Of a stretch of 64,000 nucleotides of DNA, positions 1 through 64,000 are shown in pieces. The notes beneath the pieces were generated by a model. It saw only the letters and a program-made list of their open reading frames with translations, did not search any database and was not told where the DNA came from. The position numbers were made by a program, and so were the translations under genes. The stretch's first letter is position 1; every line of letters starts with the position of its first letter. The stretch lies in assembly GCA_963920705.1 (NCBI GenBank), contig OY987229.1, positions 17,923,728 through 17,987,727 of the forward strand, written 5' to 3'. This stretch comes from Odiellus spinosus. Lineage: Eukaryota; Arthropoda; Arachnida; Opiliones; Phalangiidae.

Positions 1-1812
1 TAAATACTGGTCTGCCATGGTGCACCTCATGGGCTATTAGATTAATAGTTTTGACCTAATTAATTGGTACCCTTTTAAAATAGCTTTGAACTCACTCGTT
101 TTCCTGTGAGGACGCGTTACACGACGCGCACAAATAATGGTGGACGGACGCGCACAATTAAAGATTGAAATGTATACAGAATACTGGTCGCTGACGTCTC
201 GTCATCGCGTGATTTCGAATCATCTGATTGCCCGGTTAGATTTTATTTTGTACATGGCGATCAAGCCTTTTTCTTACTCCGTAGATTTAAACTCAATTTA
301 AAAATTATGACCTCTCGCTTTTAAGTCTCCAGTCCAACCTCAGGATACCAGTAAGTAGGAAAATATATAATTGGTACCATGACGCGGCATACGCGGGCAT
401 GGCAACTAAAAGGAATTTAAAGTTTTCTTAAAATTGAGTACACATGGGACCGATTTATAAAAAAAAGGAAGTCCATGTGCAAGAAAAACCATTACAACTC
501 TAACCTCCGACCTCGCGCTAGCTAGATACGCGTATCGGAAGACCTAAAAGAAAAAACACCCTACGACTGTAATTGTTCTGGGGGGGGGGGGGGGAGTCTC
601 TGCCGTTTACAAATAAAAGTATTTACGAATTAAAGGGTAGGAGTCAAAGATTTTAAAGGTTATATAAGAAAATATAAATAAAGTCCGAATTTGCCGTTAC
701 ATATAATATGATGACTCTTTCTTTGTTTCCATCCATGTATTCATCCACTACGCTTAGTTTAGAATAAGAACGACGAAAGCGGCATAACGATGTTATATCT
801 CAATCGCGCCATGGCTCTGGAAGATTCGCTTCAATTCCGAACTCGTCAATTATAAGAGAGAAGGGTGATACCAAGGGATTACTAGCTAAAGGGATATTGG
901 CTAATTCGAATGATAAAATATACTAGCCTGACGTGACCTTACTAGCGTTGTTTTAATCGATTTGGGTCGAAATGATCGAATTTCATATGATCGATTGAGT
1001 TAAAAAACTAACCTAACCTAACCTAAATATTTCGATCATTTAATCCAAAAAACTGGTTTCGATCACTTAAAAGTCGATCAATTGGGACGATACCGTTTTG
1101 ATCTGCTAACTTACAGATAACGAAAAGTGATTACCATGAACATCCACTAAGATACTAAAATATCTACTCGAGAATTAACGAGACGATCGAGACCAGAATA
1201 AACATTAAACTTTATTATTACAAGTATAATTCTCATATATTCAAAGAGCCCTGCAAAAAAAAAGCAAACGAAGTCGTAAAAACAACATCGCGTTAAAGAA
1301 CATATTTGCAAAAAACTATGCCAAGTCCTCCGCACTGTTCCTAAAGAAACGTAAGTCTTCCTTTACTCTGCTGTCCAAGAGATGTACAGGATGATGGCCC
1401 AGGCATCTATCCACTACTTGTCCTCTACTTGGCCTATCCTAATCCTTGAAGGCTAAGACATTCTAGGCGTCACCACGGAACTTCCACCTCTGCAGCAGGC
1501 TAGAGACGTTAACTTTTTTTTTTTTTTTTACACGATGTTGAACGCATGAATGACAGAGAGAGAATGTGTTCTATCCATAGGCGCAAATGACTTTTATCTC
1601 TCGAAAAACTACGTCGACTTCCCTTAAAAAACGGATTTGGCCTACTGGCGATAGGCCAACTGAAAAACGTATTTACATCCCATTGTAAGAATTGGACGAC
1701 GAGTCCGAAAGTTCGTTATGTCGAACACATGATAGTACCGAAAGTTCGAATACTCAAAAGGGGCTGACTTCGCGTCGACTGCAACTAAATCAGACTGAGA
1801 CTGTTGCACTCT

Positions 1813-1935
1813 ACTAACGTAACCTTACCTATAATATTATAAGAGGAATGGGTTAGAGCAAGTGTTTAACTAGTTGGAGGGATGACGTAGTTCGAGTGAT
1901 TAACTAACGTAACCTTACCTAAAATATTACAAGAA
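1813..1935. repeat. Local direct repeat, 90-bp spacing
   Basis: The 18-mer ACTAACGTAACCTTACCT occurs at 1813-1830 and again at 1903-1920, each followed by a similar AT-rich tail (ATAATATTA and AAAATATTA). The intervening 72 bp show no obvious further copy. Confidence 0.7.
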
Positions 1936-1971
1936 GGGCAAGGAAACAAAATGTCCTTTCGAGGTAGTGAA

Positions 1972-2120
1972 CTATCGATAAAGATTCCACTTGAGATTAT
2001 GTACATGAAGATTACGGTCTATCAAGATTGTGTTGCATCGACATTATGTTCTGTCGAGATTGTGTCCCATCGAGATTATATCCCATCGATATTGTGTCCT
2101 ATCACGCGTGTGTCCAATTT
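1972..2120 (+). repeat. Degenerate 17-18-bp minisatellite
   Basis: About six to eight imperfect copies of a unit close to ATCGAGATTGTGTCCC follow one another. Variants at the ends are more diverged, typical of an ageing tandem array. A 74-codon open frame across it reflects the repeat, not a gene. Confidence 0.6.
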
Positions 2121-2931
2121 TGTTCTTATATCCGTATCCTTTCTAGACTCCTTTAAATTCTGCAGCATCATTTAAATTTCCCGCCAACTTTTATAACTAA
2201 ATCAATTTATTGTACGTCTGTCTCAGAGTCCATTTTCTAAGACATTTCAAAATCTCACCGTTATATACCATTTGGGCTAATGTATAATACCCAAGTTTAT
2301 GTACCCTGCGGCTTATAATCATTGATAAAAAAAAATTCAATACGCACTATAAACGTTAAAAACACTGTTTTGCATTTGACTCAATACGTAGAATTCTACG
2401 CATCGTCCTATATCTTTTAAACCAAAACATATATCGTTTGTATCTCTCGCGTTCTGCTTTATTATTTATATTTAATTAGACACAAGTTTTTTATTCAACT
2501 GCATACACCAACGTTATCTTTTTATCCGTCTTTCTATCCAACGTAATCAAAGCTACTGTTATTCAGTCTTAGTATTCAACATAATAAAAGTATAATAAAA
2601 ATATAATAGAACACCCTTGTAAATCTAACACATTTCTCTCTTTCTAATGCAAACTCCCAATGAAACGCCGTCTTTCACGGTGTTTCAACCTTATCTACAG
2701 CTTTTGTTATCTCAGTCTTAGTATTCATCCGAAACGTATAGAAAAATATAGAGTACCCCCACGAGCCTAACACATTTTTCTCTCTCGAATGCAAACACTC
2801 AATGAAACGGACTCGCGGTCGGACGAAGAAGAAGAAGGAGAAAACCTCAGTTATCATTGACAAAAAAGATTCCACCTCATAAGACAAATCTCCATAGACT
2901 TTTCTAATGAAATTTTGAGACACCTATAAAT

Positions 2932-2955
2932 AAAACAGGCCAGCTGGCCTGTTTT
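2932..2955. repeat. Perfect 24-bp palindrome
   Basis: AAAACAGGCC followed by AGCT and GGCCTGTTTT is perfectly self-complementary with no loop. It ends in a T run, but in a eukaryotic context this is not evidence for a terminator. Confidence 0.7.
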
Positions 2956-3715
2956 TAATGTATACTCTAACTACCTAGTTTACGAACTTTTGCATACACC
3001 TTCAGCAAATAAATTGCGTCACCTACACTTTGAAATATCTTGTTCAGAATCGTAATATCGGGCTCCAATTTTTTAGCAAGGTCTTGACTTATTGCTCGGT
3101 TCTTTGTGATTCCAAAGAGCAGCTTGCGAATACAATACTCGTGATAGTAAAAATTCCTAATCACCAGTTTCCCTCGCTTTCCTAATTCCCCTAAGATTTT
3201 TATATTGGTTGAAATTATTTAAATAAAATGGAGTGTATGTTCTAATAGAAAAAAACATGGCATACCAGTAGCCGGAAATAGATGGTTTTTCCTTCGTGTG
3301 GGGGTTTCTAAACACCGAGCCACTTTAGAGCGCTATTTAAGGCTAGGAAACCATTCTATTTCACTTTTCCCAGTATCGAGTTAAGTAAGATTTTGTCTTT
3401 AATATACCTTGGACTAAGTCCAATAGATCACTGGCCCGGAAAATTGAAATTTATTCCATAGTTGTAAACGGTGGATATATATGGAGTGCGCTTATTATGT
3501 TTTTGCAGCATGCTATATATCTAGTAGGTTAATGGAATAATACTAGAAAGTGCTTAGCAATACTTTTTTTGTTTCAAATTTTTTAGATTAGTTTAGAAGT
3601 AGGCCAAGGAAAGCTTGTAATGGACCGAACCTATCTTAATTTAGTCTAAATAGATTATAAACATGTATATTTTAATCAATGTAATTGAAATTTTGGAACC
3701 AAGTCCTATCAAAGG

Positions 3716-3925
3716 AGACAAAGGGTATAGAAAGAGACCGAATTTAATGGGAGGGTAAAGAGTAAATTGAAGTGATTTTCATTGATCCTGCTTCTAAAAA
3801 TAACACAACGTGTCTAGTTAAACATTCAGGAGTGGCCTTAGAGGCAATAAATAAAAAATAACGGAAACTTTCTGATATTGGTATTAAATTAGGAGAGACT
3901 CCAACTTTTACGAGAGCGCTTATTG
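3716..3925 (+). repeat. Diverged copy of a dispersed repeat (13.4-kb family)
   Basis: Shares recognisable blocks with 13,375-13,760, notably a GGAGGGTAAAGAGTAAATT-like start, then TTCATTGA, then CTTCTAAAAATAA and TTTCTGAT. A third diverged copy is visible near 24,165-24,330. It looks like half of an inverted-repeat element whose complete form is near 13.5 kb. Function and superfamily are not known. Confidence 0.45.
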
Positions 3926-3939
3926 GCCGCAGACCTTTT

Positions 3940-4207
3940 GCTCGCGTTTCTAGAATGTCTTAATCGATTTGAAACGGTAAAATCAAACCGATATTCGAAT
4001 CTCCAGGAATCGTTTTTAGCGTCATGTGTTCACGCATTATTTTTATAAATCGATTTATTGTAGCTTCATCTATTTGTTGTTTAAACCTACTCCGTATGAA
4101 ACTGGTTCCCGAAGCAGTTTCGAGAAATCGATTCGAGAAACACAGGACTCTAGCGAAATGTTTATAAACGGTTTAAATCGATTCCAAGGCCTAGTATGAA
4201 CGCAGCT
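3940..4207 (-). mobile_element. MITE, GCGTTCATACTAGGCCTTGG family (copy 1)
   Basis: Ends in the complement of the family terminus AGCTGCGTTCATACTAG and shares internal blocks with the copies at 8.1, 14.7 and 32.1 kb: ATCGATTTATTGTAGCTTC, a GAAACTGGTTCCCGAAGC block and GGTTTAAATCGATTCCAAGG. The opposite terminus is eroded. Non-coding and about 270 bp long. Confidence 0.75.
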
Positions 4208-4731
4208 AAAGAATAAGACCCCTACAAGAATTGGTTTTAATGAACTTTGTTAAAAGTAAAGTTGCGTATCGCAGCGATGGCACCTTTTTTTTAATAATTG
4301 TCCACTTGTCTATTCATTATTTTTTAAACGATTAAAAGAAATATATTGTAGATAAGCCAATGTCATTTGTCAATGAATTGAAACCCATTTATCCAAGTTT
4401 AATAAAGCCGTAAAGTTCAGGTTTCGTAACACTCGAGTAGTTCCTCGCCTAGCATCGGTTTACGTGATTTTTTTGCGGGCCTTTTCTCGAGTTTATGATT
4501 GAAATCGTGCGTGATAAAATCAACCTTTCTCTTTTGGGAATTTTAATTCACATTCAATGGAATTTGTGGGCGATGAACTTTGCGTATATAAAAGCTTTTT
4601 TTTGTTTAGCTTGGTCTACCGGTGTTTATCATTGCTTTTCTTTTTCACGAGAGCGCGCGTGAAGTGAAAGCGAATGTTCCGATTGGCTGAACGCGATGAA
4701 AAAAGCCCCAAATTTATTTTCCAGTTCAAAT

Positions 4732-4734
<3 letters not shown>

Positions 4735-4762
<28 letters not shown>
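4735..4762 (+). repeat. Poly-T tract (28 nt)
   Basis: Uninterrupted T run. It could be the poly(A) tail of a minus-strand retroposon, but no element body or target-site duplication was identified. Confidence 0.8.
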
Positions 4763-5252
4763 GGAAAAAGATTCTGATCATCTTGATTTAATTTTTATAT
4801 TTGATTTATTTTGAGGACAATTATTACTGATGAAAATTAAACTAAATATAGATTTCATTTTCGGAAAACATTTAAATATGTATATCTTTCTACGTCATCA
4901 AGTACCAAGTTGATTCTCGCGCCAATATTTGCAAGTGATACGGGTTACTTTCTCGCGGTTTCTCTCGTGAAAGTCACATCTTTAATTTTAAACACTTTTT
5001 CAATTTAATTTAACAATAAATTTTGTCGTCTGTTTTCTTGGGCCACTTCCCATTTTGTTAAGTACACTAAACAATAGGCAGCAGCTTTACGTTTCAAAAA
5101 TCACTTTGCCCCCTTTAAAAGGTTCATTTGGCCCTGTTTAACCTCTTGTTTAACTTTTGAATCAGTCCCAATGGCAATTTAAAAAAAAAATCTAATACAT
5201 GCTAGCCCGATTGTGACTGTGGTAGAAAAGGGCATTAAATATCCCCATAGAG

Positions 5253-5285
5253 TAGTGACGTTTACCACGTGACTAGACGTCACTA
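5253..5285. promoter_or_regulatory. CRE/E-box hairpin motif
   Basis: A 9-bp perfect stem TAGTGACGT/ACGTCACTA encloses a CACGTGAC E-box. The core GTTTACCACGTGACTA recurs at about 25,902-25,917. TGACGT and CACGTGAC match CREB/ATF- and MITF/TFEB-type sites, but no gene start is seen next to it. It may equally be part of a dispersed repeat. Confidence 0.35.
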
Positions 5286-6129
5286 TAGTCTCTCTCCCCA
5301 TTAGGGCGGAGTCTGGGAACTTAATGTTACACCAAGTCAGGGCCAAAAAACACGGTGGAGGAGGTGCTTTAATACCCCGCCTAAAAGCCACTACTCTTGA
5401 GGAAAAGTTTGTGTCATATGCCGATAGTTTGTAAGACAATAGACTAAAGATAATACAACAATAGGTCTTTTGACGTAATATCTTTAAAATTGCACTCTCA
5501 TCCAAAACTTCCTTTAAAAGCCAAGTCATTCTGGCCGTCACAAACATACCATCCCCGACTCCAAAGTCTGAGACCGATTTGGTTTTCAATACGTGTAATT
5601 TTACATAGCTAGGACTTTACTTGCACCAAGAACCTTGGAAGAAACCTAATCTTCCTTTGGAAAACCAATTTTATAGGGATATTTAGGCTCCTTTCAAAGT
5701 TGTTACTTATCATTAGAGTTCTGACTTTAAAAATTATACAGCTGAAAACTTTGAATGAGTCTGACAACAAATGTAAAGCCCAACCAACCAGACTTGGCAT
5801 AGACATCATAAAGAAAAACAAAAATCAGTCAATTGTTTTTAGATAAAAACAACCCTCACCCGAAAGAAACGTTCGCAGATCGATCATGTCTCAAAGTTTT
5901 CCTCCAGTGTCTGTTAGCTTTCTTAAGAGTTCCCAACTCGGTAACGCTTAGCGATATATTGATAAAGGGGAGGTGAAGTTAAATAGTTCATTACATAAAA
6001 TTATTGAAGTTCTAAATGAAATTATAGGCTTAATCTGGTTCTGAAAGTTTTGACGTTCGGGACTTGATTAATTTTAGCGATAAACAAAATATAGAACATG
6101 GTAAATTTGAAATCTTCCCTTCTCCTGGT

Positions 6130-6164
6130 CATGGATTAATTATACCATGTATAATTAATCCATG
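6130..6164. repeat. Short inverted repeat, 15-bp perfect arms
   Basis: Arms at 6130-6144 and 6150-6164 (CATGGATTAATTATA and its complement) are separated by only five bases. Flanking TCCTGGT occurs on both sides in direct orientation. Confidence 0.7.
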
Positions 6165-7009
6165 TCCTGGTAGAGGAATTTGTGGCAAAAACAGACCATA
6201 ATTGCGCGCGCCATCTGATCTTTGACATCATTAGTAAATTGACGAATTCAACTCGAAAATAAATTTTGAATGTTGGCTACAAACCGAAGTTTTTTTTTAT
6301 CAAGTTCAAAAATATATATTCTGATGCAGAGACCTTCTTTCTAACTTAATGTAATAATTAAAATATAAATCAATTAATTTTGGTGCCTCTAGCCCTAATA
6401 TAAAATCGTGTACTAAAAAAGTAATTGATATTCGTCTTTACCCTCTCTTTCTCTAAGAAAAAAATAGTGTAGAAAGGCAAGCAACCTTGTGAGGGTGAAT
6501 TCCGCTAGTTTAAGAAAACCCTCACCGGCCATTTGCCTCCTAAAGAACTGCAGCCCTTCTTCGCCGTCTGCCACACACTCAGCTCAAGAGCTGCATATAT
6601 AATTGTTCGAGATTACTTTGGAACAACTACTTTTAATCCCTATGAGGTATAACATTGTGTATTATTCCGCCTCTACTTATGGTGGTATTTCAACACTGCG
6701 TATAAAGACAAGCAGCAAACATCGAAAGAATTGAAAACACAGTGAATCGCTTATCACTGCTCATGTGGCAAAAGCTATCCAAAAATCTCAAGTTTTTTTT
6801 TTTTTTTTTTCCTAAAAGTTCACGACCAAGTGATAATGTTTAAAGTTTAACTGATGTCAACAGACTCAACACGAGCGAGCGAACGTCTTAATTTCAAAGA
6901 TTTCACAAGGAAAACCATTTTATTGCACATTTGCTTTATATTCCTACCATTTACAGGATGGGCAACTAATACTTGTCACGGGTGACCCCAAATTTTTTAT
7001 AATTTGACC

Positions 7010-7062
7010 TTTCCAACACGATTCAAAACGGTTTCAAAGTTTCTAGTGTGAACGCAGCTATA
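7010..7062 (-). mobile_element. MITE fragment (GCGTTCATACTAGG family)
   Basis: Only one terminus remains. AACACGATTCAAAACGG leads into TAGTGTGAACGCAGCT, the complement of the family end. The rest of the element is absent. Confidence 0.6.
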
Positions 7063-8101
7063 GAAAACAATATAGTTGAAGTAAAAATTATTATTTTATA
7101 ATCAGTTGAATCTTTCGCGTTCTGACACGTGATACACGGTTGCTTTCGCGCGAACTTCTTCGTGAAAGTACTTACTCCAGAAATCCTATACCTTTCGTAT
7201 GAAAATTACAGTTAACTAGGCACCAAAATCAAGCTAAACGTCATCAATCGGAAAAATAAATCTAAACACGAATAGAATTTTAATAATTAAATTAAAAAGT
7301 CTGCAGACCAGAGTTTGAAAGATGGGAGGTATATTTCCAAGAGGAATTAACAAAATGAACAAAACGTTGCCGCTTATTGATACCCAATGTTAAAAAATCT
7401 TCGGATGAAAAACTAGTCCTCTTAAACTTGTATTCAAGAGTAGTTTGCATAACGGGAATAACAGAGGCGGAATGATTCAAAATATTAGACCATAGAAAAT
7501 AGTCTGAGAATAACTTCTCTTAAACACGAGTATATAATGCTGCAAACAAAGAAAGAGACTGAATGAAGGGGACGAATAAAATCCACTTTAGAAAAAACTT
7601 CCTCGATCGGGAAGAGGGTTTTCTGGATAAAAAGTTTCGCGCCAAAATCTGCTAACAAAAGATCTCTTTTCTTCTTCTCAAGAGCATCATTCGGTTTTCT
7701 CCGAGGGTTTCTCTCTTATAAAAAAAGGTTCAAATACAATCTCGGACCACGCGAATTGATTATATGAACTACTTTTATTCCCTGTGGGATTTAATATTAC
7801 GTATCATTCCGCGTCAGATATATCTACATTGCAACACGATTATCGAACACTGTGTATAATATAAAAGAACGGGGAAAAATTTCTAAATCCGCACCTGAGG
7901 GTTTTCTCTAAGGACACAATCATGGACATCTTTACGTAACGTCACCGTCATTAAAGGTATAAAAGTATAGTTCCGGAAAAGGGTTTAAATTTGGGATGAG
8001 ATTAAGCACGAATTGAAAGTTTAAATTAGCTCTAAAAGGTCGCCGAAAAATTGTGAAAATTTTATTTTATTCATAATTTTGTTCTGAAAATAAATTCGTA
8101 A

Positions 8102-8423
8102 GCTGCGTTCATACTAGGCCTTGGAATCGATTTAAAACGCTTCGCTGGAGTCGTGTGAACAGGAAACCGTCTTTTCTGAAATCGATTTGATTCGATTTCT
8201 CGAAACTGATTCGGAACCAAATCGCTATGAATCGTTTTGAGCGCCAACTGTTCATATAAAACGATTTATTGTAATTTCATATGCTGTTGGAAACAGGTTC
8301 CCGAAGCAGTTTCGGGAAATCAATTCAAAATGATTCAAGAAAACCAGTTTCCGGTTCACACAACTGCAGCGAAACGATTTCAAACTGTTTGAATCGATTC
8401 CAAGGTCTAATTTGAACGCGGCT
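8102..8423. mobile_element. MITE with long inverted halves (GCGTTCATACTAGG family, copy 2)
   Basis: Both ends are versions of GCTGCGTTCATACTAGG, and the two halves are imperfect complements over more than 100 bp: the CTTCGCTGGAGTCGTGTGAA block is mirrored by TTCACACAACTGCAGCGAA. This copy is therefore a foldback form, unlike the 14.7- and 32.1-kb copies, whose other end reads TAGTGTGAACGT or CTAGTGACCGTAGCT. About 322 bp, non-coding. Confidence 0.75.
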
Positions 8424-8528
8424 AATGAGTATTATTAGGAAATCTATATCAAAAATATAATATCATACTTTGAAAGCAGAATAGATAAATATATAAAAGG
8501 GAGGCGTCCTTTTTCGTAAGTTGAGCGT

Positions 8529-8696
8529 CGACGTCACCTGTGACGTTTCTTGTACAGAAACACGGCGCCCGCAGTCAGAATGACAAAATTCTAAAGATCT
8601 CTAGTTTTACTCTCAAGCTTAACGCCTGCTTTGTCCGCGCCTGCGCTCTTTATACATCCGGAACTCTAGGGGATGAGTGACGTCTACAGTGACGCG
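8529..8696. promoter_or_regulatory. CpG-rich stretch with four TGACGT-type sites
   Basis: A GC- and CpG-rich island in AT-rich surroundings. GACGTCACCTGTGACGT near 8530-8546 and GTGACGTCTACAGTGACG near 8677-8694 are imperfect complements. The sites match CRE half-sites. It could be a promoter of an unseen gene or a small inverted-repeat element; no coding exon was found beside it. Confidence 0.3.
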
Positions 8697-9048
8697 GCCG
8701 CTAAACTAACAAGTTGATCAAGCCGAACTGAGCTATTTATATAATCATCTATTAGTAATGAAATCACGAAGATTCGAGAAGTAATTGCCTATAACACCTG
8801 CAACAATTATCGTTTTAGCCTAACTTATAAATATGATATATAATGCACCTATGAAACGAATCCTTGGCACATGAAATATATACTGAATTTAAAATTAACG
8901 TACGAGAAGGTTAGATGTAAACACAGTCAGTTTTAATGTAGAGAGACCTTGGACTCCTTATGAAGTTATCAGGATACTTTTGAACGTATTAAAACTTACG
9001 TTTCTGTACCATCAACAAAATGTTAAAGGCCGAACTTTCTGTTGAGGG

Positions 9049-9260
9049 GTTCTCCTAGTACGGAAAATTTACCGTACCATTCGAGCTCGAGGAACAAAAG
9101 CGGATCGTGGAACTGAAAATCGCGGTTCTACTAGTACGGAAGACCGAGGTTTAGGGGTTCTCCTAGTACGGAAGATGGACAATAGTAACATTTTCCCTAC
9201 TGAAAAAAATGGGCTATAGTACAGAAGACCGATGTACAGAAAATTGTACAGAAAATGAAA
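9049..9260 (+). repeat. Reiterated TAGTACGGAA subterminal motif (left end)
   Basis: GGTTCTCCTAGTACGGAA occurs near 9052 and 9156, a GTTCTACTAGTACGGAAG variant lies near 9126, and looser TAGTACAGAAGACCGA and GTACAGAAAAT copies follow. The array is mirrored at 11,570-11,770 in the right arm. Reiterated subterminal motifs in DNA transposons are often transposase-binding sites; that role is inferred here. Confidence 0.6.
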
Positions 9261-10657
9261 AATAAATTTATACTAGTATTTCCCGAGATAAAACGAACGA
9301 ATTCTAAGGCGCGATAGGAGACATGTATGACCAGCCCTAAAAGCATTCGCAATATTACATCCAGTTTTTCAGATGTTCTGAATATTTCGTTGATCTCATC
9401 CGTAATAGGCAGCGCACGTGAATGCACCTTCAAGCCATTTCTAATCGAGTTAATATTCTTTTAGACTGAGAGCCTAGTATAATGCGCTTCGTGGAATACC
9501 AGCTAGGCCCAATTTTTAGGTTAGGAGGGCTCCCGCTCTCGATCGTTATAATTGGTCCCCTGGGACATTCGGACAAAGCATGCACTCTGCTCATAGTATT
9601 TGCTCATACAAGCGTTATTATAGGTAGCGAGAGATAGCTAGTACAAGGGTAGTTTATAAATTCAACCACAGCATAATTGGGCGCATTAACTCTTAAAAGA
9701 CGAACGGACTGACGGCGGAATTCTTTTCAAAATCGTGACGGGTAAGAAACTTTGCGTAAAGAAGTGGGACGGTTTGAAAGTTTTTAGTTTTGACTCGTGC
9801 TTCCCTATATTTCTCTATTTTTGTTCGAGTGCATTTTGAAAAGTATAGCTGTAGCCGAGATGAATGACTCGGAAACACATTCAATCGGAGAGTAGGAGAC
9901 TTTCCACTATCTCCAAGAAACAGATTTTGACAATAAACACCAATGGGCATAATATGAACTCTGTCAATAACACTTTAACCACTTTTTGAAGCTGGAACCA
10001 AACCTAATATATATGATCATGTAAAATTTCTCAATATCGTAAATATTTAGATTTAGTACTACAAAATTGAATCAGAAATTTTATTTTATTTTCTATTGTA
10101 ATATAGAACTTAGTATTTAAAATTCATCTTCAGATGAGCTATCTGAATCATTTCTTGAAATAGAAGAATTGGCGCAATCACTTGGAGGTCATTTGGACAG
10201 CATTCCCCATATTTCATAACCTGATTAAATCATGAACCGAATCTGAAAATGGAAGTAGTCCCCGAGGTTCTAAGAACACAAAGCCTGGCTGCCCAACTAG
10301 GGGAGAGAAGAGTTGGTCTCGTGACCTATCCTTACGAAGTGTAGGTTATTCAAGTAGAGTAATTCGGGAGAGACGTAGTGTATTGATTTGAAAGCGGGAG
10401 GCGAAGTAGCGACACTTATAACTTCAAAAAGTTTCTTAGAAGAGAAATTATAAAGCCATGGCACATGTATCAATATGTCACAGAACGGACGTAGTCAAAT
10501 CCACTGCGGTGCCATAACATTATTTTTTACTCCGCATATGGCACTAATTACAAAAAGCGGCCAGGGTGGTTGTCCGCTTACCCTCAGATCGTGGACGCCG
10601 ACCCCTCCCGAAAATGTTATCTCTCTTTATAGACACCGGGTGGAAAGGTCGTAAATT

Positions 10658-10865
10658 ACTCTATTTGAATGGCCAAGTTCGTAAGGATAGGTCTCTCCCC
10701 TATTTGGGCAGCCAGGCTTTGTGTTCTTACAACCTTAGGGACCAATTCCATTTCCAGATTCGGTTCATGATTTGGGGAATGCTGTCCAAATGTCCTCCAA
10801 GTGATTGCGCCAATTCTTTTATTTCAAGAAATGATTCAGATAGCTCGTCTGAAGATGAATTTTAA
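10658..10865 (+). pseudogene. Possible C-terminal coding remnant in foldback element
   Basis: An open frame ends with an acidic serine-rich tail, SDSSSEDEF, preceded by WGMLSKCPPSDCANSF. The mirrored sequence in the left arm (about 10,118-10,260, minus) encodes the same tail but carries an in-frame stop where the right copy has Cys-Pro. Sharing by both arms shows it belongs to the ancestral element. Acidic Ser-rich tails occur in several transposase families, but I cannot assign one. No upstream domain survives, so it is not a working gene. Confidence 0.35.
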
Positions 10866-11794
10866 ATAATTAAAAATTAAAATTTATACAAAGAATTCTT
10901 AGTGCACTATTTTCATTTTATTTAAAAGCAATAAATAAAAACAACCCGACAAGTTTCGGCTAATTGCGAGTATCGCTGCCATCATTATGAATTTTAAATA
11001 CTAAGCACTATATTACATTATAAAATAAAATTAAAATTTCTGATTTAATTTTGTAGTACTAAATCTAAATATTTACGATAATGAGAAATTTTACATGATC
11101 AAATTAGGTTTGGTTCCAGCTTCAAAAAGTGGTGAAAGTGTTATTGACAGAGTTAATATTATCCCCATTGCTGTTTATCCCGGTGTTTATTGACAAAATC
11201 TGTTTCTTGGAGATAATGGAAAGTCTAAATTCGTACTTTCCGAAGAAATGTGTTTCCGAGTCGCGTGCAGTTCGGAAAATCTACTTTTATTCCCTTTGCT
11301 ATTTAACACGGGTTTTAATTCGCCTCGGCTACAGCTATACTTTGCAAAATGCACTCGAACAAAAATAGAGAAGTACAGCTAGGCTCGAGTCTAAACTAAA
11401 AACTTTACAACCGTCCCACTTATTTACTCAAATATTCAGAACATCTGAAAAACCAGACGTAATATTGCGAATGCTTTTGTGGCTAGTCATACATGTCTCC
11501 TATCGCGCCTTAGAATTCGTTCGTTTTATCTCGGGAAATACTAGTATAAATTTCTTTTTCATTTTCTGTACAATTTTCTGTACATCGGTCTTCTGTACTA
11601 TAGCCCATTTTTTCCAGTAGGGAAAATGTTACTATTGTCCATCTTCCGTACTAGGAGAACCCCTAAACCTCGGTCTTCCGTACTAGTAGAACCGCGATTT
11701 TCAGTTCCACGATCCGCTATTGTTCCTCGAGCTCGAATGGTACGGTAAATTTTCCGTACTAGGAGAACCCCTCAACAGAAAGTTCGGCCTTTAA

Positions 11795-13374
11795 AACCGA
11801 TGTTCGATAGAAAGTAATTCTTTCAAATTCTTGCAAACTGCGGAACTGTATAGCGGCTTCATCTCGAGATCGTGGAATCCATTGCCATCATTGATTTAAG
11901 AATTTAAAAGGGGATGGGGATTTCGAGCTCCTTACCTGTCCTGGAGAGCTAGAGAAAAGGGGCAAGCTTGAAAAATCGCTTCAATCCACTCTTTAATAGG
12001 ACTTTCGAAAGAAAAAGAAGCAGAGAAAAAAAAATAAACCTGTCTCCATTCCCAATAAAAAACTCTTGGGATTTTGGAGAATTCAGAGCGTATAAAGCAA
12101 AGCTCTCCTGTACTTCTCTTCATTTTGTAACCTCACAACAGACACGAAGCTAGCTTAGCACGTGCTTAAAACTAAAACTGATTTGGCCGGAGGAAATAAG
12201 ACCTCTTACGCTGCAATTTTTGCGCGCTAGCCAACCTTACTTTCCTTGTCAGCTTCTTAGGACGCGGATAGGAGCGCACCAGTGATTACGCGAAACCAGA
12301 AAGAAGTGCAAGGCGTGGTGTATTTATCAAAAGTGTACGAGATTTCAAAATCGTATCAAATTTATTTAAACTTATTCGAATATCAGTTTACGTCATTTCA
12401 AATTCACTGACTTTTCCAGGTTTTCCCTTACCATCTTTGACCATTTCCCTGACCAAGATTCCTGTTTTTTTCCATGGCGTGCATCAGCCTCAGGGATATC
12501 TAGTTTCTTGATAGAAACTACTTGCCTTTTGGCGCCGTTTTAAAATTTCCCAACTTTTCCTTGACCTTTGAACCAATTTTCGAATTTCCCTGACTTTTCC
12601 TTGACCTTTTGAGCAGATTTCGAATTTCCCTGACTTTTCCTTGACCTTTTGAGGAAATTTCTAATTTCACAGACTTTTTCTTGGACCTTTTAAACCAATT
12701 TCCTAATTTCCCTGACTTATTTTCCCTTGCTTGTGGCAGAAATTATTCAAATGAGTCCAAGGTTCTGAAAACCTAATAGAAACGTGGTCGTACAAGTGTG
12801 GGAATATTTGCAGAACAGCTCGATGCTTGGCCAAACAAATTTTGATTGAAAACGCGCCTTTACGCTACTTGAAGTATACTACTTTTTTCTGGAATACGTT
12901 ATGTACTTTTACTTACATAAAATATATTCTACGTTCGTATTTTGTTTGTCGTTATAAAATAAAAATTCAATTTATGTAAAACGAACAGTTTTTAAAATCT
13001 CGTCGCTAAACCTTTGCTCTATAAGAAAAAGCGAAGTAGAAAATAATATATTCCCAAATGGCCCGGGGAAGGAGAAACTTTTAATATTAATACTATACGT
13101 TTTCCAGAAACTTTGTCATGCTCCTTTAACTTAGAAGATGAAATATTCTTTAAAAATATATACAGAGAAAAATTTAATATAAAGATTGTTTTTTAACCCT
13201 ATTTTTCGTGTAATTTTCCATGGGAACATATTTTTTTTCAAGTCTATTTATGTAGGTCAAATTGTTCTGTAAGTACAATACGACAATAAAATATTTTTAT
13301 ACTCAAGGTTTTAAAATGATGTTCTATATATCCACGGCACCGAAATTATATTTAACCATTAGAGGCCTTGCTTT
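11795..13374. other. Intergenic with CCCTGACTTTT-type repeat remnant
   Basis: No gene is seen. About 12,400-12,760 contains degenerate copies of TTCCCTGACTTTTCCTTGACC, the same simple unit that fills the elements at 26.9 and 38.0 kb. A GTGGCAG near 12,733 may be the remnant of one terminus. Confidence 0.5.
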
Positions 13375-13760
13375 TAAAGGGAGAGTAAAAAGCAAATTAA
13401 AGTGTTTTTTATTGAATTTGCTTCTAAAAATAAGTCTCTATGAATTGTACAAAAAACGGAAACCTTCTGATTTTGACACTCAATTAAAAGGTGAACCTCC
13501 GACTAACTTTGGTTTAATAAAATCTCCGCGACACGTGCTGCGGCACACTCTTTGAATCAGGCTTTTCCCGCTCATAATTGTCATAGATATTTTATGAAGC
13601 CAAGGGTGGGGAGTCTTTTAATTCGCCGGAGGTTCTCCTTTTAATTCAATGTCAAAATCTGAATATTTTCTGATTTTTTAATCAATTTAGAGACAACAGT
13701 TTAAAAATCAATAAAATATTACTTGATTTTCCCTTTTTCACCCTCCTTTTCAATAAATAT
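13375..13760. mobile_element. Inverted-repeat element, ~160-bp imperfect arms
   Basis: The left arm (about 13,375-13,510) and right arm (about 13,620-13,760) are imperfect complements. TTTTGACACTCAATTAAAAG with GAACCTCCG is mirrored by CGGAGGTTCTCCTTTTAATT with TGTCAAAATC. Outer blocks (GGGAGAGTAAAAAG and CTTTTTCACCCTCC) also correspond. Diverged relatives lie at 3716-3925 and 24,165-24,330. A 97-codon open frame over the left arm is not supported as a gene. Confidence 0.6.
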
Positions 13761-14039
13761 TTAGTCTGAAAGATAAATTTTACACGAAGTTTTAAAATTT
13801 CCTAGCCGCGATGTTATTATGGGTAAACATTAGGTTTGCAATGCACGCTTGACGCGTGCCTAAGGGAATGTTTATTGTATTAAGTTAGCTATTTCCGGTT
13901 TACGTCATAATCTTTAAAAAGATACGAGATGAAGATATTAATTATTTTATCTTTAAATTTAAATTCTTAACTGTTGTTATTTATAACCCGATTTTGGAGT
14001 AATATTAGTAATATTTCTAAAATAAAAACTTGCGTTGTT

Positions 14040-14110
14040 TTCTAAAGATGAACATGAATTTAAAGAGATGATGAAGACGAGTAATTAATTATTTTAATCG
14101 ATTGGGAGTG
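14040..14110 (+). repeat. GGGATAATGAAGA-family repeat fragment
   Basis: An AAAGAGATGATGAAGACGA block followed by TTTTAATCGATTGGGAGTGT resembles copies near 20,979, 23,862, 29,100 and, inverted, 35,640-35,715. It is the short form of a dispersed family whose complete element is at 20,979-21,444. Confidence 0.45.
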
Positions 14111-14286
14111 TAAGAAACGTATCTCGTCAATTTACTGCTAATTAATGTAGTTGCGATTCGAGCCGGCTAAGCCTAATTCCATTTTAATAAGGATAAAAAA
14201 CATGGATGAAATTTATATATATTAAAATTATTATTTATCATGGTTAGTATATAGTAGAAATTGTGTTTTTTTTACATAAAATATAG

Positions 14287-14338
14287 CGTGAACACACGTG
14301 GCTTCAATCGATTAAGAAATGCTAGTGTGACCGTAACT
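14287..14338 (+). mobile_element. MITE fragment (GCGTTCATACTAGG family)
   Basis: CTTCAATCGATTAAGAAATG followed by CTAGTGTGACCGTAACTT corresponds to the distal terminus of the 32.1-kb copy. Only about 50 bp survive. Confidence 0.6.
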
Positions 14339-14710
14339 TTAGAGAAACCCATTTGTAACGAATTGAATGGTACAGGGAATGGCGTTAATATTAAATACAA
14401 ACCCAGCAGAATAATTTAAACGTTCCTTTTCGGATATCCTTTAAAATTTTATAAGCACGAATTATACATAAATTAATGCGTTTATAATATAGTGCTGAAT
14501 TTGAATTTCAAAGTTTACACAAACACAAAAGTTTTGGGCGAAAAGAGTAAAGATTAAAGTCGACGAATATTATATTATGAATATGCGTAATATAAAATTT
14601 GATTCAAGTTTAGCTTCCGGCTATAACAACGGATCCCTTTTGAATTTGTTATAGTTTTCAGGATCCTTTTGTTCGGAAGCAGCGTTGCAATTGGCTGTAA
14701 CTATAAAGCC

Positions 14711-14994
14711 GCGTTCATACTAGGCCTTGTAATCGATTTAAATCGTTTCAAAGCGTTTCGCTAAAGTCGTGTGAACGGAAAACCGTCTTTTCTCGAATAA
14801 ATTTGACTCAGTTCTCGAAACTGCTTCGGGAACCAGTTTCATACGGATTCGGTTTCAAATACCCATAGATGAAGCTGCCATAAATCGATTTATAAAGATA
14901 ATGTGAGATCACGTGACGCTTAAAACGATTTGAATAAAGTTTTGATTTTACCTTTCCAATTAAAATCAATTGGGATACGCTATAGTGTGAACGT
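14711..14994 (+). mobile_element. MITE, GCGTTCATACTAGGCCTTG family (copy 4)
   Basis: Starts GCGTTCATACTAGGCCTTG and ends TATAGTGTGAACGT. Internal blocks match the 32.1-kb copy closely: TTCGCTAAAGTCGTGTGAAC, CGAAACTGCTTCGGGAACC, GATGAAGCTGCCATAAATCG and CACGTGACGCTTAAAACGAT. Non-coding. Confidence 0.8.
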
Positions 14995-14999
14995 AAAAG

Positions 15000-17900
15000 C
15001 TTAAGATAAAGGAATTTTGGCTTTGTTCTTACTCACTAAATCCAAAAGTCTGAATTTGACCATATTTTCATCTGATTCGCGATTAGTTTGTGGATCTACA
15101 TTTATCTCTTACGAGATTTAACATTGTGTAATTATCCGCCTAAGCTGTTAACTATGTTAAAACCTAGTTCGCGAACAAGATTATTCTATTACGTTTTAAC
15201 CGGAAAGATAACGCCTATATCGAAACAATGAACTGAATAAAAAAGTTTCAAGGTTAGTCGATTGTGCATGGAAATTTCGTTAGAATTGTTTACAATTTTG
15301 ATGAATATGTTTATTGGCCTGATTATTGACGGAAGTCTGTTACGAAATTTACAGGGAAAAAACAAACAATGCATACAACAACCTAGTTGTTATAAAATAA
15401 TAAATAATAATATATAAGCAAACTTCCCCTTGATCTCTATCGTTATAAACGAATCAATTTAAGTTAAAGCTTCAAACTTAAGTCACTATTATGTAAATTT
15501 CGTATTAAATTAACCTCTTTTGGCTGTAGTTTTAATAAGAACACTGAACTACGATTATTAGAACATGATTTCTGTAGGCGCGCATAACTATAACGCAATG
15601 AGATCGTAAATTCGCTTCAAAATCGTTATAAAGTGGTTTTTACTCTAATTAGGAATGATTTTAAATTAGTGTTGCTATCAGCAAAATCAGAAAATAAACT
15701 AGGGAGAAAAGGGACCAAAATTTTAAAGATAGGATTCAAATTTAGACCGATATCTCCCGAAATGAAATCTCTTCCGAAGAAACGTCTCTTATTGGCTAAA
15801 AAACACTTTCCCCGGAAATTGTAACGACAAGAGTGGTTTTGATTCGTTTTGGCACTCAGAATCAAACGCCAAAAACGGCCGCTACGCGTCGCATATCTCA
15901 ATTTTTTAAGACACGGGAAAATTGCTTAATATATTGCTATTGTTTGACGTCTGTAAACATTTATGGTGTATATATGTATTAAGAAGTTCGAAACGAGACC
16001 ATTTATCTGGGATTTGAATATATTTTTATATCAACAACAAATAGGATAATATCATCATCTTTGTTTGTTTTAAACCATTTTGAACTTAAAAGCAATATAA
16101 TATATATCAGTGAGCTTTGTATAGGTTTTTGTTATATCTTAAAATGCGTTATATGTACATGAAAACATGAACACATTTTTTGTCGTCGTGAAATAAGGGG
16201 GTTGACGTTAATCATAAAGACCAAAGAGTACCATACTCATTTACATCCTTTAAAAGGATTAAAAATTGGCATTGAAAAATTAAATTTCCAATTAAGATTT
16301 AGGTTAATTTAAAATTATAAAACAATTGCAAAATGCAAAAATTATACATATTTTTCGATAAAGGGGCAAAAGAAAACTCCACCCCTCTCAGGCTCTCCGC
16401 TAGCTTTACTTGTGAACAATTCAAAGCAGATCAGTTCCAAAACAGAACTGCTAGCCTTTCTCTCTGCTTCAGTTTGCGCTCACAAATGGTTGGCAACACT
16501 GGGGAACGGTATTTAACACCTTTAGTGAAAACTGTATTTTGTTCACGTAGTTTAGATAAGTTTTCAATAGAATGCAGATGGTTTTTAAAAATAAATTTAA
16601 GTTTAAAACAGGAGCTTACGAGCTTGTAACTTCTTTATGGTGCACTGCAATGCTTTCTTTAGGGTACACTTTGGTCTTAATGAGGGAGGGGGAGAGAGTA
16701 TAACATTAGGAACTTTGGGGAATCGAACAAGTACTTTTATACAATTCAAACGAAAATAAATTTACATTAAAACAAACGCTTTGTATCCGTTTTTACACAT
16801 TATTTTTAAACTAGTGGGCTTATTAACAAAGGGGAGAAGATTGAAGTACGGGTTAATGACCATTGTGAAGTACAAATATAACGAATTTCGTTATAAGTGT
16901 GATATCCTGGTTTTAAAATACAAATCTGTCTGTCATTAAGTGTGGAGACAGAATAGAATATTTCTACTACAAAAAAAATTTTAATTTCTTGTTTTACGCT
17001 TGATGCATTAATGGACATGTGTCATGGAGTTTAGTGCAGTGGAAGGCTAGCGAAGGACTTCACGTGAAGCGCTTCGCCAGCCTTCCACTGTACTAAACAC
17101 CGTGAAACATGCCTATCAATGGTTTGATGACGTTGAATATGGGAAAACACCTTATAGCCGATAAGTTTAAAATAAAAGGGGGGTAACTTTTCGAGGGAGC
17201 AAACTATCTTGAATTCGCTGAACACTGAAGTTCAGCTTCGACATTGTTGCACACCTGAGTTCTTGGAACTTTTAAAATATAACGAAAGAATTATTCTAGC
17301 CCTAGATTCGAATTCGTTTTATCTGTACTTCACGGCAATTGGCAATTAAACCATCTCACGATCAAAAAGTAGGCGGAGCTGTATAAATGACGCCATTAAT
17401 ATTATTTCTGATTGGCCAACGTCAGTTTTGACTATACAACTCCCATGAGCAAAATAAATCTTTTTGTAAATGGAAGATTCTATTAAATAATTTAATGAAG
17501 ATCTATATTTTAGAAATTGTTGAAACCGCACGCGCCTATGGCTTTTAGCTATCGTCATGGGGAAGAATTAACAAGCCTATTTTATTTCATATCATTTAAA
17601 TTTTTCTCTCTTCAAAACTCTGACTGTTAATTAGTCAAGATTATTTAATTATAATTGGAAGCTACTAGTTAATTCAATATTTGACATGGGAATAATCACA
17701 ACAGCTTTCGCGATTAAAACGATATTTAAATTATTTACAATTAGTTTTTTTTGTTTAATTAATGTAACCCTACCAGATTAGTTATTAATTATCGGCAATT
17801 AAAATTGAAAAGTTAAATAATTTTATGTTAAGTAACGTAAAACTACTACCCTAATTTTAACTATAATCATTAAACCCTGCTAATGAAGAAATATAAGGGG

Positions 17901-18267
17901 TTAACTACCTTTCTATTCACTTTCAATTCAAGGTAAATGATTATATATGTCTCCGTTTATAATTTTAATTAATGTAAGAAATTAACCAATAAAGAGACAG
18001 CATCAAGCATGATTAATTCCTATTAGTCGGCTTAATATCGTTAGAAATTAAGAATTTAATATTTTAGATAACAGATATAGTTCTGAATTTTATCGTTTAG
18101 TTAGTGCTACAAGTTCTCTAACCAAATGCGTAATTTTAATGATACTGGTTGTGATTTGATTTATAAAACTAAACTTAAGGAAAACATTTTCATTACCGTT
18201 AATTAAAATTTGCACGTGGGTGTTATAATAATTAAAAACATTTACTATTTAACTAGCCGAGGCTTAG
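15000..18267. other. Intergenic, no gene recognised
   Basis: AT-rich, with short random open frames. It holds one copy of the AACTACTTTTATTCCCT repeat (about 15,094-15,150) and the hairpin at 17,016-17,112. Two overlapping frames on opposite strands at 15,626-15,901 look like chance. Confidence 0.6.
17016..17112. repeat. Near-perfect 76-97-nt palindromic hairpin
   Basis: The core 17,026-17,101 is centred on CACGTG (17,061-17,066) and pairs at 36 of 41 positions per arm. Weaker pairing extends to about 17,016 and 17,112. There is effectively no loop, so a pre-miRNA is less likely than a small foldback element or a cruciform-forming palindrome. Isolated; no second copy was seen in the window. 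Confidence 0.65.
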
Positions 18268-18870
18268 CTATCTTTTCTTTTTGCTCTGTTTGGCTAACCT
18301 CCTCCTTTTCAAAATCATTTCGTACAAGGCTTCTAAACCTTCGTCCAAACCGTCTCCAATAATGGCGCAAGCTGGTTGAACGTGCCACAAATGATTAGGT
18401 CCTAACTCGTGTAAACCGAGTAATCTTTCAATTTCGCGAGGGTCTTTGGCCGTTGGCAGGTCTTGCTTATTGGCCAAGACCAGTATAGGTACACCGACAT
18501 TTTCAGGAGCCTTAGCGGTCCTTAGCAATTCCATTCTGGCCTCTTCCATCCTTTCTTCATCGACAGAGTCCAAGACAAAGACAATACCGTCGGTACATCT
18601 CGTGTAAGACCTCCACAAAGGTCGCAATTTATCTTGTCCACCAACGTCCCATATAACAAAACTCGTACCCTTGGCTTTACCCGTAGTTCCTTTGATTTTT
18701 TCGCAATTAAAACCTATCGTCGGTACCGTATTTAAGTACTGGTCGAATTTTAGACGGTACAATGCGGTTGTTTTTCCCGCAGAGTCTAAGCCTAACATGA
18801 CGACGTGTAAACTTTGGTTCGGTGGAAGGCTATCCAATAAGGACGTACCTTTACCGACTGTTGAACCCAT
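18268..18870 (-). CDS. Arl4: ARL4-type ADP-ribosylation-factor-like GTPase
   Basis: A 200-aa uninterrupted ORF encoding a small GTPase of the ARF/ARL family, closest by eye to ARL4. All G motifs are present: P-loop GLDSAGKT (27-34), switch I Thr51 in TVPTIGF, WDVGGQD (74-80) with Gln79 at the ARF catalytic-Gln position, and NKQD (134-137). G5 reads PACAIIGDG rather than the usual SA, with Ala169 kept. Gly2 fits N-myristoylation. The C-terminus (188-200, KRRRLAKQSKKKR) is the polybasic tail typical of ARL4, which targets plasma membrane and nucleus and recruits cytohesin-type ARF exchange factors. Length matches ARL4 (about 192-201 aa), and a single coding exon is common in this family. Its GC and CpG content exceed the surroundings. 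The start is the first Met, placing Gly at position 2. No neighbour suggests a functional partner. The subfamily call is from motifs only. Confidence 0.93.
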   Translation of the reverse strand: MGSTVGKGTSLLDSLPPNQSLHVVMLGLDSAGKTTALYRLKFDQYLNTVPTIGFNCEKIKGTTGKAKGTSFVIWDVGGQDKLRPLWRSYTRCTDGIVFVLDSVDEERMEEARMELLRTAKAPENVGVPILVLANKQDLPTAKDPREIERLLGLHELGPNHLWHVQPACAIIGDGLDEGLEALYEMILKRRRLAKQSKKKR

Positions 18871-20109
18871 AACTGTCGTTTTTTTTTAAATAAAAATAAT
18901 TTGACGCGTAGTTTAAAAGTGCAATTCCATTCTGGTTGTTACGATTGGTGGTTAAATATGACGTGCTAAGCGCCACGCGCGAGTTACTAACACCTGTCGA
19001 TGAATACACAACGACTGAAACGTTATACGTAATCCATAGGTTGACATTTTGTGGACACGAGGCACACACTATACTGTTTTGCTTAGCAGATGGAGAGTGC
19101 TGGATTTAATTTATGTTTTATATATATTTTATATTTAACACACTTGTACGTCGATGTACGGGAGCTTTTAGATAAAAATATACAGGTGTATTCTATCCTG
19201 GAAGGTGAATTACTGAAAAATTTGGGGGATTTTTATTAATAAAGTTTATTTTCCGCTGTTGTAGAAGTTTTATATCCTTCGTGTTTTGTTTATTTATTCG
19301 CCATTTTTGTTTTAAATGTGTAAATGAATGTAAAAAAGTAATTGGTAAGAAAACAAATTCAGTGTGCAGGGGTCACTTAGAGAATGAAGTTTGGCCATTA
19401 GAATGTTTCATACTCTCTAGAAATCTATCACAATGAGCTTGTACAGTTACATTGAAGCACAAACTTGTGTGTTAAAATAGTTACATTGAAATCTCAAACT
19501 TAAAAAAAAAAATGAGTTATATCGAAACTTCGATCTTGTGTGTTAAATAGTTATATTAACTTGTTCTTAAATATAAATAAGATAAATTTAGATACTCTCT
19601 AACAAATTTTGTTTATACCTTCTGGGTCGATCTAAAAATATGGCGAATAAATTAAACAACAACAAACCATAATGAAAGTTAATTCCATTCATTGATTTGA
19701 AAAATATCATTTTTTTTACCAAAACGTCAGTGATATCTTTTAATATTTAATTATTAGTATAATATATATATTTAAAATTTTCCGTTAGCCCATATAACAT
19801 CTAATTTTAACCCTCACATCCTTTACAGCTCTTACAACCAAACTTGAAATACATTATCATATATATCAAAACCGATTTTCCCCCAAATGTCAAAATACGA
19901 AAATCTTTATCGATAAAAAGAAATACCCAAAAAAAAAAACATTTCCATCTAACTTTATCTAACAAAACCCAACGCGTAATGCCTTCAAAAATAGATTATT
20001 TCTTAAAGAAGACGCAATATTTCCAAGATACGAGAAAATTTACATTTTCAAGTTTATGACACACGAATTTTAAGAAGCCAGCGTTTTTTTTTTGTTTTTT
20101 TTTTTATTA

Positions 20110-20500
20110 ATATTTCCTGATTCTTCCTCGACGTTTTAAGCCCAATTTTAAAATTCACCAGTTGAGCTTATAAGCCGAATTTTCAATCCCCTAATATTCA
20201 AATTTTCGCTTCTCTTCTAGACTTTTGATTTCCTGACCTTCATTAAAGCCATAATATTCAAATTCTGACTTTCTTTATAAGTACTACTGACCTTTTACGT
20301 CATAATTTTCTGATAGCCTGACCTTTTAAGTCATAATTTTCAAAAAGCCTGACCTTTTACGTCATAATTTTCAAATACTCCTGACCTTTTACGTCGTAAT
20401 TTTCAAATAGCCAGACCTTTAAATTCACAATTTTCAAATAGCCTAACCTTTTAGGTCATAATTTTCAAAAGGTCTGCCCTATTACTTCACTTTTCCCTCG
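20110..20500 (+). repeat. Degenerate ~37-bp tandem array (CCTGACCTTTTACGTCATAA unit)
   Basis: About ten imperfect copies of CCTGACCTTTTACGTCATAA plus TTTTCAAATAG follow one another. The unit is akin to the CCCTGACTTTTT units inside the 26.9- and 38.0-kb elements, but the flanking CAGGGTTGCCAC termini are not visible. Confidence 0.6.
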
Positions 20501-20978
20501 AACCTTTTAAATGTAATTATCAAATAAATTGAATTTTTAAGGCCTAATTTTTAACTTGGCTTTATCTTTACCTTTCTAACTTCCTTAGGCCATGTTCACT
20601 AATGTTTATAATTACGATGATTCTAATTTCGAAGCCTAATCGTATCTAATATATTTCTCTCGATAAAAACAAAAAAACTGTTTTATTTGAACTGAAACAC
20701 AGTCACCCTCACTTTAAAAATAACAAAATAGGACTCGGAAAAATAACCAGATAAATGGTAAAATCCCTTTCTAAACTGGGTCCCCCTAAAATTCGTGAGA
20801 ATTGCGCATGCTAAAAAGCAAAAGAAACTCAAAAGGTATTCTTCCGAAATACACCTGGTTCTTGAGTTTCTAGGCAACTTTAGCCCACGCCTAAGAGTTT
20901 TCAACCTGAATTTTCATTACGTGCAAAACTAGGCTTCTTTTTAGGTCTAATAACTAACTCCCTATACTTTGCAGGTTA

Positions 20979-21444
20979 AAGGGATAATGAAGACGAACAT
21001 GAACATGTTAATTATAATCATGAGCGTGAAAATATTCGATAAATATTATTAAATCTTACAAAAACAGGCCCTTATTAAGTGAGGGAGCTACGGTGACACA
21101 TAACCCGGGTCTCACACCTTTAGCGGACCCACAAAATCATTTTGGGGCCTATTAGACGCTCATTTTGTAATTTCCCAAAATTTTCCTTGGGTTCTTAGTC
21201 CCCAAACATATCCCCGGTACTCAGCTCAACTTAATCATTGTCTGCCCAAACGTTCCTGGTTAATTTACAGTTAAGTAACGAAGTATTTAAGCATGTAATT
21301 TAAGCCTATTTCCATTTTCAAACTAACATAAAAAGTTAAAAAATTAAGTTAGGCTTAATGTACTCAAATCAACGAAAATTTTTTGTTAAGTTTGAATGAT
21401 ATTTTTAAGCAAATTTAGGATGTTCTTTGTCTTCATTATCCCTT
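20979..21444. mobile_element. TIR element, AAGGGATAATGAAGAC termini
   Basis: Perfect 16-bp terminal inverted repeats AAGGGATAATGAAGAC lie at 20,979-20,994 and, as the complement, at 21,429-21,444. Length 466 bp, no coding capacity. No clear target-site duplication was found. Shorter relatives of the left end lie near 14.05, 23.86, 29.1, 35.7 and 63.1 kb. Confidence 0.65.
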
Positions 21445-24400
21445 CGTAACGAGGAAAGTGTACGATCTGGTTTGATGTACAGAATTATATTTAAACCTTG
21501 GATTCGTTGCTATACCAGGGATGGTGTATTTTTACTACTCAAAGGCTAGAATCCAACTAGTTTTGCAAACTTAGCGCGAAACATGAATATAATATTACTT
21601 ATATAGGCAGAGGCCTACCCATTTATAAAACCGAAGGCTATAGATATTTTTCCCCCCAAATGAAGTCAAAATTCACCGTGCAGTAAAAGATTATCCAAGA
21701 GACCCCACACATAATGTTCGACTGTTCTTAAAGCAGTTTGCAAAACTACTTTTATACACTACGAAGTTTTACATTATTTATTACTACGCTTAAGCTATAA
21801 CGTAGTTTGCAAATCTTTACTAGAAAATATCTATATATGGCTTACATGTAACACACCTGACCATGAACCACGGTAGAAGAGAGTCCCCTCAGGCTTCCAT
21901 AACAGCCCCGGTTTACTACTGTTCGCGAGGAGTGTCGTAAACTAATTAAAAGTGTGGCGGATTTATATTCAATCTTAAATATAATAGGGTAAAAAAGTAG
22001 TTTTGAAAGTAACCGGAGAACAGTCAAGAAGAATGAAAACTTGTTCGAATTTTCAGAACGCGCAAACCTATAGCTTACGTTAAAAAAAGCAATGTTTTTG
22101 GTTTACTGGAGTTGAAAGTTTAAACTGGTTTTGTCAATACCTACGAAGATACATGGCCCCCCTACCAGTCTTCATGATAACAGGTAAAAAAAAATCCAGT
22201 TATAAAATGTAGTAAGTACGTAAAACTTAAATTTATGAATGAATTTGTAACGTTTCTGAACTTTATCGAAATTGATTTTGACTTTAAGTTGGTTTTAAAT
22301 ATGCGCAATTAACTTGACTATATGAGTTAAGTTATAATATTGAATTATAATTATTGTGTGATAGATATTTGGCACATATTTGCAAAGTTTTAAGAGTTAT
22401 TAAATAACTAAAATATGGTTAGGCTTAGCGAAATTTTTGTAAACATTTACTAACAGAATCTATAGAGTTTAACTAAATTGAAGTATGAATGTTATTCTAA
22501 CACTTTATCTTAAAACGTCAAGTTTTAACGGATCTTACACCCTATTTAAGTCATTGTAATCAAAATTTTAAGGCTGTTTTCGACTGGTCAACATATGAAA
22601 TTCTCTTTAAAGTAGATAATACTGTCAATATTTCAAAGAATGTCAGAAGAAAACATCAAAATTAACACAAAATTGTACTTTAAAAATCACCCAAATACCC
22701 GAAAAATTGAAATTAAAAACGCTAAATGAACACCCTTAAGTCAAAACTTGTCCCCTTTAGCTTAACCTAAAAGTTGTAGTATTAAATACAAACTCTACAA
22801 CCCAAAATTTAAACCATAAAATTCACAGCCGTTCTATCTCGGACTGACTTTTACTCGCGGTAAAGAAGATATCACATATTTTGGTTGATATTTTTCAAAT
22901 CAAAACGATAACTTAACCCAAAATATCAATAACTAATAACATACCTTCATAACGAATATTTATCACATTTAGTTTAACTTTTAAAAGGGATTAAAATTAA
23001 GGTTTCACATTTTAAAAAATTCGCGAAATGAGTGGTAGAAATTTACAGAGACCTAACCCACAACGCGTTCCGTCGACAACAGCGGCCAAACTCTGGATTG
23101 CTCAGAGCTGGTGAAGCGAAATTCCCGCTAGGTGGCTAGTCTAGGACCTAGTCTCTAAGCGAAGTATGGTTATGGCCATGCCAAGGCTTAAGGCGGGAGT
23201 ATAGCGGCTAAGGATGGGAAAAATTCTCACCGTGACGTCACGGGCTAATGGAGGCGAAAGATCTCAGGAAGTATCCCTGGCTCTTGGCTTTACGGTCGAT
23301 AGTCGATCCCAACACGATTTTGCAGCGAGAGAAAATAACTTTTATCTCAAGTGGCAAGGAGGTAATGGCTATCGAAGCTGGCTTTTGCGGTAACTGATAA
23401 AGTAAGGTGGGATAGCCTATCTTTCAAGTTCAGAGCTGTTGGCATCGTAGGAAAAGGTTGAGGAGTATTTATACACAATGTTAAAAAACCTCATTGAAAA
23501 TAAAACAGTCACTGACAACTCACATTTAAGAGTTGTATATATCGTACCATTCGCGAAAAGTTTCACAATAAATTTATAATTGAGGCGGATTAATACATGA
23601 AGTTAAATCTCCTAGGATATTAAAATAGTTTTAGTAATCTTCTCGCATACAACTCTTAGCCAAAAAGATTTTGATTTTCTTATATTTTTTAACGCTTCTT
23701 ATAGAAGTTATTTTCTTTTCAAGTTTGATAAATTTGAGGATTCCAGTTATTTATTGTTGACGTGATTTGAAAGGGGTAAAGAATAAGAAATAAAATAATA
23801 AAGGCATTAGTTTTGTATCTTTTTTTTTTTTTTTGTTATTCTTTAACGCTATTTAAATTTTATTAAAAGGATAAAGAAGAAGAGAAACAAAGAATTTTTA
23901 ATTAAGAGTGTTAAAATATGTATAAAAACACTAATAAGATTGTTGAAATTATTATAGTTTTGATTGGAGTTCCCTAAGCCTAACTCCATTTGTAGTATCA
24001 TGGTTAAAATGTCAGAAAATTTACAGCCAATCAAACGTGAAATGTTGTAAGATACATTTTGATTACAGTTAGATTTTCCGACATTTTTAGCCAAGATTTT
24101 ATTCGTACTAAAATGAAATTAGGCTTAGCAGGCTAAAAGCATAAAATGGTTAATTTAGTGTAAATTAAAGGAGGTGAAGAGGAAAAATGAAGTGATATTT
24201 TTATAGATCCTACAATTAAAAATTAAAATTTGTTCGTGTATTAAAACATTCGGGAAAAAAAATTTCAGGTTTTGGCAATCAATTTAAAGAACTTTCGACT
24301 AATCAAAAGAATTTTATGTTTTATATGCTAATAATCAATTAAAAATAACGAATAACGCAAAGGGTAATAATATCCCTTAGTTAATTTCGATAATAGTGTG

Positions 24401-25046
24401 GCTGAAATGCACGGTATTCGACATATCTTAATTGAAATTAACAAAACAAATTGATTAACTAAACTTCCCTTTAACTACATAATTAACATATAATCTAATC
24501 TTGACAAACTGAAAGTGGGTATGTGTCGAACTTTGGATAGGAAAAAATAAGTCAGTGGTAAACTCCTCCGCAAACATTGATGCAAAGCGGTTAGAACACT
24601 TCTACAGGGGCTTACGGAGAATAACATGGGAATTTAACCCCCTTGTTGAAGCTTCACTCTTAACACCTTAAATCGAATTCGTTTAAACGAAGTTGTAGGG
24701 ATATAATCGACAAAAAATGCCTGTATATGGAATAATCTGATTGCTGGAAAAGGTTTTTATGCCCTATTGGGAGCTATGGCTATATATATATATATGTATA
24801 ATTTTGATATCTTCTATTTGAATCTTTCGTTATCAGATGGGATGCGGTGTTTTTATTTAGGGTTAGCAAGCGGTTTGCCTATATGTTTTATTGGGTCAAA
24901 GTATAAATAAAGAGTTTTTACGTGATTAGGTTATTTTTCTCGTGTTATGGTTTTTTACGACACAGCAAGTTTAACTATAGATATACGATCTGGGAGGATG
25001 GACTGTGAAGGAGAGGTTCCTGGATTTAAGCTAGACGAGTATAACT

Positions 25047-25062
25047 AACGCGCATGCGCGTT
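25047..25062. promoter_or_regulatory. NRF1/ewg-like palindrome
   Basis: AACGCGCATGCGCGTT is a perfect 16-bp palindrome containing GCGCATGCGC, the core bound by NRF1 (ewg in insects). Such sites usually mark promoters, yet no gene start is recognised within several kilobases. Confidence 0.35.
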
Positions 25063-26941
25063 TTCGTGGAAGGTAGGTACTCCTATAAATTTATCAAATA
25101 ATTTTCGAAACTCATATTACACTACAGACTTATCACTTATTTTCGTCTGAAACGAATGAATTTTAAAACACATTTAATTGATACACCTACATATGTTCCC
25201 TTTAGATTAACTAAAACTAAATCCACCAATAACTAGGTGATAAATTTCCGTTCCAATTCAACTTCGTTGAATTCGTTTTTTTTCTTGAATTTATTACATT
25301 TCCGACCTAAAACGAAGTATTTTCCAGGTCCATATCAAAAGCTTCAATCTTTATTTTTTACTTTTTTTTCAAAAACTCGTCAAGTCGTCATTGAACTTGA
25401 GAACTGACGAATCTTTTTTTTTTCCTCGTTCTTATCGTACGATAAGCCTAATTTCCAAAAACATTTTCATTCTTAAAAATACATTAACCACAGAAGAACG
25501 CGTTTTTGGACAAAGTACTTCCTGACGAGAGCGAGGTTTTTTTTTTTTTTAAGTTATCTCAAAACATTGGTTAAGCCTCGGCTCTCGTAACTATAACGCG
25601 TAGCCAATCGGGAGATAGAAATTTATTAAATGTGTGCCAATTGCACCCAAAGGTATACCGACCGTAACCACGCTAAAAACCAATATATTTTATACGCGAT
25701 TTGACAATGTTCACGCCAATTAGGAGGCTAAAAATAAATAGATTTTCGAGTGAAACACTCAAACTCAGTCACGCGTGAAACCGTGGAGAATTTATTAGCT
25801 CATCGTGAAACACTTTCTAGAACTTAATGACTATATTTAATTATAATTCTCCTTATAATTAATTATAATAAAGCAAACTTCAAAGGAATAGAAGTGGCGT
25901 TTACCACGTGACTACAAGTATAGTTTGGGAGCTTTAAATCAGTGTTAAAAACTCTCACAGACGGCTAAGAAATTTCAATAAAACCAGGAAGAGAAAATAT
26001 GGTATTAAAACTAAAAGTGTGAGAAACATTTTATAAAATAAAGTATACCCTAATTAGTCATTTAGTTCTGCATGATTATTTTTAGCATAATTAGGCTTAG
26101 CAATTACAGGAAGAATTCTAATTTTTCTCATAAGAATCTGACATGTAAAGTATGAGAGTATTTTGTTTTTCAGGAAAACCTAGTTCGAAGTAATATCTTC
26201 ATAATGGTTAAACTTAACCACGCCCAAAATACATATAAGCCAAGGCCTAAGTATAATATAATGGGTCAGCCGTGAACTCGTAGTCTCGACTAACATTAAT
26301 TTAATTCGAATTGCGAATATTTTCATTCTTTTTAAAAGGAAATATAGAACTAGGTTGTTGTTTTTCGTGGTTTTTTATTCGTCACTTTATATGTAATTTT
26401 ATTCTCATTGTATACGATTTCTTTTTTGTAGTATGGGAAATAATTTAAGGCGTTACTCTAACTACCCTTAAATTATGTTATAAGATTTAAATAATTTTCT
26501 TTACTAGGATGATTATACTTTCTGAATTAAATTCACAAAGAAATATATCTTAACATTTCCTTATAGAGTTCTTGAGTGTCAAGGTTGAGACAACATATTA
26601 TAGACTTTATATTTTAATTGATTTAAATGCATAATTTATATTTAATGTTGAATTAATCTTTTCAATGTAAATATTATATTTTTAAGATATGAAATTAGTA
26701 CATTATTAAAATCCCTGCTTTTTCCCCAGGTGCCATTTTCGTCGCCTACCTTTTTAATTCCGTGTGACAATTGATTAGCCTATTTAATTTTCCTGCGCTT
26801 ATTTTAGTTCTAATTTATTCGAGGGAATTTATTATTTCTTGATTTTTCCTTGAACACATTAAGTCTATTTTTAACTTCATTCACTCTATATTAAATTTCT
26901 AATTCCCATACTTTTTCCAAATGATTTTGGCTTATTTTTTA

Positions 26942-27342
26942 CAGGGTTGCCACTTTTTTTCAGATTAAAATTCCCTGACTTTCCCAGGTTTTTCCCTGAC
27001 CTTTTCCAACGATTTCCCTTACCGTTTCCGCTAATACTACCCAATATTTAACCTTTTTTATAAACTTGCGTTCGCCAAACTTTTTTCATGCATATCTTTG
27101 TTCTAATCCATACAACTGATACCGCGACTGACACGGGCATAGCTTCAAATATTTTCTGCAGATAATGATTGTAATTCCCTGGCTTCTTGAAAGATCTTTA
27201 AATTCCCTGACTTCTTGAAAGATCTTTAAATTCCCTGACTTTTCCACTGACGTTTTAAAATATCTTAAAATTCCCTGACTTCTTTGGTTCATTTTCATAT
27301 TTCCTGACGTTTCCCTGTTTTCTCTGAACTGTGGCAACCCCG
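26942..27342. mobile_element. TIR element filled with CCCTGAC minisatellite (copy A)
   Basis: Termini CAGGGTTGCCAC (26,942-26,953) and GTGGCAACCCCG (27,331-27,342) match with one mismatch. TTTTA is duplicated on both sides (26,937-26,941; 27,343-27,347). The interior is dominated by TTCCCTGACTTTTCC and TTCCCTGACTTCTTGAAAG units. A short minus-strand frame here is repeat-derived. The same architecture occurs at 37,987-38,485. Confidence 0.75.
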
Positions 27343-27740
27343 TTTTATTTCACCCACATTTCAATTTATTTTTTGACTTTTCCCAAGTAAAGTTTTGGTC
27401 TATTTTTAAAATCCCATCGGTTTTTAACTCAAATTTCAAACGCAAAATGGGTCCATTTTTATCCCACTCAAATTTGAACCAAATTTAGATATTTTACAAT
27501 TAATTGGGCTTTTACACTTTTCCTAAATTTTCCCAGGTAATATTTGGCCTATTTTCCATTTCATCTGATTATTACAACAAATTCTGGACTTTTCCCAAGT
27601 CTTCTCCACTCGTCTTTGATTCGAATTTTTAATTTCCCGACCATCTTCCGGTATCTTTTTTAAACTTGCGTAATTCTCAAATAACTTTTAGCTCTTTTTT
27701 TCCTGACTTTCACGTGTTTCTTACAAATTACCATTAAAAT

Positions 27741-28045
27741 TTAAAAAACGTAAAAAACAGCTTTTAAATTTGCAAATCCCTTCGACTTAAAGTCGACAAA
27801 AGCCACGGTATACTTAAAGTACATTTCATCTAGAATTGGTAACACGCTCAAAGTAGGGTTTCCTTCACCTTCCAGTAAACATATCATAGATATAAAGTGA
27901 AGCCATGCTATGTACGTACTGAAAGGTTGGAATAAATCGTAATGTATTCGCGATAATACTAATCTATTTTCACCCATGAGGCTTAACATGGTGTATAAAT
28001 AAGCCATAGGCTTCGCTAGTATCGTGAATCGTTCCCAAACTAAAG
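27741..28045 (-). CDS. Possible terminal exon of an unidentified gene
   Basis: About 100 codons are open on the minus strand from an acceptor-like CTGCTTTAG (near 28,044) to a TAA. There is no ATG near the start: the frame opens at TTG, with the first Met about 15 codons in. If real, it is an exon rather than a whole gene. The translation has a protein-like composition (WERFTILAKPMAYLYTMLS near the start, then FSTYIAWLHFISMICLLEG, a hydrophobic stretch). I do not recognise the family, no partner exon was found upstream on this strand, and chance or a decayed element remains possible. Confidence 0.25.
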
Positions 28046-28605
28046 CAGGCAATTACACCGAGTTCACAAAGAGAATACTCGAAATTAAAACTCTTGGCTC
28101 TAAACCAAATAGAAAGAAACGAGGGCCTCTTATCCTCTTAATTTGATTAAGACTCCAGAAAGGCAGAAACCTAGGAATAGTAAAAATCCATCACCTCTTC
28201 TCATATAAGGAAGCCAAGGTTTTGAAAAACGTGATGCAAATATTCTCGAACGAGAGTACATTTACTCAGCAACGCTTATTACTCTAAAATCTATGAAAAA
28301 TATCACAGAGAATTATAATTACGAAATTTCCTAGCCCCAAAATTAAAGTTTAAACCTACATCTTTAATTATATAATATACCTTTCCTATCTTCATTAAAT
28401 TTTAATATCAAAACTTTATCTACTATTTTTAAGATTGACACAAAACAGAATAAAGATAAAGCATGAAAAAGGATTATATATATATATATACTTTTAGTAC
28501 ATTCACAAGTAAAATAAAAATACTTATGGTACAGCATTTAAAATGTCAAAACAATAATATTATAATCGAAAGGTCTGGGAATTATCGACATGGGGCTATT
28601 TCCTC

Positions 28606-28643
28606 AATCAGGCGGGATCTACAATTGTAGATCCCGCCTGATT
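28606..28643. repeat. Perfect 38-bp palindrome
   Basis: The 19-nt half AATCAGGCGGGATCTACAA is followed immediately by its exact complement. It is GC-richer than its surroundings and has no loop. No second copy was seen in the window. Confidence 0.85.
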
Positions 28644-29099
28644 AAGCCACTCCCTTAAATAAATCTAGAGAAGAACCGATTCAAACGAGTTTGCAATCCT
28701 ATTTACGAGAAAACAGTAGAATATTTTCCAGTAAAGATTTGTATACGAGCTGGTGGCTTTTACTATTAACCTCCCTTACCATGGTAAGTACATAATTACA
28801 AGCCTAGACCCTAGTATCCAGTCAGTGTTAGGAAATTAAAGAAGAATTGCCCCTGGATAAGAGCTAACCCAAGTTTATCCTGAGGTAAAGGATGATAGAG
28901 AATTTTCGAAGAATTGCTTTTGTACTAAAGCCGACCGATCTCCTTAACTTTTATCTTTAATCTTTACTTCAAAGAAACTTTTATCAGTACTTTGAATTGA
29001 TTTCACCCAAATTAATCGATAGTAAGGGCTTTTCTTTTTTTTATTATTCAGTAAGGGTTTTATTCCGCAGTTTAGGTTTAATTAGGTTATTTTTGAAAT

Positions 29100-29175
29100 T
29101 TTAACGTTAAAGGGATAATGAATAGGTGTTTTTTAAATCGATTAAGAGTGTTAAAATACTCGTAAAAACATTAAT
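29100..29175 (+). repeat. GGGATAATGAA-family fragment beside the satellite
   Basis: TTAAAGGGATAATGAATAGG followed by AAATCGATTAAGAGTGTTAA matches the dispersed family described at 20,979 and 23,862. It lies just upstream of the satellite array. Confidence 0.5.
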
Positions 29176-29244
29176 ACTAATGTAATAGTCTTTAAAGTTG
29201 GAAATTTACATCAAGAGTTGGAATACTTGTTGTAGATGTAACTC

Positions 29245-30340
29245 GGTTAAGACTAGCAATGTAGAAACCATTTTTCAATCTCTCCTAATTGAAAAACAGT
29301 TCCTAATTGAAACTAGCTAAAATAGGACTCAACACTAATTAAAATCCCTTTCTATGAACGGGTGGATTAGAATAATTATTCTCAATGTAATTTGGTTAAG
29401 ACTAGCAATGTAGAAACCATTTTCCAAGTTCTCCTAATTGAAAAACAGTCCCCAATTGACACTAGCTAAAATAGGACTCAACACTAATTAAAATCCCTTT
29501 CTATGAACGGGTGGATTAGAATAATTATTCTCAATGTAATTTGGTTAAGACTAGCAATGTAGAAACCATTTTCCAATCTCTCCTCATTGAAAAAGAGTCC
29601 CTAATTGAAACTAGCCAAAATAGGACTCTACACTAATTAAAATTACTTTCTATGAACGGGTGGGTTGGAATAATTATTGGCAACGTGATTCGGTTAAGAC
29701 TAGCAATGTAGAAACCATTTTCCAATCTCTCCTCATTGAAAAACAGTCCCTAATTGAAACTAGTCAAAATATAGGACTCAACACTAATTAAAATCCCTTT
29801 CTATGAACGGATAGGTTGGAATAATTATTGGCAACGTGATTCGGTTAAGACTAGCAATGTAGAAACCATTTTCCAATCTCTCCTAATTGAAAAACAGTCC
29901 CTAATTGAAACTAGTCAAAATAGGTCTCAACACTAATTAAAATTCATTTCTATGAAAGGGTGGATTTGAATAATTATTGGCAAGGTGATTTGGTTAAGAC
30001 TAGCAATGTAGAAACCATTTTCCAATCTCTCCTCATTGAAAAACAGTCCCTAATTGAAACTAGTCAAAATATAGGACTCAACACTAATTAAAATCCCTTT
30101 CTATGAACGGATAGGTCAGAATAATTATTGGCAACGTGATCCGGTTAAGACTAGCAATGTAGAAACCATTTTTCAAGCTCTCCTAATTGAAAAACAGTCA
30201 CTAATTGAAACTAGCCAAAATATAGGACTCAATACTAATAAAAACCCCTTTCTATGAACGGGTGGGCTGGAACAATTATTGGCAACGTGATTCGATTAAG
30301 ACTAGCAATGTAGAAACCATTTTCCAATCCCCAATAATAT
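29245..30340 (+). repeat. ~150-bp satellite array, seven monomers plus a partial
   Basis: GGTTAAGACTAGCAATGTAG starts at 29,245, 29,394, 29,543, 29,692, 29,843, 29,992 and 30,143, and a truncated unit (GATTAAGACTAGC) begins at about 30,294. Periods are 149-151 bp. Each unit contains CTCCTAATTGAAAAACAGTC and CCCTTTCTATGAACGGGTGG. Monomers differ by a few substitutions and 2-bp indels (ATAGGACTC versus ATATAGGACTC). The last copy decays into unique sequence. There are no conserved CRISPR-like short repeats or variable spacers. Confidence 0.95.
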
Positions 30341-32139
30341 GAAAACATTTTAATTAGAATTAACCCAAGTAAGAATAAGACTAATTAAAACCACTTTTTG
30401 CATAAATTATTTTCAAAGTTGTTTCTAAACATTCTACTCAAATCCGTTTTTTTTTTTTTTTTTTTTTTTACAAAATAAAAATCCGTGGCAGCCTCACGTT
30501 AATCATTAGCAGTGAATAATAATTATAATAATTATTATTTACCAACATTACATTAGAACAATCAACTAATACCATTGTGTTTACAAAAATAATTCTTCAT
30601 AAAAACTAGCTATAAAATATGTTGTTGCGTATTAATTGTCGTTCAAACTACGTTTACCAAATATGGGTTCTTTAAAACAAGAACTTTTCCAAACCAAAGA
30701 TTGAAACTTTAGAACACTTTGTATAATTCAAAATTCATATAAGAAATACTTGTATACGAGAGACCCGTGACTGTGCTTTTGAAAAAAACTAGTTATCTAA
30801 TGCTCGCGACTTGAACCAGTTCTTTTAAGATATGGGGGTTGAAAATTGGCAAAAAGAAAATAATTACTTAAAAACGGCTACACGGATTGAGGTGTTTAAC
30901 CCTCATATAAGAATAAATGCATCTTTTTCTTTTTTTTTAAATTACCAAATCTTGCATAATGATACGTAAAGAAGTATGTGGGGGGTTTGATTGACTTAAA
31001 TAATATATACGAAATTTTTGGGGTGTCAACAAAATCATTGAACTCTGAAAGTCTATAACGTTGCTGGTATAGATTTAACTTAATTATAGGAACTCGAATA
31101 TGCAAATATTTCGTTATATGAGTGTAATTAAAGAGATGCTTTCACAAATTTCTCAATAAAATGTAATTTTAGTATTTTCGGAAAGATCGTTAAAAAAAAC
31201 TTTTTATAGATGTAAAATATTTTACATCATAACTAAGGTTGCGTGATTAATATTTAGCCAACTATTAATTAATTTGGGTCACTTTCTCGGCGTCTCTTTC
31301 GCGAAAGTACTATATACACATAGACCTATGACACAAAGATTACCGCGACAGTAAAAAACAAAATACATATTTTGTAATCGTCAACTGGAACTAGATAGCC
31401 CGAATACATTAATTATCTCTTAATTAGAAGTAAATTAATGCTTGGTAAAATCCAAAACTAAAGTGAATCTCTTTAAAATTAGACATAGTATATAAAATGC
31501 TATAAATATATAATGGTAATCAGATATTAAAAACCACATAAAACACATCAAGGTCAACTACAACGTATATATCCCCCAAAAAATCTACAGAAATCCGTAA
31601 AAATTGTAGTCAATTGCGTGCAAAACTAAAGAAAATTCCTTCCAAAAAGGACCTCAAAATCAACAAGCAAAGCACGTACAAACTTTTTGATGCTCTGGCC
31701 TCTTAACTGCGGGGTTTATTTCGCTACAATTTAAGAAAAAAAGAAAGACTTTCACGTGTAATGCTTATAGGAAAAATTAGCTTTCAACGGAACTATGGCA
31801 TAAGACTAGGAAATTTAGCCGACCCATCCCAATAATTCCCTAAGTTATACAGGCAAAAATCCATAAGGGCAGTCATTACAACCTGACAGTAGTTCTCAAA
31901 GGCGGGGTCGACCCTATCGCGACCCTACTACCATTCCCTCGTGACGTTTGTCTTCGCAAAGCAGCCGGGACTCCTCCGTTCGCTTTAATGAGCATGCTAA
32001 TTGGCTAATACCATTTGTCATTCACCCTGGCATCTCTATACCCTTCCTTTCAAAGGAATAGCGCGTGATTAGTAATTTCTGGTACACGACATATAAGGAG
32101 TTAACGTTACGTTGTTAAAAACGTAATATAATCATTCTT
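30341..32139. other. Intergenic, AT-rich
   Basis: No gene is recognised. It contains a 23-T run (30,447-30,469) and one copy of the dispersed CACTTTCTCGGCGTCTCTTT repeat (31,270-31,310). A moderately GC-rich stretch at 31,890-32,000 has no coding signal. Confidence 0.6.
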
Positions 32140-32429
32140 GCGTTCATACTAGGCCTTGGAATCGATTTATACCTTTTCAAAACGTTTCGCTAGAATCGTG
32201 TGAACAAGAAAGCGTCTTTTCTAGAATCGATTTGATTCGATTTCTCGAAACTGCTTCGGGAACCAGTTTCGTACCGATTCGGTTTCAACAATCGATAGAT
32301 GAAGCTACAATAAATCGATTTTTAAAGATAATGCGTGAACACATGACGCTTAAAACGATTCCTGGCGATTTAAATATCGGTTTGCTTCTACCGTTTCAAA
32401 TCGATTGAGAAATGCTAGTGACCGTAGCT
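32140..32429 (+). mobile_element. MITE, GCGTTCATACTAGGCCTTGG family (copy 5, most complete)
   Basis: Starts GCGTTCATACTAGGCCTTGG and ends ATGCTAGTGACCGTAGCT. The termini are imperfect complements (AGCTGCGTTCATACTAG versus AGCTACGGTCACTAGC). The interior is non-coding and rich in AATCGATTT motifs in both orientations. It is the best reference copy for the family here. Confidence 0.8.
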
Positions 32430-33044
32430 CATATGTAATCGTAGATTTACTAATTATACCGAAAGTTCATAATTACAGAAAATAATTAACACATAGAAGT
32501 AAAGGCTATAATTAAACTTAAAATTATATATATATGTACCTAACGTATATAGTTAAAGTATATTTTGAAGGTCCAGTGGATTTTCTCTACGTTATAATTA
32601 CAATCTCACTTCCCAATAGGTATTCGACACTACTCACGATTGGTACCTGTTAACTATTTTAAGACAAATTACCCGCTTTCGTCTATCCATCCGGATACAA
32701 GATGAAGAATTTATTCTATTTATGGTAATATTTTCGCGAAATAATAAAACATTGTTCTATGTTCTTTTAAAATGAACCATTCCTTTAAATGACAATATTA
32801 TTTAAATGTTATGGTCAAAGTAAACCTAGAGCGTTCATTACGTAGTCGGAATTTCATTATGGTTGCTTGTGAAGCAAAGCTAAGTATAATTCATTTACGT
32901 TTTGTTTAGTAATGACGAACCAATATGGAAACTCGAGTGTCCAGCGTTTTCGTTTAAGAGCTCAAAAGATTATCAGTGAAATTTATGCTAGTAATTTTTA
33001 TAGCGTTTACAGTTCGAGGTAAAACAGAAGACGCGTCTTATACT

Positions 33045-33281
33045 CAGGGACGGAAATAGGAAATTTTTCTTATTGGACAAATGTCCCTTATTGGACAAAT
33101 GTCCAGTAACCCCCCTTAAAAATTCAAAAGTTATCGGACATTTAACAAAATTACCGGAAAATGCTGTATTGAAAAGTACTTTCTTTTTATCGGACATTTG
33201 TCCAGTGACCCCCTCTTAAATCGGACATTTGGAAAATTTATCGGACAAATGACCAGTGACTTGTGCTTATTTCCGTCCCTG
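33045..33281. mobile_element. hAT-like MITE with 8-bp target duplication
   Basis: Perfect 14-bp termini CAGGGACGGAAATA lie at 33,045-33,058 and, as the complement, at 33,268-33,281. They are flanked by identical CTTATACT (33,037-33,044 and 33,282-33,289). An 8-bp duplication with a CAGGG terminus fits the hAT superfamily. The 237-bp interior carries repeated TCGGACATTTGTCCAGTGAC units in both orientations and no transposase. Confidence 0.85.
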
Positions 33282-33289
33282 CTTATACT

Positions 33290-36200
33290 TGATGGTTTTG
33301 TTTAACTTTCAAATTATGCTTATTTTCGGTACTTTCCATGGCCATTTCACCAAAGCTTCCAAATTCACTGATCTTTATACCCAATTGTTTTGAATTGTCT
33401 GATCTTTAGACACAATTTTTCCAGTTACTTGACTTTAAGGCTATAATTTAAAACTCCCTGAACTACATAGGACCAATTAAACATTGGTGTTTTCTAATTT
33501 AACGTTCATTTGGCACATTTTCCCCAACCACCTGACGATTAAGGCGAATTTAAACTCCCCGATATTTAGGGGTCAAATATCAGATTCCTTGAAATTTAAG
33601 GTAAAAGTTTCAAAGCTTTCTGACCCGTGGTAACCCCGACTTAGCCTCTTAATATCTTAGAGGCAGAAGAATGTTAAATCTAAATTCTAGCTGTAAACTG
33701 ACCGGGCCATTCAGCAGTACACCCCTGACCCTAAAAGGCAGCCTGTTTATTTTTAGTCATTACTAATTATGTTCGCGGAGTTATAATCAAGAATTCAAGA
33801 TATCGCCGGAATGCGCTAAGAACATCAAAAGAAAATTCATTACACGCCTTCATTATAAATAGGTTGGAGTGGCGCCAAGCCTCGGCTTCCGCGGGTTCGC
33901 GTAGATCTTTTACACAAAACTGAATAAAGATTATTATTCGAATAACACGTTTCGTTCAGAATAGTTTGGCCCTCTTTCCCTTTGGGCAATATTTTTGTTA
34001 AGCCTCGGCCTAATCTTTCCTTGCTTCTAATAGAAGTTTGAATGCTATTTTTTTTTCTCTTTCTTTCTCTCTCAATCTCGTTTTAATTGCATCAAAGAAG
34101 AGCGCTATTATTTTGTCATTACGAGCTCTCCAATAACGGGAATTTCGTCAAAACAATCTCCTTAATTTCTAGACGTCACGCCAAGTATGAATTGCGAAAC
34201 TATTTTTAGACGACGATACAATAAACGCAATATGAAACCAACTGAGTTTATAGATTATTAAGTGTCACGATAGGGGCCAGAAGTGATGAGCGGGTGGCGA
34301 AGTAGTTGAAATGTGTTTAATTTGACGTTATTTCTAACACACTGTGACACAACTTATTAGGAAAATGTTCAAATTTTATATTTAGACGAAACGTTGCTTG
34401 ATACTAAGCTTGAAATCAGGAGAGGACTACTATTGGAATCGCGAACGGAAATTCGCTCGACAGATATTTACAAATCCGGCGGGAATTTGGGGAACTAGAA
34501 ATCCTTAAAAAATCTGCCCACTCCCCTTTTCTAGAAAAAACAGGATAAAAACACAACTTTCTAATCCTCTTCGCGAGAAAACGGTCGAATATTTTTCATA
34601 AATATTTTCTATAGGCGCGCTATTTAGACAGTACTACACTAATTTCAATAGGTTAATATGTTCAAATTTAAATTTTGCTCAACCGCATAAACAAAGACTC
34701 TTTGATTAGTTTGAAAAAGCGCTCACGAATAATATCCCATTTCAGCGATTAAAAAAATTAAACAATTATTTTATAACGTATTAGATTTCGCTATATGTAA
34801 GAAGACTCGAGTTACTCTAGGGACTAACGATTTAATTAATTCTAAAGCCCCCTTCTAAATGAATATGATCCTTAGTGGATTCAGATTTCAATGACGTACG
34901 TATGGTGAGCTCATTAAAATGTTTTTTCCATAATACACAGGCATCTGTTATTGCAACTTTACTCATTACCTTAATGTATATTTATTAATTATGAAATAGT
35001 TTTATTATAGTAGCCTATATCATATAGGCAATGTAGATTATATTAAATGTCGATCGTCTTAGTTTTATCGACAACAAATCAAATATCTTTAACGCAACCT
35101 TGCAACTTCAAATACCTCTAGGGTAAAAACATATGTAGGAGAATGATATCCATATTCACACGAATATGAATATATCAAATGGCTTAGAAGCAACGCACTT
35201 AACGCTATGATTATGTTACGATTTCCCCCAAAAACTCATTTTGAATCACTGAACTAATTTTAGTACCATAATATAGAATTTTGACTCACCCATTACGAGA
35301 ATTGAACCCATGTACGCTAAGATCCGTTCTCAGTTCAAACAGATGTTAATAGGTTTTCCTGAAAATAAATAAATAATAAATATAACTAATGTTATCTTCG
35401 TAAGGTCGTAGGTCATTTAAACAAACTGTCAAAACTATAATTTAAGACAGATTGTTCGTATTAAAGGTTTATATAATCAAAAAGTAGTAAAAATTTACCA
35501 CCCTCTTATAAAGAGTCTAAGGTTTGTAAACATTTAGCTGTATACATCTACCGTTCATGTACATTTGGTTTCAAAGTAATATTCCTATCAAGCCTTTGGA
35601 AATTGATTATAAAATAACGAAATATTTTTGGTGAATTATATTATTGTTTTTCTCATTATTTTGGCATTCTTAATCGATTAAAAATAGGTTGTTTCGGCCT
35701 TTCATTCTCCCTTTAAAACTAAATAGATTAAAAAAATATTAAATAACTCCCTTGTTGAGTAAAAGCAATTTCTCCAAGCTCCTTTTCTAACAATTATAAA
35801 ATTATAGTCAAAGAAAAATTATACAATATTTTGAAATACGCTTTGAGAAAATTGGAGCAATTTTTGAAAACAGTAATTCACTGTACATAGTGTAGAGGGA
35901 ATAATTTTGACACAATGCAACAATAGAATTATCTACCACCCTGCTTTACAAAAATAGAAGGCTTAGAATATTGTTTTATACTTTAAAACAATAGAACATC
36001 ATAAATAATGATAGATTGAATCATCGCCTAGAATTTAATTATTAGCTTTAAGGGGAAAAAAGTATAGAAATTATTGAAACTTTTTCCTGGAATCTTCGAT
36101 TATAAGGAGACATTCAACTTGACTATTTCTGCTAATACTTAAATAAGAACGAATTAAGGAAACAAAATGCTTCTAAGATTTCCTTTTCGTTTAATTGCGT

Positions 36201-36833
36201 ATTCAAATTTAGTATTAAAATTCAAATACTTCGATATAGATAAGATATTTGCAACAAAAATATTGATAGGATGTTGCATAAATTAATAAAATATATATTT
36301 TCTAAACCAAAAAAAAAACCAAAGGGCAAAACCATAAGGAAAAAACACGACCTCTTAAATTAAAATTACGGTTTGACGCTTCTCTGAATCTGTGTTATAT
36401 TTAAAACATTGTCCAATTAAAACAGCAATTAAAATCCGAGCTAAAACCATTAGGCCAACAAAATTAAAACTTTCCTAGCTAAAATTTAACCTCTGTAAAA
36501 GGTCTATTCCAGCTAGAGTTGGCAGCAAACGCGAAACAAGACTACAACTAATCTCCAAGCGAAACTAAAATAAATTTAACCTCTGTAAAAGTCTATTCCA
36601 CCTAAATAATAGCTCTAAAGGGAATATAAAATGAATTACTACAGCTACAGGAAGTGTCGTATTAATATAAGCAAGGATAAATTTAATTATAATTCGGAGA
36701 GAATTATTATTTTCGTACAGTCCAGTACAAGGGTCACTTCCTTAGAGAGGGAGGTAAAATAAGAGGCAGTCTTGTAATATTTATGAGCTGAATGGTTCTC
36801 ATTCGCGTCACAACGACGTTAATCTGGTATAAT
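33290..36833. other. Intergenic, AT-rich
   Basis: No coding exon is supported. About 33,330-33,640 holds a degenerate relative of the CCCTGAC-filled element ending in GTGGTAACCCC. A tRNA-like segment lies at 35,288-35,358. An inverted GGGATAATGAA-family copy lies around 35,640-35,715. Confidence 0.55.
35288..35358 (-). repeat. tRNA-like segment, probably a SINE head or tRNA pseudogene
   Basis: On the minus strand, ACCTATT could pair with AATGGGT as an acceptor stem (one wobble). ATGGGTTCAATTCTCGT forms a T-arm with a B-box-like GGGTTCAATTC. The D-arm and anticodon arm are poorly formed, so a working tRNA is unlikely. Such segments often are the 5' heads of tRNA-derived SINEs. Confidence 0.3.
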
Positions 36834-37148
36834 CAAGAATTCATTCAGGTTCCATAAGAATATGGGAGGGCCGCGATTCAATAACCATCCTCCCAAACTT
36901 TGTAGCAAAAGTTCGTCCGCTTCGAATCGATTTTTCAAGTAAATCGCTCCTGACATCTATTATTAGCCCGCGCCACTAACGACCTTGACATAATATTTTG
37001 GGTAATAAAAATGGAGCCGACCGAAAAAAGATCTAAGCGTACAAATGTTGCGAAAATTGCAGACGAACTTTTGTTACAAAGTGAGGGAGGATGGTACCAG
37101 AGGCTAAAGCTATACTCCAATATTCTTATGGAACTGAATGGATTCTTG
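36834..37148. mobile_element. TIR element with GTATAATC duplication
   Basis: Termini CAAGAATTCATTCAG and the complement of CAAGAATCCATTCAG extend inward through a shared TTCCATAAGAATAT. The flanks are GTATAATC on both sides (36,827-36,834 and 37,149-37,156; 7 or 8 bp depending on the assigned end). The interior is about 315 bp and non-coding; a 61-codon frame inside is not a gene. Confidence 0.75.
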
Positions 37149-37156
37149 GTATAATC

Positions 37157-37986
37157 AATAATATACCGTGGTAGATAATGGTAGGAATGGAAGACTATAA
37201 ATCTTCTAAATGTATTAATTTTCTCAGTTTTAAAATTAAACTCTTGATATAATTTAACGAAATTAATGTTTAATTAGCAAAAATCCTGCAAAACATCTAG
37301 GAATAACTTGAATTGCGTAGCTATCTTCCCTGACTAACGTTCAATGTATTTATATAAAACGACGATTTTAAATTGATTCGTTTTAATTTTAATTGAAGAT
37401 GGGTTTAAATTAAAATTTGTGTATTCTACTCGTATGGGTACAAAAATTAAATTAGTTTAGTTTAAAATACATTAGCCTCGAAATATAAATTCACAAAAGG
37501 AAAAGAGTATCTCAAAAATAAAAATGGACATTGTTTCGATTTTAATTATAGAGAGTTTTTCGAGAGACCTTTTTTTTTATTATTGGAAGATCTTATTAAG
37601 GATAATTAATGACCCTAGCTAACGGTTCACTCGGTTAATCGCATGATCGCCCATGTATGACTATAGCGGGTATATAGATTCTAGAAGTGTAGTATATTGG
37701 CCACAGTGACGTAATTTATTTGACACTTTTTAGATCTTTGGTCATTATTTAAATAGTCTTTTTCTTTCTTTCAATATAGGCACGTAACTAAACTTCTATT
37801 GATTGGGATCATAAGAAAAGCAACCAGAGTTTGAATAATTAGGTTGGGGAAAGTTATGAAATAATGATCGAGATAATTAAGCCTAATTTTCTTTTCGGGG
37901 AGAAAAATTTTTCTTAAAGGAAGACAGACCCGATTTCAAAAGTCTTAGATTTTTAGGAAAATTTAATTTCTCTCAAAAACAACCGA
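37157..37986. other. Intergenic, nothing recognised
   Basis: AT-rich sequence without coding potential or a clear repeat. Confidence 0.6.
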
Positions 37987-38485
37987 CAGGGTTGCCACAG
38001 TTTTTACAGATTCAAATTCCCTGACTTTTCTAGGTTTTTTTCCTGACCCTTTCAGCTAATTCTACACAATTTTTAACCATTTATTTTTTATATTACTTAA
38101 AAATAAATATTTTCAACAATTTTTGCACGCGTATCTTTGTTCTAATCTATACAATGACACAGTCAGCTTCAAATCTTTTCTGCAGATAATGATTGTAATT
38201 TACTGGCTTCTTGAAAGATCTTTAAATTCCCTGACTTTTTAAAATATCTGATATTTCCCTGACTTTTTAAAATATCTGGTATTTCCCTGACTTTTTAAAA
38301 TATCTGGAATTTCCCTGACTTTTTAAAATATCTGAAAATTCCCTGACATTTTAAAATATCTGAAAATTCCCTGACATTTTAAAATACCTTCAAATTCCCC
38401 GACTTTTTAAAATATCTTAAAATTCCCCGACCTTTTTGGTTAATTTTCAAATTCCCTGACCTTTCCATGACCTGTGGCAACCCTG
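37987..38485. mobile_element. TIR element filled with 28-bp CCCTGAC minisatellite (copy B)
   Basis: Perfect 14-bp termini CAGGGTTGCCACAG lie at 37,987-38,000 and, as the complement, at 38,472-38,485. ACCGA is duplicated at 37,982-37,986 and 38,486-38,490. The interior has about eight units of TTCCCTGACTTTTTAAAATA at a ~28-bp period. Length 499 bp against 401 bp for copy A, so the internal array length varies between copies. Confidence 0.85.
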
Positions 38486-39676
38486 ACCGAGTGAAAACGT
38501 GAATTTCAATTTATATTTAAGTTAAATTTGTGGTAGACATTTTTTCATAGAATTCTACACTCATTTCAAGAGGTTATAAAATTAAAACTAATTTTCTGAT
38601 CGTCTACCTTTAATGAACGCATATAATTGATAGTAATAATTGAAGCAGATATTTAATTTTTACCTAGTTTTGACAGAATTCTCAAATGGTAGGGTTTCCT
38701 TTTCTTCGTTGAAAATAAGACGACTATTTAAATCATATTTTTATCTTATTTAACGCTATCCGATTTAAATAATTATTCGTACGTCTAAAGAACTGAGTTA
38801 TTGTAGCTCGTTAAATCAATTTGAAGCGGTATTTAAAAATAATTGGTTAAAACTCTATTCTGACCTGGTTTGAATAACTATTCTATAAAAATACTCAACT
38901 GAGAAATCTTCAGAGAATCTCTGGAAAAAGTGTCAGTCCTAAGCAATGTTTATCCTAAGAATTTTTTGAGAAATTGCCTAGATAACTTTTTTTTTGGAAA
39001 AGAACTCCATCTTTTAGTTTCAAGACTCGCTCGTCGAGAGCTAAAATACATTTTAGGTCTAATAAATCCTTTCGGAACAACTAGATTGGTAGTTTTTGCT
39101 TGCATGGATAATTTTTTATAAATTATTACACCTTAATAAATTTTGTAATGAAAATCCACTACCTCAAGGTTTTACGTCACTCTTGAAATCGTTGTACGCT
39201 AGTCTCCAAATATCTGCCCCCACGGTGGAGCCATTCTTGTATAACCCTTGACACCTTGTTTAAAATTTAAAACAAGACAGCTAAAAAATACTGCGTGTTT
39301 TCCCAAATTCCATAAAACTCCAAAATGGTTGGGAAATTCATAAATTTCAGTATTTCATTTTAAAGGTGAAGTCAGCCTCATTTAGATTCAATTTTTGTTT
39401 ACACGAATAAATTGAAATTCAACTTAAAGGTATTTAAATTAAATTAAACTTATTAGATGGTTAATATCATATTTTTTAAATCTAGTCATAACTTCTGGTT
39501 TTGTAGCTATCTTCAGTCACAATCAAAATAGAGAGATCTCGAAATCGCCCGCCAATAAAGTAGTACTTAAGTTCGCGACCCAACGGAGGTTTTTAACTTG
39601 TATTAGGCCTATTATTATAACGATAGGTCTAATGACGTCATTCAGAATCATTGAGGTTTAGTAAAATAATTAAAAT
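38486..39676. other. Intergenic, nothing recognised
   Basis: AT-rich. A 63-codon plus-strand frame at 38,930-39,121 has no recognisable domain. Confidence 0.55.
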
Positions 39677-40012
39677 CAGAAGTAGATGAAACCCTCCTTT
39701 GAAGTCTACTACTCCAATGTTCGATATAGCGCTCCTCTCTGTATGGGTAAAATTCCCAATTTTACGAGATCGGAGGGGTCCTACTTCATACCCCCCTGTC
39801 TACGGAAAATTGGAAATTCTCTCTCCACAAACGACGACGTTTTTTTGACGAACTCCGAGGCTGCTAGAGATATTCGCTCGACGAACTCCAGCTCCGAAAA
39901 TATCTACCGTTAGGAGGCGTACGAATCGCGCTTTTTGAAACTAACCCATACAGAGAGGGGTAGACAAGACCAGGGAGTAATAGACTTCAAAGGAGGGTTT
40001 CATCGGCTTCTG
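39677..40012. mobile_element. TIR element with TTAAAAT duplication
   Basis: Imperfect termini over about 30-60 bp (CAGAAG followed after two bases by GATGAAACCCTCCTTTGAAG, mirrored at 39,980-40,012). The flanks carry a 7-bp TTAAAAT duplication (39,670-39,676; 40,013-40,019). The match continues inward through CTCCTCTCTGTATGGGTA and its complement. The interior is non-coding; a 75-codon frame is spurious. Confidence 0.75.
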
Positions 40013-40019
40013 TTAAAAT

Positions 40020-43000
40020 ATAAAGATATATACTTTGTAGTATCTAAATCTTTGAATTATTAATTTTACAAAAGCTAGTTTAATGAACTTATTATACGAA
40101 TACCATATATCAAAATGTAGTTTGTGACATCATGGACCTCTCATTAAACTCTTGTTGGACAAAGGTGAAATTTTATAGGAGACTAGTCCTTAATTCAAAG
40201 GGGGTCAGAACAGTACGGTAGAAAAGAGAGGTGGGTTTCGTAATTAATGACCAGAGTCTTTTAAAATGGCGCCATCTATAAAGCAAAACCAGGAAGTTCT
40301 TTTTAATGAAGTCGAGCCAAGCTTTGTATAATTTATTAAAAGTGGCGTCAATTCATTGTTTAACTCTCTTTTCAAAGCATAGCTTCCGACCCCTTTCAAG
40401 AGTTACAACTTTTCGCGTTTCAAAACTAGGCGTTCGACGATATTTCGAAAAGGAAGGAAACCAGGGAGGATCAAAGGCTTAAAAGTGAGGATATCCCATT
40501 TTTTTGCGTAATAAAAAACTATTCAATTTTACACCTTTGGATTGATGCGTTTTTAAGAAACTTAAAAATGATAAAATTATATAAATTTAATTTTGTTCGA
40601 TTACCCTTGATGACTTCAATAAATATAAGTTTAAATGAAGGGTACAATTTTCTAAATCAAGTACCTTCACGAAAGAGACCGCTCGAAAGCAACAGCGTCA
40701 TGTGACAGAAATGTTAATTGGTCCTATAAAGCCCGTCTGTGCCTGTATAAAACTTTATATTGCCACCGACACGACCATAATAGATCATTGCCGTTTATTT
40801 TCAGAAATGTCGAAGATGCCATTTTTAAAATAATTATCTTACTGACGCAATAAGCTTTAAAACATACGTATATTTATACGTATCGTTATTCAAGGATCTT
40901 CCCGAAAATGATACTGAAATTTCATTTGGTATTCATACGAAATAGGTGACATCACGACTTTAAGGCTTCCCACTCCACGCGCATTATGAACCTCTTACCC
41001 CCCCCCCTTTTTAATTTTAAGCCCTTCCTAAATGTAGTACGGGCTAAATTCTATCACCTTCCATATCCTTTTGAGCTCCCGATCTATTAAAATACCCTCC
41101 AAAACATCGATTTTAATTTAGTAAGGGCAAGGAGGATATATCATTGGAATGAAACTTATTCTGAATAGGTTTTAAAATTAAAGTTTGAAGAAAATCCTTT
41201 TCGATTGGAGGTTGACCTTTAAAGGAACCAGAATGCATGGTTTCGAAAAGGGCTGGGGGATGGCATAAATAGGATAAAACCACAGTTTTGGTTTATAGCA
41301 GGTTTGTGTAATGTGGACGATAATCTATACAAATTAACCAGCAAATTAATGGGAATTGATTAAAAAGGTTTAAAAATTCAGAGCGACAGTAAAAACTTGT
41401 ATAAAAACATTATTTTGAACTCCATTTTAATATCCTCCTTGACAAGTACCTCTCCTATCTCATATAGCTAGCAGTCAACCTCTCTAGTCCAAATGTTTCT
41501 TCGTTTTCATCGTGTTCAAAGCTACATTCCCCATCTCTAGGCGCGGAAACATAGGAGAAACGTAACATAGTGCCAAATGAAACTACCAAGTCATTAACTG
41601 TATATGGCTGGTTCCCCCGAGCGCCTAATTCCTTCCATTAGAAGATGGGGTGGAAAATTGGAGGACCCCATACCCGCGGACACTTATACTTGGGGCGGCT
41701 TTCACCGAATATGGTTCGAGATAATAACAACTCCGGTATTATTAGCCTAACGCCAATGTTTAATGCATTCTTGTCAAAACCACGGTATATATGTCCTTAC
41801 ATCCTTGGATATGACCAATTGGTAAAGGCACCGACTGTGGATATTTTAATAAGATTGTACTACGATTAAAGGGTGCGAAAATGTATGGTTTCTCCCCTTC
41901 CATCGCCACGAAATTAATTGAGACTAGTCCATTATAAAATCTCCCCCGTGTATTCTCAACCAATTGGAATAATTCGCAGCTTGATTAAAGGCTGCTAAGT
42001 GTCAGGCTAACTTTGCAACTTTACTAGAGATTAATAATATAAGACAGTAAAATTGAAAACTCACTATCATATAATGGCTAATTGTACAAGTTTTATTCGA
42101 GGTTTTAAAAGTGAAATTTCGTAAGTTCTAGAATTGAAAGGATAAATAAAATGTAAACTAAATTCTTATAAATTTCGGCCTAATTGTTATACAGCTTTTA
42201 TACCTAAGCCTTGGTCTGTCAAACTAATAATTCATATATCAAGGTATAAAATTCAGTATTAATTTTAATCTGGCTTAAAGATTTGAAGATAAATATTTTT
42301 GAAAGCCGAGCCTAAATACATCAAAATTACTTCCACAAATGTATTTTTAACTACAAGATTGGTCTATCAAAATTGAAGCATCAATCTTAACCAAAGCATT
42401 TATAATATAGCCTCAATATTACTCGATTAAAGAGTTTACGTTCACAGAAACGGTACTTTTTGACAGCTAAGAAACAAATTTTTCGTTAAAGCTACGGCTG
42501 GATCGTTTTCTTACATATATACGTAAGGATTAACGTTAGAAATTCGTGGCTGGAAAATAGAGCAGGAAGCGAAACGCAACCTAAAACCAGTACGGTTCAG
42601 CAGCGCGTGCAAAACATCCCTTGCAGCTGTCCGCTTGCCCTTCAACCTTAAATGACTATGCTTGGCTACAACGTCCTGTCCGTCCGTCCCATTTCGATTT
42701 AAAACTAAAAAGGCCAATAGAGCTCAAACAGATCTTGACTGAGCTAAAGAGAGAGTGACAATACGAAGAAATTCTGGGCCTAATTTTAAATATTTCGTTA
42801 GAAAACGATTCATTGTAACCTCTCGAATCCAGGACAATTCTAATCTCACTAAGTAATGCGTAGGATCTGACAAATTTCTACGTAGGTGCAATATTAGATG
42901 ACTTGATCTTAGTTGCAAGAGACTGACATTCTAACTGACAATAGTAATTAAGATCTGGTGCAGATTTCTCCACACCCAAAATTGATTTTCCATCCTCCAT

Positions 43001-44471
43001 ATTTTTGGCGTGGAATGTTCAATAAGAAGACTAAAGTACGACTGTTAGAATATTTCTACAAAGCACGTTAGAATTTCGCAAACGAATATAACGAAAAGTG
43101 GGATATAAAGTGATTTTCACGCGTGCCATCCTCCCTTTAAACGTCTTGTTGGCCATCACCATCTTTACAATTTTCTTTTACAAGTGCTTTGAAAAGAGTG
43201 TGCCCCTGACTTAGAATGGTTTTTGAGACGAGCAAAAGTGGGGATGATGTCTAAATAGTTACTGCAGACTTGAAAGAGATAGAATTTACAATTGAAATAT
43301 CTTATTTTAAACCAGAATTCTGGTTCTTTCTAGGATTGTTGGAGAATCTCTGGGACCTACACGTTGTAACCGTGGGAAATAGGAGACGTTTCAGAGGGGG
43401 TTATACCCCCTCTTCACTGTTTATGATTGTGGGGATGTACAGAAGGTATTGGGTGCCATTCTAAATTTGGAAAATGGTACAACAGGGTGGGTAGAAATGT
43501 GATAGGTTCATTTATTTCTAGGGTTTCCAAGAATTTAAGTTATCTAGTGTAACTAACATACATTAGTTAACATTTGTTCAAGCCTAGAGGGCAGCTTACA
43601 AAACAGCCATAGTTGAAGCAGAGTGATAGTCTAATGTTTAAAAATATATGTGAAAGTAAAATCTTTTGACTTGTCCTCGACAACAACAAAAACACTTTGT
43701 GACAGAGTAGTTAAGCCCATATACATAATCCCTAAAGCCGTCTGCTAGAAGATTACTAATCATCTTAATGAGCCCAAAGATAATTTTGAGCATTGAAAAA
43801 TCAGTTATTCTTCAAACGTTCAACATTGTAATTTGAATTTGGTCCCAATTTCTAAAAACAGCATAACATGTGATAAACTTCACAGCTAGAACACCAGCGA
43901 CATCTTTAGGATCTTAAGCACAACACTGTGCTGCCACCTATTTCTAAAAACCATAAAATAGTGCCTCGTAATTCAAAACCAATGGGAACAGATGGACCAA
44001 TTATACTTGAGAGGGTCTTATGACTATAGCGCTTAAATGACTGGTATCAGAGGCCCTTTAGACTTAGTTTGTCCTATACTAAATTATTATCTTCACTGTG
44101 ACTGAGGCGCTATCCCAAGTCCATATAGCCAAGGATCGGCAATATCCCCAAATGTTTGTGGCAGGGAAGTCACTAATACTATTAAGCGAATTGCGTACCA
44201 TTGCATTGCACTAAAATTTTGCTATGAATTATATTTCCCCAGCAAAATTCATTACTAATAACAAAAAAAAATCCAACCTCCAACATTCTTTTAAATAAAG
44301 AACTTTCTAAAACAATCAACCTATTTGTTGGATTTTACTCAATAGGCTTAAAATTAATTAAACGAAACATGTGCTTCAGGAAAACAAAACGGCTGATAAT
44401 TATAAAACCAAATGCTTTGCTTTACAATTAAAGAAAGCAAACCATCGTGTTCTATAATTATACTAACAAAA
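40020..44471. other. Intergenic, no gene recognised
   Basis: Short open frames without domains. It includes a copy of the TTCACGAAAGAGACCG-type dispersed repeat (about 40,665-40,700, inverted) and a C10 run (40,998-41,007). The last few hundred bases probably include 3' flank of the SSADH gene. Confidence 0.55.
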
Positions 44472-44477
44472 TTTATT
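44472..44477 (-). terminator. Candidate poly(A) signal of SSADH gene
   Basis: AATAAA on the minus strand about 175 nt downstream of the SSADH stop codon. The spacing fits a short insect 3' UTR; no transcript evidence is available. Confidence 0.45.
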
Positions 44478-44650
44478 CGTGAAATTACACGATCTTATTG
44501 GAACTTTGGAAGACATTCTTTGAAATTGGGATTATATAAACTTTGATATCTTAGTAACTCATCAAAATATTTCGATTTTTAACAATAAAAAAATATATAA
44601 CTCGTAACTAAACATGACTACGTTACGAATGTTTGACCCAGTAAACCATT

Positions 44651-47600
44651 CTACTGTAAGTTACCGAAACAAATGTATTTCATATTAGTAAACTCTTCAG
44701 TACCATAACGAGAACCTTCGCGACCCAGTCCCGATTCCTTGACACCTCCAAATGCTCCTTCCGCACATGATAATAACCCTTCGTTGATTCCCACCATACC
44801 AACCTCTAATTTCTTGGCCACCCTCCAAGCTTGGCTGATGTCCGACGTGTAGAAATAGCCTGCTAATCCAGTTCTTACAGAGTTAGCAATCCTTAAAGCT
44901 TCCTCCTCAGTCTTAAACCTGTTGAAGATGAACATTTAGGTTTAGCTAAATGCATTAACAACATTTAAAATTAGCACAAGTATATCATTGGGTTTTAGGC
45001 TAGACACAATTGAAGTGAAACATTGCCATGTGCCTGTGGCTATAGAGAACATTTTCTTGCCTCCAAAATGGAAGCGGTGAACGATCCCCCACCCCCTAGA
45101 AAAGATGAGGCTTAGCAACGAAACCATGAGGATCTCTTAATAAGTTAATCCTAATAGTTTTACTGAGTCACGAGGATTATTTCCTTTGCCAAGCCTTGGC
45201 TTTTCATGTATTTAAGTTAGAAATAATTTGAACTTATTACGAGCTTAAAAATTACCTTATCAATCATAACCTATAATATAATAATAATAATAATAAACCT
45301 AAGGTTTACTGGGGTTGGAAACTGAGTAAGGGCTTCAAAAAATTTACACAATTGAGTCTGAACAATTAGAAGACATAACCTTTGATTACAAATTTACAAT
45401 CAAGCATCACGGTCACCTAAAACTTGCCACGTTATGTTGCAATTCCGTTGCCGCGTTGCGTAAATTGACCTCAAAAGCATGGACGTCATTGGTCAGATAA
45501 TTTCTATCACGTGACGTTTGAAAAATACAGCCATTCAGCCCGCGCCGGAAGGCATGGGCAAATTCAAATGTAGGGGGGGGGGGGCAAGGATTTCTAGAAC
45601 TTTCTAGTCCTTAAGTTTATAAGGTCATGGATGATGGATGTGACAAAGCATCATCACCTGGCGACCCCTTTAGCCCCGTCATTTCGGAGCTGAACTAGGG
45701 TTAATATTTACTCGAATAAGCCGACTTTTAGTCAAGGGGGCTATGTTCACCCATCGTCTCATAAGAAATAGAAAAAAAAAAAAAAACCATCCCTGTCAAA
45801 AATTCACCTCTTGCGTTTATTTTTACCCCCTCCAAAATGGGTAAGCAACAACAGAAATTACAGAATCGAAGAGCAAAGGGGGATAAAACATCGCTGTCAC
45901 TGCGCATGAGCTCATAATCCCCCTTTACAGATATGATTCAGTGGGTTGCCTACCCCCTTTGGAAGGGCTCAAAATAAATGAAAGAGGTCTATTGCTTTTT
46001 CAGCTTATTCTCAGCCCCTCGTCTTATTATTACCCGAGTAAATGCACCCTTATAAAGAATTTATTATACCGCGAATTTTAAGTCATATTGACATTCTTTT
46101 TAGAAACTTTTCTTTTTAGTAAAATTTTTTTAACCAATGAAGGATTGATGATAAATATAAATCTCAATATATTTTGAAAAAACTAAATCAAGGGAAAACA
46201 TGTAAGAACAAAAATTTGGCCTTACATAGAAAGATTAAGATTTCATTATCACCAAAATACTTTTAAAACATCTGTCAAATTTCAGATTGATTTTTTTTTC
46301 TTAAAAGAAAGACATATTTTGGTAACGTTTTTAAATTTTTAGTATTTTACCTAGTTTTTTATCAATTATTAGAATAATAAATTTTATAGGTTTAGCAACG
46401 GGCTTCTATTTAAAGAAGTGAATAACAGGTCTATCCTGTGATGTTCTAGAATCTAGATAGATACAGGGGCGCTTTTAGAGATCCAACTGGTGTATTAACC
46501 AGGCTTTTCAGACAATTTAGTAAACTAAAAGCGCCGAGAAGTTCATGAAATAGTATAATAAATGGTCATATTAAATATTTTCACTAAGCCTAATCGTAGA
46601 ACTCTAAACCTACAAAAGTAAGAAAGATTGACTCCTATATGGACCATCCCTAATGGGATCTACAAATTATGTGATAATTTGGGCATGCCCTTTTCTAAAA
46701 ATTTAAAATATCTTGAATATAATTGGGTCAAAGGTATAAAACCAATAGTTTCTTTGGGAGAACACTTAAATATTTTATGGGTTTCAACTTTAAACTAAAA
46801 ATATTTCTGATTATTTCTCCTTTTCACTTACTTAATGACAGCTGCTAATGGACCAAAGGTCTCCTCTTTGCAAACCAGCATATCCGTATTTACATTTGTA
46901 ATTAATGTAGGCTCGTAAAAATTATTTCCTAAGGAATGAGGTTTTCCACCGAGAATAACCGATGCACCTTTAGATTTGGCATCAGTTACATGTTGTTCCA
47001 CCTTTAAAAATTAAGAATTATGAGCTAATGTTTTAAACTCCGCATTGATTATACAGTAAAACCTTGTTATAACGAAATTCTGGGGGAAAAGCAGCTTGGC
47101 TTTGGCATTGTCAAAGTTACAGTAGATAAAAAATTTCGTCAAGGTCAATGGATTTAACCAAAAATGTAGCTTTTTTATATAACGAGTTGTGTTCTAACAG
47201 AGTTTTACTGTTTTTAATAAGGTACTTACTTTTTGTACAGCTTTTTCATTGACTAGAGGACCAACAGAGGATTTCTCTTCAAAACCATCACCAACGACTA
47301 ATTGTTTAACCATAGCTTCTGATAATTTTTGAACAAATTTATCGTAAACCTCTTCTTGGACTAAAATACGATTTGAACAAACGCAAGTCTAGTTGGAATT
47401 AATATTAGTTAATTTATTATTAAATTTAGGATAAAATCATTTAAATTACCTGTCCAGTACATCTAAATTTTGAAGCCATGGCTCCAACAACGGCTTTATC
47501 CAAATCAGCTGATTTAAAAACAATAAAGGCAGCATTTCCACCCAATTCTAGCGACACTTTCTTAACAGTGGATGCCGATTGTTCAAGGAGAAGCTTATAT

Positions 47601-48635
47601 GTTTAACAATTAGTTGTATATTCTGTTTTAATATTAATTAGAAAAGCTTACCTTTCCAACCGCAGTCGACCCTGTAAATGAAATTGCAGCAACAGAAGTG
47701 CTTTCGCAAAGTAGTTTGCCAACTGCCGGTGTATTTCCTCTCGATGTTGGTAACACGTTAAAAACACCGGGTGGAATTCCAGCTTCTTCCGCAATTTGAG
47801 CCAAAGCGAGTGCCGAATAGGGCGTATCTTCTGATGGTTTGATAACGCAAGTACAACCAGCTGCTAAAGCGGCGCCGGCTTTTCGAGTGATCATTGCGTT
47901 TGGAAAGTTCCACTTTATTTAATATTGAATAAGATTTAATAAAATAATAAAAGATTTAATCAGACTTCCAAAATTTTTAACTTACAGGAGTTATAAGTCC
48001 GGCAACACCCACGGGTTGTCTGATGAAAATCATTTGACGGTCAGGGAAGGGTGATTGAGGTACGTCTCCGTAGATACGTCTAGTTTCCTCCGAAAACCAT
48101 TCCCAAAAGGAACTACCGTAACTTATCTCACCGAGTGATTCCTTTAATGTTTTTCCCATTTCTAAAGTGATAATCTTGGCTAAATCCTCTTGATATTTGT
48201 TTTGAAGATCAAATAGTTTTCTAAGAAGTTTCCCACGCTCCTAAATGATATATTATTACGGTTTAAGTTTGAGTATTTTTAAACTGAAAACAGTCGGAAC
48301 GTACCTTCGCAGTTATGGAACTCCAGGATTGAAAGGCATTAGAAGCCGCTTCGATAGCGTAATTAGTATCTTCGACGTTACAATCAGCAACATTACCTAT
48401 GACCTCGCCGGTTGAAGGATTAATTACTTCAAACGTTTTTCCACTTTTAGCAGCGGTCCATTTCCCATTTATGTATGCTTTATCTTTTAGTAGCGGAGAT
48501 TGAAAATGAGCCTGTCTTGATGCCATTTTGCATTTAAAGGTGTATGTTCGATTTACCTATAGAAAATACGGGTTTTACATTATCTTAAATAAGTACGAGA
48601 TTAAAACTTACGAAAGAAAATATTCTGCACGCCAT
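44651..48635 (-). CDS. Ssadh: Succinate-semialdehyde dehydrogenase, mitochondrial (ALDH5 family)
   Basis: Oxidises succinic semialdehyde to succinate with NAD+, the last step of the GABA shunt, in mitochondria. Eight exons with GT-AG boundaries in consistent phase: 48635-48612, 48556-48305, 48240-47986, 47912-47652, 47593-47450, 47388-47230, 47001-46832, 44918-44651, giving 510 aa. Exon 1 has only eight codons. With exon 2 it gives a basic N-terminus without acidic residues before Asp33, a plausible mitochondrial presequence; a start at Met19 in exon 2 would lose most of it. Key residues: Asn179 in WNFP, Lys202 in [13 protein letters not shown] (256-264), catalytic Glu280 in LELGG, catalytic Cys314 with Cys316 (TCVC, the redox pair known in SSADH), and EETFGP (411-416). 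NEGLLS and [14 protein letters not shown] near the end are SSADH-like. Most introns are 50-80 or a few hundred bases; intron 7 is 1.9 kb. Head-to-head with the sorting nexin gene. Confidence 0.95.
44919..46831 (-). other. SSADH intron 7 (1.9 kb)
   Basis: Bounded by GTAAGT and TTCAACAG. It holds an ATA microsatellite (about 45,272-45,296), a G12 run (45,573-45,584), a CACGTGACG site (about 45,509) and a TGCGCATGAG half NRF1-like site (about 45,900). No nested gene is recognised. Confidence 0.7.
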
Positions 48636-49163
48636 TATAATTATCTTATCAAAGAAATAACGTCTCAAGGTTAAATTAATCAGGCCAAAAGCCCAAATTT
48701 AAAACGCGACGAAAAGATAACTCTTTCAAATATATCTAAGCCTATTTTTGACAGCTATGGATGTTTGACAAGTGTCGTCCTCTTTGTGTGGTAGTTCAAA
48801 CTAAAAATGTCAACAAATCGATAAGACTGATTATTGGTTTATTTTCATTGACGTCACAAATTAAAGGGGCGTAGAGTAGCTCTCATCTGACAAGCGGAAA
48901 TGATGTGAAAATATTACTCCCACTAATTAAACCGAATTAAAATTAATTTAATGAGTTATTAGTAAGAATTATTTCGCCGAGTTCATTTTTATAAACATTC
49001 CAGTAAGTCTGGGTTAATTATCCCAACGCCAAAAAGCCTTTTTAAACTATCTAGGGCATGAAACTAGTCTACATCTACAGTCTAAGAAGTGTTGATATAA
49101 TTAAAACTTTAAATATTACCTTTTGATTTAGGTGTAATTAAGTTTTCATCCGTCAAAGAGATA
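48636..49163. promoter_or_regulatory. Shared bidirectional promoter, SSADH / sorting nexin
   Basis: 528 bp separate the two divergent start codons. It contains a perfect CRE palindrome TGACGTCA at 48,849-48,856, close to the midpoint, and no obvious TATA box in either direction. An acceptor-like TTTTGATTTAG just before 49,133 suggests that the sorting-nexin 5' UTR may be spliced. Co-regulation is an inference. Confidence 0.5.
48849..48856. promoter_or_regulatory. Consensus CRE (TGACGTCA)
   Basis: An exact 8-bp CREB/ATF palindrome in the short divergent intergenic region. It lies about 210 bp from the SSADH start codon and about 310 bp from the sorting-nexin start codon. Confidence 0.5.
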
Positions 49164-51066
49164 ATGGATGCTTCGGATTTCCTCCGTAATCCATCAGATT
49201 CAGATTCTGGACACAATGGTGATCTAGGCAATGGAACTATCTCGATTGATAATGATCTAGACTCGCCAACTCTAGATACAGTCTCGGGTTTTTCATCCTG
49301 TTCCAGTCCCATTCCCACAGAGCCATTCCAGCCTAGATTCGCCATTTGGTTTACCGATGATGTTTACAAAGACGCCGATGTTGTAAAATATACCATTAAA
49401 TCAATTCCGGCTGTAAGTTTCGATAAAAATAAGTTAAAATAATAATTAATATCCCATTACCAGTAATTAATGATACAATAATGCCAGGATAAACAACCAC
49501 ATACCGAATATTTTGTCCAACGTCAATACGAAGATTTTGAATGGTTGGAACATTGCCTTTTAACCGCTAATCCTGTATTAGGAATAATAGTTGAGTATTA
49601 AAATCTTTGGAACTTTTTTTTTTTTTGTTAGTTTTTATAAGATCAGAATATATATAAGTTGTATATAATTCAAATTTAAAAAGGTCCCTCCTCTACCATC
49701 AAAGCCTGCTATAACCTCAGAGATGGCTGAAGCCAAATCTAAAAAGCAATTAGGAAATAATACACGAACCTTAATGGGTGACGATTTTTACAAAGATTGT
49801 AGAATGTTGGAAGAGTAAGTATTGTTTTGAAGATGTTTCTTTGGGTTAGTAACAAATAAAGGGCGCGAGATTGTAATCTAACTGTTGTAGATCTTGTATT
49901 TGATAATCAAACTTGTTTAATAAAGACTAAGGATGCATAAAGATTTATCACACTAGGTACTTGAGGTTACTACTGGCTCATCCATTATTCGGAAATGATT
50001 TATACTTGGAAAAATTCCTAACCGTTAAAGAGGTAAGTTATCTAAAACAAACAAAACGTGTGTTCCTTTCAAAGTTCATTTTTCATTTTTTTCCGCGTTT
50101 CTGATTAAGCTTATGCACTAGGTGGCGCTTCTAACATAAGCAACCCATAGTTAAATTTGGAGCTGAACATGAGCCCTATAATAAAAAAGCGGGAAATTTG
50201 AACTTATACAAAAGCATGGGGTCCAAAACTTTAATTAAACGAAATTTCTACTTAATTTTAATAAATAATTATTTTGAAAGGCTTATAAAACATGATTACT
50301 GAACTATTTATAGGCTCCTGCTAGGGCCAAAGTAAAGAAAGGTCTTCTAAGCCGAATCTCAGAATCGTTGGAAGGTAGAAAAGGTACGCATAAAGACTGC
50401 GAAGATTTTTTTCAAAAGGAGAGAGATTGGGCTAATAATTATGGCTCAGCAATCAAGGAAGCCAGTCAAACGTTTAACACTATGATTTACTCGCAACAAA
50501 GTGCGTTATTAAACTTTAAATATTCAAATTAAATATTTAACTATAATTAAAACTGCGGTACAATTTCATTTATATTTAGGGTTATGCGGGGTTATAGGTC
50601 ATTTGGCAACCACTTTTACGCTGTGCGTTGGTGGAAATGAATCCGGATTAAGGTTAATTATTTAAAATTTAATATTAAGTTGACACTTCCAAAATGACAA
50701 TTTAACCATTTTAGAGATTGTGTACTACTTTCTGACGCATTAGAGAATTATAAGGTAAAGATTTAAATACCATTTTTCATTAATCCTAATACTTACATTT
50801 GTTAATCTTAAAATTACAGCATGGTTTTGAAGTCGAAAGTTTCAACAGTGATAGAACTTTGGGGTCTTATTTAGAACTATACTCAAAATATATAGAAGCT
50901 GAAAAGGTTAATTGAATTTTATTATTTAGGCGTAATATTAATCAATCTAAATTTAATTTATTTTTAAAAAACCCAGGAAATGTTGGCCCGCAGGACAGGC
51001 CTTTTAGTTGATTACGAAAACGCGAATAAAACGTTGGACAAATCTAAGCCTAACAAACGAGAATCG
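49164..51066 (+). CDS. SNX5/6/32-like sorting nexin (PX-BAR), 3' end not found
   Basis: Nine exons read in consistent phase: 49164-49412, 49488-49589, 49684-49814, 49957-50032, 50314-50500, 50580-50652, 50715-50754, 50820-50906, 50977-51066 (345 aa). A Ser/Asp-rich N-terminus is followed by a PX domain (about 57-190) with RQYEDF (95-100) and PPLPSKP (119-125), then the start of a BAR domain. FFQKERDW and ARRTGLLVDYENANKTLDK align by eye with SNX5/SNX6/SNX32, subunits of the ESCPE-1/retromer-linked coat that forms endosomal recycling tubules. The PX helical insert is shorter than usual, so it is a divergent member. The last roughly 75 residues of the BAR domain are not found. Exon 9 ends at a good GTGAGT donor; reading through adds five codons and then a stop. 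Either the final exon lies beyond a very long intron, or the protein is truncated. An antisense frame over exon 1 is a shadow. Confidence 0.82.
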
Positions 51067-52665
51067 GTGAGTCGAAACTTTTAAGTTATTAAAAACAAAC
51101 CCAGAACTTCCTTTCAAAGGTGGTAGTCTGGTAAATTCAATAAGAATTATTAACAACACATAAGTTAGACTTAGGACCTCACAGGTAAAAAAAAAATTTG
51201 GGGGAAAACAACGCCTCAGTAATTTTTATGGTCATTAAGAGCTTCCGAAGAAGGAAGATGATGTTTAAGAATTATACATTGTTAAGCATTTTTTTTTTTA
51301 AGTGTTAAACCTTCTTATTTAAAAAAATTTGGACAAAGGGTAAAACGCCAGTGAAAAGTCATTCAACTTTGAATTTTGACTTTAGTTTTTTTTCACTCTC
51401 TCTGGCATGTGGAATGAAAAATTGTTTTAGGGGGGGGGGTGAAGGGGTGTTTCATTTATAGAAAGAAGATGTAAAAAGCAAAGTTGAAAGTTTCTACAAA
51501 TATAAAAGTGTTAAAATCAGTCAAACATTACATATCGTACGAGTTAAGCGACCATCTTTCTTTAAAAAAATAATTAGATATAACCTAGCCTGTGTTGTAA
51601 ATTCATACTGATTTTGAGTTCATAACTTTGCACAAAGTTTAAAAACTTCATGGGGGTTAAATAATAATTATTAAAGGGTTCAAGAGCCTTCCAGTTCAGT
51701 TTCTTTTTATTTTTAGGCTTAACAACTTAGCTAAATATACAGTAATTCATTGACATATTTGACAACTACCGCATAACTTTAAAAAAATGAACAGTTTTAA
51801 GATTGAGCAGGTACAAACCTACGTTACCTTTCATCTCTAAGGTCTAGTTTCATAGAAATAGAAGGAAACTCATCTTTGCTCATGATGAAATTATATTGGT
51901 GGCGACTTTAAGTTAGCTTATTAAATTCCAGCCTTCCTTCAAAACTTTAAGATTACTTTTTTTGTAAAAGATGTTCCTTATAATTTTCAAGCCAAAATCG
52001 CCTGAAGCGTACTTCTTTTAGAAACACGATTAACGACAATCTTTGTCAAATAGGATTTGAAAATGACTTCAACTTAAATTCTTAAACGAGTTCATATATA
52101 TATATTTGGGATGGGCTTTTGCTTTAAGTAATTAACACTATCCAAAATGATTAATTATACACGCAACGGCGCTGGTTAATTTTATCTGGATGATTTTGAT
52201 AGATCTTCATGTTTCTAGACCATCCCTTTTTTTTTATTTATGGCCGAGGATAAAAAATAAAGGTACGCGATAAGATTACAAAATATGATGTTTAATTCGA
52301 CTGAATGTAGGTCCCTTTAAGGCGCCAATAAATCTGGATGTAAACGGATATAAAGTTTTAAATGTGAGGTTAGACTACAGCGCCTTTTTAATCTATTGAC
52401 TAAATACGGATTACCATATCTGGTGTGAAATTGATTTAGTGGAGAAAACCAGCTAGGGATTTTATATAGTCAAAATATTTAATTATGAAGCAAAAGTTAG
52501 CTAAATTATCGTTGGAAAAATATAACCATCAAACCTAAAGGAAGACAGAAAGATATAGTTTTCTATTAAAAGTTTATATTCAAAATCTCACTTAAAAGTT
52601 ATTATGGATTATAATTTTGGTAATTCCATATGAAAATGATGAAAAAATCAATGACACAGCTCCTT

Positions 52666-52778
52666 TTTAAAGGCCCTATCTGCTCTGAAATTTGCCCCTT
52701 TAAAAAGCCTAGCTTTGACTGTACAATTTGGCATGGTTAACGTCGTCTGCTAGGCTAGAAAGGGGCTTTATAGTCGTA
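52666..52778 (+). repeat. TTTAAAGGCCCTATCTG repeat, copy 1
   Basis: TTTAAAGGCCCTATCTGC, then GCCTAGCTTTGACTGTACAA and AACGTCGTCTGCTAGGC, then AAAGGGGCTTTA. The same blocks recur in order at 53,582-53,714. The ends (TTTAAAGG and AAAGGGGCTTTA) hint at short inverted termini. Confidence 0.65.
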
Positions 52779-53581
52779 CTCTTTCCTACTTTAAATGTAG
52801 CACAAACTGACGGCCAGATTCTAAACAAAAAGCCAGAGGTGGTAGGGAGTAGTAAGCACATTTATCTTGCATCCAAAAAAAAAAAAGAAAAAAAAAGCTC
52901 GCACTTCAAAATTTGGAATTTAGCTTTTGGCGGGAAAATGCGCGCCAGGCAGTATCATGCCGTCTTCCCCACCCTCTCATATCGAAGTCTCGCGTGCGAT
53001 TTCATGTATTCATCCGCCGTTTCACGCCAAAAGGTGCAAAGATGCCTACATGGATAAATTATTAGTGTACTACTAATTTATTCATGATGCTTATTGACTT
53101 TTGGGATATACCATATATCCATCACAAAATATTCCAAACACCGCCAAAAGCCAGAGGTATGGTATTATTCAAACTATGTCATAAATAAACAAACATCAAA
53201 ATAAACTCCATTGAATTGAAAATGAATCTTACTGGCACTAAACATTCCTCGAAGTAGGGGAGATCCTATTTGGGTATTCAAATTATTCAGAATTCTAGTT
53301 CGAAACAAACTATTGAAAGTCTAGTAGCGTGCAAAAAAACCGGAGTTAATAACTTAAAATCAAAAGCACGTTATTCATGTTATCGCGGGATGTTCTTGAC
53401 TCATAGATGAGGCGCCGTTTTGGATTATTAAAAAAAAAAGTGAAATTTATTCACTTCTATCTTGTATTAACAAAGCGACCAAATGAATTTTATAGGTTTG
53501 AATTAAAGGGATGGTAAAATGTAAAAATCAAAATGTTAAATAGTATTTGTGATAGAAATATAGCAAGTGTAGGAAAAAAAC

Positions 53582-53714
53582 TTTAAAGGCCCTATCTGCC
53601 TCTTTAAAACCATCTTCCGTTATGCACACAGCCTAGCTTTGACTATACAATTTGTTATGGTCAACGTCGTCTGCTAAGCGAGAAAAGAAGTCGACTTTAA
53701 AGGGGCTTTAAAAA
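53582..53714 (+). repeat. TTTAAAGGCCCTATCTG repeat, copy 2
   Basis: Shares GCCTAGCTTTGACTATACAA, AACGTCGTCTGCTAAGC and AAAGGGGCTTTA with copy 1, in direct orientation about 916 bp away, with extra bases inserted near the start. Probably a small non-autonomous element. Confidence 0.65.
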
Positions 53715-54777
53715 TCGTAGATAGTCCCTTTATCTATCTCTTCTGAAATAGTCCCTTTAAGTGACCCTGCGTGTGATTTTTCACGAAAACTAAATGTAAT
53801 TTATGTAGCATTTTCGGAAAGAGTATATTTGCCATATAAAAATTACCATAGAAGTAAACTAATCAATAATTTCTCGACTTACTACGGCAAAGTTGAATTC
53901 GAGAACCATTGGGCAACACAGAAAATACCGGATGGTTTATTGGGTCACGTGACTTATTTTCGCGGCCTAAGTTAAATTTAATAATTAAAACCGCGTCTGA
54001 GGTTAAATTTTTCGAGTTAAGTGATAAGCACGAGTGCCTGACCAATCAGATAATTCCGATTAGGGAGTAATGCGTAAATCAAAATTAATTTTACAACACC
54101 TTTAGAGCCTGGGGATTATTTTGGGAGATTTTTGTTGCAGGAAAAAAAAAAACCAGACCTATTTAAAAATGAGTAGCGGCCCATCCTGTTATTATCCCCC
54201 TCCCTTCTAAATTATATAAGTACAAGCCCCTTATACTGGCCATCGGAAGCTCCCAGAAATCTCTCAACTAGAAAAATGCGCCGGTAGAAATATTTTTTTT
54301 TTCTAGAGCACTCAGGGTCTGATCTAACGATGCGTTTCAGAATGTTTTAACTTACGGTTGTAGACAGTTGCCAAAAATATTTTATCCGCGTTTTTTTTAC
54401 ACTTAAGAGTTCCTCGCTTTTAAATTAAAGTTAATTTATGCTATAATTTATGCGGAATTATTAATTAATCCATATAGTGATATTAAATTCAAATATAGAC
54501 CTTTAATTATTAATTAATAAGAAGATTAATCATAATCTTGACACGTGATAGTGATGATATTATGAAATTTTATGAGCATCATATATTTCTCTAGGTTTAA
54601 AACTTAAATGAAATGATTAATTTAAACAATTAAGGCGTATTCGTGTAAAAAGATAATATTATGGAAAATATAATCTTCAGGAAAATTACGCGTGTATCAA
54701 GAATTCGTCAATATAAATTATTTTATCCAAGGGAGAAATAATCAAAATTTGAAACTCCAAACAATTATGAAGTTCAA

Positions 54778-55992
54778 ATGCTAAGTGTCCTTTTGTTAAT
54801 TGTATTATGGGAACATTCCCAAAGTGCCGTTATTTTTCAACGAGCCGAAGAGAGTGCGGTTTTAATAACAGCCTTAACGGATCCAAATTTTCAAAATGAC
54901 GTTATCACGACGTCGGATATCCCGACGGAATTACCCAAAAGCGAAGCGACGAAACCGTCACTAAGTTCCTCTTCGTTAATCATTCGCCGTAACGAATCGA
55001 GCCGGAAGTACTTGTACACGACAGAACCAGGTATTTTAATACGTGCCCATAGTAGTTACGACGACCCGGATTCGGAACCCGAATTTAAACTAACAACCGA
55101 GAAATTAGCTTACATCCTAATCGGTTCTTGTTGCGGTTTAAGTATATTATGTCTAGTAATTGTGGCCGCGAGTTTACGATGCCGGGAACATTACCAGCAT
55201 CATCGCGAAGAGAAAAAGAGTCCTTGGCCTCCTCCACCACCGGAACATCCTAGAATATACGATACCCCGAGTTTTGTGCCAGTAAGTCCCTCTTCGTACC
55301 ATTACACTTTCGCCAGACGGGCTCCGGTAAAAGAATCGCGGTCGAGAGAGTGCGAAAGTTGTCGATGTACTTGCGGAACGTGGTCCTTAGGACCAAGTAA
55401 TTTGGGTAACAGTAGTTCCGTCCCGTTATTTGGTACGGGCAGAAAAGTTTTCGGACATCGTTTACCATTCGGTACAGCATCCGCTTTGCATTTTAGTAAC
55501 GCCACTTTCGGTGCGAGACAGGCTAGTTACAGTTACAGTACGCCTCGTTCGTGCCATTGCCAAACTTTTAATTCTCCGCGCGGCGGAGATTTTAAAAGCG
55601 AAGATTCGTCGAGTACCGCGTCTTCCTCCTCCTACGATCCCGATTTCCATCCTCAATGTACTTGTATCGAACCACCGAGACGTTTAATGGAATGGGACGT
55701 GTCCCCGGATAGTTTGGACACGTCGGAAGAAACTGACGGTCCTTCGTGGCAAGCTTGTTCCTATTTGGTTGATACTTTGCATCGTCATCATCGGGAACCA
55801 TTACCGCAAACCCACGGTGCTAAAAGACATTCGGCTCCAACAAATAAATCGTCTTCGGCGGGACCTAACGCTCCCACGAGATGGAATAATGTCACCACCA
55901 ATCCGTTACGAAACGTTCAAATCAATCAAAATCCCGGTGGAACGGCGATCAGAGGCGTCTCTTGGACTTCCAATAGTGAACGATTGATTTGA
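54778..55992 (+). CDS. Type I single-pass membrane protein, family not recognised
   Basis: A 404-aa uninterrupted ORF, richer in GC and CpG than its surroundings. MLSVLLLIVLWEHSQSA is a likely signal peptide. The short, Ser/Thr-rich ectodomain (about 18-108) has one N-glycosylation sequon (Asn72-Glu-Ser). A transmembrane helix spans about 110-133 (with Cys118, Cys119 and Cys125), followed by RCREHYQHHREEKK as a positive-inside stop-transfer. The ~270-residue cytoplasmic tail contains PPPPPEHP (151-158), Cys clusters CESCRCTC (192-199), CHC (259-261) and CTC (294-296), a Ser-rich patch (277-285) and acidic/Trp segments around 305-325. The proline run could bind SH3/WW/EVH1 domains and the cysteines could bind metal or be acylated; both are inference. 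A five-codon upstream ORF (from 54,767) overlaps the start codon out of frame. ATTAAA at 56,021 is a possible poly(A) signal. I cannot name the family. Confidence 0.75.
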   Translation: MLSVLLLIVLWEHSQSAVIFQRAEESAVLITALTDPNFQNDVITTSDIPTELPKSEATKPSLSSSSLIIRRNESSRKYLYTTEPGILIRAHSSYDDPDSEPEFKLTTEKLAYILIGSCCGLSILCLVIVAASLRCREHYQHHREEKKSPWPPPPPEHPRIYDTPSFVPVSPSSYHYTFARRAPVKESRSRECESCRCTCGTWSLGPSNLGNSSSVPLFGTGRKVFGHRLPFGTASALHFSNATFGARQASYSYSTPRSCHCQTFNSPRGGDFKSEDSSSTASSSSYDPDFHPQCTCIEPPRRLMEWDVSPDSLDTSEETDGPSWQACSYLVDTLHRHHREPLPQTHGAKRHSAPTNKSSSAGPNAPTRWNNVTTNPLRNVQINQNPGGTAIRGVSWTSNSERLI

Positions 55993-56660
55993 TGAGGTTT
56001 TTTTGTTGGTGAGATTAGTAATTAAAATTGGTGAAATATATTTTCTCTGGTTATGGCGAGATTCAGTTAAACGCAGTTCTCATGTTCGTTGGTTATAATT
56101 CAAACTTTTAAGAAATTTCATTTAGGCAAAAGAGTCGAAGTTTGTCTATAGATCGCGAGATCTGATTGGATGCGCCATCCGATGATCCGTATAATCACGC
56201 CGACAAGGAATATTGGGAATTATCAATTATAGAATTTTTAGTCGAAGGTATATACTTATAGTAGTAAGTGGGTGGGTTTCTAACTCGCGAATAGAGTTGT
56301 GTCGCTCCATAGCATTGACCATGGCGGACATTTTGGCGGCAACTTTTTTCTTATAGGAAATAGCGTGGGTGACGTCGCGTCACGTCACACTGATAATACT
56401 CTATTTCAGTGAAACTTGAGTTACGTCGTGCCGAGCAGAAAAACAATGTCTCAATTTGGTTTTCGGCGAAATATATCCCGCTAACTACTTTGAGGAATAA
56501 GAGGTTGCATAAAGCTCCATTTTCAATCTAGATTATACCTTAGTTTGGATGCAAAAACTTAGCCAAAAAATCTTGATCATCTAGCATATAAATTTCAGAT
56601 TTCATTGATACGATAATTAATACTAAGCTATGATCATTTTAACCTAACAATATTTTCCCT
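55993..56660. other. 3' flank of the membrane-protein gene
   Basis: No gene is seen. It probably includes the 3' UTR and then AT-rich sequence, with a CpG-rich patch at about 56,320-56,410 containing GTGACGTCGCGTCACGTCAC. Confidence 0.5.
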
Positions 56661-58944
56661 TAAAGAACAACAGCAACTCCCCATAAGAGTCTGGGTCCAC
56701 GTAATGTTAAAAATTTTCGTCTCTTTTATGATAAATTCGTATTATATTATTAAAATAGGGTAGTTGGGGGATAATTTAAAGCTAAAATTCGAGCTCACAA
56801 CTGTAAATTTTGGGAATTACAACGAATGGAAGGTTTCTTCCATAATGTAAAGAATAGGAAGAATCTAAGACTTCCGTGCCGGATATGAAAGCCTTCCCCC
56901 ACACGAAAATCTTGAACGGTTATTATTTTAGATTCATAATTATGTTAGGAAAATATTAGGAAAGAATTATTTTGTAACTGCCACGGGTATAGTGCTGGCG
57001 GCAAAATGAAATTCGTATATTTTTGGTCTACTATGCCTCGAAATCCTCGAAAACGCCTGTAGAAGTGTTCCACTTGTCAAGCATTCATGCAGTAGGCTTT
57101 TGCTAGCTTTACAGGGGCCGTGCAAAGACTATATAGCTTACTTGAATAGTCTTTGGTGTATAAGAAACTCGAAAAATAAATAGAGAAATCATACCAATTA
57201 GAAGATACTGGAGTAGTATCTTTAATTTTTATTTCATATTAAACAAAACACACTTGTATAAAACGGACAAATTATTCATTTAACGCTAAGGTTTTCTACG
57301 TTTAACGTATGTCTGGTAGTTCAAGCTCAGTGGCATCTTCACACACTACACGCAATTTTGACTGGTACCAACTGCCTAGATCTTCATGGCGACGATAACC
57401 AAGATACCAGATTACGCTGCTAACGTGAACACAAGTACCTATCGTCAAACTACCACCTTTGCAATTGCAATACCAGCCTTTAATGGCATTTGCACCTGTC
57501 CCGTTCGGTACATAACGAATTAGAGCTTGGTGAACAGCTAAGGTGGAAAATTGACCAGGCAAGCGTATACGAATTAAGTCATGTTCAACTTTGGACACTT
57601 CGACGCTGAAAGAGCCGGATTTCTCTATAGTCAACGCCACATAAGATTCAGCGCGTTTCGTTTTAAAGTCGCTCATTACCACCTCACGTACATCACTTTC
57701 ACGAAGTACAGGGAAGTCTTGAAATTCACTATCCTCAATTCGTTGCCATTTAGACGGTTTGCGAAGCAGATTATCGCGCTCAACTACTTCCTTAAGAGGA
57801 TTTTCTTTCGTAGAGACTGCCAGCATTTTTTCGACGGAGTCTTCCCAGGAACCTTTAAGATGTAACTCCGGGTGGTAGGCGTTCAACAGCGCAGCAGCAA
57901 TTTGAAGAAGTTCCGGAACTAATGGTAACATATGCACAGGTATACGGTTTTGAAAAAAACGATACACCGTCTGCAAATGCCCATTCCTAACTTCAACCGG
58001 CCACCTGAGGTACGTTACTTGTCGGGAACGATTAACTTCTTGCGTGTTTACTTCCTTCTCGACTTTAGACAAGAACGAAGGCATTTGTAAATCCACACCC
58101 AGTTCAGTCAGTACGCTGTTGGAGTCTCGAAAACCGCGATCTGCCAGTACAACGTCACCAACTTGAAAGAAAGACTGGAGTTCTTCTCTCTTTTTGATAG
58201 AATGGTTTAAAATGCGCGCGTCGTTATTGCGGCCATTAGCAAAGTAGGGTCCGATTATATCTATTATGTAACCCGTAGTTGTTACCATTAACATTGGCTT
58301 GAGGATATGCTGGCCTTTGTGCACACAGAAGGATTTGTGAAGAACGGTATAGTCCTTGGATCTTCCAACCTTGATATAGGTGCCATCTACAATGGTAATA
58401 AGACAATTAGGCTTGTTGTTAGCAAAGAGTTTTACTGCTGCTCCAGATTGATGGTTTGTTATCAGATTGTCACGTGATAAGTGTTGCAGGCCAAAATGAT
58501 GTGGCACGAAATGCTCCGATAAAGCCATAATAACCGCTTTTACCGTGTTTGATACCGATCTTTCAGTTAAATGAAATAAAGTTGATAACACCTTATTGGA
58601 GATACCCAATCGTAATTTCACCAATAATACTGCTAGAGCTGTCTTCGACGAACAGCATCTGATGGTACGAATAATGTCCTCAATAGTCGAATGCAACTCT
58701 AGGAACTCGTGCAGGGACAATGAAGTTAATACTTTACAGTCTTCATCACTTTGTATGAAATTGTCAAAGCTCGGCGTCCGTAGGTCGTTAACACATTTCC
58801 TGAGGTCCTGTAATAGTTGCTCAATGTCCGTGGCAGTCATAATGGTTGATCTAGCGGAAACCTGAATTCCAGCAATTATTTCGGTGGGAAGCTCTCCGTT
58901 AACGAGGTGCGTGGAGCACATTCGGTTGTCCCGATGAATAAATA
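56661..58944 (-). repeat. Left arm of the giant inverted repeat
   Basis: 2284 bp, complementary to 59,639-61,923. Homology stops abruptly at GAATAAATA (58,936-58,944), inside the transposase reading frame. Beyond the arm the two sides share no sequence. Confidence 0.9.
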
Positions 58945-58999
58945 ATATTTTTTGCCAGCCAGGTTGGCGAAAAATAATTAAACCTGCTTTTATAAACAT
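57302..58999 (-). CDS. DDE_Tnp_4-type transposase with SWIM motif, N-terminally truncated
   Basis: An open 565-codon frame. The first ~19 residues derive from spacer sequence; from Phe20-Ile-His-Arg it matches the right copy. A helix-turn-helix region (about 120-160, LRLGISNKVLSTLFHLTERS) precedes an IS5/DDE_Tnp_4-like nuclease domain with Asp205 in IVDGTYI, Asp287 in LADRGF and Glu336 in RWPVEVRNG, the presumed catalytic triad. The C-terminal half has a SWIM-type zinc finger: Cys511-x-Cys513, Cys523-x-His525. The N-terminal zinc-binding region present in the right copy is missing. Relative to the right copy it differs by a few residues (Gly229 versus Ser, Gly250 versus Arg). An AATAAA lies about 70 nt downstream of the stop. 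Catalytic residues are intact, but loss of the N-terminal DNA-binding region probably impairs activity. Confidence 0.85.
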   Translation of the reverse strand: MFIKAGLIIFRQPGWQKILFIHRDNRMCSTHLVNGELPTEIIAGIQVSARSTIMTATDIEQLLQDLRKCVNDLRTPSFDNFIQSDEDCKVLTSLSLHEFLELHSTIEDIIRTIRCCSSKTALAVLLVKLRLGISNKVLSTLFHLTERSVSNTVKAVIMALSEHFVPHHFGLQHLSRDNLITNHQSGAAVKLFANNKPNCLITIVDGTYIKVGRSKDYTVLHKSFCVHKGQHILKPMLMVTTTGYIIDIIGPYFANGRNNDARILNHSIKKREELQSFFQVGDVVLADRGFRDSNSVLTELGVDLQMPSFLSKVEKEVNTQEVNRSRQVTYLRWPVEVRNGHLQTVYRFFQNRIPVHMLPLVPELLQIAAALLNAYHPELHLKGSWEDSVEKMLAVSTKENPLKEVVERDNLLRKPSKWQRIEDSEFQDFPVLRESDVREVVMSDFKTKRAESYVALTIEKSGSFSVEVSKVEHDLIRIRLPGQFSTLAVHQALIRYVPNGTGANAIKGWYCNCKGGSLTIGTCVHVSSVIWYLGYRRHEDLGSWYQSKLRVVCEDATELELPDIR

Positions 59000-59638
59000 T
59001 AAAAAAATTGTAATATCTGGTTTGAACCATGATCTTAAGAACTTTCCTTATCAATAACATCAATGTGAGAGTCACTTGGAATTTGGAGATGGCTCCAAAT
59101 ACATGTTACGCGTGCAATCGGAAAGTTACCAATAGTACAAGTAGAGGTATAGACACTCACGTAAAGGCTGGCTTTGCTCGTTTTCTTCGTTTTAGTAAAG
59201 GGTTATTACCACTTGTAATTAATAGCAAAACAACGAAGATTTGTTTAAAGTGCTCGGGTCTGTCACGAAAGTTTCAAACGTTCTTAAATGCTAGCAAATC
59301 GTCCTTCAGTAGTGATCATGGCTCTTCAACGTCATCGTCTTCACCACAAAAACGAAGACAAATGACGCAAGTATCTAATCCATCAACGTCAACAGTACCT
59401 GAGCCATCAACGTCCACAGTACCTGAACCAACAAAGTCCACAGTATCTAATCCATCACCGTCACCAATACCTCAGCCATCAACGTCGCAATTACCACGAA
59501 AGCGTACGTCATCAAACACTATTGCCATAAAGCACAGTTGTGTTCGGCCCCTGTCAAAGACTTGCTTCATTTGCGGTGTTAGTACACGAACCAGGGTAAA
59601 AGCCGAAGTGAGAACAAGTATATTTGTGGAAAGAGCCA
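58945..59638 (+). other. Spacer between palindrome arms
   Basis: 694 bp of single-copy sequence. It contains the start and the first ~203 codons of the right transposase copy, and, on the other strand, the first ~19 codons of the left open frame. The missing counterpart of this segment shows that the left copy was truncated before or during the inverted duplication. Confidence 0.85.
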
Positions 59639-61282
59639 TATTTATTCATCGGGACAACCGAATGTGCTCCACGCATCTCGTTAACGGAGAGCTTCCCACC
59701 GAAATAATTGCTGGAATTCAGGTTTCCGCTAGATCAACCATTATGACTGCCACGGACATTGAGCAACTATTACAGGACCTCAGGAAATGTGTTAACGACC
59801 TACGGACGCCGAGCTTTGACAACTTCATACAAAGTGATGAAGACTGTAAAGTATTAACTTCATTGTCCCTGCACGAGTTCCTAGAGTTGCATTCGACTAT
59901 TGAGGACATTATTCGTACCATCAGATGCTGTTCGTCGAAGACAGCTCTAGCAGTATTATTGGTGAAATTACGATTGGGTATCTCCAATAAGGTGTTATCA
60001 ACTTTATTTCATTTAACTGAAAGATCGGTATCAAACACGGTAAAAGCGGTTATTATGGCTTTATCGGAGCATTTCGTGCCACATCATTTTGGCCTGCAAC
60101 ACTTATCACGTGACAATCTGATAACAAACCATCAATCTGGAGCAGCAGTAAAACTCTTTGCTAACAACAAGCCTAATTGTCTTATTACCATTGTAGATGG
60201 CACCTATATCAAGGTTGGAAGATCCAAGGACTATACCGTTCTTCACAAATCCTTCTGTGTGCACAAAAGCCAGCATATCCTCAAGCCAATGTTAATGGTA
60301 ACAACTACGGGTTACATAATAGATATAATCAGACCCTACTTTGCTAATGGCCGCAATAACGACGCGCGTATTTTAAACCATTCTATCAAAAAGAGAGAAG
60401 AACTCCAGTCTTTCTTTCAAGTTGGTGACGTTGTACTGGCAGACCGCGGTTTTCGAGACTCCAACAGCGTACTGACTGAACTGGGTGTGGATTTACAAAT
60501 GCCTTCGTTCTTGTCTAAAGGCGAGAAGCAAGTAAACACGCAAGAAGTTAATCGTTCCCGACAAGTAACGTACCTCAGGTGGCCGGTTGAAGTTAGGAAT
60601 GGGCATTTGCAGACGGTGTATCGTTTTTTTTCAAAACCGTATACCTGTGCATATGTTACCATTAGTTCCGGAACTTCTTCAAATTGCTGCTGCGCTGTTG
60701 AACGCCTACCACCCGGAGTTACATCTTAAAGGTTCCTGGGAAGACTCCGTCGAAAAAATGCTGGCAGTCTCTACGAAAGAAAATCCTCTTAAGGAAGTAG
60801 TTGAGCGCGATAATCTGCTTCGCAAACCGTCTAAATGGCAACGAATTGAGGATAGTGAATTTCAAGACTTCCCTGTACTTCGTGAAAGTGATGTACGTGA
60901 GGTGGTAATGAGCGACTTTAAAACGAAACGCGCTGAATCTTATGTGGCGTTGACTATAGAGAAATCCGGCTCTTTCAGCGTCGAAGTGTCCAAAGTTGAA
61001 CATGACTTAATTCGTATACGCGTGCCTGGTCAATTTCCCACCTTAGCTGTTCACCAAGCTCTAATTCGTTATGTACCGAACGGGACAGGTGCAAATGCCA
61101 TTAAAGGCTGGTATTGCAATTGCAAAGGTGGTAGTTTGACGATAGGTACTTGTGTTCACGTTAGCAGCGTAATCTGGTATCTTGGTTATCGTCGCCATGA
61201 AGATCGAGGCAGTTGGTACCAGTCAAAATTGCGTGTAGTGTGTGAAGATGCCACTGAGCTTGAACTACCAGACATACGTTAA
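59029..61282 (+). pseudogene. DDE_Tnp_4-type transposase, frameshifted copy with full N-terminus
   Basis: Opens at Met1 (Met21 is an alternative) and includes an N-terminal Cys-x2-Cys pair (26/29) with a second pair at 72/75, a Ser/Thr/Pro-rich linker with short repeats such as STVPEPSTS (about 113-155), and a further Cys179-x2-Cys182 with Cys213 and His216 that could form a second zinc site. The catalytic region follows, with all three acidic residues before the break. A run of eight T at 60,624-60,631 (seven in the left copy) shifts the frame, ending translation at 60,729. The rest of the protein, including the SWIM motif, stays open to 61,282 in the shifted frame. The single-base homopolymer difference could be recent decay or a sequencing error. 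Confidence 0.85.
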
Positions 61283-61923
61283 ACGTAGAAAACCTTAGCG
61301 TTAAATGAATAATTTGTCCGTTTTATACAAGTGTGTTTTGTTTAATATGAAATAAAAATTAAAGATACTACTCCAGTATCTTCTAATTGGTATGATTTCT
61401 CTATTTATTTTTCGAGTTTCTTATACACCAAAGACTATTCAAGTAAGCTATATAGTCTTTGCACGGCCCCTGTAAAGCTAGCAAAAGCCTACTGCATGAA
61501 TGCTTGACAAGTGGAACACTTCTACAGGCGTTTTCGAGGATTTCGAGGCATAGTAGACCAAAAATATACGAATTTCATTTTGCCGCCAGCACTATACCCG
61601 TGGCAGTTACAAAATAATTCTTTCCTAATATTTTCCTAACATAATTATGAATCTAAAATAATAACCGTTCAAGATTTTCGTGTGGGGGAAGGCTTTCATA
61701 TCCGGCACGGAAGTCTTAGATTCTTCCTATTCTTTACATTATGGAAGAAACCTTCCATTCGTTGTAATTCCCAAAATTTACAGTTGTGAGCTCGAATTTT
61801 AGCTTTAAATTATCCCCCAACTACCCTATTTTAATAATATAATACGAATTTATCATAAAAGAGACGAAAATTTTTAACATTACGTGGACCCAGACTCTTA
61901 TGGGGAGTTGCTGTTGTTCTTTA
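59639..61923 (+). repeat. Right arm of the giant inverted repeat
   Basis: 2285 bp, complementary to the left arm with scattered mismatches and one extra T. After the stop codon, AATAAA at about 61,350 and a GATACT...AGTATC hairpin (about 61,364-61,380) are mirrored in the left arm. Confidence 0.9.
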
Positions 61924-64000
61924 CCAGAGACCCGTACATAATAAATAAGGAGTTGCGAACTATCCAATCCCCTACGTTTATTTTTTAATAGAACTCTGCA
62001 AACAGGAATACAAATATTTTAATTTATCTAATTTCTTATTAACGAAAAATAAACTTTTTCACGGACGGTCGACTGCATGATTTGGTGATAATTAGCCGAC
62101 CGTCCGTGTCAAAGACACTAAGAAATTCAAATATGTATTTTACATATTCGTTCGCGAGCAGTGTTGTAATGAAGTTGTATCTGTGGCGTATTGATACACA
62201 ACATTAAACCTCACACGGGATTCTAAATAGGCTTTTTTTAGAACATTAGTATATATCATGGGGAACTAATGACTACTGACGACAATAGACTTCGAATAAT
62301 TATACCCCGGAAATAATTAAACTTAACGATCTTTCCAAAAGAAAGTAAAAAGATAATTAAGTTTTAAGTTCACTAGACTGTACAGTGCCTCAACATGGGC
62401 CCCTATATATATGTATATTTGTATATTTTTGGTTTGAATTGCCAGAACAATGTCCCGCTAAGAGGATAAATTCGGATAACAAAAGGAATTTGACATCAAA
62501 AGAAAGAACTTGGTTCTTTTTTAACTATACATCATTGATATTATTACGAAGTCAAACTCTCGCTTATCACAACGCTAGAGCCATTATGTCTGTAGTGTTT
62601 TCGTCTACTGAGCGTAGCGTGAAACTAACGACAAAGACTATTGTTAAGATATGAAAAAAACTCAAGACAATACTATATGACCACTATATACGTCAAATAT
62701 CAAAGTGATTCTCATCAAAGGGTAGATGACAAGGAAAAAGTTAAGATAATTCATACACGATAAGGTTTCTTAATCAAATACAAGGCCATATCAATTGTAG
62801 TTAAGACGGGGTTCTTACACGACCTGGATAATCGTGAAAAGTCAGTGAATTTGAAAATGGGCTATAAGTTAGCGAATTTCAAAATTAGCCCAGGGTACAG
62901 GTCAAGGAAATGTTTATGAAAGGCTGACCTTTTAATTGTAATAATTATTTTAAGTTGAAATATTCGAGTAAAGATTTTATTCTGAGAAAAAACAATTAGT
63001 ATCGACCCAGATTGTTGAAACTGTGTCAAATAACTTAGAGAAAAAGTGTGCATTGCGGGAAGGGGGCCTTTCCTACTTCCTCCTATTTACTTCTGGTATT
63101 ATTCTTTTTCATTATCCCCTTTAAATAAGATTAATATTAATTTTAAAGTAGATTAGTTTAAATAGGATCTAACATATTCCTTTTTTCCATTATACACGGT
63201 AATTATAAACAAATATTAATCATTTAAGAAAGACCTGAAGTTCTTCCGACTTTCAACGTCCCTTTCATACGTGAAATAGCTCAATTAGAAAGTGGCCAAA
63301 ATGTTGAAATAATTTTTTTTTTTTATATAAAGAATTCGTTGTAAACCTTTTTCCCCCTGGAAGTTTAATTTGTCGAACGTGACTGAAGGCCGCGAATCAT
63401 GTCGTTTCTCAACGCATCAGTGATTGACAAAATCTAATTAAGATAGCAGGTCTTTTACTCAAATATAACCCTATACTTGCCTATAACTTCATCTCAAAGT
63501 TAAATTTTATCCAAGATGAAAATGCATCGCTATTAAAAGGCGAACCCCGTGATATTTAGATCATATATCTTATACGCTTTTTAGCCCGTGACTACGCTAC
63601 CCATTGGTCTTGGACAATTTCAAAAAACTAAACGTATTCAGTGAAAACCTTACGGAACAAGAGAGTTGAATGACCACTAGCATCTCTTGTTACGCATCAG
63701 AGCTTTTTAAACGAATTTTCAGATAACATACCGACATGTTCCTAAACTATACTTTTGTTTGCGAGCACTGTTGCAAAACATCGAATACTAACGCGAATTA
63801 ATACACAATGTTGTACGTAATAGGAGAAAAAGTAGTTCGGTAAAAACTACTTTTGTATGACAAGAGTATCGAGATAAGCACCGGGAAGTGAACATTTTAG
63901 GCATGGACAAATACGTTTTACTGATAATCAAATATGGTTCGCTTAAGGTGATGCTAGTTAAACCTAACCATTAAGGTATATAACCAATAATATAGTTCAG
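61924..64000. other. Intergenic, no gene recognised
   Basis: AT-rich with random short open frames. Two inverted copies of the AACTACTTTTATTCCCT-family repeat are recognisable (about 62,150-62,215 and 63,755-63,860). A TTCATTATCCCCTTTAAA block near 63,108 is an end of the GGGATAATGAA family. No sorting-nexin C-terminal exon was seen here. Confidence 0.5.

Follow-up and report, generated by a model that had tools for sequence, protein, structure and literature searches.

A probable Spy-type DNA transposon of Odiellus spinosus that appears to move as a giant palindrome revised at its axis

The genome of Odiellus spinosus holds a large family of real palindromic elements, which probably represent a DNA transposon of the Spy type that moves by cut and paste, with a giant palindrome, revised at its axis, as the mobile unit. 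Each complete half-element is 2.98 kb long and carries one transposase gene (750 aa if intact) pointing outward. The same central junctions recur at loci with different flanks, showing that revised palindromes jumped again.

One such element lies at 56665..61919 (5255 bp) of the window, the 64,000-nucleotide stretch of DNA that was analysed, and is one of three copies of its junction class. A preliminary description had placed it at 56661..61923, as two near-identical arms around a unique spacer with the same transposon end on both outer sides. The inverted arms are real (56661–58944 versus 59639–61923, 99.5% identity, 694 bp between them) and the outer ends are indeed one same end, but the edges had to be moved inwards: the AAA at 56662..56664 and the TTT at 61920..61922 lie outside the unit and are the left and right halves of a split AAATTT target, as judged from the outward-base count and the paralogous empty sites of another insertion. 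The left arm (56665..58944, minus strand) is the inverted 3′ part of a half-element, H2982 to H702, and misses the 5′ 0.7 kb. At the palindrome centre, a deletion junction (58943..58944) joins H702 of the left arm to approximately H6 of the right arm with a 2-bp overlap, TA. The spacer (58945..59638, plus strand) has the described length of 694 bp but is not unique; it belongs to the right-hand half-element as its 5′ part (H8–H701), which is missing from the left arm and in other copies runs on continuously into the arm. It comprises the upstream region and the N-terminal coding part, with 24-bp tandem repeats at 59346..59495 (plus strand), and is followed by the right arm (59639..61919, plus strand, H702–H2982), complementary to the left arm.

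Both transposase frames of the window agree with the preliminary description. The left frame (57302..58999, minus strand, 565 aa, DDE_Tnp_4) is unbroken across the catalytic region and lacks the N-terminus, its first codons coming from the spacer, whereas the right frame (59029..60729, plus strand, 566 aa) keeps the N-terminus and is frameshifted near 60,630. The right gene continues in another frame (60587..61282, plus strand), which encodes the C-terminal part. The SWIM region of the preliminary description corresponds to a C-terminal CxC-x9-CxH motif, SWIM-like by eye, but Pfam gave zero SWIM matches. In Pfam, the window transposase matched DDE_Tnp_4 (2.5e-18, 66.6 bits against a cutoff of 24.8) and HTH_Tnp_4 (2e-5, 24.5 bits, under its cutoff of 27); no THAP domain was found in the N-terminal part at E values up to 10, a range in which HMMER filters drop most matches above 0.1. 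A search of PDB sequences returned nothing useful (four matches, all with E of at least 0.64). With introns ignored, the element's remaining open reading frames, counted from a length of 60 aa, reach at most 94 aa and lie on the opposite strand, overlapping the transposase gene. The other two loci of the junction class (L021 and L023) are 100% identical to the window right arm over the 2194 bp compared and have the same broken right-gene frame, and an intact 750-aa frame is present in 11 of 14 complete arms. The window element is a revised palindrome whose left arm lacks the first 0.7 kb and whose right gene is broken, and it therefore probably relied on transposase from intact relatives to move.

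The element ends are GAACAACAG, without an AT duplication. They abut AAA/TTT, and 97% of 70 different flanks have T as the first outward base. Target-site duplication was absent from 17 of 24 end pairs, and the 2–4-bp matches in the other seven fit an A/T-rich target. For an insertion on C2, six of seven paralogous empty sites contain four extra bases (bases at the joint, n = 7: AATT in five, AATA in one and AA in one); at an insertion on C18, two diverged satellite units are merely roughly compatible with AAATTT. The bases missing beside the insertion are present in the empty sites, so the target was read as AAATTT, and an initial YA|TR reading was dropped. The flanks of the window element hint at a TA duplication, but most other end pairs do not bear it out. 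Insertions thus fall within AAATTT-like sites and leave no target duplication.

A DDE_Tnp_4 match by itself is not specific to Spy, and the Spy label rests, independently of any placement in a DDE tree, on a PHIS-type DDE transposase encoded by a single gene and on insertion into AAATTT with no target duplication. These features, together with a young burst in an animal genome, are shared with the Spy group as described in the accessible parts of two reports (PMC11304231, PMC4482050). The five assayed Spy elements have terminal inverted repeats of 15–467 bp around one gene (PMC11304231); here, by contrast, the 'TIR' extends over the whole 2.98-kb gene unit, and the gene is present twice, in head-to-head orientation. 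ISL2EU, a related transposase superfamily, shows AT duplications and GG ends, encodes a THAP domain and mostly has YqaJ as an additional gene (PMC4482050); none of these was found here, and membership was rejected. PIF/Harbinger was likewise set aside, as the 3-bp TWA duplication is lacking (a 3-bp match, TTA, in one of 24 pairs).

The outer-end 35-mer has 648 exact matches in the genome, against 0 for the reversed control. The first 100 of these as listed, our element sample, formed 47 minus/plus pairs and six lone ends, giving 52 elements; 46 of the 47 pairs span 2.29–5.97 kb and one spans 8.9 kb. The search for other palindromic copies proposed in the preliminary description thus found a large family: opposite-strand arm sequence was seen beside the junction in 44 of the 52 elements, the other eight being recognized from inverted end pairs only. 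As to single copies, none of the 52 elements was seen to be one-armed, eight of them being known from end pairs only, and three of 82 parsed loci (L024, L025 and L034) are one-armed over the ~1.4 kb read. Two probes placed where outer ends were expected (L158 and L159) showed no end: L025 is one-armed as far as it was read, and the element at C1:15346247 is shorter than assumed. An ordinary two-ended ancestor was not found within the palindrome family searched. The family is young and the palindrome recent, which was one of the options named in the preliminary description.

A near-perfect palindrome without spacer exists, at ~5.96 kb and with the axis GAC|GTC, and appears to be the parent form. 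C1, C14 and C16 each carry a near-complete copy; over the centre ±200 bp and the ends, the full-length forms on C14 and C16 have common arm markers and different flanks. A perfect 52-bp centre is retained at 11 loci.

Axis DNA is lost in nearly all copies read, in more than 30 revised forms with deletions at or around the axis. Of 34 palindromic classes in which one arm's axis-proximal end is kept, 27 have the deletion of the other arm beginning at most 22 bp from the axis, a count sorted by hand over loci selected for keeping one axis-proximal end and leaving out the one-armed L025; about 0.3 of 34 would be expected were starts uniform over 2.98 kb. Among 30 measured junctions, 18 have overlaps of 1–4 bp, two are blunt, six contain inserts of 1–5 nt, three contain inserts of 19–21 nt and one was mis-measured through a point difference. 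The 36-mer across the window junction occurs at exactly three loci with differing flanks, bearing out the suggestion that the unit could move as a foldback with the same ends. The commonest junction has 65 matches on 24 contigs, and another class or class group has 27. Not every junction class marks a separate event, since a junction at H1058 is common to several. No exact 5′ end is present in 25 of the 52 elements; in the 14 of these whose complete sequence was read, either both arms are cut at H302–H2396 or the centre is complex, so that further or different deletions are needed to explain them. At loci that keep one axis-proximal end, the axis-centred deletions with end-joining junctions fit the pattern of palindromes revised by centre breakage, a match that does not extend to the elements cut on both sides.

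The origin both of the deletions and of the first palindrome is inferred from the copies in the genome, as are transposition and breakage. From a near-perfect parent, transposase would pair the two identical outer ends and move the whole unit. The long palindrome may then fold at its axis and be nicked at the tip, and end joining would trim one side. Such one-sided trimming would remove the central symmetry and stabilize the copy, which could then go on transposing in its altered shape, in cis or in trans. In a 15.4-kb transgene palindrome of the mouse, according to the available text (PMC8701086), deletions at the symmetry point likewise break central symmetry and stabilize the palindrome; the palindrome described here differs in being a mobile element of natural origin, with revised forms that multiply and many junctions kept in one genome.

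The central deletions might instead stem from interrupted gap repair after excision, a possible though less favoured origin. Broken host ends would copy the palindrome inward from its identical ends, often picking the wrong one, and synthesis would halt on reaching the axis or shortly beyond it, the point at which the new strand folds, before joining. The short overlaps at the joins fit this route, which would also account for elements cut on both sides. It is further suggested by L174, where a short-arm half of the dominant class that has lost another 45 bp meets, head to head at H491/H266, a second such half that has not, and by L162, a near-perfect palindrome of 2.29 kb whose halves both contain one and the same derived junction. 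Yet gap repair alone predicts deletions grouped so closely at the axis only if synthesis stops at that point, and the mouse transgene palindrome was revised at its centre without transposase (PMC8701086).

We consider it doubtful that palindrome formation is part of multiplication, with a half-element bearing one outer end as the replicating unit that becomes two-ended through a hairpin or inverted-fusion intermediate; L162, L174 and the axis-starting one-armed copies would then be its traces. Unlikely, too, is a separate origin of each palindrome through inverted fusion of a one-armed element as it transposes. The three one-armed loci begin at the axis or extend 72 bp beyond it, and halves can give rise to new symmetric joins, as L162 and L174 show, but one axis is common to most parsed classes and many keep both of its sides up to the deletion, which makes deletion from an existing palindrome the simpler account. 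The lack of one-armed elements in the sample, where eight are known from end pairs only, also speaks against fusion, and arm–arm difference equals that between elements, arguing that the arms are not sisters.

Ongoing gene conversion, offered earlier to explain why the arms are alike (~99% identity), could have symmetrized L162 but is very improbable as a general process: pooled arm–arm difference is 1.06% against 0.99% between elements, and within elements 31 minority variants are shared against 445 unshared, in counts that represent some elements twice and include gap positions. Palindromic reads are a recognized artefact type, but a missed-adapter foldback or an assembly error, the latter also raised earlier, is extremely unlikely, as left and right flanks differ in 24 end pairs (8–19 of 40 positions mirrored), exact ends adjoin AAA/TTT, and identical junctions recur at unlinked loci, both the window's and the commonest.

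Structurally, the element consists mostly of long inverted arms, as foldback-type transposons do. Galileo, of the P superfamily (PMC4168063), and Tetris (PMC4079207) share this build, and in both, arm length and structure differ among copies. In the accessible parts of their descriptions, however, the longest Galileo arms (4.2–4.7 kb) belong to a copy without a transposase segment and Tetris lacks a conserved ORF, whereas here a transposase gene lies inside each complete arm. Palindromic repeats also form transposon families among the short MITE-like elements of Anopheles, preceded by reports from C. elegans and Drosophila, but the Anopheles clusters total 430–1678 nt (PMC3212995, as far as its available text goes), compared with up to ~5.96 kb and a gene per half here. 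In a literature search lacking most subscription journals, none of the titles or abstract openings listed speaks of a transposon that is mobile in palindromic form and holds one complete transposase gene per arm.

Cells do not maintain long perfect palindromes stably (PMC8701086). Despite such instability, a palindrome whose two halves each carry a transposase gene reached hundreds of sites in this genome, and its copies seem to record how cells break unstable palindromes at the centre. The family is therefore a ready-made set of natural palindrome-revision junctions within one genome. Foldback elements have been ascribed to gene loss and end lengthening (cited in the available part of PMC4079207), and the family described here suggests one route by which an autonomous transposon may give rise to them.

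The element in the window consists of two inverted arms (56661–58944 and 59639–61923) around a 694-bp interval, as the preliminary description held, and the arms differ by 0.53% over 2,285 aligned positions. The asymmetry reported for its genes also stands: the left frame (565 aa) lacks the N-terminus, and the right frame (566 aa) keeps it and is broken by a frameshift near 60,630. Catalytic and SWIM regions had been assigned to the left copy; Pfam called DDE_Tnp_4 in both frames and placed HTH_Tnp_4 in both under its curated cutoff, and called neither SWIM nor THAP in the window transposase frames. The N-terminal coding part carries 24-bp tandem repeats (59346–59495), whose wider spacing at locus L010 suggests a variable repeat number. 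Immediately right of the element lies an imperfect 21-nt inverted repeat with a 19-nt loop (62054–62114), and a 404-aa open frame at 54778–55992 has a likely membrane segment (by eye) and weak, below-cutoff Pfam matches (YbgS, E 0.029; FAM176, E 0.26).

Across the own genome (443 Mb, 286 contigs), the outer-end 35-mer had 329 + 319 exact matches and its reversed control none, so there may be about 320 copies (648/2, exact matches only). Among the first 100 of the 648 matches listed, 94 formed 47 outward-facing pairs and 6 were lone, together representing 52 elements; 46 of the 47 pairs measured 2.29–5.97 kb and one 8.9 kb. An end pair by itself proves the sameness of both ends and nothing more. 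Opposite-strand arm sequence adjoined the junction in 44 of these 52 elements (14 read whole and 30 checked by junction, including all 5 behind lone ends), the other eight being known from end pairs alone. The genome search proposed in the preliminary description thus found many further palindromic copies. On contig C1, outer ends 28.5 kb apart (18756132–18784646) and 8.9 kb apart (19826055–19834961) are possibly palindromes split by other insertions.

The half-element, counted as H positions from the symmetry axis outward to the target TTT, is 2,982 bp long. Copies on contigs C14 (10775728–10781692) and C16 (7333686–7339650), each 5,965 bp including AA/TT, have different flanks and, with centre and ends read, are symmetric for about 200 bp either side of an axis between GAC and GTC, save two point differences common to both. 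A third full-length copy lies on C1 (25505861–25511825), and the perfect 52-bp centre is retained at 11 loci. Apart from the 8.9-kb pair, none of the 47 pairs among the first 100 matches listed exceeds this length. Of 14 complete arms examined for the transposase gene, 11 keep the 750-aa frame intact. We infer that this full, spacer-less form is the ancestor of the family.

The ends sit between AAA and TTT without target duplication, as flank bases, end pairs and empty sites indicate. The first outward base was T in 97% of 70 distinct flanks, and 24 end pairs showed no duplication in 17 and matches of 2–4 bp in 7. The flanks of a C2 insertion lie in a repeat with seven paralogous empty copies, which read AATT (5), AATA (1) or AA (1) precisely at the joint; for the C18 insertion, two diverged satellite units were roughly compatible. 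A short (CCTAA)n-type tract, which we take to resemble the arthropod TTAGG telomere repeat, adjoins the insertion at L073 (C17:1773990–1774150). In the available text on Spy elements, insertion likewise occurs between AAA and TTT without duplication (PMC11304231, PMC4482050).

Deletions were parsed at 82 of 86 loci, namely L021–L050 (best 30 by spacer match) and L098–L153 (matches listed), three window-class loci and L153 falling outside the parsing criteria. Because parsed loci were selected for retaining the axis-proximal end of one arm, the test concerns where the deletion in the other arm starts. The script returned 32 raw 30-mer classes, with crossing ≤20 in 30; our own count gave 34 palindromic junction classes (one-armed loci dropped, the merged perfect-centre class and L131/L143 split, point variant L126 merged). 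In 27 of these 34 the other arm's deletion begins ≤22 bp from the axis, against about 0.3 expected for uniform starts over 2.98 kb. Several of these 27 (L028, L035, L044, L098 and L102) have a short first gap, some with further gaps. First far breakpoints span H16 to H2342. Of 30 junctions measured, one (L117) mis-measured owing to a point difference, 18 showed 1–4 bp of overlap, 2 were blunt, 6 carried inserts of 1–5 nt and 3 of 19–21 nt. Inverted copies of the centre occur at L045, L131, L143 and L012/L016/L018. The classes are not all independent, since the H1058 junction (27 matches in all) occurs with one centre in L137 and L139 and with an extra inverted centre in the L012 type. Against a single simple deletion rule, 25 of the 52 elements from the first 100 matches listed lack any exact 5′ end, and the 14 read whole have both arms cut far from the axis or complex centres. 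Three of the 82 parsed loci (L024, L025 and L034) are one-armed over the sequence read, breaking at the axis or 72 bp past it into unrelated DNA.

Derivatives have moved again. Exactly three loci (C4, C5 and C18) carry the window junction, and their flank pairs all differ, which supports the suggested mobility as a foldback unit. Over 2,194 bp, broken right-hand frame included, both further loci match the window copy at 100%; as all three share that frame, the class probably multiplied using transposase made elsewhere. The commonest junction has 65 exact matches on 24 contigs, two of them in L174. Symmetry can also be re-created from halves, because L162 (C1:2065110) is identical to its reverse complement at 2,286 of 2,294 positions, with an identical derived deletion junction in both halves, and in L174 (C4:5494379–5498574) two short-arm halves from the dominant class meet at H491/H266, with an extra 45-bp deletion in one half only. 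Arm-to-arm copying, wrong-end gap repair and inverted fusion are candidate routes, indistinguishable here. Pooled differences, with gaps counted, some elements entered twice and same-class copies among the between-element pairs, were 1.06% between arms within elements versus 0.99% between elements. The arms are therefore not homogenised, which speaks against the ongoing gene conversion first considered; the recent event proposed beside it fits the roughly 1% divergence, and the burst looks recent.

Together, these results establish palindromic units at many sites, axis deletions, remobilised derivatives and Spy-type insertion. We suggest that the transposase pairs the two identical outer ends and that the folded axis would break and be repaired by end joining. 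Comparable behaviour has been published for a perfect palindromic transgene in mice, where deletions made up 93% of 118 rearrangements and stability rose 25-fold on loss of symmetry (PMC8701086). For the central deletions, the leading rival, or else a partner process, is gap repair that begins once the element has excised and is then cut short. The features agree with known systems: target, gene content and transposase type with Spy, long arms with foldback elements and centred deletions with palindrome revision. Short palindromic elements have been described (PMC3212995, in part), and the available main text of two Spy/PHIS papers (PMC11304231, PMC4482050) holds no word starting 'palindrom'. 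A transposon spreading as a palindrome with a complete transposase gene in each arm was not found among the titles and abstract openings that the literature searches listed.
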